Source: a virus. From it: a DNA stretch of 39,865 bases. The notes below the pieces were generated by a model that worked only from the letters and a program-made list of their open reading frames with translations, was not told the origin of the DNA and made no database searches. The stretch spans positions 1 through 39,865 of IMG/VR virus record IMGVR_UViG_3300037247_000607; one strand, written 5' to 3'. Of the stretch, positions 1 to 39,865 are shown one piece after another. A program made the position numbers and the translations under genes. How positions within the stretch are numbered: the stretch's first letter is position 1; the number at the start of each line of letters is the position of its first letter.

Positions 1-82
1 TGCACTTCTGGCATCACTGTGGCCGGAGCTTTTCACGAACCATATTCCACACGAACTCGGAATTACAAAAGATAAGAAATGA
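1..82 (+). CDS. 3' part of the 37-aa membrane protein that crosses the genome cut
   Basis: The reading frame ending in TGA at 80-82 is the C-terminal part of the small gene that starts at 39707 near the other end. Its stop overlaps the ATG of the endolysin (ATGA, 79-82). The full gene is described at 39707-39820. Confidence 0.8.
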   Translation, partial: ALLASLWPELFTNHIPHELGITKDKK

Positions 83-127
83 GCATTGCAACCCGTACTC
101 CTGTGAAACATGGCTACCAGATTGGCC
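1..127. repeat. Terminal direct repeat, left copy (circular-assembly overlap)
   Basis: These 127 bases are identical to the last 127 bases of the window (39739-39865). An exact repeat of 127 nt at contig ends is what a de Bruijn assembler with k=127 leaves when a molecule is circular or circularly permuted. The repeat cuts through two genes, the end of a 37-codon gene and the start of the endolysin, which argues that it is an assembly overlap and not a biological terminal repeat. Confidence 0.95.
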
Positions 128-549
128 TGCACTTCTGGCTATACGAGTTTCGATGTCGGTGCAAGGAACGAGGACACCGGATACAAGACGGGTTCTGTGG
201 GGGCGCCGTGATAATCGCCCCGGCGCTAATGGACGCGCTTGATACTATCCGTGCGACATTCGGAAGCGTGACAATCGTCAACGGGTTTCGATGCTGGAAC
301 TACCACGAGGAAATCTATCGCAAGATAAACGTACAGCGCGCAAAGGAAGGTCTGCCGATTCGGGCGCTGACAAGGAAGAGTCCGCACCTGACGGGCGAGG
401 CCGTAGACCTCTCCGCGAAAGAGAAACTACGGTGGCCCTTCCATGAGAGCTTTTTGAAGGATGCCGGCATAACCGGCGTGGGGTACAAGGAAGGCCGCGT
501 CACGCACATTGACGTGGCTCATACTACTTTCACCCATTGGAGTTACTGA
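79..549 (+). CDS. Endolysin-type peptidoglycan peptidase, M15A family
   Basis: A 156-residue protein with the zinc-peptidase signature of the D-Ala-D-Ala carboxypeptidase/M15A family: HLTGEAVD (His103, Gly106, Asp110, the HxxGxAxD motif) and a downstream THIDV (His143, Asp145) that supplies the last zinc ligand and catalytic side. M15 enzymes cut peptide cross-links of peptidoglycan, and phages use them as endolysins. The neighbours fit: a small membrane protein ends in the ATGA overlap upstream and a holin-like protein follows. No signal peptide is seen, so a holin would have to release it. The family call is firm; the lytic role is inferred from context. Confidence 0.88.
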   Translation: MSIATRTPVKHGYQIGLHFWLYEFRCRCKERGHRIQDGFCGGAVIIAPALMDALDTIRATFGSVTIVNGFRCWNYHEEIYRKINVQRAKEGLPIRALTRKSPHLTGEAVDLSAKEKLRWPFHESFLKDAGITGVGYKEGRVTHIDVAHTTFTHWSY

Positions 550-550
550 T

Positions 551-730
551 ATGAAAGGTTGGGGAACAATAATCGTTGGAATCGCGGCGCTCTTAACTGC
601 TGTCGGTGCGTATCTGACCGGAGCGATGGAGTTAAGCGATGCGATTAAGGCCGCGTTTGCGGCGCTAGCCGTGATCTTCGCGGCACGCAAGGGCAACACC
701 ATGATCGAGGCTATCAAGAACGGCAAGTAA
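551..730 (+). CDS. Small membrane protein, holin candidate
   Basis: 59 residues starting at ATG 551 behind a GGAG about 7 nt upstream. Residues 5-22 form a hydrophobic stretch (IIVGIAALLTAVGAYLTG) and a second apolar segment lies around residues 30-43, ending in a basic tail (KNGK). Size, membrane character and position directly after the endolysin fit a phage holin that permeabilises the inner membrane. The sequence is not recognised as a named holin family, and the 37-aa membrane protein upstream of the endolysin is a competing candidate for holin or antiholin. Confidence 0.6.
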   Translation: MKGWGTIIVGIAALLTAVGAYLTGAMELSDAIKAAFAALAVIFAARKGNTMIEAIKNGK

Positions 731-731
731 C

Positions 732-929
732 ATGCTCACCGCCATCCTGAAATTCTTTGTCGCACAGTTCATGGTGTTCTGGAAGAAGTGGATGGTGAAT
801 CGAAAAATAGAGAGGGAGGCCGATAGTGCTTTGGAAGAGGCTCGTAAGCGTCGGGATGATCGTCGTGCTGATACACGCGATGCCCGCGACAAGCTGCTTG
901 ACCAGATACGCAACATCGGTGGCGTCTGA
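732..929 (+). CDS. Short coiled-coil protein, possible inner-membrane spanin (Rz-like)
   Basis: 65 residues. An N-terminal hydrophobic/aromatic segment (about residues 3-17) is followed by a highly charged, probably helical coil rich in Glu, Arg and Asp. This matches the layout of small Rz-type i-spanins, although the protein is shorter than lambda Rz. The start begins 1 nt after the previous stop and has no strong ribosome binding site. The gene overlaps the next one by 104 nt in another frame, as Rz and Rz1 genes do. The function is inferred from architecture and position only. Confidence 0.5.
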   Translation: MLTAILKFFVAQFMVFWKKWMVNRKIEREADSALEEARKRRDDRRADTRDARDKLLDQIRNIGGV

Positions 930-1158
930 CAGTAGTTGGGTTGCTGACAGCGACTTGGAATCCGCTGTCCAACTAATTGATTCACTCACGTTCGCTACCG
1001 ACTCCCTCTCGATTGATAACACTCGGCTCCGGGCGCTACTCGCCCTTGAGCGAGAAGGGCAGCCCATGATACCCGCGTCGTTTTGGACACGTTGGTACGT
1101 GTGGGGGCCAATCGCGTTGGTCAGTTTCGGCGCGGGATATTACACGGCAAGTCGATAA
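826..1158 (+). CDS. Spanin candidate: N-terminal export signal and C-terminal membrane segment
   Basis: 110 residues from GTG 826, supported by an AGAGGGAGG purine run about 8 nt upstream. Residues 1-24 look like an export signal (positive MLWKR, hydrophobic core, then PATSC with Cys24, a near-miss to a lipobox). A polar region follows, with a transmembrane segment at about residues 88-106 and a short basic end. An N-terminal lipoprotein-like signal plus a C-terminal transmembrane segment is the layout of unimolecular u-spanins (phage T1 gp11), which fuse outer and inner membranes at lysis. It begins inside the upstream Rz-like frame (+1). The weak lipobox is the main doubt. Confidence 0.55.
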   Translation: MLWKRLVSVGMIVVLIHAMPATSCLTRYATSVASDSSWVADSDLESAVQLIDSLTFATDSLSIDNTRLRALLALEREGQPMIPASFWTRWYVWGPIALVSFGAGYYTASR

Positions 1159-1175
1159 CCAGGAGGTAGTTGAAA

Positions 1176-1466
1176 ATGCCAAGACATCCGGAAGAGGAAA
1201 GCGGTGCAGGGGAACCCGGACGCAAAAAGCCGAGGTTTCCAAGCAAGCCGGAGATTCACCCTCGTGCGAAGTTCAGGGTAAAGAGAGTAAAAAGGTCAAA
1301 CCTGCCCGAGGCAAAGAGGCGTCGTCGCCTTGCCAACAGGCAGAAGAACCCGCCTGTGGTGATCGTTCCGGGGACAAAGCCACCGCCGGGTGGCGGTGCT
1401 GTCGCCTCACCATTGAACACCGAGGGCGGTGTCAAGCGGCGGCTCGGCAAGATGTTCAAACGATAA
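1176..1466 (+). CDS. Small very basic, Pro-rich protein of unknown function
   Basis: 96 residues from ATG 1176, with AGGAGG at 1161-1166. The protein is dominated by Lys, Arg and Pro (for example FRVKRVKRSN and AKRRRR) and has a short hydrophobic VVIVPG island and a Pro/Gly stretch near residue 70. It is the last gene before the terminator at 1497-1530, so it closes the late/lysis operon. Its charge suggests nucleic-acid or membrane binding, but nothing more specific can be said. Confidence 0.65.
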   Translation: MPRHPEEESGAGEPGRKKPRFPSKPEIHPRAKFRVKRVKRSNLPEAKRRRRLANRQKNPPVVIVPGTKPPPGGGAVASPLNTEGGVKRRLGKMFKR

Positions 1467-1496
1467 GACGAGTTGGGCGGTGACCGCCGCACGGGT

Positions 1497-1530
1497 GGGG
1501 CACGGGTCTTTTTGACCGTGCCCCATTTTT
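1497..1530 (+). terminator. Intrinsic terminator of the late operon
   Basis: GGGGCACGGGTC (1497-1508) pairs with GACCGTGCCCC (1514-1524), with one bulged G and a loop of five T, and is followed by ATTTTT. It lies about 30 bp after the last late gene and directly before the next promoter, so it insulates the late operon from the early one. Confidence 0.88.
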
Positions 1531-1535
1531 AGTAC

Positions 1536-1564
1536 TTGACACCCCGTTCCGTCTGCGCTACGCT
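1536..1564 (+). promoter_or_regulatory. Sigma70-like promoter of the early/replication operon
   Basis: TTGACA (1536-1541) and TACGCT (1559-1564) are separated by 17 bp. Transcription would start near 1571, about 40 bp before the ATG at 1611. The spacer ends in TGCGC, as does that of the promoter at 10070-10098. Confidence 0.82.
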
Positions 1565-1610
1565 CTGTGTAGCATAGAAGTTTCACCTTTAGCCAATGGG
1601 AGGCTTGCCC

Positions 1611-1934
1611 ATGACATGTTTTGAAACCCGAGATGGTGGCGGGAAGTACACCCCCTGTCCCGACGAGATGGCGGACATGATTGCCGAGGATGCGTGGGAG
1701 ATATGGATGCAGCGGCGATACGCCGAGGGGTGCCCGGAGATTGGCAGTAATGTGCTGGTCGACGGGGAGGAATACCGGGTTTTTTCGGTGTCGAGTTCGC
1801 GCTGGTCGTCGGAGTACGGTCGGATGATGGAGAATCATCTGGTGAACGTGTGTGTTCGGCGGGGCGACGAGAGCCGACACGTCCTCTGGCCGACGGCGTT
1901 CGATAGCGGACACGCACAGGCGGTGGTGGCATGA
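1611..1934 (+). CDS. Unknown early protein, first gene of the early operon
   Basis: 107 residues from ATG 1611, with GGGAGG (1598-1603) at good distance. Acidic N-terminal half (CPDEMADMIAEDAWEIWMQ), then a beta-like segment with a GEEYRVFSV motif. No family recognised. It overlaps the next gene by ATGA. First position behind the promoter suggests high early expression, which is typical of host-takeover proteins, but there is no direct evidence for such a role. Confidence 0.75.
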   Translation: MTCFETRDGGGKYTPCPDEMADMIAEDAWEIWMQRRYAEGCPEIGSNVLVDGEEYRVFSVSSSRWSSEYGRMMENHLVNVCVRRGDESRHVLWPTAFDSGHAQAVVA

Positions 1935-2179
1935 CGGACAAGGAACTTGGGCGGCTTTTGTGTCCCTCGTGTGACAAACAACTTGAGTTCTCTCTCTCGA
2001 GGCGAGAGGGGTATCCGCTGATTTCTTTGGTGTGTAATCAGTGTCATATGGCGTTCCTCCACAATGCGCCGTGGATTACCGGGTTTCCGCCAGCCAACAT
2101 GAAGGTGTATTCAACTCAGAATCTAAACGACACAAGCTTCAATTTGGTTCCCGGCGACAAAGGGGGCGAGGTGGTATGA
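1931..2179 (+). CDS. Zinc-ribbon-like small protein
   Basis: 82 residues. Two CxxC pairs, CPSC (residues 11-14) and CNQC (about 35-38), frame a beta-hairpin-sized region, the layout of a zinc ribbon. The start ATG overlaps the stop of the previous gene. Function unknown; small zinc ribbons of this sort are common in phage early regions. Confidence 0.7.
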   Translation: MTDKELGRLLCPSCDKQLEFSLSRREGYPLISLVCNQCHMAFLHNAPWITGFPPANMKVYSTQNLNDTSFNLVPGDKGGEVV

Positions 2180-2466
2180 CCTTGTACGAATTGCAGGATG
2201 TGTACCACGCAACTATCATGCTTCGGAAGTACAGCCAACAAAATAGTCGGTGGACTGCTTACTTTGAAGATTCCGAATGGAAAGAATATGAAGATGCAAC
2301 CGGACTGCATGGCGGTACGGGCGAAGGAAAGACGCCCGACGAAGCAATGAGCAACTATGTGTCTATAATTCGTGGAAAGCATATCGTGTTCCATGCGTCA
2401 AGCAAGGACATGCGACGAGAGTTCGGCGTGCCCGAGAACCTAGAGCATAAGGCGGTGACGGCATGA
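2176..2466 (+). CDS. Conserved small phage protein of unknown function
   Basis: 96 residues from ATG 2176, overlapping the previous stop by ATGA; an in-frame extension to 2041 exists but would overlap the neighbour fully. The pattern GEGKTPDEAMSNYVSIIRGK, then VFHA and a C-terminal RREFGVPENL, resembles a small protein family I remember from many phage early operons, with no known activity. It may be a small alpha/beta domain. Confidence 0.72.
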   Translation: MTLYELQDVYHATIMLRKYSQQNSRWTAYFEDSEWKEYEDATGLHGGTGEGKTPDEAMSNYVSIIRGKHIVFHASSKDMRREFGVPENLEHKAVTA

Positions 2467-2726
2467 TGCGCAACTGTAAAATCAGGTTCTTGGCCGCTAT
2501 GTTTGCATGGAAAAAGCGCCTCAGTAAATCCATACAACAGACCGACTTTGATCTGCTTCGTAGTCGCGTTGCTCCTGAGATGTCAAATAGAGACTTCAAC
2601 TTGGAATGTAAGCGACTAATTGAGCTTGGATTAATTAAAGAACAACCAGCCTTGAAGCTGAAACTAGGATTAACGATGCGTGGACGAGGCGTTGTTGAAG
2701 TATTGCAGGAGGGGGACGATGACTAG
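2463..2726 (+). CDS. Small basic protein, possibly winged-helix-like
   Basis: 87 residues starting ATGATG and overlapping the previous stop. Basic N-terminus with a short hydrophobic run (IRFLAAMFAW), then a helical region with NRDFNLECKRLIELGLIKE followed by a beta-like TMRGRGVVEVL. This order is reminiscent of a winged-helix DNA-binding domain, but that is only an impression. It overlaps the nuclease gene by 8 bp. Confidence 0.6.
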   Translation: MMRNCKIRFLAAMFAWKKRLSKSIQQTDFDLLRSRVAPEMSNRDFNLECKRLIELGLIKEQPALKLKLGLTMRGRGVVEVLQEGDDD

Positions 2727-3618
2727 ATTCACAAACAAGCTCGGGTTGCCGGAGACGATAATGCGCTGGGCCGAGGCGACGTTTCAACCGCCGTCCGACC
2801 CGAAAATCATGCGTGCCTCCGAAATCGGGGACTCGCTCACCATCGCACTCCTGAAACGTCGACACGCCGACGAGATTGTTCGTGACATCTCCGACCTCGT
2901 GTACGCACTTCTCGGTACGGCCGTCCACGAAATGCTCAGTCGCATGGAGGGGTCGACCAATGCGCTGATCGAAGAATCGCTTGAGCGCGAGGTGCCCGGG
3001 ATGGAGGGTTGGAAGATCACCGGGCATTGTGACTACCTGGAACCGTCCGACTACGCGTTGGGCCGCTACGACCTCTCCGACTACAAGGTGTCGAGTGTGT
3101 GGGCGTTTATCCTTGGGGACAAGCCGGAATGGGAGTGTCAGGTCAACGTCTACGCATGGCTCTATGAGGGGTACGGGTTTCGGATTGCCCGTCGGCGGGT
3201 TGTGGGGATCCTGCGAGACTGGAAAGAACGGGATGCGCGCCAGAAGCCGGACTACCCGCAACAGCCGGTTATTGTGGTGCCGCAAAATGAGTGGACGCCG
3301 AAGGCGACGGGCGAATGGGTTGCGGCGCGTGTACGGGAGTTTGCGGGACTTTTGGAGCTTGCGGACGAGGCGCTGCCGGCGTGTACGCCCGCAGAACGCT
3401 GGAACAAGTCTGCGAAGTGGGCTGTGAAGAAAAGTGCGAAGGTCAAGCGGGCGGTTACGGGCGGGTTGCATGACGACCCTGATAGTGCTCGTGAACACGC
3501 GGAGGCAATCGGTGGCGTGGTCGAGCACCGCGCGGGTGAGGACACACGCTGCCAGAGATATTGTGATGTGACTCAATGGTGTCCGTATTTCGCAAAGGTC
3601 TACGGAGGTGGAAAATGA
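2719..3618 (+). CDS. PD-(D/E)XK exonuclease, RecB/Cas4-like
   Basis: 299 residues from ATG 2719 (GGAGGGGG just upstream). The nuclease core is readable: His70 in GTAVHEML, acidic residues near 87-91, Asp105 in TGHCDYLE, the DYK triad at 121-123, and Gln141 in ECQVNVYAW (the RecB QxxxY-type motif). Three Cys near the C-terminus (DTRCQRYC...QWC) plus one further upstream (LPAC) resemble the four-Cys iron-sulfur site of Cas4/AddB nucleases. Such phage enzymes resect double-strand ends for recombination. The annealing-protein candidate at 4885 would be its natural partner. The metal site is inferred. Confidence 0.85.
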   Translation: MTRFTNKLGLPETIMRWAEATFQPPSDPKIMRASEIGDSLTIALLKRRHADEIVRDISDLVYALLGTAVHEMLSRMEGSTNALIEESLEREVPGMEGWKITGHCDYLEPSDYALGRYDLSDYKVSSVWAFILGDKPEWECQVNVYAWLYEGYGFRIARRRVVGILRDWKERDARQKPDYPQQPVIVVPQNEWTPKATGEWVAARVREFAGLLELADEALPACTPAERWNKSAKWAVKKSAKVKRAVTGGLHDDPDSAREHAEAIGGVVEHRAGEDTRCQRYCDVTQWCPYFAKVYGGGK

Positions 3619-3914
3619 TGGTGTTCGTTGTGGCAAGAGAAGGAATCAATAGTGTGCTTATTTGCGGTATTTTTTTCGACGAGTCGGCGGCGATGGCACA
3701 CGCGGAGAAATGCGCCCGCGGAGAGTCGGACCACTACCACGATTATACGGTCAGACCATACGAGTTGGATGTGGCTGTTGACGATATACCAGACGAACAC
3801 GCCCGGTTTAGTTGGTCGGATTGTCTCGGGAAGAGGCACACCTCGCAAAACAAAGATAGCGCCTACCTACGGCTTGACCGCGGCGACGACGACATCGGGA
3901 TGAGGGCAGTATGA
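3615..3914 (+). CDS. Unknown early protein
   Basis: 99 residues, starting at the ATGATG overlapping the nuclease stop, with GGAGGTGG upstream. The N-terminus looks like a small alpha/beta domain (VFVVAREGINSVLICGIFFDE, then a helix with AAMAHAEK), followed by a charged region and a WSDCLGKR segment. No family recognised. Confidence 0.72.
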   Translation: MMVFVVAREGINSVLICGIFFDESAAMAHAEKCARGESDHYHDYTVRPYELDVAVDDIPDEHARFSWSDCLGKRHTSQNKDSAYLRLDRGDDDIGMRAV

Positions 3915-4327
3915 GCGACAAGGACAAGCCGAAACCCGACGCGCAGCTATCGCGGGAGCAGATGGCGGGATTATTGAGTATCGGCGTTATAGATGCGTCC
4001 GACGAGAAGCAGATTCTCGCCGCCTTCGACGCACAACGGGCGCAGATCGAGTATTGGGCCAAACAGGCAGAGCTTTGGGCTAAGGATTATAAAAAAACCA
4101 CGGAAGAACGCGATTTTCAGTATCAACTAAAGAAGAAGTGGCACGGGCACTATGAAAAGCTCCGCGCCGACAACGATGCGCTGCATGAGGCGGGAGAAGC
4201 GGTTTTGAAGAACTACAACGCCCCGCACGCTATTGAACTTCGATACCGTGCCGATTGTATGGACAAACTCCGCGCCGTCCTGACCCGCGTCGGCGCACGG
4301 ACAACGAACCCGGAGGAACCGAAATGA
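3911..4327 (+). CDS. Coiled-coil protein, + strand member of a four-copy paralogous family
   Basis: 138 residues starting MSDKDKP. It carries the same modules in the same order as three minus-strand genes at 16813-18287: a REQ-containing N-terminus, AFDAQRAQIE, a coiled coil, LRADNDALHEAGE and a C-terminal LTRVGARTT. Similarity is visible at DNA level too, so the copies are related by recent duplication. Overlaps both neighbours by ATGA. Role unknown; the coiled coil suggests oligomerisation or protein binding. Confidence 0.8.
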   Translation: MSDKDKPKPDAQLSREQMAGLLSIGVIDASDEKQILAAFDAQRAQIEYWAKQAELWAKDYKKTTEERDFQYQLKKKWHGHYEKLRADNDALHEAGEAVLKNYNAPHAIELRYRADCMDKLRAVLTRVGARTTNPEEPK

Positions 4328-4866
4328 GCCCGAACGACGACATCAACAATTTGTGGCGCAAGGATATTCAGAGTTCGATTTGGGGGCCGTGCGCGGGGAT
4401 TACCGACGAGGAATGTCAGCACATTCACGATTTAATCGCGGTAAATCCGGTTGCAGTTTTCGGCGTTTTGAATGGGGCGCTGAACACGAAGGGTCTGTGT
4501 TTTCATATTACCACCTTGGAGGAATCGAACATGAGCGACAAAGACGATAAAATAAAGCCCGGCAGCTTCCAGTATACAGACCCAATGATCTCCGTCCCTT
4601 CATTGCTGGCACGAAACCCGGAAACAGAACTACGGCGAATGGCAACGGGTGTTCTGAGCGAGAACCACTGTACGTGCAGGAAGGGTATCGAACAGGAATA
4701 CAAACACAACGAAGGCCATCGACAAGATTACTGCTTGTGGTGCGTATGCTACGATCTCATCGAGAAGCTGGACAAGTACCACGAGTGGAAAAAGAGTAGT
4801 ATAAAGTATGTGTCAGCAACAAGCGGCGTTGATGTTTCGGATACTAAAAAAACGAAGAACAGATAG
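4324..4866 (+). CDS. Unknown protein, possibly two fused units
   Basis: 180 residues from ATG 4324, overlapping the previous gene. An internal in-frame ATG at 4531 has its own GGAGG about 8 nt upstream and opens with MSDKDDK, like the family starts nearby. The C-terminal part has a cysteine cluster (CTCRKG, then CLWCVCYDL) that may bind zinc. Two neighbouring genes may have fused, or a shorter second product is made from the internal start. Function unknown. Confidence 0.65.
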   Translation: MSPNDDINNLWRKDIQSSIWGPCAGITDEECQHIHDLIAVNPVAVFGVLNGALNTKGLCFHITTLEESNMSDKDDKIKPGSFQYTDPMISVPSLLARNPETELRRMATGVLSENHCTCRKGIEQEYKHNEGHRQDYCLWCVCYDLIEKLDKYHEWKKSSIKYVSATSGVDVSDTKKTKNR

Positions 4867-4884
4867 CCCAACGGAGGAAACAAC

Positions 4885-5835
4885 ATGACCAACGAAAACC
4901 TACCCGCAGTTGTCGAAAATAAAAAGAATCCCGTGGCGCCGCTCTCGCTTACGGACGTGAAGAACCAGGTCAATCTCATTCAGGAGATTATGCGCCAGGT
5001 GATGAAGAAGGACGAGCATTACGGCATTATACCCGGCACGAAGAAGCCGACACTCTACAAGCCGGGCGCCGAAAAGCTCTGCCTCACGTTTCGGCTGGAT
5101 CCCGAACTCGATGTGTCCCTGACCGCGCTACCGGAGGGCCACCGCGAGTATATGGTGGTCTGTACTATGTATCACATCGACAGCGGGAAGCGGCTGGGGC
5201 AGGGCGTCGGCCTGTGCTCGACGATGGAGACGAAGTACCGCTATCGCGGGGGCGAACCGATACCGACCGGGCAGCCCGTACCCGAAACCTACTGGAAGAA
5301 GCCGAGGGGGAAGCGTGACCAGAACTTGCTCGGGGGCGACGGGTTTCTGCCGTTCAAGGTCAAGAACGCCGATGGCGCCTGGGTGATCGCCCGTAAGGGC
5401 GAGAAGGTCGAGAACCCGGACATCGCGGATACCTATAACACGGTGTTGAAGATGGCGAGCAAGCGGGCAAAGGTTGATGCGGTGCTGACGGTCACGGCCG
5501 CGAGTGACATCTTCACGCAAGACCTTGAGGAAAAAGCATCGAAGCAGGCACCGGCCGAGAAGTCCGAGAAGAAGCGGGCGACAAAGGCGAAGAAGATCAG
5601 GTCGTCAGAGCAGGAGCGCGCGGCGTATGAAGAGGTAATCGAGGTGCTTGGACTCGTGGACACCTCGACGGGGGTCAAGGACTACATGACGAAGAACGAC
5701 GAGAGCCTGAAGAAAGACCTCGGCGACGACCTCTTCGCGGTGCTACGGAAAGAGGCGGGCGCGCTCTACAAGATTCTCTCCGAGAAGGAAGCGGCCGAAG
5801 CGTCCGAAGGGGAGGGGGAGTACAAGACGGAATGA
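4885..5835 (+). CDS. Probable single-strand annealing/recombination protein
   Basis: 316 residues, ATG 4885 behind GGAGG. The block DEHYGIIPGTKKPTLYKPGA followed by EKLCLTFRLDPE and a GQGVGLCSTMETKYRYRGG segment is, as I remember it, conserved in phage proteins lying beside RecB-like nucleases and treated as single-strand annealing or ssDNA-binding proteins. KMASKRAKVDAVLT near residue 195 continues the pattern; the C-terminal third is a Lys/Glu-rich tail. It lies 1.3 kb from the exonuclease gene. The conserved block is clear; annealing activity is inferred. Confidence 0.6.
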   Translation: MTNENLPAVVENKKNPVAPLSLTDVKNQVNLIQEIMRQVMKKDEHYGIIPGTKKPTLYKPGAEKLCLTFRLDPELDVSLTALPEGHREYMVVCTMYHIDSGKRLGQGVGLCSTMETKYRYRGGEPIPTGQPVPETYWKKPRGKRDQNLLGGDGFLPFKVKNADGAWVIARKGEKVENPDIADTYNTVLKMASKRAKVDAVLTVTAASDIFTQDLEEKASKQAPAEKSEKKRATKAKKIRSSEQERAAYEEVIEVLGLVDTSTGVKDYMTKNDESLKKDLGDDLFAVLRKEAGALYKILSEKEAAEASEGEGEYKTE

Positions 5836-5851
5836 GAAAGGTGAGAGGACA

Positions 5852-6427
5852 ATGAAAAAGATACCGTCTCTATTCCAGCGAAACTATGACGGCGACTGTC
5901 TCGTGCGTGACGAGGTGGTGCCGGGGTCCGAGTGGGTGCTGGCTGGCGAGGGCGTGCCCACTCGGAAGTATGACGGGGCGGCCTGTATGGTCAAGGATGG
6001 GGCGCTATGGAAGCGGTACGATTGCAAGCTCGGGCGCAAGATACCCCATGACTTTTTGCCGTGCGAGGTGGTGCCCGATAAACACACCGGACACTGGCCC
6101 GGCTGGGTTCCCGTGGGGGATGGCCCGGACGACAAATGGCACCGCGAGGCGCTTAGTTGGGCATTTGATCGCACGAATGGGGTGCTGGTTGATGGCACCT
6201 ATGAACTGTGCGGACGAAAGATTCAGGGCGACCCGGAAGGCTTTAGGTATCACGTTCTTGTTCCGCACGGATGGGGTGGGCTTCTCAAAGGATGCCCGCG
6301 CACGTTCGACGGGATCAAGGCGTTTCTCTCTGATGGCGTGATCGAGGGGATAGTGTGGCACCACCCGGACGGGCGCATGGTGAAGATCAAAGGGAAGGAC
6401 TTTGGCTTTTTGCGGAGGAAGAAATGA
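5852..6427 (+). CDS. ATP-dependent RNA ligase (DUF5565-type nucleotidyltransferase)
   Basis: 191 residues. The covalent nucleotidyltransferase motifs are in order: KYDG at 39-42 (motif I, Lys39 is the AMP-accepting lysine), DGTYEL at 114-119 (motif III), EGIVW at 165-169 (motif IV) and KIKGK at 178-182 (motif V). The compact size without an added domain fits small RNA ligases, and the opening pattern resembles the DUF5565 family. It would seal RNA breaks, for example tRNA or rRNA nicked by host defence nucleases. A foldable RNA follows immediately (6428-6522). Family call good; substrate unknown. Confidence 0.85.
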   Translation: MKKIPSLFQRNYDGDCLVRDEVVPGSEWVLAGEGVPTRKYDGAACMVKDGALWKRYDCKLGRKIPHDFLPCEVVPDKHTGHWPGWVPVGDGPDDKWHREALSWAFDRTNGVLVDGTYELCGRKIQGDPEGFRYHVLVPHGWGGLLKGCPRTFDGIKAFLSDGVIEGIVWHHPDGRMVKIKGKDFGFLRRKK

Positions 6428-6522
6428 ATTGGGCGGGATGTAGCGCCGAGTCCCGGTCGGCAGCAGGCAGCCGGCGAAGGGGAACTTAGGAAAGCGATGG
6501 AAAGCTGAGCCCTAGACCCAAT
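6428..6522 (+). ncRNA. Candidate structured RNA after the RNA ligase gene
   Basis: This 113-bp gap between genes is closed by complementary ends: ATTGGG (6428-6433) and CCCAAT (6517-6522). Inside, TCCC (6450s) pairs with GGGGA (6479-6483), enclosing a GTCGGC/GCCGGC hairpin (6456-6474) with an eight-base loop, and CTTAG (6485-6489) can pair with CTGAG (6505-6509). No rho-independent T tract follows, so it is not a terminator. No known RNA family was recognised. It could be a regulatory leader for the next gene or a substrate of the ligase. Confidence 0.4.
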
Positions 6523-6540
6523 GAAAAACAAGGGAGGACA

Positions 6541-6807
6541 ATGAGCGAGCGGGTTGTTGATTACGCAAGGTCTGATTTTGAGTACCAGCGGTGGCTCCTA
6601 CGGTGGAGGCGACGGGTTAAGACAAAATATCCCCACCTGACCTGTCAAGAGTGCGGTGGCATGGGTAACAATGGGGCTATTGGGTGGTCTGTCATATATG
6701 ACCCGCCGGAAATATGTGGCTGGTGTGCTGGCGTCGGCCTTGTCGACCCAGCCCGGAGGGGAGCATGGCTGCGGTACAAACGTGACTGTAAGGTGGGTAT
6801 CCAATGA
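6541..6807 (+). CDS. Small protein with two CxxC zinc-knuckle motifs
   Basis: 88 residues, ATG 6541 behind GGGAGG. CQECGGMG (residues 38-45) and CGWCAGVG (about 59-66) form a DnaJ-like CxxCxGxG pair, so a small zinc-binding domain is likely. N-terminus rich in Arg and Tyr. Overlaps the next gene by ATGA. Function unknown. Confidence 0.75.
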   Translation: MSERVVDYARSDFEYQRWLLRWRRRVKTKYPHLTCQECGGMGNNGAIGWSVIYDPPEICGWCAGVGLVDPARRGAWLRYKRDCKVGIQ

Positions 6808-7025
6808 GCAAGGCGTCGATGGAGCGGTTCATCAAGATCATCAAAAAGGAAGACCTCGGTGAGGGCGACCTGCTGATCATCGACCCGGAGCGCACGGGAC
6901 TGACGCAACAGAACATGATCCAATTGGCGAGAAACGGGATGTTTAACAAGGTATCGGTCCTGTTCGTCAGAGACATCAACGCGGTGAAGTTTATCAAGCT
7001 CACCGGGGAAAACGGGGGCCATTGA
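6804..7025 (+). CDS. Unknown small protein
   Basis: 73 residues overlapping the previous stop. The body has alternating helix and strand character (FIKIIKKEDLGEGDLLIID and KVSVLFVRDINAVKFIKL), suggesting a small alpha/beta fold. No family recognised. Confidence 0.7.
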   Translation: MSKASMERFIKIIKKEDLGEGDLLIIDPERTGLTQQNMIQLARNGMFNKVSVLFVRDINAVKFIKLTGENGGH

Positions 7026-7052
7026 GATAATAAAAGATGTAGGAGGAATAAC

Positions 7053-7592
7053 ATGCGAAGTGAGCTGAGAACCGGAAGCCAACGAAACATTTTAACACGA
7101 TACCTCGACACAACAGGCGATGGGTCGGGGACCAAAAATGCCATTGGAAACTATGCCAGCAGCGCACAGATTTTCCGTATCGCGCCAGCATCCGGTAAAG
7201 TGTTCCGTATCAGCCGTATGCTGATTAATATCGAAGATACCGCAGGCATGAAAGCCGAGAACTACGGGGATACGGGGTCTCCCTTGACCAATGGCATTGA
7301 AGTACGGACCCACGACGGGTCGAGCACACTGATTGACCTGACCGATGGGATACCCATCAAGACCAACGCACATTGGGGGCGCACCTGTTACGACGTAGAT
7401 ATTAAATCATGGAGCACGGCCCCAACCAATGAACTACTCCTTGCGCGATGGTCTTTCTTTCGGTGCGGCCAGTACCTTCGCCTCAATGGGTCCAAAAACC
7501 AGGAACTACAGGTGGTATTGAACGACAACCTTACGGGATTGATTAGCCACTATTTCATGGTACAGGGTTTTGAGGAAGGACCCGCAACGTAG
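7053..7592 (+). CDS. Beta-rich protein resembling phage virion proteins, located in the early operon
   Basis: 179 residues, ATG 7053 behind AGGAGG. Rich in Thr, Asn, Gly and Ser with few helices predicted by eye: YLDTTGDGSGTKNA, FRISRMLINIEDTAG, TNGIEVRTHDGSSTLIDLT and a final TGLISHYFMVQGF. It reads like a beta-sandwich surface or decoration protein. I remember similar proteins from uncultured marine phages, where they are also unassigned. Its position between a small unknown and a RusA-type gene is odd for a virion component. Role inferred from composition only. Confidence 0.6.
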   Translation: MRSELRTGSQRNILTRYLDTTGDGSGTKNAIGNYASSAQIFRIAPASGKVFRISRMLINIEDTAGMKAENYGDTGSPLTNGIEVRTHDGSSTLIDLTDGIPIKTNAHWGRTCYDVDIKSWSTAPTNELLLARWSFFRCGQYLRLNGSKNQELQVVLNDNLTGLISHYFMVQGFEEGPAT

Positions 7593-7621
7593 TTGCAGGT
7601 TGATTCAATGGAGCGTGGACA

Positions 7622-8059
7622 TTGACCACATATACGGTTACACGATCGTTTCAATCACAAACACTTGCCAACCAGATGCTTACAAATCAGGCTGGTTGGA
7701 TCATCGGAAGCCTCTGCACCAACCCGATACCGATAAAACCCGCCATCGTGCTACCCGTACCGCGCTCAGACAACCAGCGCAAGACACTCACGCCCGGGGG
7801 ACAACTCCTGACGGCCGGGTGGGTCAAGAGCTACCGAAAAGCAGTTGGGATCATGGTCAAGAAGGTGCCTGAGACTCCCTGTATTGTCTTGTACCGAGTT
7901 TTCTTCGCCCGGAGGGGTATTGATGCAAGTAACGTGATTAAGACCCTTCTTGATGCGATTTTTGGTCAAGATGGAGACTCCGAAGCATACCCCTGGTGTC
8001 TGCCCCCAGCGATCGACAAGGCGAACCCGAGAGTCGAGGTGTGGTTTGTTTCGTTGTAA
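7622..8059 (+). CDS. RusA-type Holliday junction resolvase
   Basis: 145 residues from TTG 7622, chosen because GGAG sits about 9 nt upstream and no better start exists. The RusA signature is visible in GIDASNVIKTLLDAIFGQDG (Asp101, Asn104, Lys107, Asp111) followed by PPAIDKANPRVEVWFV: conserved acidic residues and lysine, then the closing strand. RusA enzymes cut four-way DNA junctions and help resolve branched replication intermediates before packaging, fitting the exonuclease and annealing protein upstream. The N-terminal 35 residues are not typical. The end overlaps the next gene. Confidence 0.72.
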   Translation: MTTYTVTRSFQSQTLANQMLTNQAGWIIGSLCTNPIPIKPAIVLPVPRSDNQRKTLTPGGQLLTAGWVKSYRKAVGIMVKKVPETPCIVLYRVFFARRGIDASNVIKTLLDAIFGQDGDSEAYPWCLPPAIDKANPRVEVWFVSL

Positions 8060-8399
8060 AAAGCCAGAGGTTGTTTGTTTGTGTGGATCAACGCGATTTG
8101 CCGACACCCATGCCGTTGTCCGGTGGGAGATGGAGCGGGACGGCAAGTGTATCTGTTTAATGATCAACTATTTACCGCAATGGTATATAGACAAGAAAGG
8201 TTACCCAAGTGATCACCTAGGAGAGAGTGTCGGCAACAAAGAGATATTAGACGAGCTACATCTTCGCAAAATTGACATGGCCGATCGGGTTTTTGTGATA
8301 AATGTAGGCGGCTATATCGGGGAATCGACACGAGCTGAGATTGAGTACGCAGAAAAAACCGAGAAACCAGTTACATACTTAGAGGGGCTGAAAGAATAG
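8046..8399 (+). CDS. Nucleoside 2-deoxyribosyltransferase-like protein
   Basis: 117 residues from TTG 8046, preceded by GAGGTG with 5-6 nt spacing; a longer in-frame start at 7950 would lie inside the resolvase. CLCGSTRF near the start and the block LDELHLRKIDMADRVFVINV followed by GGYIGESTRAEIEYA are typical of the nucleoside deoxyribosyltransferase/DprA-like Rossmann superfamily: phosphate-binding CGS, and Glu in GEST as likely catalytic base. It may modify or salvage nucleotides or handle nucleotide signals. Repeats flanking it suggest insertion into the locus. Confidence 0.75.
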   Translation: MFRCKKPEVVCLCGSTRFADTHAVVRWEMERDGKCICLMINYLPQWYIDKKGYPSDHLGESVGNKEILDELHLRKIDMADRVFVINVGGYIGESTRAEIEYAEKTEKPVTYLEGLKE

Positions 8400-8431
8400 A
8401 GGTGTGGTTTGTCTCGCTTGGTAGTGGAAGA

Positions 8432-8626
8432 ATGACCTGCCAGCATTGCCATAGTCCGAAACGTCGCCTGGTTTCCATGTCGCGGTGTCGGCGGTGTCTC
8501 AAGTATCTGGCGTCCGATCAGCGATCACGGTATTGGCGTCGGCGGCGGCGGGGCGTGTGTGTGCGTTGCGAGACTCCGACGAACGAGCGCGCCTACTGCG
8601 ACGTATGCGTGATGGCATATAAATAA
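8432..8626 (+). CDS. Cys- and Arg-rich zinc-finger-like small protein
   Basis: 64 residues from ATG 8432. CQHC, CRRC, CVRC and CDVC pairs give two zinc-binding sites around a RYWRRRRRG basic patch, consistent with nucleic-acid binding. An in-frame GTG at 8402 would add MWFVSLGSGR, which duplicates the C-terminus of the upstream resolvase; this extension is probably a leftover and not the real start, although ATG 8432 has only a close, weak GGAAG. Overlaps the next gene by TAATG. Confidence 0.6.
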   Translation: MTCQHCHSPKRRLVSMSRCRRCLKYLASDQRSRYWRRRRRGVCVRCETPTNERAYCDVCVMAYK

Positions 8627-8820
8627 TGTCTCGCTGTAACATTCCGCATAAGTGGGTTGAGCCGATAGACCGCGACACGTTCTACTGCCCTCGGTGCGGG
8701 CTTGAAGTGTCGAAGAGGTTGATGATGCTCGCCCTGGATATAGGCCGGGGGTGCCCTCGGGGCGAGATAAGCACGGTGCCGTTTGACCAGCGCACTATTT
8801 ACGATCTGAGGAAAACATGA
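8626..8820 (+). CDS. Small zinc-ribbon-like protein
   Basis: 64 residues starting in the TAATG overlap. CPRCG at residues 21-25 and single Cys residues near positions 4 and 45 may chelate zinc. Function unknown; one of five consecutive Cys-rich or HTH small genes in this stretch. Confidence 0.65.
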   Translation: MSRCNIPHKWVEPIDRDTFYCPRCGLEVSKRLMMLALDIGRGCPRGEISTVPFDQRTIYDLRKT

Positions 8821-9014
8821 CCCGGTGGATTATGAGCGGATGGAGGGCACCAAGTGCGACGAGAATCGCAATTATCCCGTGGTGGCATATTCGGAATCTA
8901 TTCTCAAGCAGGAGAATAATGCCACGCCCTGAATATCCCGGCGGTTTTGTGGCTATGAAGCTGTCCGGCTGGTGGCACATACGGAATCTGATCTCGAACC
9001 CGTGGAGGTGGAAG

Positions 9015-9389
9015 GTGAAACGCACGACTGAGAGAATACCTATCGACGAGCTCGTGGACAACTTCGGCGCCGTCGTAAACAAGGCGCGGCACACCGCCGG
9101 CTTGAGTGGCCGCGAACTCGCGCGCCGCGTCGACGTAGCCGCGACGACCATCTTCAGAATCGAGTCTGGCGAACAGCCGCCCGGGGCGCAGATCATGGCC
9201 CGCCTGTTGCAGGTCCTCTACGATGGAAACCTGCCGCGGGTGCGTGGCCCGAAGATCAGAGCGAAGCTATCAAAGTGTCCTGAGTGTGGCATGTACGTGC
9301 TGCCATTCTCAAATAACTGCCTGCCGTCATGTGTGACAGGGCTAGTAAAAAATGCTAACAAACTGGTAAAAAATGCCAAAAAGTCGTGA
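9015..9389 (+). CDS. XRE-family helix-turn-helix regulator with C-terminal Cys cluster
   Basis: 124 residues from GTG 9015, chosen for GGAGGTGG (9004-9011); an in-frame ATG at 8817 overlapping the previous stop would add 66 residues. Residues 17-70 are an XRE/Cro-type HTH (ARHTAGLSGRELARRVDVAA, then TTIFRIESGEQPPG), followed by CPECG and NCLPSC Cys pairs and a Lys/Asn tail. It probably binds DNA as an early repressor or switch; candidate operators lie 1 kb downstream (9962-10066). The upstream extension contains WWHIRNL twice, encoded by imperfect DNA repeats. Confidence 0.78.
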   Translation: MKRTTERIPIDELVDNFGAVVNKARHTAGLSGRELARRVDVAATTIFRIESGEQPPGAQIMARLLQVLYDGNLPRVRGPKIRAKLSKCPECGMYVLPFSNNCLPSCVTGLVKNANKLVKNAKKS

Positions 9390-9792
9390 CGAACGCAAAG
9401 AAGTGGCCCGCGATGTCGTCGAGACGGGCAAGAGTACCCTCGATTTCTCGAAGGAAACCCTCGGCAAGAAAGCCTACGAAATCGGGTTTATCCACTTCCA
9501 TTGTCCCGAATGTCTGTGGACGGGGAAGTTGTGGAAGGCGTCGAAGAAGTGCCGGCAACGCGGGTGCCGAGGGATCCTCGTCCGCAGCCCCGGGAACGTG
9601 CCGCTTCCCGACTACTGCTACCTTCTCGGCTGTAACCACAAAAGCACCGTCAACTGCCCGGACTGTGACAAGGACTACTGCAAAGAACACTTCGGGTCGG
9701 CCTCCGTCTGCCGGCGTTGCCGGAAACCCCACCTGTGGACGGTCGAGCTGATCGACCGGCTCACCAAAATATTCGCCCATCGGAGGCGGTAG
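9373..9792 (+). CDS. Multi-cysteine zinc-binding protein
   Basis: 139 residues, starting inside the end of the HTH gene. Several metal-ligand clusters: HCPEC, CRQRGC, CPDCDKDYC and CRRC with a nearby KEHFG His. This resembles two tandem zinc ribbons or a B-box-like element. Basic overall. Function unknown. Strong Asp/Lys/Arg codon patterns and clean junctions with its neighbours support it over the alternative frame at 9386. Confidence 0.7.
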   Translation: MPKSRDERKEVARDVVETGKSTLDFSKETLGKKAYEIGFIHFHCPECLWTGKLWKASKKCRQRGCRGILVRSPGNVPLPDYCYLLGCNHKSTVNCPDCDKDYCKEHFGSASVCRRCRKPHLWTVELIDRLTKIFAHRRR

Positions 9793-9972
9793 ATGGGAAA
9801 ATCCGCCCTTTGGTTTGGTATAACTGCCGCCCTATCGACGCCCACCGGCCCGCCATGGAGGCCCTACGGCCACGTGCTCTTGCCGTCCTCAATCTCTCAA
9901 AAAAAGCGCCGTCGTCGTAATCGTCGCCGCCGGACAGCCAAAAAAAGCCGCCGGGAAAATCGTCGTAGATAG
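9793..9972 (+). CDS. Short, extremely basic protein (59 aa)
   Basis: 59 residues from ATG 9793, which follows the previous TAG without a gap and has GGAGGCGG at 9781-9788. After a neutral, Pro/Trp-containing N-terminal half, the last 25 residues are almost only Arg and Lys (KKRRRRNRRRR, then AKKSRRENRRR). Such tails bind RNA or DNA tightly, as in phage N-type antiterminators or DNA-compacting peptides. It is the last gene before a regulatory block. No family recognised; nucleic-acid binding is inferred from charge. Confidence 0.65.
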   Translation: MGKSALWFGITAALSTPTGPPWRPYGHVLLPSSISQKKRRRRNRRRRTAKKSRRENRRR

Positions 9973-10019
9973 AATCAACTTTAGATATCCGTCGTAAATC
10001 CCCCCTTATTCGTCCAAGT

Positions 10020-10066
10020 TACGACGTCGTACCTATATTCTATGGCAGAAAATTAGACAATATAGG
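10020..10066. promoter_or_regulatory. Operator-like palindrome and inverted repeat
   Basis: TACGACGTCGTA (10020-10031) is a perfect 12-bp palindrome made of two GTCGTA half-sites. It abuts CCTATATT (10032-10039), which is exactly complementary to AATATAGG (10059-10066). The -35 box begins 4 bp later. Single GTCGTA copies lie at 9914, 9962, 9991 and 11819. The arrangement suggests a protein-binding control region; the nearby XRE regulator is an obvious but untested candidate. Confidence 0.5.
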
Positions 10067-10069
10067 CCC

Positions 10070-10098
10070 TTGACTTCCTGTTGCCTATGCGCTACAGT
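10070..10098 (+). promoter_or_regulatory. Sigma70-like promoter of the 10121-11812 operon
   Basis: TTGACT (10070-10075) and TACAGT (10093-10098) with 17-bp spacing; the spacer ends in TGCGC as at 1542-1558. AGGAGGTGA (10106-10114) follows, serving the GTG start at 10121. Confidence 0.82.
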
Positions 10099-10120
10099 CA
10101 TATCTAGGAGGTGATAGACA

Positions 10121-10336
10121 GTGGGACCGATTCTTTTCTATTTGATCGAGCGCCCCGATGGCGGGGATTTCGTTGAGGTTGATACGGAGAACGAAACCCC
10201 GTACATCGTAACGAACGACATTGAAGCGGCGCACCGTATAGCTGAAGGGCTATCCGGGCCGCTTGTGATTTCATCGGTTGAGATTGACGACGAGCATTTC
10301 GAGCGGGAAACAGTTTTCACCACGGACGGAGGCTAG
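10121..10336 (+). CDS. Small acidic protein, unknown
   Basis: 71 residues from GTG 10121 with a near-perfect ribosome binding site (AGGAGGTGA). Acidic (DGGDFVEVDTENETPYIV, VEIDDEHFERE). One strand-helix-strand unit is likely. First gene behind a strong promoter, so probably abundant early in infection; no family recognised. Confidence 0.75.
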   Translation: MGPILFYLIERPDGGDFVEVDTENETPYIVTNDIEAAHRIAEGLSGPLVISSVEIDDEHFERETVFTTDGG

Positions 10337-10341
10337 AAGCT

Positions 10342-10521
10342 ATGGAGAGTAAACGGACAGAATACAAGGGCTGTGACGTTCTGCAGATATGGGATAACCC
10401 GGACGATAAGCGGCCGGTGGTGTCGTTCGGGCGTCGGAAGGCTCGGGCAATCGTCGAGTGCTTCGATGAGATCAAGGTGTTTGCCGGCGAGGAAGCGAAT
10501 GGAGACGGCAATGGAGAGTAA
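10342..10521 (+). CDS. Small conserved-looking phage protein (59 aa)
   Basis: 59 residues from ATG 10342 with GGAGG (10328-10332). Reads YKGCDVLQIWDNPDDKRPVV, then SFGRRKARAIVECFDEIKVF: a short beta segment followed by a helix. The pattern (WDN, then SFGxRKAxAIxECFDEI) resembles a small family I remember from phage early operons, with unknown function. It opens with MESK, as does the next gene. Confidence 0.72.
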   Translation: MESKRTEYKGCDVLQIWDNPDDKRPVVSFGRRKARAIVECFDEIKVFAGEEANGDGNGE

Positions 10522-10708
10522 GCACCATACATACGAATCGTTGGTTATGTGCCCTATGTGTAACGAATACACCGTTCCGACGGTATTTGCCGCTGCACCG
10601 GACCTGCTGGCGGCGTGCAAGGCGGCATATCTTTGGGATAAGCATATCTCGAAAGAACTTCAAGAGCTGCTTCGTGCCGCCATCGCAAAAGCCGAGGGCG
10701 GCGAGTGA
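10511..10708 (+). CDS. Small protein with CxxC and an AIAKAE-type C-terminus
   Basis: 65 residues from ATG 10511, with GGAG 6 nt upstream, overlapping the previous gene by 11 bp. CPMC at residues 14-17, then a helical AAPDLLAACKAAYLW and a closing LRAAIAKAEGGE. The AAPDLL...AIAKAE module is common at the end of otherwise unrelated phage proteins, and the gene at 11012 ends similarly. Function unknown. Confidence 0.7.
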   Translation: MESKHHTYESLVMCPMCNEYTVPTVFAAAPDLLAACKAAYLWDKHISKELQELLRAAIAKAEGGE

Positions 10709-10732
10709 AACCGAAGACGACAGAGACAGACA

Positions 10733-10999
10733 ATGAAAGCCGATGAACTTCAAAATATTACCAAAGACTACTGGTTCTATTTAACGCAAATGCCGCGTGA
10801 TGCTCAGCAGGACTTCATGCATGGGCTGGACGATGGGAAGCTAGAGATATCTCTTGAGGTCGGGGAGGCCGTCAGAGAAGAACACAGGAACTTACGCAGT
10901 TTGGGGCTGTGGCCCAAGAGGTTTCAGCTGATCGGTGATTCCACCGAAGCACTCATTGCAATCGTCGAAGCAGAGAAACTGGCAAGGGAACCGAAGTAA
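10733..10999 (+). CDS. Unknown helical protein
   Basis: 88 residues, mostly helical by composition, acidic in the middle (LDDGKLEISLEVGEAVREEH). No motif recognised. An AGGAGG follows its stop and serves the next gene. Confidence 0.68.
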   Translation: MKADELQNITKDYWFYLTQMPRDAQQDFMHGLDDGKLEISLEVGEAVREEHRNLRSLGLWPKRFQLIGDSTEALIAIVEAEKLAREPK

Positions 11000-11011
11000 G
11001 GAGGACGAATA

Positions 11012-11359
11012 ATGAACTGGGCAAAGCATAACCCGTGCAAGGCATACGGGACCAGTGAAAACCCCAAGGCGAATCACACTGAGGGGCAGCTTTTCGTTGC
11101 TGTCAATAATGAGTTTTTGATTGTTGCTAAAGATGGACGAGAGGTTGCGTGGACTGACAATGCCGTCGCCACGTTTGAGTTGCCAGAAGCCGTTGCGATA
11201 GCCAACGCTTGCGAAATTGTTAAGCGGTGGAACTGCCACGAGGATCTGCTGGCGATGCTCAGCATGGTCCTTGATTCAAACATCGCCGACGTATCTATCA
11301 GAATGGTGGTGCGGGGAAAGGTGCTCGCCGCCATCGCCAAGGCTGAGAGTACCGAATGA
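11012..11359 (+). CDS. Unknown protein with AIAKAE-type C-terminus
   Basis: 115 residues, ATG 11012 behind AGGAGG. Small beta domain (QLFVAVNNEFLIVAKDGREV) followed by a helical part with CHEDLLAML and VLAAIAKAESTE, the same C-terminal module as the gene at 10511. It may be a modular family sharing an interaction helix. Overlaps the next gene by ATGA. Confidence 0.7.
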   Translation: MNWAKHNPCKAYGTSENPKANHTEGQLFVAVNNEFLIVAKDGREVAWTDNAVATFELPEAVAIANACEIVKRWNCHEDLLAMLSMVLDSNIADVSIRMVVRGKVLAAIAKAESTE

Positions 11360-11451
11360 AGCGGGTCGCGGAGTGGGTCATCGGCGGCGCTGTGGTTTAC
11401 TTCGCCGCACACATCGTAATAGGGATCGTGCGCGCACTCGAAAGGGGATGA
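11356..11451 (+). CDS. Tiny membrane protein (31 aa)
   Basis: 31 residues starting in the ATGA overlap with the previous stop. One hydrophobic helix, VIGGAVVYFAAHIVIGIV, flanked by basic residues. Too short for family assignment, but the tight coupling and clean membrane segment support expression. Single-pass phage mini-proteins often inhibit host membrane functions; no evidence for a specific role here. Confidence 0.55.
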   Translation: MKRVAEWVIGGAVVYFAAHIVIGIVRALERG

Positions 11452-11455
11452 AAAT

Positions 11456-11812
11456 ATGGAACACAAAGAGTATAACGGCTGGTACAACCATGAAACGTGG
11501 TTAGCAGGCCTGTGGATCGACAACGACGAGGGTAGCTATAATACTCGGCAGGAGCTGGCGGAAGAGGCGTGGGAGGCCAGCGAAAATCCGCCTTTGCAAG
11601 CTCCGTATCTAGACCGCGATGACAGGGCCCTGCGATTGCTTGAAAAAAGCCTGAAGAAATGGATATTAGGACAGAATCCACTTGAAGCTTCCGGGTTTTT
11701 TAATGATTTGATGAATAGCGCCTTGTACGAGATCAACTGGCAAGAGCTGGCTCGCCATTATCTCGATGAGCACCTTGAAACCCTCGATGACAATGACGAG
11801 GAAACCGCTTAG
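11456..11812 (+). CDS. DUF7249-like phage protein
   Basis: 118 residues. YNGWYNHETWLAGLWIDNDE at the N-terminus and INWQELARHYLDE near the C-terminus are the two hallmark blocks of a family found in many phages and plasmids (I believe DUF7249), with unknown activity. Very acidic C-terminus. Last gene before the terminator at 11870-11904. Confidence 0.75.
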   Translation: MEHKEYNGWYNHETWLAGLWIDNDEGSYNTRQELAEEAWEASENPPLQAPYLDRDDRALRLLEKSLKKWILGQNPLEASGFFNDLMNSALYEINWQELARHYLDEHLETLDDNDEETA

Positions 11813-11869
11813 TTCGTCGTCGTAAATCTGGCTGGCCGGGGTGGATACTGCCTCTCCTGGCTTGCCTCG

Positions 11870-11904
11870 CCCGTCCGGGTTGCCTATCACCCGGGCGGGT
11901 TTTC
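11870..11904 (+). terminator. Intrinsic terminator
   Basis: CCCGTCCGGG (11870-11879) pairs with CCCGGGCGGG (11890-11899) over ten positions with one G-T pair and a ten-base loop, followed by TTTTCT. It ends the 10121-11812 operon and separates it from the clamp gene promoter. Confidence 0.87.
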
Positions 11905-11927
11905 TGTATCTATTCCAGTATCTTACC

Positions 11928-11956
11928 TTGCAATTACGTTGCATATATGGTACACT
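11928..11956 (+). promoter_or_regulatory. Promoter of the sliding-clamp gene
   Basis: TTGCAA (11928-11933) and TACACT (11951-11956) with 17-bp spacing, and TGG immediately before the -10 (extended -10). Same -10 and TGG as the minus-strand promoter at 13635-13662. Confidence 0.75.
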
Positions 11957-12006
11957 TCTATTGATAGGTTTGATAGACGTTTCACTATTTCAAAAGGGGT
12001 TTCGAT

Positions 12007-13098
12007 ATGTTGAAACAATACGAGAAGTTAGAAAAGGCGATATTACGCACGGTGCCACCACGGCAGTCGAGGTTGCCGATCCTCGGAAGCGTGGAGATCG
12101 GACCCACAGTCGAGGGTGTATACTCGCACCTTAGGGCGAATAACCTCGACTTGGGTGCCGAGGTACGGATTCACAACCAGGATGGCGCTGAGGGTGAGCT
12201 TGCCCTGCTATCGTGGAAGTATGCGCTCAATCACATGGGGCAGGAATGGCAGAAGAATGGAGACGGGCACGTGACGTTTCAAGTGGGCGCTGGAACCGCG
12301 CGGTACGCATCAAAGCCGCTCGAGGAATTTCCTCGCATGTTGTCCAGCAAGGTTGCGCGTTCGCTCGAGCTGCCCGTTGACCGTATTCGCGATGCCGTGC
12401 GCTTTGTCTCTGGCGCGGAGTCCGCGGATTTGACGCGTCCTGCGTTGTGCGCGTGGTGTCTCTCACCTTATGGGCACCTCATTGCCACAGACGGACACTG
12501 CCTGACCAAGATCCGCCTGACCGATCCGTTTGAGGGGAAAGATATGCTGATTTCACCTCAGGCGCTCAAACTGTTATCCGTCGGGCCGTGGGATTCGGTC
12601 ACACTGTCCGAATACGAACGCGGAGGATTCCTCGAGCTGAGGGCGGAAAATGCGGAAGGTTCGGCGGTTATGCAATACCGCGCGGAAGGCCTGTATCCGG
12701 ACTGGAAACAGGTTATGCCGAAAGGCACGAACCGCGCGGAGTACACAGTAGACGTGGAAACCCTGAAGGCAGCGACAAAGGTAGCGTGTGCGGTTGCCTC
12801 ATCCGTCACGCATTTAATCACGCTGACCCTCACCCCATCCGGCGGCACAGTTGAGGTGAAGTACAAGGAAACCGAATCAAGTGCGGCGTTCTATTGCCGG
12901 CGGTTGGTCGGTTCAAGCGATGAGCCGTTCATAATCGGATTCAATGTGCTCTACCTGGATTCGATCATCGGCAAGTACAAGGCGGCCGGGGCGGAAGAAG
13001 TGATATTCTCCGTGGACGGTGCCGACCGTGCCGCAATCATATCCGCTGAGGGTATGGATTCCCAAGCACTCCTGATGCCGCTTCGTCTCGAGGACTGA
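12007..13098 (+). CDS. dnaN: DNA polymerase III beta subunit (sliding clamp) homologue
   Basis: 363 residues, close to the normal clamp length of about 365-380. Three repeating domains of alternating strands are apparent. Typical features include IATDGHCLTKIRL in the middle domain, a third-domain segment with YPDWKQVMP (clamps usually read YPxYxxVxP), FNVLYLDSII (usual FNxxYLxDxL) and a C-terminal ALLMPLRLED (bacterial clamps end in xxMPMRL). Clamps encircle DNA and hold the replicative polymerase. It has its own promoter and terminator. No phage polymerase was found, so it probably serves or diverts the host polymerase. Confidence 0.88.
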   Translation: MLKQYEKLEKAILRTVPPRQSRLPILGSVEIGPTVEGVYSHLRANNLDLGAEVRIHNQDGAEGELALLSWKYALNHMGQEWQKNGDGHVTFQVGAGTARYASKPLEEFPRMLSSKVARSLELPVDRIRDAVRFVSGAESADLTRPALCAWCLSPYGHLIATDGHCLTKIRLTDPFEGKDMLISPQALKLLSVGPWDSVTLSEYERGGFLELRAENAEGSAVMQYRAEGLYPDWKQVMPKGTNRAEYTVDVETLKAATKVACAVASSVTHLITLTLTPSGGTVEVKYKETESSAAFYCRRLVGSSDEPFIIGFNVLYLDSIIGKYKAAGAEEVIFSVDGADRAAIISAEGMDSQALLMPLRLED

Positions 13099-13133
13099 GC
13101 AAGCGGCAGACCACCACGAAAGGGGGATAAATA

Positions 13134-13168
13134 GAAACCCCGGGACCTTCAGTTGGTTCCGGGGTTTC
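13134..13168. terminator. Bidirectional terminator between convergent genes
   Basis: GAAACCCCGGGACC (13134-13147) pairs with GGTTCCGGGGTTTC (13155-13168): a 14-bp stem with one G-T pair and a seven-base loop. It sits between the clamp gene (+) and the gene ending at 13203 (-), and the GAAA/TTTC ends give short T runs on both strands. Confidence 0.83.
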
Positions 13169-13202
13169 TTGCGTGTCACACGTGCCTATGGGATTCCTAC
13201 CG

Positions 13203-13409
13203 CTACTCCACCTCTACCTTATCAGTCGCTTTGTTAATAATCTGCCAGTCCGCTGAGGTGAGCTCATCCTGATGAGCAAACCCCTGTTCCATCAAATACA
13301 ACTCCAACTCCTCGCGCCTGACGGCTGATAATACCTCACGGTATTTTAACCTCGAACGGGTGAGGATCGCCCGCGCCAGGCTTTCGTGATTGTCTGCCAG
13401 GCTTCTCAT
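13203..13409 (-). CDS. Small helical acidic/basic protein, unknown
   Basis: 68 residues, mostly helix by composition (NHESLARAILTRSRLKYREV, then VRREELELYLMEQGF). Overlaps the upstream partner by ATGA, so the pair is one transcript from the promoter at 13635-13662. No family recognised. Confidence 0.68.
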   Translation of the reverse strand: MRSLADNHESLARAILTRSRLKYREVLSAVRREELELYLMEQGFAHQDELTSADWQIINKATDKVEVE

Positions 13410-13624
13410 TTTGACTCCTTAGCCTTAACCGCGTGCATTATCTGGTCAAGCTCATATGTGGAAATCACTATGGTTAGCTTTGTTCCACTCATTAGCAGAA
13501 TGTCTACTTCACGAATCCACTTGTCTTGTGAGCGCGTTTCTAGAATGCTAGCCATCTCTTGTTCTCCGTCTTTCTTGATTACCATGCCTATCACCCCATC
13601 CTTGAAGGTTGAAACGTCTACCAT
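13406..13624 (-). CDS. Small beta-rich protein, unknown
   Basis: 72 residues. Strand-rich (FKDGVIGMVIKKDGEQEMAS, VDILLMSGTKLTIVIST) and closing with a short helix. First gene of the two-gene minus-strand unit behind the promoter at 13635-13662, with a very short leader. No family recognised. Confidence 0.7.
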   Translation of the reverse strand: MVDVSTFKDGVIGMVIKKDGEQEMASILETRSQDKWIREVDILLMSGTKLTIVISTYELDQIMHAVKAKESK

Positions 13625-13634
13625 CTACACTTGC

Positions 13635-13662
13635 AGTGTACCACACACGCTACAGATGTCAA
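13635..13662 (-). promoter_or_regulatory. Minus-strand promoter of the 13203-13624 unit
   Basis: Read on the minus strand: TTGACA (13662-13657), a 16-bp spacer ending in TGG, and TACACT (13640-13635). The predicted start lies only a few bases before the ATG at 13624, so the mRNA may be nearly leaderless. Confidence 0.72.
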
Positions 13663-13689
13663 CCCCCACCTTGAAAGTATTTCCCTCGA

Positions 13690-14060
13690 AGTAGAGATAG
13701 TTCAATCGCCCTCGAGGTGAGACACCTCAGACCACAGGAACAGGAAGGATGGATTCCGTTTTGGCGTAGCACCTTTGCTTATCACAAGGGGGGGCACCCC
13801 CCACCTGGCGGAGTCCCGCGTCACAGTAGAAGAATGGTAAATTTCTTCCCCTCATCTTCCTCTTTTTTTTCTGTGGGGGAGTGTGTGCCACGGTGCCACG
13901 GGGGAATATTCATTCTGCCCGGAGGTCGGGACCCTATTGAGATAGGGGGTCATACTAAGGTAGCGAGTTCGCGTAGTAGGAATAGGGTGGTAACGTCAAC
14001 GACTTGGCGAGAGAGAAAGGGAAGAGGTGCTGGTAGGTCCTATCCTTTGGGACTGTGGAG
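13690..14060 (-). ncRNA. Candidate non-coding transcript region
   Basis: No convincing gene on either strand here. A near-consensus promoter at 14075-14105 fires leftward into it. On the minus strand it can form local hairpins, for example CCTAT/ATAGG around an inner CTCA loop near 13935-13950, a G6/C6 foldback near 13790-13802 and GAGGTG/CACCTC (13714-13728). Contains homopolymer runs (T8, G7, C6). The + frame 13717-14091 is open but has no start signal and a composition unlike the neighbours. RNA function is inferred from the promoter and the lack of genes. Confidence 0.35.
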
Positions 14061-14074
14061 AGGGGTACGGAGCC

Positions 14075-14105
14075 ATTATACCAAGAAATAGGGGGGTAGT
14101 GTCAA
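14075..14105 (-). promoter_or_regulatory. Near-consensus minus-strand promoter with extended -10
   Basis: On the minus strand: TTGACA (14105-14100), a 19-bp spacer, and TGG followed by TATAAT (14080-14075). The -10 is perfect and extended, which can compensate for the long spacer. It points into the 13.7-14.06 kb gene-free region and could also feed the 13203-13624 pair. Confidence 0.72.
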
Positions 14106-14223
14106 GTCTTTTTTTTAAGTTATTATGGGTCAATGACTAGGGTGTTCAGTGGCTTATTAACAAAAAAGGGTGTTTTTAGGGTTATAACGAGTAGGGAACA
14201 AACCAGTTGCGGTATTGTGGGTT
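14106..14223. other. AT-rich gap downstream of the minus-strand operon
   Basis: About 120 bp with runs of T and A (TTTTTTTT at 14109-14116, AAAAAA near 14163) between the last operon gene and the minus promoter. No GC-rich terminator hairpin was found, so operon transcripts may read through into the gene-free region. Confidence 0.5.
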
Positions 14224-14406
14224 TTATCTGATAAATGGGATGAGGTTTCCGAGCCACCAGCCGAGGCGGAAGGCGAAGCGACGCGCCCGCCCATTCCATG
14301 ACCACGGGTCTTTCCAGATGTTGTTGGAGTGACCAGAGACGATGATCGGGGCGTCTTTGGTCGAATTATGCCAACCATTTTTGAACGCACGGATGAGGTA
14401 TTTCAT
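14224..14406 (-). CDS. Last gene of the minus operon, small basic protein
   Basis: 60 residues from ATG 14406 in an ATGA overlap. Begins MKYLIRAFKNGWHN, and ends in an aromatic apolar segment (FRLGWWLGNLIPFIR) that may touch membranes. Shares the MKYL start with the gene just upstream. Function unknown. Confidence 0.6.
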   Translation of the reverse strand: MKYLIRAFKNGWHNSTKDAPIIVSGHSNNIWKDPWSWNGRARRFAFRLGWWLGNLIPFIR

Positions 14407-14618
14407 GGGCAAGCCTCTTTGAACCACACGTCTTGGTCTTTATCGAGCGTAAATTCGTGGCATATAAGCATACGCCGGAGGGCGTCGGGGTCTTTTATGA
14501 GTCGAAAACACTGAATCTCTATGTCCGATACGGCCATATGACCAAGAATATCCAATTCAACGCTGGTATGCGTGACGCTCGCACCGCACTTTGAGCAACC
14601 GGGGCCGAGGTATTTCAT
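14403..14618 (-). CDS. Small protein with one CxxC, unknown
   Basis: 71 residues from ATG 14618 (ATGA overlap). CSKCG near residue 8, then an acidic helical region (ELDILGHMAVSDIEIQCFRL) and KDPDALRRMLICHEF. A half zinc site is possible. No family recognised. Confidence 0.65.
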   Translation of the reverse strand: MKYLGPGCSKCGASVTHTSVELDILGHMAVSDIEIQCFRLIKDPDALRRMLICHEFTLDKDQDVWFKEACP

Positions 14619-14803
14619 AACACCGGATCCCCGTGGTGGTACTGCATGGGACGTTCGGGCCAGAAGCACATGAGTTGTTTCTGGCGAACTTCCTTTGCCT
14701 CACGTTTCAACCGCAGGAACTCCCGGTGTGCGACCCATTCGGCGCGGGTTTCCGGGGCTTTGATCGTGAAGGAATGGCCAAAGGTCTTGTGCTTGAATCT
14801 CAT
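14615..14803 (-). CDS. Small basic helical protein, unknown
   Basis: 62 residues. A long basic amphipathic helix, EWVAHREFLRLKREAKEVRQ, and an ending rich in Pro and His. ATGA overlaps on both sides show translational coupling. No family recognised. Confidence 0.65.
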   Translation of the reverse strand: MRFKHKTFGHSFTIKAPETRAEWVAHREFLRLKREAKEVRQKQLMCFWPERPMQYHHGDPVL

Positions 14804-14982
14804 GCTTTTTCAACCTTCAGCGCCGTAGCCCTGCGAGAGAGCGCCTTGACGGAACAAGTCGGGCAGAGGTGGACGGTCATGGTTTCGTCTTTGTGTTCAA
14901 CGGTGATAACGGTCCACTGATACAGGTTGTTCGCGTTCGTGTGGTCCTCACATCCGGTTTCATCACACTCAATGTTGGTCAT
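14800..14982 (-). CDS. Small zinc-site protein
   Basis: 60 residues from ATG 14982 (ATGA overlap). Cys/His residues at CDETGCEDH and CPTC form one plausible zinc site around a beta hairpin (YQWTVITVEHKDETMTVHL). This resembles small zinc ribbons in phage and actinobacterial genomes. Function unknown. Confidence 0.68.
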   Translation of the reverse strand: MTNIECDETGCEDHTNANNLYQWTVITVEHKDETMTVHLCPTCSVKALSRRATALKVEKA

Positions 14983-15176
14983 ACTTCCTCGATTCGTTTG
15001 AAATAGCCGTGGACGACCCTTTTTTCTCCGTCGATTTCGCGCCATTCGTAGATAGCCCGCCGATTTCCTTCGAGAATTATAACGCCGTGGATCCCGAGGA
15101 AGTGGCTTTTGTCGACTTGGCCATCAAAATACCCCCCATGATAGTAGCGGGTCCACTTTTTTGGGGCTTTTGTCAT
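14979..15176 (-). CDS. Small beta protein, unknown
   Basis: 65 residues from ATG 15176 (ATGA overlap, CAGGAG upstream). WTRYYHGGYFDGQVDKSHFL and GVIILEGNRRAIYEWREIDG look like a small beta barrel or sheet. Ends in a basic/acidic tail. No family recognised. Confidence 0.66.
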   Translation of the reverse strand: MTKAPKKWTRYYHGGYFDGQVDKSHFLGIHGVIILEGNRRAIYEWREIDGEKRVVHGYFKRIEEV

Positions 15177-15433
15177 GGTTTCTCCTGGTCCTCTTTGAAT
15201 GGCGATGCAATACGCAACCGGGCTCGTCGAAACCTCTTTGGTGCCGCTCGATCCGCACCTGGCGTGTGCCGGCAATGATCCGGGTTGTGGACCGTATCGT
15301 AGTGCTTGTGCGCGCACACCCGGCAGAAGGCACAAAGGCACTCGAGGCACATGAGGCGGTTCTCATCGCAGAGGACTTCGCCACACTTGCACTTCGGGTC
15401 GTCGAGCAATCCGGTATTATGGGGGTCCTTCAC
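15173..15433 (-). CDS. Cysteine-rich zinc-binding protein
   Basis: 86 residues from GTG 15433, with GGAAGG upstream, overlapping the previous gene by 17 bp. Eight or more Cys plus His residues (CKCGEVLC, CLECLCAFCRVC, then HKHYDTVHNPDHC) make one or two zinc sites, RING- or B-box-like in spacing, followed by a basic Arg/Ala tail. Function unknown. Confidence 0.66.
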   Translation of the reverse strand: MKDPHNTGLLDDPKCKCGEVLCDENRLMCLECLCAFCRVCAHKHYDTVHNPDHCRHTPGADRAAPKRFRRARLRIASPFKEDQEKP

Positions 15434-15860
15434 GTCCCGCCTTCCTCCATCTTTTCTCGGCGTCTGTAATCCGCCTGTTTTCGCGCTTGTTAAAACGCAA
15501 CTGCATGTCCATTGTGTCGGCCATTAACGAGCGCCCGTAGTCTCCACCGATAGCGTTTTGGACACGACAAAGCATTTCGATGGCACCTTCGGTTTTTGCT
15601 TCAGCCGCTTCAGCCCGACGCTCGTAAACCTTGCGCCACCTGTCCTCAATTTTCCCCTCGGCACGTTCCAAGTAGTTTGCTCGACGCGGGCGAGAAATGC
15701 CAATATAGAACGCACGCGCCCAGCGCACCAGCCAGTTCAGCGGGATTACGTAACACATGGCCTCGCTAGTGTCGACACACCAGTATGCGACTCCGTATCC
15801 GCGAGGGATGCGCCCGTACTGCTTGATTTCCAGACATGATATGAGTCGTTTGATTTTCAT
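15417..15860 (-). CDS. Phage protein with membrane-like N-terminus and coiled-coil C-terminus
   Basis: 147 residues (ATGA overlap). The N-terminal half is hydrophobic/aromatic with basic residues (GRIPRGYGVAYWCVDTSEAM, then CYVIPLNWLVRWARAFY), followed by a charged coiled-coil (YERRAEAAEAKTEGAIEML) and a basic end. I remember similar GYGxAYW...P.N...W.R proteins from phage early operons; the function is unknown. Confidence 0.7.
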   Translation of the reverse strand: MKIKRLISCLEIKQYGRIPRGYGVAYWCVDTSEAMCYVIPLNWLVRWARAFYIGISRPRRANYLERAEGKIEDRWRKVYERRAEAAEAKTEGAIEMLCRVQNAIGGDYGRSLMADTMDMQLRFNKRENRRITDAEKRWRKAGREGPP

Positions 15861-16273
15861 TTCGCCTCCATGTCCTGCTTCACGCGTTGCACATCTTCGC
15901 TACACTTCGGGCAAAACGGACCGGGGTCAAATTGATTGCCGCGGATTGGCGTGTCACCGCGCCAGTCACAATGGGAACATTCCCAGCGCATCTTTTCTTC
16001 CATCTTCTTCTTCACGCGTTGTGCTTCGGTACTAGCGTTGATGGCTGCAAAAAATCCAGAAAGAACCATTGCCTTTTCTGCGCTGACTGTTTCGTTGGAC
16101 ACAGTAAGCAAGTGCTTCATTACCCACGCGGCCCGCAGCACCGGGTCGATGTCTTTACGAACCTCTATTGCCGAGAACATTGGGGTTCCGCCGAGTATGC
16201 CGGCGGCGTGCGCGAGTTCGATCGTTGCAATCAGGGTGTCCAACTTTTCTTCGATCCCAGCTATGCCGCTCAT
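15857..16273 (-). CDS. Helical protein with C-terminal zinc ribbon
   Basis: 138 residues (ATGA overlap). N-terminal two thirds are helical (EEKLDTLIATIELAHAAGIL and AAWVMKHLLTVSNE). The C-terminus carries CSHCDWRGDTP and CPKC, a standard zinc ribbon, before a short coil. Function unknown. Confidence 0.7.
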   Translation of the reverse strand: MSGIAGIEEKLDTLIATIELAHAAGILGGTPMFSAIEVRKDIDPVLRAAWVMKHLLTVSNETVSAEKAMVLSGFFAAINASTEAQRVKKKMEEKMRWECSHCDWRGDTPIRGNQFDPGPFCPKCSEDVQRVKQDMEAK

Positions 16274-16452
16274 TTCTTCACCTCAAACATTTCGATTTTC
16301 CTCACGTTTTCCCCCAAATCTTTCTCCATCTGTTTGATCCAGTTCCACACGATATTCAGCGGCGCTTCACTGTTGAACTGCTGAGACATGGGTGCAGAGC
16401 GTTTCGTCATATCGAACCACAGCACGACAGAGATTTTCATGCTGCTGGTCAT
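16270..16452 (-). CDS. Small unknown protein
   Basis: 60 residues from ATG 16452, overlapping the stop of the exported-protein gene by ATGA; a second in-frame ATG is at 16440. Sequence MKISVVLWFDMTKRSA, then IVWNWIKQMEKDL suggests a strand followed by an amphipathic helix. No family recognised. Confidence 0.62.
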   Translation of the reverse strand: MTSSMKISVVLWFDMTKRSAPMSQQFNSEAPLNIVWNWIKQMEKDLGENVRKIEMFEVKK

Positions 16453-16796
16453 GGCGCGACCTTGAGTAACGGCTGGCACTTGAACGCCGGGGCCGTAAGA
16501 AGCGGCGCCCTGAAAATAGGTGCCGGCTGGTAGGCAGGCGCAAGAAGGATAGCCGGGGAGCGATGGCGTCGAGTGTCAGTTCCAGGCAGCAACGGGGGGT
16601 AAGTCAAGTGGTGGTTGCTGCCAAGCTCGATCGTCAGAGCGCCCCCGGGGTGATAGTTCGTCACCGAATAGAGCCAGGTGTTGTCGACGCGCCAGACCAT
16701 GTTCTCGAACGCGCCGACCCGCTGCCCCGGTACCACGACCTGAGCCGTTGCAGGTAGGGCGTACAGGAATATGATACAGAATATCAGGATCTTCAT
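16449..16796 (-). CDS. Exported protein with cleavable signal peptide
   Basis: 115 residues from ATG 16796, with AAAGGAGT upstream. MKILIFCIIFLYALPATAQ is a textbook Sec signal with an Ala-x-Ala-like site before Gln; no lipobox Cys is positioned for lipidation. The mature part is beta-like and Pro-rich (VVVPGQRVGAFENMVWRVDN, later LLPGTDTRR and APAYQPAPIFRAP). A periplasmic or secreted phage protein in an early-type operon may alter the cell envelope, for example against superinfection. That role is a guess. Confidence 0.68.
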   Translation of the reverse strand: MKILIFCIIFLYALPATAQVVVPGQRVGAFENMVWRVDNTWLYSVTNYHPGGALTIELGSNHHLTYPPLLPGTDTRRHRSPAILLAPAYQPAPIFRAPLLTAPAFKCQPLLKVAP

Positions 16797-16812
16797 GGTG
16801 ACTCCTTTGTGG

Positions 16813-17349
16813 TTACTTCGCCTCTCCATCCTCGTACGCGGGTGAACTTACTTGAATCTCATCGGGGTTCGGGGTGCGTCCCGTTTGTTCGAAGACAGCG
16901 AGTGCTTTGTTGATCTTTTCCCACTTCTTATCCGTTGACAATACTTTCCCGTGTAATTTCCAAACTTCCATTAGCGCAGCAAAGCCATCGGTGAGCACAT
17001 CGTTGTCCGGGTCCGTTTTTGTGGTGTGTGAGCCGACACGGGCGAGCACAGTGCCGAGTTTTTCAACCGCAATCAAGAGGTCAAGCCCTTCGTTGTCTTT
17101 TTCCCAATACTTGCGATACACTATCTCCCCCGCCTCCCGCAGCGCCGTGTTGTCGGCGCGGAGTTTCTCGCTTGTTGCCCAACTCTCGCGCTCATCTTGT
17201 TCCAGTTCCTCAATCTGCGCCTGTTGTGCGTCGAAGGCGGCACGCAGGGCAGCAACAACGTCACTCCCTGTAGTTTTCTTTGTCACGATTGTGTCAATCG
17301 TGACGAGATATTCTTCCACTTGCTCCCGTGTCGGTGTCTTGTCACTCAT
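16813..17349 (-). CDS. Coiled-coil paralogue 3 (minus-strand array)
   Basis: 178 residues from ATG 17349, within a repeated start element (GGGAGCAAAAGCGATGA). Contains the family modules: MSDKTPTREQ, AFDAQQAQIEELEQ coil, LRADNTALREAGE and VLARVGSHTT, then a longer unique C-terminal part with DGFAALMEVWKLHGKVL. The start overlaps the previous stop by 8 bp, as in the other copies. Oligomeric adaptor or inhibitor function is conceivable but unsupported. Confidence 0.78.
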   Translation of the reverse strand: MSDKTPTREQVEEYLVTIDTIVTKKTTGSDVVAALRAAFDAQQAQIEELEQDERESWATSEKLRADNTALREAGEIVYRKYWEKDNEGLDLLIAVEKLGTVLARVGSHTTKTDPDNDVLTDGFAALMEVWKLHGKVLSTDKKWEKINKALAVFEQTGRTPNPDEIQVSSPAYEDGEAK

Positions 17350-17785
17350 CGCTTTTGCTCCCCTCTGTTCCGGTGCGGGCGAGGACGGCGCGAAATTCTC
17401 TGCTCCAACGTGCATCAACGCCTTTGTTTTCTGCCGCCGCACAGAGATATTCGCCAGCCTCCCGCAGCGCCGTGTTGTCGGCGCGGAGTTCGCAGTTCAA
17501 GCGTTCAACAATCGTTGCAGCGCGGTCGGCTATCCCTTCGGTTAGTTTCAACGAATCGATCTGCGCCTGCTGTGCGTCGAAGGCGTCGAGAATCTTTTGC
17601 CGAGACTTTAGCCGCGCGTCGCTATAATGTGCGCACTTGTAGCGTTGCAGTTCCGTCAAAAGATCATCCCGCGTCAGCGTGTCGTCAGTCATCGCTTTTG
17701 CTCCCTTCGGTGTGTTGTCTTCGAGATACTTAAATAGGGCCTCATACTCTGCTAACGTGTTCCCGCCTATGGTTGGTTCACTCAT
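17342..17785 (-). CDS. Coiled-coil paralogue 2 (minus-strand array)
   Basis: 147 residues from ATG 17785, or 116 from an in-frame ATG at 17692. Both starts lie in copies of the same GGGAGCAAAAGCGATGA element, so two products or an absorbed short upstream gene are possible. Modules: AFDAQQAQIDSLK coil, LRADNTALREAGEYL and AVLARTGTE, ending GSKSDE like its upstream paralogue. Function unknown. Confidence 0.75.
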   Translation of the reverse strand: MSEPTIGGNTLAEYEALFKYLEDNTPKGAKAMTDDTLTRDDLLTELQRYKCAHYSDARLKSRQKILDAFDAQQAQIDSLKLTEGIADRAATIVERLNCELRADNTALREAGEYLCAAAENKGVDARWSREFRAVLARTGTEGSKSDE

Positions 17786-18287
17786 CGCTTTTGCTCCCTT
17801 GTTTCGTGGTCCGTGCGCCGACGCGGTCGAGTACGGCGCGTTTGAGGACGGCTTTCAAACCATTCTTTATCTTGTGCCATTCCTGTAATTTCACATCAGA
17901 AGGCACGGGCGCTTTATCCAGCAAGGTTATTGCATCGTCTAGCGCCTTACGCAGTACCTTGTTGTTGGCACGGAGCCCTTGTCGCAAGGTGTCAAGGCGG
18001 ACGTTGATGGCCTTTTGTGTATTCTTATCCTCGCGCAGCGCCATGTTGTCGGCGCGGAGTGCTTTGTCGCCGCTACGGTATGCGTCAACCTGTCGCCCCA
18101 TTTCTTCTAGTCGCCGTTTCATTTCAATCCGCTTCTGTTGTATATCCTCAATCTGTGCTTGTTGTGCGTCGAAGGCATCAGAGAGTTTGCAGCAAAGTTC
18201 GTGCGTCCCATCAATGCCAAGTTTTTGGTAACGAATATCACTGATTGCCTTCCACGCCTGCTCCCGTATCAGTGTCTTGTCACTCAT
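17778..18287 (-). CDS. Coiled-coil paralogue 1 (minus-strand array)
   Basis: 169 residues from ATG 18287 in the repeated start element. Modules: MSDKTLIREQ, AFDAQQAQIEDIQQKRIEMK, then a long coil with ALRADNMALRED and a final VLDRVGARTTKQGSKSDE. The last residues are encoded by the next copy of the start element, giving the 8-bp overlap. The longest coiled coil of the family. Confidence 0.78.
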   Translation of the reverse strand: MSDKTLIREQAWKAISDIRYQKLGIDGTHELCCKLSDAFDAQQAQIEDIQQKRIEMKRRLEEMGRQVDAYRSGDKALRADNMALREDKNTQKAINVRLDTLRQGLRANNKVLRKALDDAITLLDKAPVPSDVKLQEWHKIKNGLKAVLKRAVLDRVGARTTKQGSKSDE

Positions 18288-18588
18288 CGCTTTTGCTCCC
18301 TTGTTTCGTTGTCCGTAGCGCGTCGAACGCCGTACAGCATGGCTGGCCCTTCCCGTCGTGTATCCATTCCTTTGGATAAAACTCATCTTTGATGTCGAAA
18401 CGCATCGACGCCGAAATGATCGGGCATCCATCTTCACCGTCAAGGGTCTGTCGGAACTTCTTGTCGGCTTTGCACTGATTGCACCACACATCGAAGAACA
18501 TCTCTCCTTCTGTGCCGTTTGATGGACAGTACGGCTCGCCCCCTTTGTAGCGGGCTGCCAAATCGTCTAGGTACATTTTACCCGGCAT
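18280..18588 (-). CDS. Conserved phage protein with Cys pairs
   Basis: 102 residues from ATG 18588 behind GGAGGTA (TAATG overlap). The pattern CPSNGTEGEMFFDVWCNQCK followed by an ADKKF helix resembles a family I remember from phages and prophages, with a CxxC that may bind metal together with later Cys (CPII, CC). It ends TTKQGSKSDE, shared with the next gene because both run into the start element. Function unknown. Confidence 0.74.
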   Translation of the reverse strand: MPGKMYLDDLAARYKGGEPYCPSNGTEGEMFFDVWCNQCKADKKFRQTLDGEDGCPIISASMRFDIKDEFYPKEWIHDGKGQPCCTAFDALRTTKQGSKSDE

Positions 18589-18878
18589 TACCTCCCCTCC
18601 TTCGCTTCGCGTAGCACGTCCTCGACGAGCGCGGTCAGTACGGCGAGTAGAACGATCTCCTTGTCTTTGCTCTGTAACCATTCCATCAACTCGCCCTCGG
18701 TCGGCGCGGCGGCGATGATGCGATGTTCAAGGTGGACATCAACTATTTGCTCTCTGGCAATAATGTGTACTTCATTCTTGACTGGAATATGTACGAAATA
18801 GCTATCATCCTGCGGGAAGCCCAAGTCGCGGAGCCGTCCCGCTGGCGCAAGCGGAACGGCAAGTTGTTCAGCGTTCAT
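18588..18878 (-). CDS. Conserved small phage protein
   Basis: 96 residues (ATGA overlap). LGFPQDDSYFVHIP near residue 20-33 and AAAPTEGELMEWLQ near 56-69 match a recurrent phage protein pattern as I remember it (LxxLGFPQ...APTxxELxxWL) of unknown function, followed by an amphipathic helix. Probably a small alpha/beta domain. Confidence 0.72.
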   Translation of the reverse strand: MNAEQLAVPLAPAGRLRDLGFPQDDSYFVHIPVKNEVHIIAREQIVDVHLEHRIIAAAPTEGELMEWLQSKDKEIVLLAVLTALVEDVLREAKEGR

Positions 18879-19099
18879 GCGTCACCGTCCTTGTCGTGTG
18901 TGTGGCGGGCGGGTACAGCATAGTTTAATACCCTCACGTTCCAACGATGCGCCCGGACGACTCGCGTACAATTATTACAGAGCGAGCCGTTCGCACGCTT
19001 GTGCTTGTCGTTCACGCTGATGGTCTTTAGGGCGTAGCGATCCCGTAGCCCGCATAGCGTATAGCCCAACCCTGCGTCACGCTTTAGGTGTATTTTCAT
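18875..19099 (-). CDS. Small basic protein with a possible zinc site
   Basis: 74 residues from ATG 19099 (ATGA overlap). Pattern HLKRDAGLGYTLCGLRD, then LCNNCTRVVRAHRW gives one Cys plus a CxxC and His residues, a likely single zinc site in a basic protein. Function unknown. Confidence 0.68.
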   Translation of the reverse strand: MKIHLKRDAGLGYTLCGLRDRYALKTISVNDKHKRANGSLCNNCTRVVRAHRWNVRVLNYAVPARHTHDKDGDA

Positions 19100-19725
19100 T
19101 TCGCATCCCGCCACACGTCGAACGTTTTGCGGGCGATGGTTCCGGTGCCGTTGCAGTCGCACCCGATTATGTGCCCGGTCGCATCGTCGAGTTGATGGGT
19201 TGCGTCACACGCCCGTTCCGGCATGATGAAGTGCAGGCCCGCGAGGCCTGCTTCTTTCATATACTCTGCGCGAAACTCCGCGCTTTCCCACTTCGCAAGG
19301 CCACGAAAGTCTATCGGCTCTGCATCTTCGCGCACGAGGTGGTGCGTGTGGCCGGAACCTTTGCACTCGCAGTTGATGATTCCGTGAATCTCCATTGTCG
19401 GTTGCTGTTCTTCGATGGCGGCGATAATTTTACTGTGCCGTTTCCGACACTCACACTCCCGCCGCACGAGCCACACCGCGCCGTCAGGGGGCGTTATAAG
19501 CCCTTCAAGCGGTTCAACCCTTTCAATCCACCGCTCCCACGCTTCGCGCCATGCGCCGCATTGCGTCAAATCGTTTACTGGAATCCAACACCCCGGTCTG
19601 TCGTGTTTTATTCCGACCTGCCAGCAATGCAGCTTCCCGATTATGATGCAACCCTCCGCTACCACGCCCTTCTCTATCCCGTACAATTTCACGGCCTTGT
19701 CGGTGAGGTCAAAGGGGGGCTTCAT
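19096..19725 (-). CDS. Unknown 209-aa protein with two Cys-rich knuckles
   Basis: 209 residues from ATG 19725, with AGGTGG upstream. CECRKRH (near residue 90), CECKGSGHTH and CDCNGTGT form DnaJ-like CxCxGxG knuckles spaced through the protein; the rest is alpha/beta with a Trp-rich stretch (AWREAWERWIERVEP). The knuckles suggest zinc binding and protein or nucleic-acid interaction. No family recognised. Confidence 0.7.
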   Translation of the reverse strand: MKPPFDLTDKAVKLYGIEKGVVAEGCIIIGKLHCWQVGIKHDRPGCWIPVNDLTQCGAWREAWERWIERVEPLEGLITPPDGAVWLVRRECECRKRHSKIIAAIEEQQPTMEIHGIINCECKGSGHTHHLVREDAEPIDFRGLAKWESAEFRAEYMKEAGLAGLHFIMPERACDATHQLDDATGHIIGCDCNGTGTIARKTFDVWRDAK

Positions 19726-20066
19726 CTGAACCACCTACCGTACCGCCCCGACCGACGACGCCTTTCTTCAACAGGGAGCGCCATGTCCTGCGCCTTGCCC
19801 CTACTATTATTACAATGCCAGCACGCTGCCACGGTATGAGCCAAAGAATGCCTTCCCCGGTCAGAATGGAGTTGTGAATCCAAGTGTTCTAATGTGGCAT
19901 CGCAGGATTTGTGGCGGAGATGTTTCGGTATTTTCTTTCGCTCTACATCTGGCATCTGTGCCAACTCCATTCTGCATCCACACCAATGACACTTGCCACC
20001 TTGCTTGTCGAACAATTTCCTAAGTCGCCTACGCCTTCGTTCATTGAAAGCAATGTTCCTACTCAT
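19722..20066 (-). CDS. HNH endonuclease
   Basis: 114 residues from ATG 20066 behind GGAGGG. Basic N-terminus (NERRRRRLRKLFDKQ), a first zinc pair CHWC (26-29), the HNH core with LEHLDSQL (His61, Asp63), and HTVAACWHCNNSRG (second zinc pair Cys82/Cys85, Asn86-87). All ligands of a zinc-stapled HNH nuclease are present. It may assist DNA processing at packaging, as HNH proteins near terminases do, or be a free-standing homing-type nuclease. It lies about 0.9 kb from the terminase but on the opposite strand. Confidence 0.83.
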   Translation of the reverse strand: MSRNIAFNERRRRRLRKLFDKQGGKCHWCGCRMELAQMPDVERKKIPKHLRHKSCDATLEHLDSQLHSDRGRHSLAHTVAACWHCNNSRGKAQDMALPVEERRRRSGRYGRWFR

Positions 20067-20305
20067 CGTTCCCTCCATTTCCTGACGATGACGCCCCACA
20101 GTTTGTTCACCGGAGAGCGGTAGCCGGGTTGAGTGCGTTGGCGCGTGTGCTGCATCATGTCATCAAGCATCAAGTATCCTCCAATGGCGAACAGTACCCA
20201 CGCCCAAAACGGGTGGAAGAACACAACCAGGAAACCGACGCCATTTATGCCGAGCCCGATCCAGCCGTGGTGGAGGCCATACCATTTCAAGTGCGGGTCT
20301 TTCAT
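20063..20305 (-). CDS. Small two-pass membrane protein, first gene of the minus operon
   Basis: 80 residues from ATG 20305 with GGGAGAT upstream; an extension to 20365 has no binding site. MKDPHLKWYGLHHGWIG is followed by two hydrophobic stretches (INGVGFLVVFFHPFWAW and VLFAIGGYLML) and a polar, basic tail. I remember similar HLxWYGLHHGWxG membrane proteins from phages. Function unknown. Confidence 0.75.
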   Translation of the reverse strand: MKDPHLKWYGLHHGWIGLGINGVGFLVVFFHPFWAWVLFAIGGYLMLDDMMQHTRQRTQPGYRSPVNKLWGVIVRKWRER

Positions 20306-20441
20306 GTTATCTCCCGGGGGAAGAAAAACGGGCCGCCGCATGTGGCTTATCTTCACTGACACCAAAGGTAGTCAGGGGAGACACACAGCGACCCGCATAT
20401 AAGTTCGGATTGAGGATGCCAGCGAGATAAGCCATGACTGT

Positions 20442-20470
20442 AGCGTAGCAGAGGCGCTACGATCTGTCAA
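20442..20470 (-). promoter_or_regulatory. Promoter of the 19-gene minus-strand operon
   Basis: On the minus strand: TTGACA (20470-20465), 17-bp spacer ending CTCTGC, and TACGCT (20447-20442). Same -35 and -10 as the early promoter at 1536-1564. The leader to the first ATG (20305) is about 130 nt. Confidence 0.83.
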
Positions 20471-20510
20471 GTGGGGAATTGCGAGTTTGATGGGAAATTA
20501 TCCCGGGGCA

Positions 20511-20578
20511 CCCGGGTCGCTAGAGGTAGATAGACGTTCCAGCCAAAAGAGGTAAGCTTCTGGTAGGTGCGACCCGGG
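20511..20578. repeat. Long-arm inverted repeat in the divergent region
   Basis: CCCGGGTCGC (20511-20520) is the exact reverse complement of GCGACCCGGG (20569-20578), with 48 bases between. Each arm contains a CCCGGG palindrome and a further CCCGGGG lies at 20502-20508. GGGAAATTATCCC (20492-20504) adds a second small palindrome. It lies between the minus-operon promoter and the late genes. A replication origin, packaging-initiation or regulator site is possible. Confidence 0.6.
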
Positions 20579-20591
20579 GAACGCCCGGAAA

Positions 20592-20822
20592 CTAAGACGT
20601 GCCGGGGCCTATTGCTTGGCGCCTGCGTTCCATCTCTTCCATTTCGTCCATCGTGATCGGCGCGGGATATTCCTCGCGTGGGCCAACACCGGTAGTTACT
20701 TTCAGCATTGACTGTCCCGGACGGGTTTGCAAAACTCGCCAGAGGATGATAAAGGATAGAACGAAAATAAGAACGGTGAGCGCGGCACCTACAACAACGC
20801 CTGTGAGAAAAGTGAAATCCAT
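20592..20822 (-). CDS. Possible single-pass membrane protein
   Basis: 76 residues. FLTGVVVGAALTVLIFVLSF at residues 5-24, running on to about 31, is a strong transmembrane segment, followed by a polar tail with MDEMEEMERRRQA. No ribosome binding site is visible, and only a -35-like TTGACA without a good -10 lies upstream. The membrane helix favours a real gene, but an open + frame overlaps most of it. Confidence 0.45.
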   Translation of the reverse strand: MDFTFLTGVVVGAALTVLIFVLSFIILWRVLQTRPGQSMLKVTTGVGPREEYPAPITMDEMEEMERRRQAIGPGTS

Positions 20823-21123
20823 ATCAAAAAGGTCGCAGAAACCGAAACGGTTGTCAACTAAACTCTCGAACGCTGATCTTGAGAGCCTGACAGCATATCT
20901 TTTGGCCGACGATCGGTTTCTGAAGCGATTGGCGAGCTACCTCTTCGCTGAAACCGAACCGGAGGAGTCGATAATCAGTGGCAAAGAACAAAAACGAATC
21001 ACCGTCCATGATTCCCCTGATGGCCCCCGAGATGCAGGAGTTTCAGAGTTTATCGGGCAGCTTCGAGGAATGGCGAGCACGATCAAAAGAAGCGACCGCA
21101 AACGGGTACACCGACCTCGCTAA
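20803..21123 (+). CDS. Uncertain gene directly before the terminase; small-terminase position
   Basis: From GTG 20803 the frame reads a basic start, then a protein-like helical segment NADLESLTAYLLADDRFLKR and LASYLFAETEPEE, before running 146 bp into the terminase frame. Small terminase subunits usually sit here. Lack of a binding site, the long overlap and conflict with the minus-strand membrane ORF keep this low. A frame error near 20975 would change the picture. Confidence 0.28.
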   Translation: MRKVKSISKRSQKPKRLSTKLSNADLESLTAYLLADDRFLKRLASYLFAETEPEESIISGKEQKRITVHDSPDGPRDAGVSEFIGQLRGMASTIKRSDRKRVHRPR

Positions 21124-22753
21124 ATACTGTCTGCGCCGCGCCTACTTCGACTCCACGACCCCCGGTGACTCCCTCTTCGCCTACATGAAGGATGTTGTCA
21201 TGTCGAACGTCGGGGAGGCGCCCGACAAGATCGACCATTACGCACACAAGCTCATGTGCGAGTTCCTTGCCTGCCCCGGGCGACCCCCATCACTGAAAAC
21301 AGTCCAAAAGCGTGTCGACCTCGAATATATACACGGGTCCGACAGGTACAAGATGCTGCAGGCGTCCCGCTACAGCCTCAAGTCAACAATTGGGGCGCTG
21401 GGTTACGCATCGTGGCGTGTCGCACAGGAGTATGTTCGTACCGGTGTATCTTCTTTGACGATTCTGTTTGCCTCTGAGAATATGGAACTCGCAAAGAAGA
21501 ATGTAACGTCGGTCAAGAACCTCCACGAGTGGTCAAAGCCATTTATCGACCTTGCCGGCGACCATCGGGGGGCCGGGGCAGATAAGGTTCGATGGTCGGT
21601 CAACGGTATCACAAGCCAGTTTCGCGCCGACCCCACCGTTGCCGCGCCCACCTATGCACCGATTTCTGTTAAAGCACCACGAACGGGGTTCCATTTCGAC
21701 CTCTTAATACTCGACGACCTCCAGGCTGAATCAATGTCAACCTCTGCCGAGCAGATCGAGGTGTGTTTTCAGTTTTGGAAGCTCCTGAACTCCATCCAGA
21801 CGCCGGGAGACTTGGGGGAACAGATTATCCTCTGCACCCGCTGGCATAATACCGACGTGTATAAGCGCCTTGAGGATATGAACAGCAGGTTGCCGCCATC
21901 GAAGCGGCTGAAAATCCTCAAAATTCCGGCTCGTAACGAAAAAAACCAGTCCATCAACTTCCCGACCATCTATACCGAAGAGGGCTTGAAGGCGATTGAG
22001 ACGAAGCAGGATCGACGTATTTACGCAAATCAGTATATGCTCAAGGCGATAGCCGACAAGGACATCGAGCTCCACCACAAGCACGTTCAATACTGGACGC
22101 CTCAGATGCTCGAGGGGCGGAAGATGAACCGCTATATCACGGGTGATTTCGCGTGGACCGAGCGTTCGGACATCGGGTTCCGCGCCACCGCTGGCGGCCC
22201 CGATTTTACGGCGATTTTTGTGGTCGACGTGGATGAGGACTGGAACTACTACGTGATCGAGTCGTTTCGGGCGCGATGTACGATCACGACCTCAATCAAG
22301 GAACTCTATCGTCAGTACATGACGTTTCCGGGGGTAATCCGGGTGCTTCTCCAGAAATACGATCGCGCACACATTAAAGAGGGGATCGATCAGTACGGGC
22401 ACCTGATTGGCCGCGGCGGGCAGCGAATGATGCTGCCGGTCGAGTGGGTGAGCTATCCGGCGAAGGCGAGTAAGGTTGACCGGATCCGCGGCTCACTCGT
22501 TCCGCAGTTCCATAATATGAAAATTTGGCTTCGCCCCGATATGCAATGGCTGGTGAACGAAGAGATTTTGAACTTTCCGGCCGGTCGCAAGGACGGGCTG
22601 GATTCGCTCTGCAACGTGACGTACTACTCCAACCCGGCGATGAAATCCGAGAAGCGTATCCAACTCACCGAGGAACAGGAAACGGTGGCGATGCTCAAGG
22701 CTGGGATGGGGCACCCGCTCGATCGCGGCGACGATTCTTGGAAGTCGATCTAG
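20978..22753 (+). CDS. terL: Terminase large subunit
   Basis: 591 residues from GTG 20978 with GGAGGAG (20961-20967); ATG 21008 is an alternative. ATPase motor: a deviant Walker A ASRYSLKST (129-137), Walker B LLILDD (242-247) and the coupling motif CTRWH (286-290). Nuclease: RNase H-like start ITGDFAW with Asp390, then DFTAIFVVDVDEDWNYYVI, and a late LDSLCNVTYY. This packs DNA into the prohead through the portal and cuts it. First recognisable late gene; FmdB-like and portal genes follow, as usual for podoviruses. Confidence 0.93.
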   Translation: MAKNKNESPSMIPLMAPEMQEFQSLSGSFEEWRARSKEATANGYTDLAKYCLRRAYFDSTTPGDSLFAYMKDVVMSNVGEAPDKIDHYAHKLMCEFLACPGRPPSLKTVQKRVDLEYIHGSDRYKMLQASRYSLKSTIGALGYASWRVAQEYVRTGVSSLTILFASENMELAKKNVTSVKNLHEWSKPFIDLAGDHRGAGADKVRWSVNGITSQFRADPTVAAPTYAPISVKAPRTGFHFDLLILDDLQAESMSTSAEQIEVCFQFWKLLNSIQTPGDLGEQIILCTRWHNTDVYKRLEDMNSRLPPSKRLKILKIPARNEKNQSINFPTIYTEEGLKAIETKQDRRIYANQYMLKAIADKDIELHHKHVQYWTPQMLEGRKMNRYITGDFAWTERSDIGFRATAGGPDFTAIFVVDVDEDWNYYVIESFRARCTITTSIKELYRQYMTFPGVIRVLLQKYDRAHIKEGIDQYGHLIGRGGQRMMLPVEWVSYPAKASKVDRIRGSLVPQFHNMKIWLRPDMQWLVNEEILNFPAGRKDGLDSLCNVTYYSNPAMKSEKRIQLTEEQETVAMLKAGMGHPLDRGDDSWKSI

Positions 22754-22849
22754 TAATTTTTGCGGAAAACAAGAAACACCTTGACCAACATTGTGGGTTA
22801 TCTTCTATGGTGTCTGTGAAACCAACTTACCAAAAATATTGAGGTATAT

Positions 22850-23251
22850 ATGCCTTGGTACGATTACGAGTGTCCGACTTGCGGGTTTGAGTTTGAGGAA
22901 CAACGGGCGGTTGCCGATTGCCACGGGGCGCGATGTACCGCTTGTGGTTGTGTGGTGAACATTATCATCGGACTCCCGAACGTAATTGTCTACGGGACAT
23001 ACTATGACGTTGGGCTTGACCGAGAAATCACGGGGCCGCGACATCGCCAGGCGCTTATGAAGGCTGCCGGTGTTGAGGAACGTGGCAACATGACCTTGAA
23101 AGAGTGCCAGAGTGAGCAGAAGCGGGTCGAAAACCGCAACATGCCAAAATGCCTACCCGAAGGATTCCTCAAAGTCTACGACCGCGTGACAACACAGAGC
23201 GAGGGTGGCACACTCCCCCCGGGAGGATTTGAAGGTGCCCACGAAGGCTGA
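22850..23251 (+). CDS. FmdB-like zinc-ribbon protein
   Basis: 133 residues. MPWYDYECPTCGFEFEEQRA followed by HGARCTACG is the FmdB/PF09723-type zinc ribbon (YxYxCxxCxxxFE...CPxC). Small FmdB-like ribbons occur in many phage structural regions between terminase and portal, with unknown role. The C-terminal half is unique. Overlaps the portal start by 17 bp. Confidence 0.82.
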   Translation: MPWYDYECPTCGFEFEEQRAVADCHGARCTACGCVVNIIIGLPNVIVYGTYYDVGLDREITGPRHRQALMKAAGVEERGNMTLKECQSEQKRVENRNMPKCLPEGFLKVYDRVTTQSEGGTLPPGGFEGAHEG

Positions 23252-25046
23252 GAAGAAGGAAAAGGAAGTAGAGCTTCGCGCCACGATCCGCGCCGCCGAC
23301 CAGGGTTTGAAAGAGGCCCGGCACGAGCGCGGCAAGGTCGACAAGGATTGGGATAAGTACCTCGACTGGCTTCGCGGCGAACAGAAGCAAAAAAACCGCT
23401 CCGGCAAACAGGCCAACACCGTTACCAACTTCCTCTTCTCGGAACTCGAAACCATTATTCCCAACCTTACGGGTTCCTGCCCGTTTGCAGTTTTGCGTCC
23501 CGAGATCGACTTCGGGCGCCACGCCGAACGCTGGATAGAGATTTCAAAAGAACTCTCGCGCCTCATTAACCGCACACTTGTCCGAAACGACATCTGCGAA
23601 CATCTCGTCGGGGTCACGTTCGACGGCTACTACGCCGGCAAGGGATGGCTCAAGTGCGTGTGGGACGACGAGGCATATGGCGGATACGGGGACGTTAAGA
23701 TCATTAACCCGGACGTTCGCAATATGTTTCAGGAGGCCGGGAAGTCAAACGTAAGAGATATGAATCTCATCTACGAGGTGACAGCCGTCGACCGACTCTC
23801 GCTTGCACGCGAGCACCCCGAACTCTTTGACAGAATCATGGATATGTTCACCACGACTGGTGGCCCCGAACAAAAAGCAAAATCAGAGCGGCTACAGCAG
23901 GAACTTATGGCGATCGTGCCGACGGCGGCGGGCGAGAGTGCGTCAACGAACACGGTGCGGTTCTTCGAGGTCATGCAGCAACAAGAGGTGGGAGAGCGCA
24001 AAACCATCCCGCTCGTCGAAGCTTGGTTCTATGACGATGCACTTATGGAAACACAGGTGGAAATTATCGACGCGGACAGCGGTAGCCCGATACTCGACCG
24101 GCGCACCCAAAAGCCCAAGACTGAGGCGGCGTTCAAGAAACGCTACCCCGACGGGCGGCTTCTGCAGTACATCGAGGGCACGAATCTCGTCTTTCGTGAC
24201 GACAAAAATCATTTCCCGGGCCTGCCATATTTCGAATTTTGCAACTATTACTTTGCGGGCCTCCCCTACGGAATGGGCGACTTGCAGCAGGCAACCCCCG
24301 CACAAGAACAGTACAATATCCGAAAGAATCAGATTTACGACTGGATGAATCGCCACATGCACCCGCAGAAACTCTACGACCATCGTGCGAACATCGTTCG
24401 TAGCCGCATGACGAACGAGGTCGGGGCGTGGATTCTGGTCGGGGACGTACAGGCGGTGCGTGAATTGGTGCCGCACCCGCCGCCCGCAGCAGCGTTCGAG
24501 TCGCTTCAAATCGAGAAGGAAAACCTCGAAACACTGGTCGGAGTCCACGAAGTCACTCGTGGCCTCGCGCCCGGGCAGATTGAAAGCGCCGCGGGGGTTG
24601 AGCTCCTGCAGGAAGCCGGGGATACGCGGATGAAGCGCAAAAGCCAGTCGCTCGAGGCGATGACAAAAAATCTCTCGCGGTTTCTGATAAATATGTACGC
24701 TCGCTTCTATAAACCCGGGATTCATTACGACGAGAAGTTTGCGAGCAAGAAGGGGAGCGATGTGCCGGGTATCAACAACGTCGGCGCGCACGAGTTTGAA
24801 ATCGAAATCTCGGCCGGGGTGAACCGACCCCGGAGCCGTGTGGCGTTACAGCAGGAACGCCAATGGGCCGTCGGGCAAAAAGTGATCGATCAGTTGGCCT
24901 ATCTTGAGAATATGGATATCCAGAACAAGGAACAGATTATAGCCCGCATGAAGCCGTTTTGGGATGCGGAACGAGAGCTTACATTAAGCTCCCTTGAAGG
25001 GCCTCCGGGCGGCAGCGACGTACTTACATTGGGAGGTGGCCGCTAA
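23235..25046 (+). CDS. Portal protein, P22-like
   Basis: 603 residues from GTG 23235, preferred over GTG 23205 because GGGAGGA (23221-23227) is 7 nt upstream. Length, position after terminase, and a helix-rich body fit the P22-like portal family: YLDWLRGEQK at the start, FEFCNYYFAGLPYGMGDLQQ in the middle, then QEQYNIRKNQIYDWMN and RSQSLEAMT-type wing helices. Twelve copies would form the ring at the capsid vertex through which DNA enters. No clip-domain fusion seen; ends before a short Gly-rich tail. Confidence 0.85.
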   Translation: MPTKAEKKEKEVELRATIRAADQGLKEARHERGKVDKDWDKYLDWLRGEQKQKNRSGKQANTVTNFLFSELETIIPNLTGSCPFAVLRPEIDFGRHAERWIEISKELSRLINRTLVRNDICEHLVGVTFDGYYAGKGWLKCVWDDEAYGGYGDVKIINPDVRNMFQEAGKSNVRDMNLIYEVTAVDRLSLAREHPELFDRIMDMFTTTGGPEQKAKSERLQQELMAIVPTAAGESASTNTVRFFEVMQQQEVGERKTIPLVEAWFYDDALMETQVEIIDADSGSPILDRRTQKPKTEAAFKKRYPDGRLLQYIEGTNLVFRDDKNHFPGLPYFEFCNYYFAGLPYGMGDLQQATPAQEQYNIRKNQIYDWMNRHMHPQKLYDHRANIVRSRMTNEVGAWILVGDVQAVRELVPHPPPAAAFESLQIEKENLETLVGVHEVTRGLAPGQIESAAGVELLQEAGDTRMKRKSQSLEAMTKNLSRFLINMYARFYKPGIHYDEKFASKKGSDVPGINNVGAHEFEIEISAGVNRPRSRVALQQERQWAVGQKVIDQLAYLENMDIQNKEQIIARMKPFWDAERELTLSSLEGPPGGSDVLTLGGGR

Positions 25047-25047
25047 T

Positions 25048-25530
25048 ATGGCGACACCATTTACACGAGAAAACCGAGGAGCGCCCTTTAAGCCCTCATC
25101 GCCTTCGGGCGGTGGATCGGAACCGGCGCGTGCAGCGGCACAGGCGGGACTTGATATTCGTCAAGCACCACCGCCCCCGCAGGGGGGAGTACCCCCTCCG
25201 TTGGCTGCCGCACCCCCTCCGGGGATAGCGCCCCCACAGGGAATAGCGCCCGTACCGACAGGTGGGGGCGTCGATCAGGCCGCACAGACGTTTATGGCAG
25301 CGATTGTTGAAGCTGGACCCACGCCGGAAACCCGCGAAGTGGTAACGCAATTCCTGTTGTTCCTGAAAAGTTTTCTGGAACAGGTCACAGGAACCGCACC
25401 CGGAGCGGCCCCGGCACCAGAAGGGGCGCCATTTCCCCCGGCGCCCGGACAGGGACCAGCATTTCCGCCTCCGGGTGGTGGCATAGTGCCGTCGCCGGGC
25501 GGGGCACCGCCTCCGGGTGGTGCGTTCTAG
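25048..25530 (+). CDS. Pro/Gly/Ala-rich low-complexity protein between portal and scaffold
   Basis: 160 residues from ATG 25048, with GGGAGGTGG upstream. Two long proline-glycine tracts (APPPPQGGVPPPLAAAPPPG-like, and APAPEGAPFPPAPGQGPAFP) flank a folded-looking helical core, FMAAIVEAGPTPETREVVTQ, then FLLFLKSFLEQV. Disordered arms around a helix suggest a flexible linker or assembly factor. Its place between portal and scaffold hints at prohead assembly. No family recognised. Confidence 0.7.
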   Translation: MATPFTRENRGAPFKPSSPSGGGSEPARAAAQAGLDIRQAPPPPQGGVPPPLAAAPPPGIAPPQGIAPVPTGGGVDQAAQTFMAAIVEAGPTPETREVVTQFLLFLKSFLEQVTGTAPGAAPAPEGAPFPPAPGQGPAFPPPGGGIVPSPGGAPPPGGAF

Positions 25531-25550
25531 GGGGATAGAGAGAGAAGGTT

Positions 25551-26273
25551 ATGGCTAACGACACAGTAGACGGAACACCCCAGGGTGAGTCCTCCGAAAC
25601 GCCGGAAACGGTCCCGGAACACGCTCAAGAACCCGCATGGGCTTCTGAAGAAGTGGATGTACCGGGCCTTAACCGGCGGATGAAACTTGGCGATGTGGTC
25701 AAGATGGCCCACGAGTCGCATCGAACCGCAACCGAGAGCAAGCGCGAAGCCTTTGAAGCAAATCAGGCGAGGGTGCAACTCGAGGAATCATATCGACCGT
25801 TTTCCGAACGCTATCACGGCGACCAGCAGTTCCGTTCTCTCGTTGACGAGGGATATAACGCTGGTCAGTACGGAGCACAGCCGCAGGCTGCGATTCCCGC
25901 GATAGACAATCGGCAAACGAACGAGATTGTGGCGCGGCTGGATGCGGCGGACGATCAGCGCGATTTTGACCGGATTCGAAAGGAGTTTCCGCTTTCAGAC
26001 GACATGGAGTTGTCGGTACTGGAAGAGAAGAATCGAACGGGTGAGTCGGTAGAATCGGTGTATTGGCGGATGTTCGGAAGTCAGCTTGTCGCGGATGCAA
26101 AGAAAACGACCCGCGCCGAGACGGCGGACGACATGACCAAGAACCGAGACATCTACTCGGCACCCACGAAATCTTCGACCCAGCGACCGGCAGCGCCCGA
26201 TGTCTCAAAAATGTCGGAGGACGAGCACCGCGAGGGCGGTTTGAAGAGACTCAGGGGTATGGGTTTCGTTTAG
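25551..26273 (+). CDS. Scaffolding protein candidate
   Basis: 240 residues directly upstream of the capsid gene. Acidic, disordered N-terminus (GESSETPETVPEHAQEP), a helical middle with charged repeats (HESHRTATESKREAFEANQA), and a short basic C-terminus (REGGLKRLRGMGFV). Podovirus scaffolding proteins have this acidic, helical make-up and bind the capsid protein through a basic C-terminal hook. Assigned by position and composition. Confidence 0.65.
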   Translation: MANDTVDGTPQGESSETPETVPEHAQEPAWASEEVDVPGLNRRMKLGDVVKMAHESHRTATESKREAFEANQARVQLEESYRPFSERYHGDQQFRSLVDEGYNAGQYGAQPQAAIPAIDNRQTNEIVARLDAADDQRDFDRIRKEFPLSDDMELSVLEEKNRTGESVESVYWRMFGSQLVADAKKTTRAETADDMTKNRDIYSAPTKSSTQRPAAPDVSKMSEDEHREGGLKRLRGMGFV

Positions 26274-26347
26274 CGCACCCGCACGCGCCCTTCCTCCGCG
26301 ATAAAATAGACAATCAACACGACCTCTAAATCGTGGGAGGGACGGGT

Positions 26348-27340
26348 ATGGCTGGACCGAATACCAATTTCGACGAGATGTCGGCCATGATCCATGACTG
26401 GTTTGAGCCGAAGCATCGGGAAATCGTGTTCAACGAGCATCCGATACTTACGGACTTTCACAAGCAGGGATCAAAGCCACGCGGCGGAAACCGCGTCTCG
26501 CAGACACTCACCTATCAATTCACCAAAGACGGCTTCTACACCGACTACGAGCCTGGCAACACGGCGAACGAGGACAAGTTCACCCGTGCCCGGAGCGAGT
26601 GGAAGTTGGCACGGCAGCACTTCACCATTTCGGTGCCCGAACTCATGCGAGCGAGTGGCCCCGAAGAGGTGTTCGACATCCTCGAAAACGGAACCACGGC
26701 CGCCCGACGGGCGATCATGGATTCGGTTGCCGAGGCGATGCTGTTCTACGACAACACCGCAAGCCCGGTTGCGTGGGGCGACTCGGACGAAGCAGTTCAC
26801 AGTATCTCGCGCCTGTTGGGGGACAACACGTACCCGGTAGCGAGTGATACCGTTCTTGAGATTCCGAAGCTGGGCACGTACTGGCGCGGGAATATTGTGG
26901 ATGCTGGCGGGGACGCGCTTGCGGCTGCGGACATCAACAAGCTCTGGTACAAGTGTGTGGATGGCAACTTCCATCTGAACAAGTGGTTGTTCCACAACGA
27001 CCAGGGCGAGAAGGTCGATAACTTGACGGACACGAAGGAACGCTACATTTCGAGTCAGCCGACGCAGATGGCGAAGGATCAATTCGTTATCGTCGGGTTC
27101 CTGAAGGGACAGCCGGTGTTTGTGGATCGCCACATGCCGACCGGCTCGGCGGCGCTCGCGCAGGTCATTGGGCTGCGTAGCGAGGACTTTGACCTGGTTT
27201 CGCACAAGGACCGAAACTTCCGGTTCGAGGGCTTCAAGGAGCCGCACGATCAGGACGTTCGGGTAGGATGGTTCTTCTGGATGGGTGCCCTTATGGTGCG
27301 TGACCCGCGCCGGAGTGGCCTCATCAAGAACTTCATCTAA
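26348..27340 (+). CDS. Major capsid protein
   Basis: 330 residues from ATG 26348 with GGGAGGGA (26335-26342). Position after scaffold, length and motif flow (TLTYQFTKDGFYTDYEPGNT early, NKLWYKCVDGNFHLNKWLFH in the middle, RVGWFFWMGALMVRDPRRSG at the end) fit a podovirus-type HK97-fold capsid subunit. It is followed by a terminator-like hairpin, a common way to make capsid mRNA more abundant than that of downstream genes. Confidence 0.8.
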   Translation: MAGPNTNFDEMSAMIHDWFEPKHREIVFNEHPILTDFHKQGSKPRGGNRVSQTLTYQFTKDGFYTDYEPGNTANEDKFTRARSEWKLARQHFTISVPELMRASGPEEVFDILENGTTAARRAIMDSVAEAMLFYDNTASPVAWGDSDEAVHSISRLLGDNTYPVASDTVLEIPKLGTYWRGNIVDAGGDALAAADINKLWYKCVDGNFHLNKWLFHNDQGEKVDNLTDTKERYISSQPTQMAKDQFVIVGFLKGQPVFVDRHMPTGSAALAQVIGLRSEDFDLVSHKDRNFRFEGFKEPHDQDVRVGWFFWMGALMVRDPRRSGLIKNFI

Positions 27341-27357
27341 GAAGGCGGGTAAATGGT

Positions 27358-27383
27358 CCGAGGGGCGCCCTCGTGCCCCTCGG
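27358..27383 (+). terminator. Hairpin after the capsid gene, possible attenuator
   Basis: CCGAGGGGC (27358-27366) is exactly complementary to GCCCCTCGG (27375-27383) around an eight-base loop, followed by CTCTGTTT. The T tract is weak, so it probably terminates only partly or protects the capsid mRNA 3' end. Confidence 0.65.
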
Positions 27384-27408
27384 CTCTGTTTAACATGGAG
27401 GAAAAAAA

Positions 27409-27888
27409 ATGCAGACAGTTTCAAAACGTCAGTTGACAACCGCGTTCACAACCGAAGCGGACATGCAGCCCGGCAACGTCATTTATGACGAGCGGGGAAG
27501 CAAGTACGCCAAGTGCAAGGCCGCAGCGGCGATTGCAGTCAACGAGACGTGCATGATAGACACGACCGACGCGGTACTCACTCGTGGGTACTACGTCCCA
27601 ACGGTCATCAGGTCGGCGATCATTGCTGACACCCCGAGGGTTATTGGCTTCAACAACACGGGATCCGCGATCACGTCGGGCGACTACTTTTGGGCAAAGA
27701 GTGGCCCGGTTGTAGACGCCCTTGCGGGTGACGTTGCCGCCGTTGTGACCGGAAGCCCGGCTTATTGCTCTGGGACGGACGGGGAGACGGACGACCTCGT
27801 TACGGGTGCCCTCTCGGTGCTCGGGACGTATCTGACCGACGCAGCGGCCACGACCGGAACGACGTGTCAAATCCTGACGCGCCTCTAG
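27409..27888 (+). CDS. Decoration-like protein, tandem paralogue A
   Basis: 159 residues, ATG 27409 behind GGAGG. First of three tandem relatives sharing EAD..PGNVIYDE, SKYAKCKAAAAIA, a GDYFWAK segment and an end rich in small residues. Directly behind the capsid gene, beta-rich and Ala/Gly/Thr-rich, it fits a capsid decoration or spike protein, similar in feel to trimeric head-stabilising proteins. Inference from position and composition. Confidence 0.68.
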   Translation: MQTVSKRQLTTAFTTEADMQPGNVIYDERGSKYAKCKAAAAIAVNETCMIDTTDAVLTRGYYVPTVIRSAIIADTPRVIGFNNTGSAITSGDYFWAKSGPVVDALAGDVAAVVTGSPAYCSGTDGETDDLVTGALSVLGTYLTDAAATTGTTCQILTRL

Positions 27889-27907
27889 GGGCGTCGAGCG
27901 AGTAGCT

Positions 27908-27990
27908 GCGCGGGGTCGGCCGTGTCTGGTGGCAATATGCACGGGGCGACGTGGGAGGAGCCAGAAGCAGGATCAAGGCTGGCCCCGCGC
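27908..27990 (+). ncRNA. Candidate structured RNA element between paralogues A and B
   Basis: GCGCGGGGTCGGCC (27908-27921) pairs with GGCTGGCCCCGCGC (27977-27990) along 14 positions with two G-T pairs. A nested TCTGG/CCAGA stem (27925-27929 with 27961-27965) encloses GCAATATGC. No T tract follows, so it is not a terminator. It may set the stability or translation of the decoration mRNAs. Confidence 0.45.
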
Positions 27991-28018
27991 GGGACATTAG
28001 AGCGAAAAAGGAGGTGTG

Positions 28019-28486
28019 ATGCGAACTATATCCAACGCACAACTAACGACGAGTTCGGTAAATGAAGCCGACCTGACGCCGGGAAATGTGATCTACGACG
28101 ATTTGTGCCGCAAGTACATCAAGTGCAAAGCCGCGTCGTCGATTGTCACAGACACGGTGACTTATTCCCACGCAACAGCCGCGACAAAAGAAAGGGGCTA
28201 CTTGCTTCCGTGGGCGTTCGCCGGGGTGGCGGGGAAAAGCGACTCGGCAATCGGTTGGAACAAAACCGGCCAAAATATCACGGTCGGACACTTCTTCTGG
28301 TGCATGGTTGGCCCGATTGTGGAGCAAGTTGTTTCCGATGGCGTGATAGTCGTAGGTTCCAGGGTCTATGTCGCAGCTCTTGGGAAGGTATCAGCACTGC
28401 CCGATGGTTTGGAGGGTGCAAACCTCGGGACGGCGCTGACCACAGCTTCGGGGAACCTTGTAGACGTGCTTCGCCGGGACGGATAA
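28019..28486 (+). CDS. Decoration-like protein, tandem paralogue B
   Basis: 155 residues from ATG 28019 (GGAGG 28010-28014); GTG 28016 is too close to the binding site. Same modules as paralogue A: QLTTSSVNEADLTPGNVIYD, YIKCKAASSI, GHFFWCMVGP. Ends DVLRRDG, and a DNA remnant of this end is found after paralogue C. Diverged from A mainly in the middle. Probably a surface protein of the head. Confidence 0.67.
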   Translation: MRTISNAQLTTSSVNEADLTPGNVIYDDLCRKYIKCKAASSIVTDTVTYSHATAATKERGYLLPWAFAGVAGKSDSAIGWNKTGQNITVGHFFWCMVGPIVEQVVSDGVIVVGSRVYVAALGKVSALPDGLEGANLGTALTTASGNLVDVLRRDG

Positions 28487-28533
28487 ACGACAACAACAAT
28501 GGCATGGAGGCCAAAAACCGCACGGAGGAAAGA

Positions 28534-29016
28534 ATGAGCGTTCAAACATTATCATCGACGGAATTGGCGGTAGAATCTGACACGGAAGCGGACCTGAGAC
28601 TAGGGAACGTTGCCTATGACAACGAGGAAAGCAAGTGGGTTAAATGCAAGGCGGCAGCGGCGATTGCGCTGGGCGAAGTCGTGATTCCTGATGCGACCGC
28701 CGCGGTGCTTAATCGCACGTTCTACGTCCCAACGGTCGTGAAGTGTACGGGGATCGTCAAGACGGCGGCGATTATTGGTGTCGCTGTCACGGCAATAGAC
28801 AGCGGCGACTACTTTTGGGCGAAGGTCGGCCCGTACATTCTCTGTCTCGCGGGAACAACCGGGTCGGTCGCAACCGGGATACTTGTGTATGCTTCGGCAA
28901 CGGCAGGCGAAGTAGACGACACAGTAACAGGGGTCGAAGCGGGCGTCTTTGGTGTTTCCGTAACGGCATCGGGCGTGCCCGCCGCTGGACAGATTATCGT
29001 CCTGCGGCCAGTTTGA
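28534..29016 (+). CDS. Decoration-like protein, tandem paralogue C
   Basis: 160 residues from ATG 28534 (GGAGGAA upstream). Modules as in A and B: ESDTEADLRLGNVAYDNEES, KWVKCKAAAAIALGE, SGDYFWAKVGP. Ends IIVLRPV, after which the non-coding DNA still resembles the DVLRRDG end of paralogue B, so this copy has a new stop. Role as for A. Confidence 0.68.
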   Translation: MSVQTLSSTELAVESDTEADLRLGNVAYDNEESKWVKCKAAAAIALGEVVIPDATAAVLNRTFYVPTVVKCTGIVKTAAIIGVAVTAIDSGDYFWAKVGPYILCLAGTTGSVATGILVYASATAGEVDDTVTGVEAGVFGVSVTASGVPAAGQIIVLRPV

Positions 29017-29107
29017 CGTGCTACGCGGGGACGGGTAAATGCGTATTGTAGTCGGGTTTGAGCGGGGTGGTGGCTCCGCGGCATTTCTTGGTATACGGAG
29101 GTACACA

Positions 29108-29344
29108 GTGAAAATTGAACTGGAACTCACCAAGTACAACGTGATTACCGCGCTTTCGACGCGACGGATACGTGCGTTCGACAGCCTCGGCATCCCGTTG
29201 CCGGCACTCCCCGGCGATGTCTCTCCGGGGGACGTGATCTGGATGATGGAAGGTGAAGCCGACGATCTCGTTGAGACGGGGGTGCTCGAACAAGAGATAG
29301 TCGCCCCGGAAGTCTCTGGCGGCAAAAAGGGGAAGAAGAAGTAG
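29108..29344 (+). CDS. Small structural-region protein, unknown
   Basis: 78 residues from GTG 29108 behind GGAGG. Short alpha/beta body (KIELELTKYNVITALSTRRI, then PGDVSPGDVIWMMEGEADDL) and a Lys-rich tail (GGKKGKKK). Possibly a minor head component or assembly factor; no family recognised. Confidence 0.68.
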   Translation: MKIELELTKYNVITALSTRRIRAFDSLGIPLPALPGDVSPGDVIWMMEGEADDLVETGVLEQEIVAPEVSGGKKGKKK

Positions 29345-29366
29345 GCAACATCGGAGGACATGATTA

Positions 29367-30338
29367 GTGCTCTACCTTGTGAAAATGGTCGGGAACGTTG
29401 CGGTCGGCAGCGGCTGGTTCGGTGTCAGGACGGGAGCCCCGAATTGGGCTCAGTGGGATGAGGGTATCCTAACGTCCGATGCGAACTATTGCGGCACGAG
29501 AAGCGCGCCGAAAACCGAAACACAAAAGTTTCAGAAGCAACTAATATCAGGAGCCACGAACCTCCCGACCGATCTTGTTCGGGTGGTCGAGTTGCAAACC
29601 AAACTCCTGTACCGGGCGACGGACTTCATACTCATTGGTGGGGATGCCGACGCCGCCATTCGGACACGTTTCAAGATCAACGGATCGTTTCTCACTCCTT
29701 GGCCCAATCAGCAAGAAGTGATGGTAGACGACAACGTAGAACGGGTGTTGACGTGGCCGAAATACACCGGACTGGACTTCACCAAAGCCGAAGCCGAGGT
29801 GATGGAAACTCAGTGGCAAACGCTGGCGATGGGAAGTTGGGACGAGGGCGTGACGACGCTATACGCGGTTGCCGCCGAAGCGTGGGTTTACTACGTCAAG
29901 ATTCCGACGATCACGGCAGTGTCCCCAGACAACGGGACGGTGGACGGCGGAGATACCGTCACGATTACGGGCGAAGGTTTTCTGGACGCCAACCCAGGGA
30001 CGCCGGACGTGAAGTTCGACGGCGTGTCCGGCACGAATCCGAACGTCACAAGCGACGGGTCCATGACCATCGACACCCCGGCTCACGTCGCAGGCGCCGT
30101 CGATGTCACCGTGGACACCAACTACGGCACATCGTTGGCGCTGTCAGGCGGGTATCTTTATAGAGACTTCGACAAGACGATGGATGCCGCCACCGGAACC
30201 GAGAAAATCATTGCAGCTGCCACAGGAACAGAAAAGACGACTGCGACTGCTACGGGGACAGAAAAGGCGATCGCTTCGGCTACGGGTACTGAAAAAACTA
30301 TTGCAGCGTCTACAGGCACGGAGAAGGTGATTCCATGA
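29367..30338 (+). CDS. Ig-like (IPT/TIG) surface protein with five C-terminal 10-residue repeats
   Basis: 323 residues from GTG 29367 with GGAGGA upstream. Residues 1-178 form a unique domain; 180-265 read as an IPT/TIG Ig-like domain (PTITAVSPDNGTVDGGDTVT, ITGEGF, then VDVTVDT). Residues 271-320 are five tandem copies of a decapeptide of type xxxATGTEKx. Ig-like domains decorate phage heads and tails and bind cell-surface sugars weakly. Beside decoration paralogues and the adaptor, it may be a head fibre or neck appendage. Function inferred. Confidence 0.75.
   Translation: MLYLVKMVGNVAVGSGWFGVRTGAPNWAQWDEGILTSDANYCGTRSAPKTETQKFQKQLISGATNLPTDLVRVVELQTKLLYRATDFILIGGDADAAIRTRFKINGSFLTPWPNQQEVMVDDNVERVLTWPKYTGLDFTKAEAEVMETQWQTLAMGSWDEGVTTLYAVAAEAWVYYVKIPTITAVSPDNGTVDGGDTVTITGEGFLDANPGTPDVKFDGVSGTNPNVTSDGSMTIDTPAHVAGAVDVTVDTNYGTSLALSGGYLYRDFDKTMDAATGTEKIIAAATGTEKTTATATGTEKAIASATGTEKTIAASTGTEKVIP
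30177..30326 (+). repeat. Five in-frame 30-bp repeats encoding ATGTEK decapeptides
   Basis: Residues 271-320 of the TIG protein: five 10-residue units, all with TGTEK. The DNA units differ at many third-codon positions (GGA ACC GAG, GGA ACA GAA, GGG ACA GAA, GGT ACT GAA, GGC ACG GAG), so the peptide and not the DNA is conserved. Confidence 0.95.
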
Positions 30339-31021
30339 TACGCTCTGAGTTTCAAGATTTCATCCGCGTGCTTCTCGCCGAGAAGTCCGGCAACTCGGCT
30401 ATTACAGACCCGAACATTGATGACATGATAAACAGCGTCATGCCGTTTGTTTCCATAGCCGCGAAGCTGTTGACGTTCCGAACGATCGACACGGTTGTCG
30501 GCACAGACAGGTATTCGCTGCCGAGTGACTTTCTCAAGATGCAGAACGTCTACCTGCAGGTGGATGCGAACCGGCGCGAGAAGCTGATCTACCGAAGCCG
30601 TGACCAGTTCGAGGCGCTTTCTTTCGGGGCCTCTGCCCAGCAGGCCGAGCCGGAATACTATACGATCGAGTTGGGGCGCACCTCAAACACCGACGACACG
30701 CAGCCACCAGGCGACATCGGGCTCTATCCGGTGCCGAACACCGTAATAACCGATGGCATTGTGATCCGTTATTTTCAGCGGTGCGATGATATGTCGGCCG
30801 ACACTGAGTCCCCCGAACTTTTTGTTCACGCCCATACGGCGCTTGCCTATCGGGTGGCGATGAACCTCGCGTTCAAACTCAAAGACCGGGCGCTTGCAGC
30901 CGACCTGAACGCGCTCTATGAGCAGGAAATATTAGAACACAAGAAGCTCATGGCGTCCGATCAAGACGACGGGCCATTCTCGACGATTGATGTGATGGGG
31001 TACAGCGATTACCAGTGGTAA
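30335..31021 (+). CDS. Head-tail adaptor protein
   Basis: 228 residues, ATGA overlap with the previous gene. Helical with an RYSLPSDFLKMQNVYLQVD core, a TIELGRTSNTDDTQPPGDIG loop and a long C-terminal helix (ALAADLNALYEQEILEHKKL). This fits the phage adaptor/gp4- or gp6-like proteins that sit below the portal. The position directly before the gp10-like hub supports it. Family assignment by pattern and context. Confidence 0.72.
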   Translation: MIRSEFQDFIRVLLAEKSGNSAITDPNIDDMINSVMPFVSIAAKLLTFRTIDTVVGTDRYSLPSDFLKMQNVYLQVDANRREKLIYRSRDQFEALSFGASAQQAEPEYYTIELGRTSNTDDTQPPGDIGLYPVPNTVITDGIVIRYFQRCDDMSADTESPELFVHAHTALAYRVAMNLAFKLKDRALAADLNALYEQEILEHKKLMASDQDDGPFSTIDVMGYSDYQW

Positions 31022-31024
31022 ATA

Positions 31025-32962
31025 ATGGCTGACGCGAAGCAACAGACATATTCGGTGCGTGGCTGGCCGCTGGGATTAAACTCGTTCTCTCCAACTTTCA
31101 AGGTACAGCCTAACGAATTGGCCGTCCTCAAGAATCTTCGGGTCGAACAGGGCGGCTACCTCGTTCCGCGTAAGGGCTTCTCGAAATACGAGACGACATG
31201 GCCGGGTGGTGCGGTTAAGGGTGCGTATCGTCACGAAGAGACGGACGGCAACAAACAGGTGATTGCGGCGTCGGGGTCGGCGCCGGCCACGATTTACAGT
31301 GACGAGGGAGGCGGCACCTTTGCGAGCCGGACGACTCTCACCGAGTCGGCAGACGGATACCTACGATTCGCACAGTGGCGCGACACGATTTTCTGCATGT
31401 CGGACGCGGCTGATATAAAGGTATATCACAGGGGTGCGACCCCGGAGATACGCACCTCGGATATTTCTCATCCAGACCTAAATGCCATTGACAGTAACGC
31501 GCCGATTTCGGGCGGCAACCTTGAGGAATTAAAAACGTACACCTATCGCTGTACCGTTGACTTTGAGTTGGATGGAGATTTCCTTTCTGAGTCGGTGCCA
31601 CTTATCCTGTCGGGAGTTTCCTTTAATCAGGCGGAAGAAACCACAACGGCAACCAATAAACAAATTGAGATTAAGAAGGGGGCCGACAACCTCACTTCCG
31701 ACACGGTACAGATTAACATTTACCGCACCGAGGCGACCGACAGCGGGGTTATTTCCACGAGTAAAGACCCTGCGTTTTGGTTCCTGACCTCAATCACCAC
31801 TGCCGTGTTCAATGTTGCGAGTGTGGGTGATGTGCTGTTCACTGACGACGGGAACACGCCGCTTACGTTTGGAAGGCGAACCTCGAATATACCCGCTCAG
31901 ATATTCTACGGTGGATTCGATAAGCCGCCACGGTGCCGCTTTGCCGCGACCCACAAGAACCGTATGTGGTCGGCACGAACAACCGCAGACCCGCACTACC
32001 TGTATTTCTCGGAATACCTTGAGCCGGAAAGGGTGCGCGAGACGAGCTTCCTTCCGATTGGCTACGGTGGAAACAGGGAAGGCGGCGGGCCGATCACGGT
32101 CATTGCGTCCCTGATGAACCGCGAGTTGGTAGTCGCAAAGGCGAACGCACTCTGGCGCGTAGCCGGTGGCGATAACGAAACACTTCCCGGCGTACCGGAT
32201 TTCGAGATTGAGATGATTACCCCCGCCGTTGGGTGTATTGCCCCGGAGACGATGATTGTTGCCGAGGGGGCGTTGATGTGGCTCTCTCATCGAGGGGTCT
32301 ACGTCTATGACGGTACGGTGCCGAAAGAGATTCGCACGCATGAAATCAGGAACATCCTCGAAGGCTTCACGGCCGCGCAGAAGAATGTTGCTTGCGCGAC
32401 CTATTATCCGAAGCGCCGGGAATATTGGCTTGCGATCGACACCACCGTATTGATTTACAGCTTTATTACCGATGCGTGGTCGGAGCACGAGTACAAGGAC
32501 GGAGGGACGGCGGTTGTTTATAATCATTTGCTTATGATTCAGGAAGGGGATGCGATCCCCGATATTCTCGGGTGTACAGACGCGGCTACCGCCGCCGACT
32601 TTCACCTGATGGACAGCGCGGACAGCGACAACGGGGCGAACATAGATTGGACGGCAACGACGGGAGCCCTTGATTTCAATCATCCCGACCAGGTAAAGAA
32701 ACTTGCGGCGATCATCGTGCTTCTCGAAACGACGGTGACGGTATCGGCAACTTTCATTCTCGACGGGGGAGTTTCTTCTTCTAGTCTTGGGAGTATCACT
32801 ACGCTCGCGTGGCAGCAGCGCAAGGCGTTCAAGATGGAACTTGAACGCATGAGTCACGTTGCAATACAAATGACCGGGAGTTCGGCGGCGACGGGGATCA
32901 GCATACAGGGAATTGAATTTAAGTACATAATCGAGGAAAGTATTCTCGTGGGGGACGACTAA
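31025..32962 (+). CDS. Tail hub / stabilisation protein, P22 gp10-like
   Basis: 645 residues, beta-rich. VLKNLRVEQGGYLVPRKGFS at the N-terminus, HKNRMWSARTTADPHYLYFS in the middle and GCIAPETMIVAEGALMWLSH, then RGVYVYDG, recur in P22 gp10-type tail accessory proteins that plug the portal-adaptor channel and carry the fibres. Blade-like repeated strands suggest a propeller-type body. The last 100 residues are variable. Supports podovirus morphology. Confidence 0.78.
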   Translation: MADAKQQTYSVRGWPLGLNSFSPTFKVQPNELAVLKNLRVEQGGYLVPRKGFSKYETTWPGGAVKGAYRHEETDGNKQVIAASGSAPATIYSDEGGGTFASRTTLTESADGYLRFAQWRDTIFCMSDAADIKVYHRGATPEIRTSDISHPDLNAIDSNAPISGGNLEELKTYTYRCTVDFELDGDFLSESVPLILSGVSFNQAEETTTATNKQIEIKKGADNLTSDTVQINIYRTEATDSGVISTSKDPAFWFLTSITTAVFNVASVGDVLFTDDGNTPLTFGRRTSNIPAQIFYGGFDKPPRCRFAATHKNRMWSARTTADPHYLYFSEYLEPERVRETSFLPIGYGGNREGGGPITVIASLMNRELVVAKANALWRVAGGDNETLPGVPDFEIEMITPAVGCIAPETMIVAEGALMWLSHRGVYVYDGTVPKEIRTHEIRNILEGFTAAQKNVACATYYPKRREYWLAIDTTVLIYSFITDAWSEHEYKDGGTAVVYNHLLMIQEGDAIPDILGCTDAATAADFHLMDSADSDNGANIDWTATTGALDFNHPDQVKKLAAIIVLLETTVTVSATFILDGGVSSSSLGSITTLAWQQRKAFKMELERMSHVAIQMTGSSAATGISIQGIEFKYIIEESILVGDD

Positions 32963-33126
32963 TGGAGAAAGAAAAGATGGAGGCGATGTGGCTTGGAATG
33001 ACCTGTGACGGGAAGAAGCCAGAGCGCATTATTTTTGATGGAATCACCTGGCATCTTGTTCCAGAGCGGTGGAAAGATGGGGCTTTAGAGGAAGAACATT
33101 ACGAACCCGTGGAGCATAGCGACTAA
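32962..33126 (+). CDS. Small structural-operon protein (54 aa)
   Basis: 54 residues linked by TAATG overlaps to both neighbours (32960-32964 and 33124-33128). Sequence KKPERIIFDGITWHLVPERW then a Glu-rich end. Compact beta-hairpin-like unit; the double stop-start coupling supports expression. Possible chaperone or minor tail factor; function unknown. Confidence 0.68.
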   Translation: MEKEKMEAMWLGMTCDGKKPERIIFDGITWHLVPERWKDGALEEEHYEPVEHSD

Positions 33127-33728
33127 TGGGGCGGTTTACACGACTACCTGATTTGCCGGTGTTGGTCACGCAGGACGATCGGGGCCTGGTTACGAAAGCG
33201 GAGGTCGATCCGGCCGCGGTTAATACGCTAAAGACGATTCTCACGCAGCAAATAACACAGGCCGAGGTTTCGGGTGCGCTGCACCCCGGACACTTGCGGC
33301 ATGTGAAATTGGAGAACCGCGTTGTCAATAAGACTGAGACGCTGATTGGTCACGGGCTGGAAAAGACGCCCCACTGGTATTTCGTGATCGTGAAAACGAG
33401 TGAGAACCGCCCGAAGGTAACAAACCTGCTGGCGAAGGAGGTTACGGCCTCAGAAACAACGATCGCGCACGGTCTTTCGGCGGCACCCGATAACTACTGG
33501 ATCAAAGTGATTGATGGGGGGGCTGGCGGCGGCTATGTATGGGAGAGCACGGCACCTAACGGCACGAACATTTTTCTAACCGCATCGGGGACCGTTGACG
33601 TGGACATTGGTTTAATCGAACAGATTGATACCCCGGCTTCGATTAAAGAGACGCGCCGGGCTGACGATACTTTTCTCTACCTTTCCTCGGACATGGTGGC
33701 GACGGTAGATATTCTCGTGGAGGCATAA
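33126..33728 (+). CDS. Tail-associated protein with an internally repeated domain
   Basis: 200 residues (TAATG start). Two similar units are visible: ETLIGHGLEKTPHWYFVIVK (from about residue 72) and ETTIAHGLSAAPDNYWIKVI (from about residue 112), both HGLxxxP followed by aromatic strands. The pattern (xTIxHGLxxxPxxV) is common in phage tail and fibre-attachment proteins. Ends in a beta-rich region. Possible fibre connector. Confidence 0.68.
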   Translation: MGRFTRLPDLPVLVTQDDRGLVTKAEVDPAAVNTLKTILTQQITQAEVSGALHPGHLRHVKLENRVVNKTETLIGHGLEKTPHWYFVIVKTSENRPKVTNLLAKEVTASETTIAHGLSAAPDNYWIKVIDGGAGGGYVWESTAPNGTNIFLTASGTVDVDIGLIEQIDTPASIKETRRADDTFLYLSSDMVATVDILVEA

Positions 33729-33729
33729 C

Positions 33730-34527
33730 ATGGCGCACACAGATATATTTACGCTCCCGAGCCCCTTCTCGGAGGACTTCAACCGGCGAAGGGAAGAAGG
33801 GAGAAAGAAGGCTGGCCTCCGAACTCTGTTGGGGCCGGTGGATGCACACGGGAACCGAATTAGTGCTCGAAGCATCGACCGGAGCCTTTTCAAAAATATG
33901 AGTGACGAGCAATTCGCGGCGTTCATTCGACGGAGGAACCAGGAGCAAATCTCACAAGGCGAAAAGTTCCGGGCCGGCATCGATCAGAGCGTTGTGAATG
34001 ATCCGGCCGTGGCCGACGCTATCCGCAAGGTCAATGACGCAAAGGCGTCAGGGAACAGACAGGATATGTTTCTGGCAATGGCGCGCCTCGGGTTGGTACA
34101 GAAGCAGGCACTCGACAGGCAGAGGCAGGCCGGGGTTATCAGTCGGGCAGCGAACGTGGCGATCGGCCAGCAGGTCGCGCAGGCACAGGCACAATTTCAG
34201 TCCAGCGCGGGTCGCCGTGGGCTGGCGTTCTCGGGCGTCGAACAGGCTGGGATTCAGGCGATCAATGCGGCCGGCGCCGGACAGGTTGCTTCGACGGTCG
34301 CAGGGGCACAGGCAGAGCTTTTTGAAGCACAACGCAGGGAGATTGAGGCGTTCGAGCGGGGCGTCTTTAATTTCATAACGGGCATGTTCACACTGGCCCA
34401 GCAAGCGGCGTTTCAGCAACAGCTTTTGAGGTTCCAACACGATCTCGAGGGAAACAATGACTGGGAATTTTGGTCCGAATTGGGCGGAAGTATAGCGAGC
34501 CTTGCCATCTTAGCGGCTATGCTGTAA
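33730..34527 (+). CDS. Internal virion/ejection protein 1
   Basis: 265 residues. Charged N-terminus, then Ala/Gln-rich helices (AIGQQVAQAQAQFQSSAGRR, AQAELFEAQRREIEAFERGV) and a C-terminal hydrophobic segment (LGGSIASLAILAAML). Ala/Gln-rich helical proteins with membrane-seeking ends in this gene position match T7 gp14/P22 gp7-type ejection proteins, which leave the head and form a channel across the cell envelope. Role inferred from composition and order. Confidence 0.65.
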   Translation: MAHTDIFTLPSPFSEDFNRRREEGRKKAGLRTLLGPVDAHGNRISARSIDRSLFKNMSDEQFAAFIRRRNQEQISQGEKFRAGIDQSVVNDPAVADAIRKVNDAKASGNRQDMFLAMARLGLVQKQALDRQRQAGVISRAANVAIGQQVAQAQAQFQSSAGRRGLAFSGVEQAGIQAINAAGAGQVASTVAGAQAELFEAQRREIEAFERGVFNFITGMFTLAQQAAFQQQLLRFQHDLEGNNDWEFWSELGGSIASLAILAAML

Positions 34528-34540
34528 GGGAGAGTAAACG

Positions 34541-35935
34541 ATGTCACACGCACAACGATCAGGCGCACAAGGATTTATTGGCGGCTTCCTTAGTGGGGGC
34601 CTTCGGGCTTATCTTGCCATTCGGCAACTCAAGGCACGGGAACGGGGGCAGGGTGGGCCGCCGCCCGTAGAGACACCGCCGGAGTTGACCCCACGCGGGC
34701 TGGAAATTGGCAACGAGGTCCGGCAGAGGATCGGCCAGGACCTCGGGGTTCCCGAAGCGTTTCCGCCGGGGTTCCAGTCACGCGAGATGGCGCTGCAAGT
34801 AGCCGAGCAAGAATCAATCGCTAGAGACGTGGCGCGGGCGACAGCCACAGAAGCCGCTCGGAAGGCAAACATCGAAGAACGTGAGATACGAGTCAAGGAA
34901 CGTATTGATGCTGTCGACCCGGATCAGGACGTGTCGCCACTTCTGCGGCAGCTCACGTTTGAGGCTCTTGGGGAGGACGTTGCCAGGTTGCTGGGTCCGA
35001 CGATCAGCGGGGGAGACTTAAAGGTACTTCGGGATCGGATGGACGACGCGAACGCTGATGCTGGCAGACCACCGAACTTCAAGAAAATCATGCAGGAAAT
35101 TGACCTGATTATTCCCTTCGGCACCGAGCCAGAACCTCGGGCCGGTGCTATAGAGAAACTGATGGCAGGGATTCACTCAAACCCTGTTGTCGCAGTTAAC
35201 GAGGCGCGGGGGGATACGGCAATCCGCAATTTTGCCCGTGAGTTTCCATCGCAATTTGCGGCGGGGGTCGCACGGGGCGCCTTCCATGAATCCGACCGAA
35301 ATGCGGGCTCAACCGAGAACCTGCAAGCGGTGAAGCACATTCCCGGTGATGTAGCTAATGGGCTTATCGGGGCGAATGAGTTTGCACCCGACCAGCTTGT
35401 ATCGACATCGGAACTTGTTGCAATGATTACAACACTCGCCGTGACCGACGACCCCGAAGAGTTACAGAGAATTGTTGAAGATCGGCTGGTTGAGATTTCC
35501 GGGTTTACAGGGGATGTTGGTGGCGCAGGCGGCTTACCGCCTGCCATCCCCGGGGCCGGGCCATTCAACCCCTCAAATCTACGGAGGATCGGTGCCATTG
35601 GGGCCGGTATCGCCGGGAAGGTTGCGCCTCATCTTGCCCCGACGGGGGCACCGTCGGATCGACTCCCGGTTCCACGACCCGGCGCGTTTGTTCCTGCGCC
35701 GTCGCCTGTACCATCGGACGTGTTTCCGCCGCAGTTCTCGTCGACGGTGATACCGGATCCGGGTGCTTTTGGGCCTCCGGCTCCGAGGCGCAGCCTTGTG
35801 CCGGGACCAATACAGGATTTTGCGGATTTTCGATTTCAGGTTCCGCGGACGAGCGGAGGTCCAACCCCTGACCAAGCTGCCACATTTGAACTCAATCGCA
35901 GGGCAGCCAGAAGGAAGAAAAAGAAGAGGAAATAG
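34541..35935 (+). CDS. Internal virion/ejection protein 2
   Basis: 464 residues. Starts with a small apolar glycine-rich stretch (GFIGGFLSGGLRAYLAIRQL), then helical acidic/basic coils (VAEQESIARDVARATATEAA), a middle domain and a long Pro-rich disordered C-terminus ending ARRKKKKRK. Lies between two other probable internal proteins, as in T7-like gp14-15-16 or P22 gp7-20-16 triplets. Could also be a minor tail protein. Confidence 0.6.
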   Translation: MSHAQRSGAQGFIGGFLSGGLRAYLAIRQLKARERGQGGPPPVETPPELTPRGLEIGNEVRQRIGQDLGVPEAFPPGFQSREMALQVAEQESIARDVARATATEAARKANIEEREIRVKERIDAVDPDQDVSPLLRQLTFEALGEDVARLLGPTISGGDLKVLRDRMDDANADAGRPPNFKKIMQEIDLIIPFGTEPEPRAGAIEKLMAGIHSNPVVAVNEARGDTAIRNFAREFPSQFAAGVARGAFHESDRNAGSTENLQAVKHIPGDVANGLIGANEFAPDQLVSTSELVAMITTLAVTDDPEELQRIVEDRLVEISGFTGDVGGAGGLPPAIPGAGPFNPSNLRRIGAIGAGIAGKVAPHLAPTGAPSDRLPVPRPGAFVPAPSPVPSDVFPPQFSSTVIPDPGAFGPPAPRRSLVPGPIQDFADFRFQVPRTSGGPTPDQAATFELNRRAARRKKKKRK

Positions 35936-35938
35936 ACC

Positions 35939-38893
35939 ATGCCCGTTGGTGGATTCACAGGACTCCCGGCCACGCGTCAACCACCCGCAAACAAGTTGAT
36001 GCGGCTGTTCTCGAACATGGAACGATTCACAATCGCTCCGTTTGCGGGCATGATCGAAGAGGGTCAACGTCGGCAGCGCGGGGCACGCCCTCGTTCGCTT
36101 GTCGAAGCCGCGAAGCGTGGGTTCAAACGCCGCCTAACCTACTTCGACGTGATCGAATCCACACCGCTTGCCTTCGCCATGACGGTTGGCCTCGACCCTG
36201 CGGTGCCGATACTCGGCGCGGCGGGAAAACTTATTAAGTTGCCGGCGACGATCCGGGCCGCGAAGATGGCGTCCATGTATGCCCAACACCTGCCGAAAAT
36301 AGGGCGAGGCGTCACAAAGGTTCAACTCGCACTCGGCAAGTCGTTCAGGCCGGGGTTCGAGGCCGAAAAGCTACTCGGTGGGGCGCAGGCGAACGTCATT
36401 CGCAAGTTGCAGGAAGCTCGTGTCCGTGACATCGAACGCTTCGCAATCACCGCCGAGGACGAACTTGAAGAGATTATCAAGCTGGCGAAAAGCCCCGAAG
36501 AACGCAAAATCATTACCCGCATGATCGAGCGGAACATCCGCACCGAACGTGATGCGCTTCCGGCTTCGGTTGTCGGGGACTACTTCAACCTTTCCGATGA
36601 TGGGAAGGTGGCCGCACGGCTCGCACTTACGTACCGCCTCAAGCTGGAGAAAATCAAGATTGACGCAGGGTTTCTACCCCGCGAAATGGTGGATAGGTTC
36701 ATCGAGGCACACCAGATCAACTACGTCGTGCATCGAGCCATGACCGTGCGTGAGACGATTAAGTGGTCACAGAAGCAGGCACAGATTATTCGCCGCGTAG
36801 AGGCCAAGCAGCCGACGCTGGCCAAGCAGGTTCTTGTCGGCGCGAAGAAGAAAAAGCTTACCCCGGCCGAGATTGAGGCGATGGTACAGGGGAGTGCCAA
36901 GAGCTTCGACGAGTTGGCCGGGAGTCTTTCCCGGTTTCGGACTGCCCCCGAACAGATCAGCCCCGCCGAACTCTCGCGCCGCATGGGGCAACCCGTCACA
37001 TTCCAGCACAAGCGTGTAGTCGGCACGTTCGAGCGGCTGGTTGACGAGTTGATCGAACCGCAACTTGGGCCACTCTCTGCCGGCGAGAAAGAGGCCGTCC
37101 TGCGATTGCTCAAAGCCGTCCCTCAGAACGAAGAGATATTGCCCGCCGAGTTGTTTCAAGCGTACCGGGCGCTCTCCGAGCGTGGCAAGGGTGCCGTAAA
37201 GCTCGGATGGCGCTACCGCGGGGGGCGTAGCATGACCGCCGAAGAGATTGCTTCGGCCAACGTGCGGGAAGTTTCCTTAGACATCGCCGACCTGTTGCGT
37301 ACCGAGTCGGTCGAAGTCGGCACCGCACTCGCCAACAAGCGATACTTTGAAGCCCTCTCGAAACACATGGCCGCAAACAAGCTGATGATTTCAGACGGCA
37401 TATCCGAACCGCTCTTACAGATTGACCACTATGCGAAGGTTCTCGCTCGTGGCGCGACGAAGCCGATACACCACAAGCAGGCGCGACGGGCCGCCGAAGA
37501 GATTGTCAGTCGGGGGCTCACCAAGATTGACGACCCGGCCTTCGAGGGGTTTCTGGTGCCGGAAATGATTGCCGGCGACCTGCGTCGATTGCTCGGGACG
37601 TTTGACACACCCGGCGCCTTGAAGGGGTTCTTCAAAACCTTCACGAAACTCAATAACTTCTTTAAAGGATGGACGTTAGCCTTGTTCCCGGGTTACCATG
37701 CGAGAAACATTGTGACCGATGCGTGGTTCAATTTCGCGTCAGGGATGGGGCCACAGGATTTTCAGCATACGGTGATGGCAACCCGGCTGATGGCGAAGAA
37801 ACTTCGCGGGATCAAGTTTGACAAGAAAGAAAAAGCGTTCTTTGGAATGACTGAGGCCGAGTTGATGAATACGGCCCGTATTGATCGGGTAATTGGAGCA
37901 GGGCTAACAAAGGGCGAGATGGGCGCGGCCATGAGGCGAACCGAAATACCGCGAACGGGGATTGGCAAGCTCCTGATGCCGGACTCGAACCGGGCCATCC
38001 GAGGGGGATATAAGTTCGGTCAGACGCTTGAGGATACGCAGCGCCTCGCACAATATACGTGGCGACTCTCAAAGGGAGACACAGGCGAGGTGGCGGCGGC
38101 GTTCGTTCGCAAGTGGCACTACGATCCGCTCTATGGAATTACCGATTTTGAGAAGTCGATGTTCTCGAACTTCCTGTTTCCCTTCTACGCCTGGTATCGC
38201 TTCAACTTGCCCCTGCAGTTGCGTTCGATCGTGTCGCGCCCGGGGCGCACGCTGTTGTTACCGAAGTCGATTCAGGCTATTGAGGATGAACTTGGTGGCC
38301 CCACCCCGAACGAGGAACACTTTCCCGAGTGGATGAAACGCACGCTGATGGTGCGGGCGAGGTACGACGAAAAGACCGGCACGTACCAGTTGTTTTCATT
38401 CAACGGCTGGCACCCGTTTGCGGACTTGAACGCGATCATGGGGCGACGGGAGTTTTCCCATGCGGCCAAGTCGCTCCTTTCGCCGTTTATCAAGCTGCCA
38501 ATCGAGTTCTTGGAAAACTACGATTTCTTTCGCGGGAGAGAGATAGAGAAATTTCCCGGGCAGCGCGGGCGAGTGCTCGGGGTTCCGATGCGTCGGCTCG
38601 CGGAACATTTTGTCCGAAGCATCCGCCTCTTCAATGAGGTCGACCGGACGATATGGGACATCGAAAGCGGGTTGCCGTTTGGGGTGCGGATCTATCGTAG
38701 TATCGGGTTGAAGCCGTACCCGGCGGATCCACGGATCGGTCGGAAGTCATACAAGCGCGACCTCGACGAACGGGTGCGAACCCTTACGTTTTATCGTAGG
38801 CTGGAAGTGAGGAAGCGCCGACCGGACGAGCGGCAGCTAAAGAACATCGACCGATTACTACGCGAATTAAAGGCAGAGCAAGCGGGGCAATAG
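35939..38893 (+). CDS. Very large internal virion protein (984 aa)
   Basis: 984 residues, the longest gene. Mostly helical and basic. Segments NNFFKGWTLALFPGYHARNI and FSNFLFPFYAWYRFNLPLQL resemble, as I recall, repeats seen in giant ejection or MuF-like polyvalent proteins. No catalytic motif of lysozyme or polymerase type was noticed. Being the third and largest of the post-hub genes, it probably corresponds to T7 gp16-type core proteins that travel into the host with the DNA. Function inferred. Confidence 0.62.
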   Translation: MPVGGFTGLPATRQPPANKLMRLFSNMERFTIAPFAGMIEEGQRRQRGARPRSLVEAAKRGFKRRLTYFDVIESTPLAFAMTVGLDPAVPILGAAGKLIKLPATIRAAKMASMYAQHLPKIGRGVTKVQLALGKSFRPGFEAEKLLGGAQANVIRKLQEARVRDIERFAITAEDELEEIIKLAKSPEERKIITRMIERNIRTERDALPASVVGDYFNLSDDGKVAARLALTYRLKLEKIKIDAGFLPREMVDRFIEAHQINYVVHRAMTVRETIKWSQKQAQIIRRVEAKQPTLAKQVLVGAKKKKLTPAEIEAMVQGSAKSFDELAGSLSRFRTAPEQISPAELSRRMGQPVTFQHKRVVGTFERLVDELIEPQLGPLSAGEKEAVLRLLKAVPQNEEILPAELFQAYRALSERGKGAVKLGWRYRGGRSMTAEEIASANVREVSLDIADLLRTESVEVGTALANKRYFEALSKHMAANKLMISDGISEPLLQIDHYAKVLARGATKPIHHKQARRAAEEIVSRGLTKIDDPAFEGFLVPEMIAGDLRRLLGTFDTPGALKGFFKTFTKLNNFFKGWTLALFPGYHARNIVTDAWFNFASGMGPQDFQHTVMATRLMAKKLRGIKFDKKEKAFFGMTEAELMNTARIDRVIGAGLTKGEMGAAMRRTEIPRTGIGKLLMPDSNRAIRGGYKFGQTLEDTQRLAQYTWRLSKGDTGEVAAAFVRKWHYDPLYGITDFEKSMFSNFLFPFYAWYRFNLPLQLRSIVSRPGRTLLLPKSIQAIEDELGGPTPNEEHFPEWMKRTLMVRARYDEKTGTYQLFSFNGWHPFADLNAIMGRREFSHAAKSLLSPFIKLPIEFLENYDFFRGREIEKFPGQRGRVLGVPMRRLAEHFVRSIRLFNEVDRTIWDIESGLPFGVRIYRSIGLKPYPADPRIGRKSYKRDLDERVRTLTFYRRLEVRKRRPDERQLKNIDRLLRELKAEQAGQ

Positions 38894-38915
38894 CACAAAC
38901 GAGGGAGACAGGAAA

Positions 38916-39308
38916 ATGAGCGAGTACAATATTAAGGCCATAACAAAGATAGTGGCCGGGAGTAGCACCGTTCAAGAGCTGCTTGAACCAACTTCGGGCA
39001 CGCATGTTAAGGTGATTTCGGTACAGGCAACATGTAGCCTTGACAAAAAGGTGGTTGAGGTAGAAGTGTATTTTGGTGCGGGCACCAACATCGACACTAC
39101 CCCGGCGAAGGCGATTGCACGCGGGGCGTGTTCAATGGATGAGACGGCGGGGACGGCAGCCAACACCGTATCCAGAGGATATGAAATTGTGTGGCCGAAG
39201 GGTGAAGGGCCTGTCGGGGCTAAAGATGAGGTGGTTTCGTGTCGGGGGGACCAGGCCAACGACTACACCGTAACGATGATCTACAAAGAACTGACGCCGG
39301 CTGGCTAG
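38916..39308 (+). CDS. Small beta-sandwich-like virion protein
   Basis: 130 residues, ATG 38916 behind GAGGGAG. Strand-rich with many Val/Thr (TKIVAGSSTVQELLEPTSGT, VVEVEVYFGAG, YTVTMIYKELTPAG). Resembles small tail or head surface proteins; no family recognised. Lies between the large internal protein and the lysis block. Confidence 0.66.
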   Translation: MSEYNIKAITKIVAGSSTVQELLEPTSGTHVKVISVQATCSLDKKVVEVEVYFGAGTNIDTTPAKAIARGACSMDETAGTAANTVSRGYEIVWPKGEGPVGAKDEVVSCRGDQANDYTVTMIYKELTPAG

Positions 39309-39710
39309 GTGAGAAAGAGCCCGAACATGGACAACTCAAAGGCTAATGGCCTTAGCAAGCTCGGTGTCGTGGTCAGTACGGCCGGACTGATTGCCGTGAT
39401 TATATGGAACCAGGGCACTTCACACGAAAGGCAAATGACCGCCTTACAAGTGAGGGTCGAGGCGCTCGAAATTCAGAGTCGCCGGGGAGACATGGATCAC
39501 GCCACACACACGGCCAAGTTCATCGAGGTGGAAACTCAATTCAAGTGGCTTCGCGAGGTTATGGAAAATCAACTGGCAGTCCATAGCGAGACGCTATCTT
39601 TGCGCGGGCAATGGATTTTAGACCATGATGTAAAAATAGCGCAGCGCGATGCCGAACAATGGGAACGCATCAAAGCCATAGAGCGGCTCGTCTGGAAGGA
39701 GAATCCATGA
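39309..39710 (+). CDS. Membrane-anchored coiled-coil protein, lysis region
   Basis: 133 residues from GTG 39309, or 127 from ATG 39327, which has a GAAAGAG upstream. One transmembrane segment (LGVVVSTAGLIAVIIWN) near the N-terminus, then long charged helices (MTALQVRVEALEIQSRRGDM, FIEVETQFKWLREVMENQL). This arrangement fits XhlA-like or i-spanin-like lysis proteins, or a superinfection factor. Overlaps the 37-aa membrane protein by ATGA. Confidence 0.62.
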   Translation: MRKSPNMDNSKANGLSKLGVVVSTAGLIAVIIWNQGTSHERQMTALQVRVEALEIQSRRGDMDHATHTAKFIEVETQFKWLREVMENQLAVHSETLSLRGQWILDHDVKIAQRDAEQWERIKAIERLVWKENP

Positions 39711-39820
39711 TTATCCCCTTGGTCCTTTTAAGTGCGGTTGCACTTCTGGCATCACTGTGGCCGGAGCTTTTCACGAACCATATTCCACACGAACTCGGAA
39801 TTACAAAAGATAAGAAATGA
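39707..39820 (+). CDS. 37-aa single-pass membrane protein spanning the circular junction
   Basis: 37 residues from ATG 39707 (AAGGAGA upstream, ATGA overlap with the previous gene). IIPLVLLSAVALLASLW is a transmembrane helix, followed by a short polar tail ending KDKK. Its stop overlaps the endolysin start. A small holin or antiholin is likely from position; sequence alone does not assign a family. In the closed circle the gene runs across the cut and ends at base 82. Confidence 0.7.
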   Translation: MIIPLVLLSAVALLASLWPELFTNHIPHELGITKDKK

Positions 39821-39865
39821 GCATTGCAACCCGTACTCCTGTGAAACATGGCTACCAGATTGGCC
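39739..39865. repeat. Terminal direct repeat, right copy; includes the first codons of the endolysin
   Basis: Identical to 1-127. Contains the last part of the 37-aa gene and the first 16 codons of the endolysin (ATG 39817), which continues at base 79 and onward in the left copy. Confidence 0.95.

Follow-up and report, generated by a model that had tools for sequence, protein, structure and literature searches.

A probable mosaic family of in-register coiled-coil genes in a divergent tailed phage

The genome examined here, from an uncultured phage, carries four small homologous genes, B, C, D, and E, which most plausibly form a mosaic, in-register coiled-coil gene family that is kept and reshuffled by recombination at islands of about 27–42 nt. 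We put the probability of this reading at roughly 0.6. The islands agree down to the choice of codon and end abruptly, the coils between them stay in heptad phase, and a tail is held in common with the neighboring gene A. We infer recombination from these patterns within a single genome rather than from an event seen directly in a related one. The proteins could have an accessory binding role, with exchangeable heads presented on rods of fixed, differing length. The case for phage mosaicism by recombination at short boundary sequences is usually made across genomes and across gene borders. In this phage, a single family in a single genome has several putative seams within its genes, along with a tail common to an unrelated neighbor, and within-phage diversification of gene families becomes testable.

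The Phage Genome

The window, i.e., the whole stretch of DNA analyzed, is a complete virus record of 39,865 bases. Profile matches within it include an endolysin, an exonuclease, an RNA ligase, a DNA polymerase clamp, a terminase, a P22-like portal, and a capsid protein. Because the best relatives of the terminase among sequenced phages are just 20–25% identical, the window is a divergent tailed phage. Perfect direct repeats of 127 bp are found at both ends (1–127 and 39739–39865), representing either terminal redundancy or a circular assembly that was cut open. The RNA ligase (5852–6427) has 54–55% identity to its counterparts in mycobacteriophages, Collard and Gengar among them.

A Four-Gene Paralogous Family

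Genes B, C, and D lie in tandem on the minus strand, and gene E is a dispersed paralog 13 kb off on the plus strand. Gene B (17778–18287) encodes 169 aa, gene C (17342–17692) encodes 116 aa, gene D (16813–17349) encodes 178 aa, some 65 of which form an additional C-terminal segment, and gene E (3911–4327) encodes 138 aa. The family has a set of ordered islands: a start, AFDAQ(Q/R)AQI, LRADNxALREAGE, and AVLxRVGARTT, the last two recurring in all four genes in the looser forms LRADNxAL and L.R(V/T)G. The AFDAQ islands were located by DNA pattern at 18150–18176 in B, 17558–17584 in C, and 17212–17238 in D, all minus strand, and at 4022–4048 on the plus strand in E. The LRADN islands were located in the same way at 18030–18059 (B), 17459–17488 (C), and 4160–4189 (E); that of D (17134–17163) is identical to the island of C over 30 nt. 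The AVLDRVGARTT island of B (17805–17837, minus strand) and the AVLTRVGARTT island of E (4274–4306, plus strand) differ at 5 of 36 nt. Gene B also has a second, weaker block of the LRADN type (LRANN; LRANNKVLRKALD, 17938–17977, minus strand), which lies 84 nt (28 aa) further along than the first, shares 70% identity with its counterpart in D, and was absent from the original prediction.

Homology shows at both the protein and the DNA level. Local protein alignment scores are 115 for D–C, 113 for D–E, 94 for B–D, 78 for C–E, 72 for B–C, and 66 for B–E. Five of the six pairs exceed the best of 500 shuffles, and B–E merely equals it. At two or fewer mismatches, DNA scans recover four sites for the AFDAQ 27-mer and four for the LRADN 30-mer, where zero are expected, and the islands also show up as DNA repeats. 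By sequence, the four genes thus form a single family of paralogs, encoding small phage proteins that are mainly helical. Descent by duplication, as the original prediction had it, is borne out by these scores and islands, and the likeness outside the start elements goes beyond that of generic coiled coils. The proposed fixed order, running from REQ to TT, is common to all four genes with exceptions in two of them: C opens with TRDD instead of REQ and ends in RTGTEGSKSDE without TT, and in E the REQ is displaced by 8 residues. The interval first proposed, 17341–18316, takes in B, C, and the start elements, but the family reaches down to 16813 with D and out to 3911–4327 with E.

The family has no match above the curated cut-off in Pfam or NCBIfam. 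Only D matches phrog_9635 (E 2.2e-4, residues 16–77, in the coil region), and B, C, and E have no match there. Two observations were made nearby. The head-coding part of D holds an inverted repeat of 13 pairs at 17279–17307 (GTCACGATTG TGT CAATCGTGAC core). The open reading frame at 4324–4866 has an internal ATG at 4531, after GGAGGAATCGAAC, from which it reads MSDKDDKIKP, resembling the MSDKDKPKP of E; the frame may be a fusion of two genes, or the start block may be shared.

A Heptad Ladder of Coil Lengths

Counted between the AFDAQ Phe and the LRADN Leu, the distance is 24 residues in D, 31 in C, 38 in B, and 45 in E. These distances step by one heptad and are equal modulo 7, and the second block of B, exactly 28 residues on, is also in heptad phase. 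For four lengths drawn evenly from 18–52, equality modulo 7 has a probability of ~0.003, in a test that was post hoc. The register places the Leu, Asn, and Leu of LRADNxAL at positions d, a, and d. Hydrophobic periodicity at a and d (ILMVF) is found in B and D (p 0.001 in each) and in C (p 0.037), and E shows no significant periodicity (p 0.28). An AlphaFold model of D is all-helical and poor (pLDDT 51), a value at which a fold search started from the model was meaningless.

The simplest reading of the ladder is that each protein would be one continuous, in-register coiled coil. An Asn at position a in GCN4-type coils points to a parallel dimer, and by analogy the Asn at a of LRADN suggests parallel dimerization here. 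Each protein would then have a variable head, some 37 residues long, followed by one continuous parallel coiled coil running from AFDAQQAQI to LRADNxAL, with a helical tail ending in RVGARTT. Changes in coil length by whole heptads alone would leave each protein in register with itself. Homo-oligomers of distinct length are favored because proteins of unequal length could not pair both caps together. The ladder can therefore be put as a structural prediction, namely, self-pairing rods whose lengths differ in steps of about one heptad.

The Start Element and Gene Overlaps

The 17-mer GGGAGCAAAAGCGATGA is found in exactly four copies in the window, all on the minus strand, agreeing with the number and strand first proposed. 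With up to three mismatches allowed, the expected number of matches is 0.15, and none of the shuffled sequences had as many as four. The element has GGAG about 8 bases ahead of an ATG, and, also as proposed, it unites this Shine–Dalgarno sequence and ATG with the tail of the preceding gene. At 18284–18300 (the A|B junction), 17782–17798 (the end of B, with the ATG at 17785), and 17346–17362 (the C|D junction), the upstream gene closes with GSKSDE and a stop where the next one opens, giving an 8-bp overlap, ATGAGTGA. Identical overlaps had been proposed at all four elements, and these three have them. The copy at 17689–17705, at the probable start of C, reads ...TEGSKSDD and a stop in the other frame, but a stop just upstream closes that frame, and no gene ends there. 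Elsewhere in the operon, most genes overlap by ATGA and have different upstream sequence, so the 17-mer belongs to the array; E is without a copy. A start island that joins the tail and stop of an upstream gene to the Shine–Dalgarno sequence and ATG of the next would keep both genes translatable after any join made there.

Two of the elements are separated by a 93-bp stretch (17693–17785, minus strand) that is in frame with C and would give it an optional N-terminal extension of 31 aa. With the start of C placed at 17692, the Met-to-Phe distance is 38–39 residues throughout the family; with it at 17785, C would have a distance of 69. The start at 17692 is likely because the distance is then constant across all four genes. 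The same constancy suggests that the 93-bp stretch is probably the remnant of a deleted unit that kept its start and tail and lost its body.

A Family Tail on an Unrelated Gene

In one of the three overlaps, the upstream partner is gene A (18280–18588, minus strand), which lies outside the family. Its product is a conserved phage protein of a different family (phrog_13210 / phrog_6074, with PHROGs E-values of 1.4e-15 and 1.2e-10). Gene A ends in CTAFDALRTTKQGSKSDE, its last eleven residues (RTTKQGSKSDE) are those with which B ends, and the match extends to the DNA. A close homolog of A (L020) ends in CTAFEAKPA, and the other homologs diverge at the same point. Because the homologs are without the tail while A matches the end of B, the family tail was probably joined to gene A during the insertion or deletion of a unit there. 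A tail of this kind on a nonfamily gene strengthens the case for the portable unit of the original prediction. The loci of the gene A homologs are without the coiled-coil family.

Islands Conserved as DNA

Within the islands, DNA identity is 67–89%, and identical residues agree in codon well above the level expected from the codon usage of the phage. This holds for the AFD island (42/54 against 24.1 expected, p ~5e-5, the simulation floor), the LRAD island (52/61 against 21.6, also p ~5e-5 at the floor), the RVG island (21/39 against 10.6, p 0.0025), and the start island (11/15 against 5.6, p 0.008). The p-values are approximate, since the reference codon usage rests on 21 genes picked out with a simple script and the six pairs are not independent; the islands are also short. 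Codon agreement in the head, coil, and post-LRAD segments is at expectation, and the contrast between the inside and the outside of the islands is large despite the approximate p-values. Outside the islands, identity is at chance level (5–9% for amino acids and 26–30% for nucleotides), so the coils cannot be aligned. Conserved caps around variable coils, another part of the original prediction, describe this arrangement well. The edges are abrupt, with identity dropping from 12/12 to ~2–5/12 within 12–24 nt. The nearest pair also changes from island to island, being B–D for the start (3/43 differences), C–D for LRAD (3/39), and B–E for RVG (5/36).

The codon identity is beyond what protein selection alone would give, and either recombination between copies or a function at the DNA level would account for it. 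Recombination between islands, by tandem duplication, gene conversion, or cassette exchange, would have built and homogenized the set and left mosaic genes in which islands of ~27–42 nt are alike as DNA and the sequence between them is unrelated.

The strongest alternative, which we nonetheless regard as doubtful, is an ordinary old duplication, after which strong selection at the protein level preserved a small number of motifs while the rest drifted freely, with no recombination between islands. Families with conserved motifs and free linkers are common, the motifs make structural sense as heptads, and divergence outside the islands is saturated, all of which fit such a history. Selection on protein does not hold synonymous codons in place, though, as the LRAD count illustrates, and here the codon identity includes E at a distant locus on the opposite strand. 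The change of nearest pair between islands also argues against it. It is unlikely, and more so than an old duplication, that the islands are kept for a function in DNA or RNA, such as protein-binding or translation-associated sites, with the protein motifs simply following. The synonymous conservation would be explained, and the start element resembles the Start-Associated Sequences (SAS) of cluster K mycobacteriophages in its position and in spanning an upstream stop. However, the 17-mer is confined to this array and absent at other starts, and the internal islands keep both the reading frame and the heptad phase, neither of which would be needed for a DNA site. RNA structure was rejected as the function of the islands, as their folding is not unusual and Rfam gave no match. 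That the four are unrelated coiled-coil proteins alike through composition alone is scarcely credible: phage coiled coils often contain heptads of the LRAEN type and the B–E score only equals its best shuffle, but the DNA islands with zero expected, the constant order, and five of six pairs beyond shuffles contradict it.

Two other origins were considered. Mobile inserts were rejected because they do not fit the constant island order and head length. A diversity-generating retroelement target, in which a template and a variable repeat match almost fully except at adenines, does not fit variable segments that are at chance identity, and no template repeat was found in a repeat search.

Possible Recombination Machinery

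Recombination at the islands, the reading we prefer, has candidate agents in the phage itself. Upstream of E lies an exonuclease of the PD-(D/E)XK type (2680–3618, plus strand; phrog_2139 exonuclease, E 8e-39; the Pfam PDDEXK_1 match is below its cut-off). Downstream of E, a gene at 4885–5835 on the plus strand encodes a candidate Rad52-like single-strand annealing protein (phrog_10048, a conserved protein). In a Foldseek search with its low-confidence model (pLDDT 62), the six best PDB matches are all RAD52, with a best E-value of 6e-3 and probability up to 0.97. Homologs of this gene are found at three other loci (L025–L027), which are without the coiled-coil family. The position of the two genes on either side of E is suggestive, and they would be the likely agents of recombination at the islands. 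Red- and RecA-dependent recombination requires ~30 bp of homology (PMC2327257), a minimum close to the length of the islands. Phage T4 amplifies segments at microhomologies of 6–10 bp (PMC9391042).

A more specific proposal is that the codon-identical islands of ~30 nt serve as seams where the phage's own annealing system swaps cassettes of coil and head while preserving the reading frame and the heptad register. This remains speculative, and we consider it somewhat less probable than the old duplication discussed above. If true, seam exchange would be a recombination-based route to varied protein length and varied binding heads on self-pairing, graded rods.

Relatives and Comparison with Known Systems

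Searches for relatives of the family gave no matches or chance matches only by tblastn against phages with D, E, and C, and none were found by a profile search of IMG/VR or in bacterial and archaeal genomes. Searches with the variable segments alone gave nothing convincing. Degenerate DNA scans of IMG/VR, which reach close relatives only, gave six unrelated matches for AFDAQ (five to a tape-measure-like protein and one to another) and none for LRADNxALxEAGE. Exact matches to the 17-mer lie in 9 viral contigs, which is roughly what chance would give, and related genes are absent from all of them. Searches with the terminase and the major capsid protein gave no whole-phage relatives, and the collections searched may lack near kin of the window.

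Several known systems share individual features with this one. In mycobacteriophage Island3, the adjacent genes 67 and 68 belong to different families and have about 18 C-terminal residues and ~50–60 bp of DNA in common, for which recombination at short shared sequences was proposed (PMC3029335). Genes A and B similarly have their last 11 codons in common. The Island3 case is a single gene pair in which internal islands were not described, whereas here there is a four-gene family with in-frame islands and heptad-stepped coils.

The SAS of cluster K mycobacteriophages is a short repeated sequence containing a Shine–Dalgarno motif a few bases before the ATG, mostly in one orientation; it can span the stop of the upstream gene and is repeated across many gene families per genome (PMC3203893). 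The element described here likewise bears a Shine–Dalgarno sequence just before an ATG, keeps to one orientation, and can span an upstream stop. It differs from the SAS in sequence (GGGATAGGAGCCC for the SAS) and in being confined to four copies at one array where both frames are coding, and it does not belong with the SAS.

The T-even internal proteins Ip1–Ip3 are diverse small accessory proteins, each of which blocks a different GmrSD system (PMC12373910, PMC9391042). As in this family, one phage encodes several small proteins that have a short common signal and are otherwise diverse. The common part in the T-even proteins is an N-terminal capsid-targeting signal, whereas the family described here, known from its sequence, has four islands along the length of the gene and a coiled coil.

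A parallel for the ladder is found in the linkers of phytochrome-linked diguanylate cyclases, whose coiled-coil lengths differ mostly by multiples of seven (PMC9587094). In both cases the length of coil between fixed parts steps by seven. The cyclases are orthologs across bacteria with one linker length per organism, while the ladder here is found within one phage genome.

A second set of tandem paralogs is present elsewhere in the window. Downstream of the capsid gene, the stretch at 27409–29016 holds three tandem copies of a domain of the TEADMQPGNVIYDERGSKYAKCKAAAAIA type, with an 86-nt repeat whose copies are 71–73% identical.

What the first reader, a model, noticed from the sequence alone, without database searches (positions are those of the whole stretch)
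30177..30326. Perfectly periodic ATGTEK tail on a TIG-domain virion protein
Five uninterrupted decapeptides end the protein. The DNA copies differ at synonymous sites, so the peptide repeat is under selection and is not a recent slippage product. Thr/Glu/Lys repeats may form an extended stalk or beta-solenoid, act as a glycosylation-like target, or vary in number between strains as a length ruler.
Basis: partly seen in the sequence, partly recalled or inferred. Interest (0 to 1): 0.55.

Follow-up and report, generated by a model that had tools for sequence, protein, structure and literature searches.

The report
Repeat-tailed Ig-domain phage surface protein
A short-tailed phage carries a likely surface protein ending in five well-kept copies of a ten-residue motif, probably a short stalk or tip; ten-residue arrays of other sequence are already familiar in phage tail fibres, so this is a variant of an ordinary theme.

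Summary
Window 30177-30326 encodes five in-frame decapeptides, four with ATGTEK and one with STGTEK, before a final VIP and stop. The period-10 signal (30 of 45) exceeds the best of 20,000 shuffles (19). The TGTEK codons differ only at third positions, so the array is old and its peptide is kept: not recent slippage.

The carrier has 323 residues: an orphan N-terminal part, a confident TIG domain, then the tail. It lies directly upstream of an SU10-type adaptor gene, where SU10 and phiEco32 also have an Ig-domain gene, of another Ig family. No relative of the N-terminal part or tail was found, so conservation and copy number across strains are untested. A podovirus with a related capsid protein has a fibre-like protein with a different decapeptide array.

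Best reading: a capsid- or neck-bound Ig-type appendage whose tail is flexible alone and may order on oligomerisation into a short shaft or tip. "Virion" is inferred from position. Glycosylation and length-ruler ideas found no support. Moderate to low interest.

The parts
29367..30338 (+). Gene of the 323-residue TIG-domain protein that carries the repeat (GTG start, stop included)
   Evidence: ORF; Shine-Dalgarno-like GGAGG upstream, duplex energy -9.5 kcal/mol against a background mean of -3.7; stop overlaps the ATG of the next gene
29367..29891 (+). N-terminal part, about residues 1-175, no assignable family
   Evidence: No Pfam at E<=10, no PDB at E<=10, no phage tblastn at E<=10; weak PHROG rows only (best E 0.047); 4 of 991 genomes gave a hit, all at E 5-6e-3 and all with stop codons inside, read as chance
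29904..30125 (+). TIG/IPT domain, residues 180-253
   Evidence: PF01833 E 9.8e-13 above cut-off; model pLDDT block means 77-93; PDB matches led by EBF IPT/TIG domains, E about 1e-5
30177..30326 (+). Five decapeptide repeats, consensus x-[I/M/T]-[A/D]-[A/T/S]-[A/S]-T-G-T-E-K
30327..30338 (+). Final VIP and stop; TGA overlaps the ATG of the adaptor gene
30320..30327 (+). Possible ribosome-binding site of the adaptor gene (GGAGAAGG) over the last repeat's Glu-Lys codons
   Evidence: Duplex with a recalled anti-SD sequence -8.0 kcal/mol; 2.8% of 3,000 random synonymous encodings do as well; suggestive only
30335..31021 (+). SU10-type adaptor gene (context)
   Evidence: PF24175 E 7e-17, 62.9 bits against cut-off 27
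31025..32962 (+). Nozzle / head-closure-like gene (context)
   Evidence: phrog_3287 E 2e-18, phrog_578 head closure Hc3 E 4.6e-11; blastp to SU10 gp17 nozzle over 68 columns, E 1.4e-4 in a set of 7 sequences
26333..27340 (+). Major capsid gene (context)
   Evidence: NF033394 capsid_maj_Podo E 9e-33, 113.8 bits against cut-off 80; phrog_9953 E 9.8e-17

Best explanation
The gene encodes an Ig-type (TIG) surface protein of a short-tailed phage, probably a capsid-decoration or neck/fibre protein. Its N-terminal part would hold the virion, the TIG domain stands outside, and the C-terminal 50-residue decapeptide array is a Thr/Ala/Gly-rich distal segment. On its own the segment is probably flexible; in the virion it may order on oligomerisation into a short beta-type shaft or tip that presents or spaces a binding surface. 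Shown: the repeat, the TIG domain, the gene order, the kept TGTEK peptide with saturated synonymous sites. Inferred: virion location, which end binds the particle, oligomerisation, and a role in adhesion.
For: TIG domain by profile and fold. Gene order TerL, portal, capsid, cement-like genes, TIG gene, adaptor, nozzle-like gene. SU10 and phiEco32 carry an Ig-domain gene directly before the adaptor gene (both next genes match PF24175); the SU10 paper says its gp10 has a predicted Ig-like fold similar to the epsilon15 minor capsid protein and the phi29 head-fibre N-terminal domain (PMC9509320, passages). Core codons keep TGTEK with changes only at third positions. The tail is not confidently ordered as a monomer. 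[quoted passage not shown] PMC7602432, passages). A decapeptide array of another motif lies in a protein of a podovirus with a related capsid protein; 6 of the 9 PHROG families that match it are named tail fiber protein, one of them over the array.
Against: SU10 gp10 is Big_2-like, not TIG, shows no sequence similarity, was not seen in the SU10 cryo-EM head, and has a terminator between it and the adaptor gene. Two capsid relatives, Mx9 and MW202803, have no such protein between capsid and adaptor genes: six interval proteins gave no TIG or Ig match in Pfam and no similarity in blastp or phmmer. The repeat motif is not alike to the known fibre decapeptides (column-permutation P 0.61 and 0.59). 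No confident structure for the N-terminal part or the tail. Mean hydropathy puts the tail on the folded side of the Uversky line (0.473 against 0.420), against simple disorder. No relatives, so no comparative test. No data on virion content.
Confidence: 0.4

Rival explanations
1. The tail is a flexible, permanently disordered linker or entropic brush with no fold; only its length and hydrophilic character matter.
For: Block-mean pLDDT 39-54 and nearly all coil in the model; T/A/G/E/K composition with near-zero net charge. The nearest array in letters that I saw, NGTEKAAAAT in a Solirubrobacteraceae protein (L039), sits in an Ala-rich stretch of a protein without a TIG match.
Against: TGTEK is invariant in all five copies while synonymous sites are saturated; a pure linker should tolerate amino-acid change. 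Hydropathy is on the folded side of the Uversky line. Low pLDDT with an alignment that holds no other sequence for the tail says little.
Confidence: 0.3
2. The tail is the binding tip: five copies of a short peptide give avidity for a host surface ligand.
For: Repeated identical short motif at the C-terminal end of an Ig-type protein; Ig-like decoration proteins such as Hoc, pb10 and gp17 are thought to mediate host cell adhesion (PMC7602432, passages).
Against: No Pfam family or solved protein matched the tail better than chance; no host known; in fibres the shaft, not the tip, is usually the repeat (recalled).
Confidence: 0.15
3. Old expansion kept by drift and by its overlap with the next gene's translation signals; the last copy carries the adaptor gene's ribosome-binding site, the other copies are dispensable.
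For: Stop and start overlap; GGAGAAGG over the last copy's end, better than 97% of synonymous encodings.
Against: Explains one copy only; the four other copies keep TGTEK with zero first- or second-position changes.
Confidence: 0.1
4. The protein is part of the tail (long-fibre or tail-appendage protein docked on the adaptor) rather than a head decoration. This overlaps with the best explanation, which leaves head or neck open.
For: Gene adjacent to the adaptor; in SU10 the adaptor is the attachment site of long tail fibres. In a TM7 phage with an adaptor relative, genes shortly before it are annotated pectate-lyase and tail-fibre proteins, with a 71-residue hypothetical gene in between.
Against: 323 residues is short for a fibre (recalled); in SU10 the fibre genes follow the adaptor while the Ig gene precedes it; three cement-like genes lie just upstream in the window.
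Confidence: 0.3

Closest known systems
SU10 gp10 / phiEco32 gp12 (Ig-domain gene before the adaptor)
   Same: Ig-type domain; gene lies between the capsid and adaptor genes, directly upstream of the adaptor
   Different: Big_2-like rather than TIG; 132 and 170 aa; no decapeptide tail in the printed sequences; no sequence similarity of gp10 or gp12 to the window protein
Phage L Dec decoration protein
   Same: Globular domain followed by a C-terminal tail; Dec's is disordered alone (PMC6449081, passages), the window's has no confident monomer structure
   Different: Dec has an OB-fold; its sequence was not compared here; order on oligomerisation is not shown for the window protein
   Same: Tandem units of ten residues; PHROG tail-fibre matches for UOF82176
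   Different: Motif of the VTTAKIADLA kind, not ATGTEK; permutation test shows no motif similarity (P 0.59-0.61); arrays are internal, not C-terminal
Phage TIG/IPT proteins (e.g. BFVD A0A6J5L8Z0; L094)
   Same: TIG domain by fold or sequence; in L094 the TIG domain ends the protein
   Different: No decapeptide tail in L094 or L095; the BFVD matches were seen as table rows only

Membership tests
IPT/TIG domain (PF01833) | Profile match above curated cut-off | tested here: met
   48.4 bits against 20.9
IPT/TIG domain (PF01833) | TIG-type Ig fold | tested here: met
   Model region pLDDT block means 77-93; top PDB matches EBF1/EBF3 IPT/TIG domains, E about 1e-5
SU10 gp10-type head Ig protein | Gene between capsid and adaptor genes, directly before the adaptor | tested here: met
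SU10 gp10-type head Ig protein | Sequence homology with gp10 | tested here: not met
   No blastp or phmmer match at E<=1 to gp10 or phiEco32 gp12; gp10 is Big_2-like, 16.4 bits, below the cut-off of 22.8
Virion protein | Presence in particles | not testable with these tools
   Inferred from gene order only
Dec-like decoration protein with conditional trimeric beta-helix tail | OB-fold body | tested here: inconclusive
   No OB-fold family matched; a TIG domain did; the N-terminal part has no assignment, so its fold is unknown
Dec-like decoration protein with conditional trimeric beta-helix tail | Tail unfolded in monomer, beta-helix in trimer | tested here: inconclusive
   Monomer model: tail block means 39-54; no multimer prediction was available
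Phage-fibre decapeptide array (VTTAKIADLA kind) | Period of ten residues | tested here: met
   30 of 45 at lag 10
Phage-fibre decapeptide array (VTTAKIADLA kind) | Shared motif | tested here: not met
   Column-permuted controls score as high, P 0.61 (3,000 permutations) and 0.59 (5,000)

The most novel reading that the evidence does not exclude
The ATGTEK decapeptide is a separate oligomeric shaft module, unlike known fibre repeats, built on an Ig-type neck or head protein; its peptide is under purifying selection while the DNA copies have diverged too far to recombine easily, which would hold the copy number steady.
Probability: 0.12. Interest if true: 0.45.

Novelty: new variant of a known kind. 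Interest (0 to 1): 0.25.

Why it matters
If the tail orders on assembly, it would be a very short, regular shaft with only ten residues per unit, useful for seeing how phages build spacers on Ig-type surface proteins. If not, it is a conserved Thr/Ala-rich tail on an otherwise ordinary decoration protein. Either way it shows an Ig-type gene in the pre-adaptor slot of another, very divergent podovirus-like genome.

Tried and rejected
Relatives. The search for related loci on viral contigs with the whole protein (17 pattern stretches), adaptor (5), capsid protein (2), TerL (44) and an alignment of the three cement-like proteins (77) confirmed none. The TIG domain alone gave 2 relatives out of 58 stretches; beyond the TIG domain I saw no likeness. 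tblastn in phages gave one weak TIG hit for the whole protein (E 0.4) and none for the N-terminal part or the tail at E<=10; BLAST's low-complexity filter may have masked the tail. Plasmids: none at E<=0.01. N-terminal part in 398, 297 and 296 genomes: 1, 1 and 2 genomes with a hit at E 5-6e-3, all with stops inside, read as chance. Whole protein in 10 genomes: six TIG-type hits in one of them.

Repeat pattern. TGTEK twice at period ten: 0 stretches in viral contigs. Relaxed GT[ED]K twice at period ten: 26 viral stretches; relaxed G[TS][ED]K three times: 51 genome stretches. I read the matched frame of all 77 in one script and classed the matched segment: of the 51, 37 are five-residue arrays (such as GTDKA) and 14 ten-residue arrays; of the 26, 8 are five-residue arrays and 18 others rest on two matching places only. 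TGTEK itself occurs in one matched segment, L076, a five-residue TGTEK array. None shows an ATGTEK decapeptide array. Of these 77 only L039 was run against Pfam.

phrog_22415 matched the tail at E 0.0015. Followed up in the own record (E 1.7e-4, while 2 of 14 control genomes also rang at the lax limit of E<=10), 34 records (0 matches) and 398, 249 and 276 genomes (4, 1 and 1 genomes). One search printed the matched frame only for L110 and L111. One search showed the match region of all six on both strands: unlike repeats (GKSVEELI-type in L106, VQATTAKPEL-type in L108, an antisense frame with stops in L109, VTTAKIADLA-type in L110, a helical-looking Ala/Glu-rich stretch in L111; L107 could not be placed for certain). 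I read this as a profile that attracts repetitive sequence, not a family link; its members were not seen, so this stays partly open.

Structure. Whole-protein AlphaFold from one sequence was useless (pLDDT 30). TIG plus tail with a 3-row alignment worked for the TIG domain only. Tail against PDB sequences: two chance GAPDH matches, E about 8. Register-specific codon diversification was considered and rejected: within-tail permutation P 0.46.

Literature. 'TGTEK' anywhere: 5 papers, unrelated by title and abstract start. 'decapeptide repeat' with phage and structural protein: 1, unrelated by title. 'TIG domain' with phage, tail fiber and repeat: 0. 'TTAKIAD': 0. Searches were read as listings; passages only were read from PMC9509320, PMC7602432, PMC6449081.

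Full report
Observation. The sequence at 30177-30326 encodes five decapeptides in frame near the end of the ORF 29367-30338: TMDAATGTEK, IIAAATGTEK, TTATATGTEK, AIASATGTEK, TIAASTGTEK. Then VIP and a stop follow. Self-identity at lag 10 is 30 of 45; the best of 20,000 shuffles of the same residues over lags 3-20 is 19. The coordinates are exact; "five ATGTEK copies that end the protein" needs the two small corrections that one copy is STGTEK and that VIP follows.

Age and constraint. Pairs of copies share 18-22 of 30 bases and the same codon at 17 of 71 same-residue positions. In the TGTEK codons at least 10 third-position changes, and no first- or second-position change, are needed; in the other five codons at least 9 third-position and 7 first- or second-position changes. 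This fits an old array under purifying selection on TGTEK. Codon identity is lower than the structural genes' codon usage predicts (P 0.003-0.005 over the core and over all positions, 0.011 in the subset of positions 3-8); against uniform usage P is 0.03, 0.05 and 0.08. Permuting codons within the tail gives the same value (P 0.46), so the effect is an even codon set, not avoidance between matching positions. As a yardstick, the three pairs of cement-like paralogs have codon identity 0.41, 0.56 and 0.31 at shared residues, against 0.36-0.37 expected; one pair is thus clearly not saturated. With at most 9 identical bases in register, present-day slippage should be rare (inference).

The protein. 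Residues 180-253 are a TIG domain. With two TIG relatives as alignment the domain folds well, pLDDT block means 77-93, and Foldseek's best solved matches are EBF IPT/TIG domains. The ten viral matches at E<=0.001 are mostly IPT/TIG proteins, with one named tail fiber protein; a major tail protein follows at E 1.3e-3. Residues 1-180 match nothing in Pfam, PDB or phage tblastn at E<=10, and only weak PHROG rows. My impression that this part looks like a beta-sandwich or jelly-roll domain of phage appendages is recalled pattern sense, not a test. The tail has no confident structure in the monomer model (block means 39-54 from residue 275 on); that model had no other sequences for the tail, so this is weak evidence.

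Setting. The window is a virus record with TerL, portal, capsid protein (NF033394, above cut-off), three cement-like genes, a 101-residue gene, the TIG gene, an SU10-type adaptor and a nozzle- or head-closure-like gene in that order. It is very divergent: megablast of 13 kb against phages finds nothing, and tblastn finds capsid relatives in 2 phage records, both at 23% identity. SU10 and phiEco32 place an Ig-domain gene directly before the adaptor (PF24175 in both next genes). The SU10 authors relate gp10 to the epsilon15 minor capsid protein and the phi29 head-fibre base but saw no density for it (PMC9509320, passages); its PHROG rows include a Hoc-like head decoration family at E 0.01. The window protein has the same place but another Ig family and no sequence similarity, so I treat this as a positional parallel only. 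The two capsid relatives lack such a protein in that interval, which shows the slot is not always used this way.

Repeats of this period elsewhere. One capsid relative, MW202803, encodes just after its stabilisation-protein gene a 322-residue protein with a VTTAKIADLA-kind decapeptide array; of 9 PHROG families that match it 6 are named tail fiber protein, and phrog_21412 matches over residues 77-165, the array itself. A 1,793-residue frame in a genome of the phylum of [Clostridium] asparagiforme has a similar array after an fn3 match below cut-off. A solved protein, 9eg4_H 'orf16', matches the array of MW202803 at E 0.031 but not when the whole protein is the query. So period-ten arrays are a familiar build in phage fibre-like proteins. 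The ATGTEK motif itself is not alike to them: column-permuted versions of the tail score as high (P 0.61 and 0.59). In nine comparison loci (L079-L083, L094-L097) an array at 40% identity or more over 55 residues occurred in 5 of 396 stop-to-stop frames of 100 residues or more; two are annotated genes (in L080 and L082), the other three lie on the minus strand.

Mechanism. I think the protein is an Ig-type surface appendage and that the tail is its distal segment, possibly ordering on oligomerisation. [quoted passage not shown] Each step beyond sequence, TIG domain and gene order is inference. A permanently disordered linker is nearly as likely; the strict TGTEK conservation and the hydropathy argue against it, the model neither way.

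A side feature. The last copy's Glu-Lys codons lie in GGAGAAGG upstream of the adaptor ATG; only 2.8% of 3,000 random synonymous encodings pair as well with the anti-Shine-Dalgarno. The overlap may add constraint to that copy alone.

Limits. The host is unknown.

Noticed in passing
27409-27888, 28019-28486, 28534-29016: Three tandem cement-like paralogs, the first two 47% and 35% identical to the third; only weak cement or virion-protein profile matches, and only for the third. Triplication next to the capsid gene is unusual to my knowledge.
   Followed up: partly
30320-30337: Adaptor ribosome-binding site apparently written into the last repeat copy, upstream of the adaptor ATG.
   Followed up: partly
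22850-23251: Small FmdB-like protein between TerL and portal genes (phrog_1076, E 2.5e-4); its ORF overlaps the listed start of the portal ORF.
   Followed up: no
L080:10241-11209: MW202803 protein, annotated hypothetical, with a VTTAKIADLA-kind decapeptide array and tail-fibre PHROG matches.
   Followed up: partly
L082:4916-6433: Protein annotated 'glycoprotein repeat domain-containing' with an LPAGTNNIGDVDVLTLP array of period 18, between the capsid and stabilisation-protein genes.
   Followed up: no
30158-30355, minus strand: The strand opposite the repeat is also open and reads FSVPVA decapeptides; probably a by-product of the repeat.
   Followed up: no
4885-5835: Protein matching phrog_10048 (E 3.6e-59, unknown function), with matches in 15 phage records of very different hosts.
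   Followed up: no
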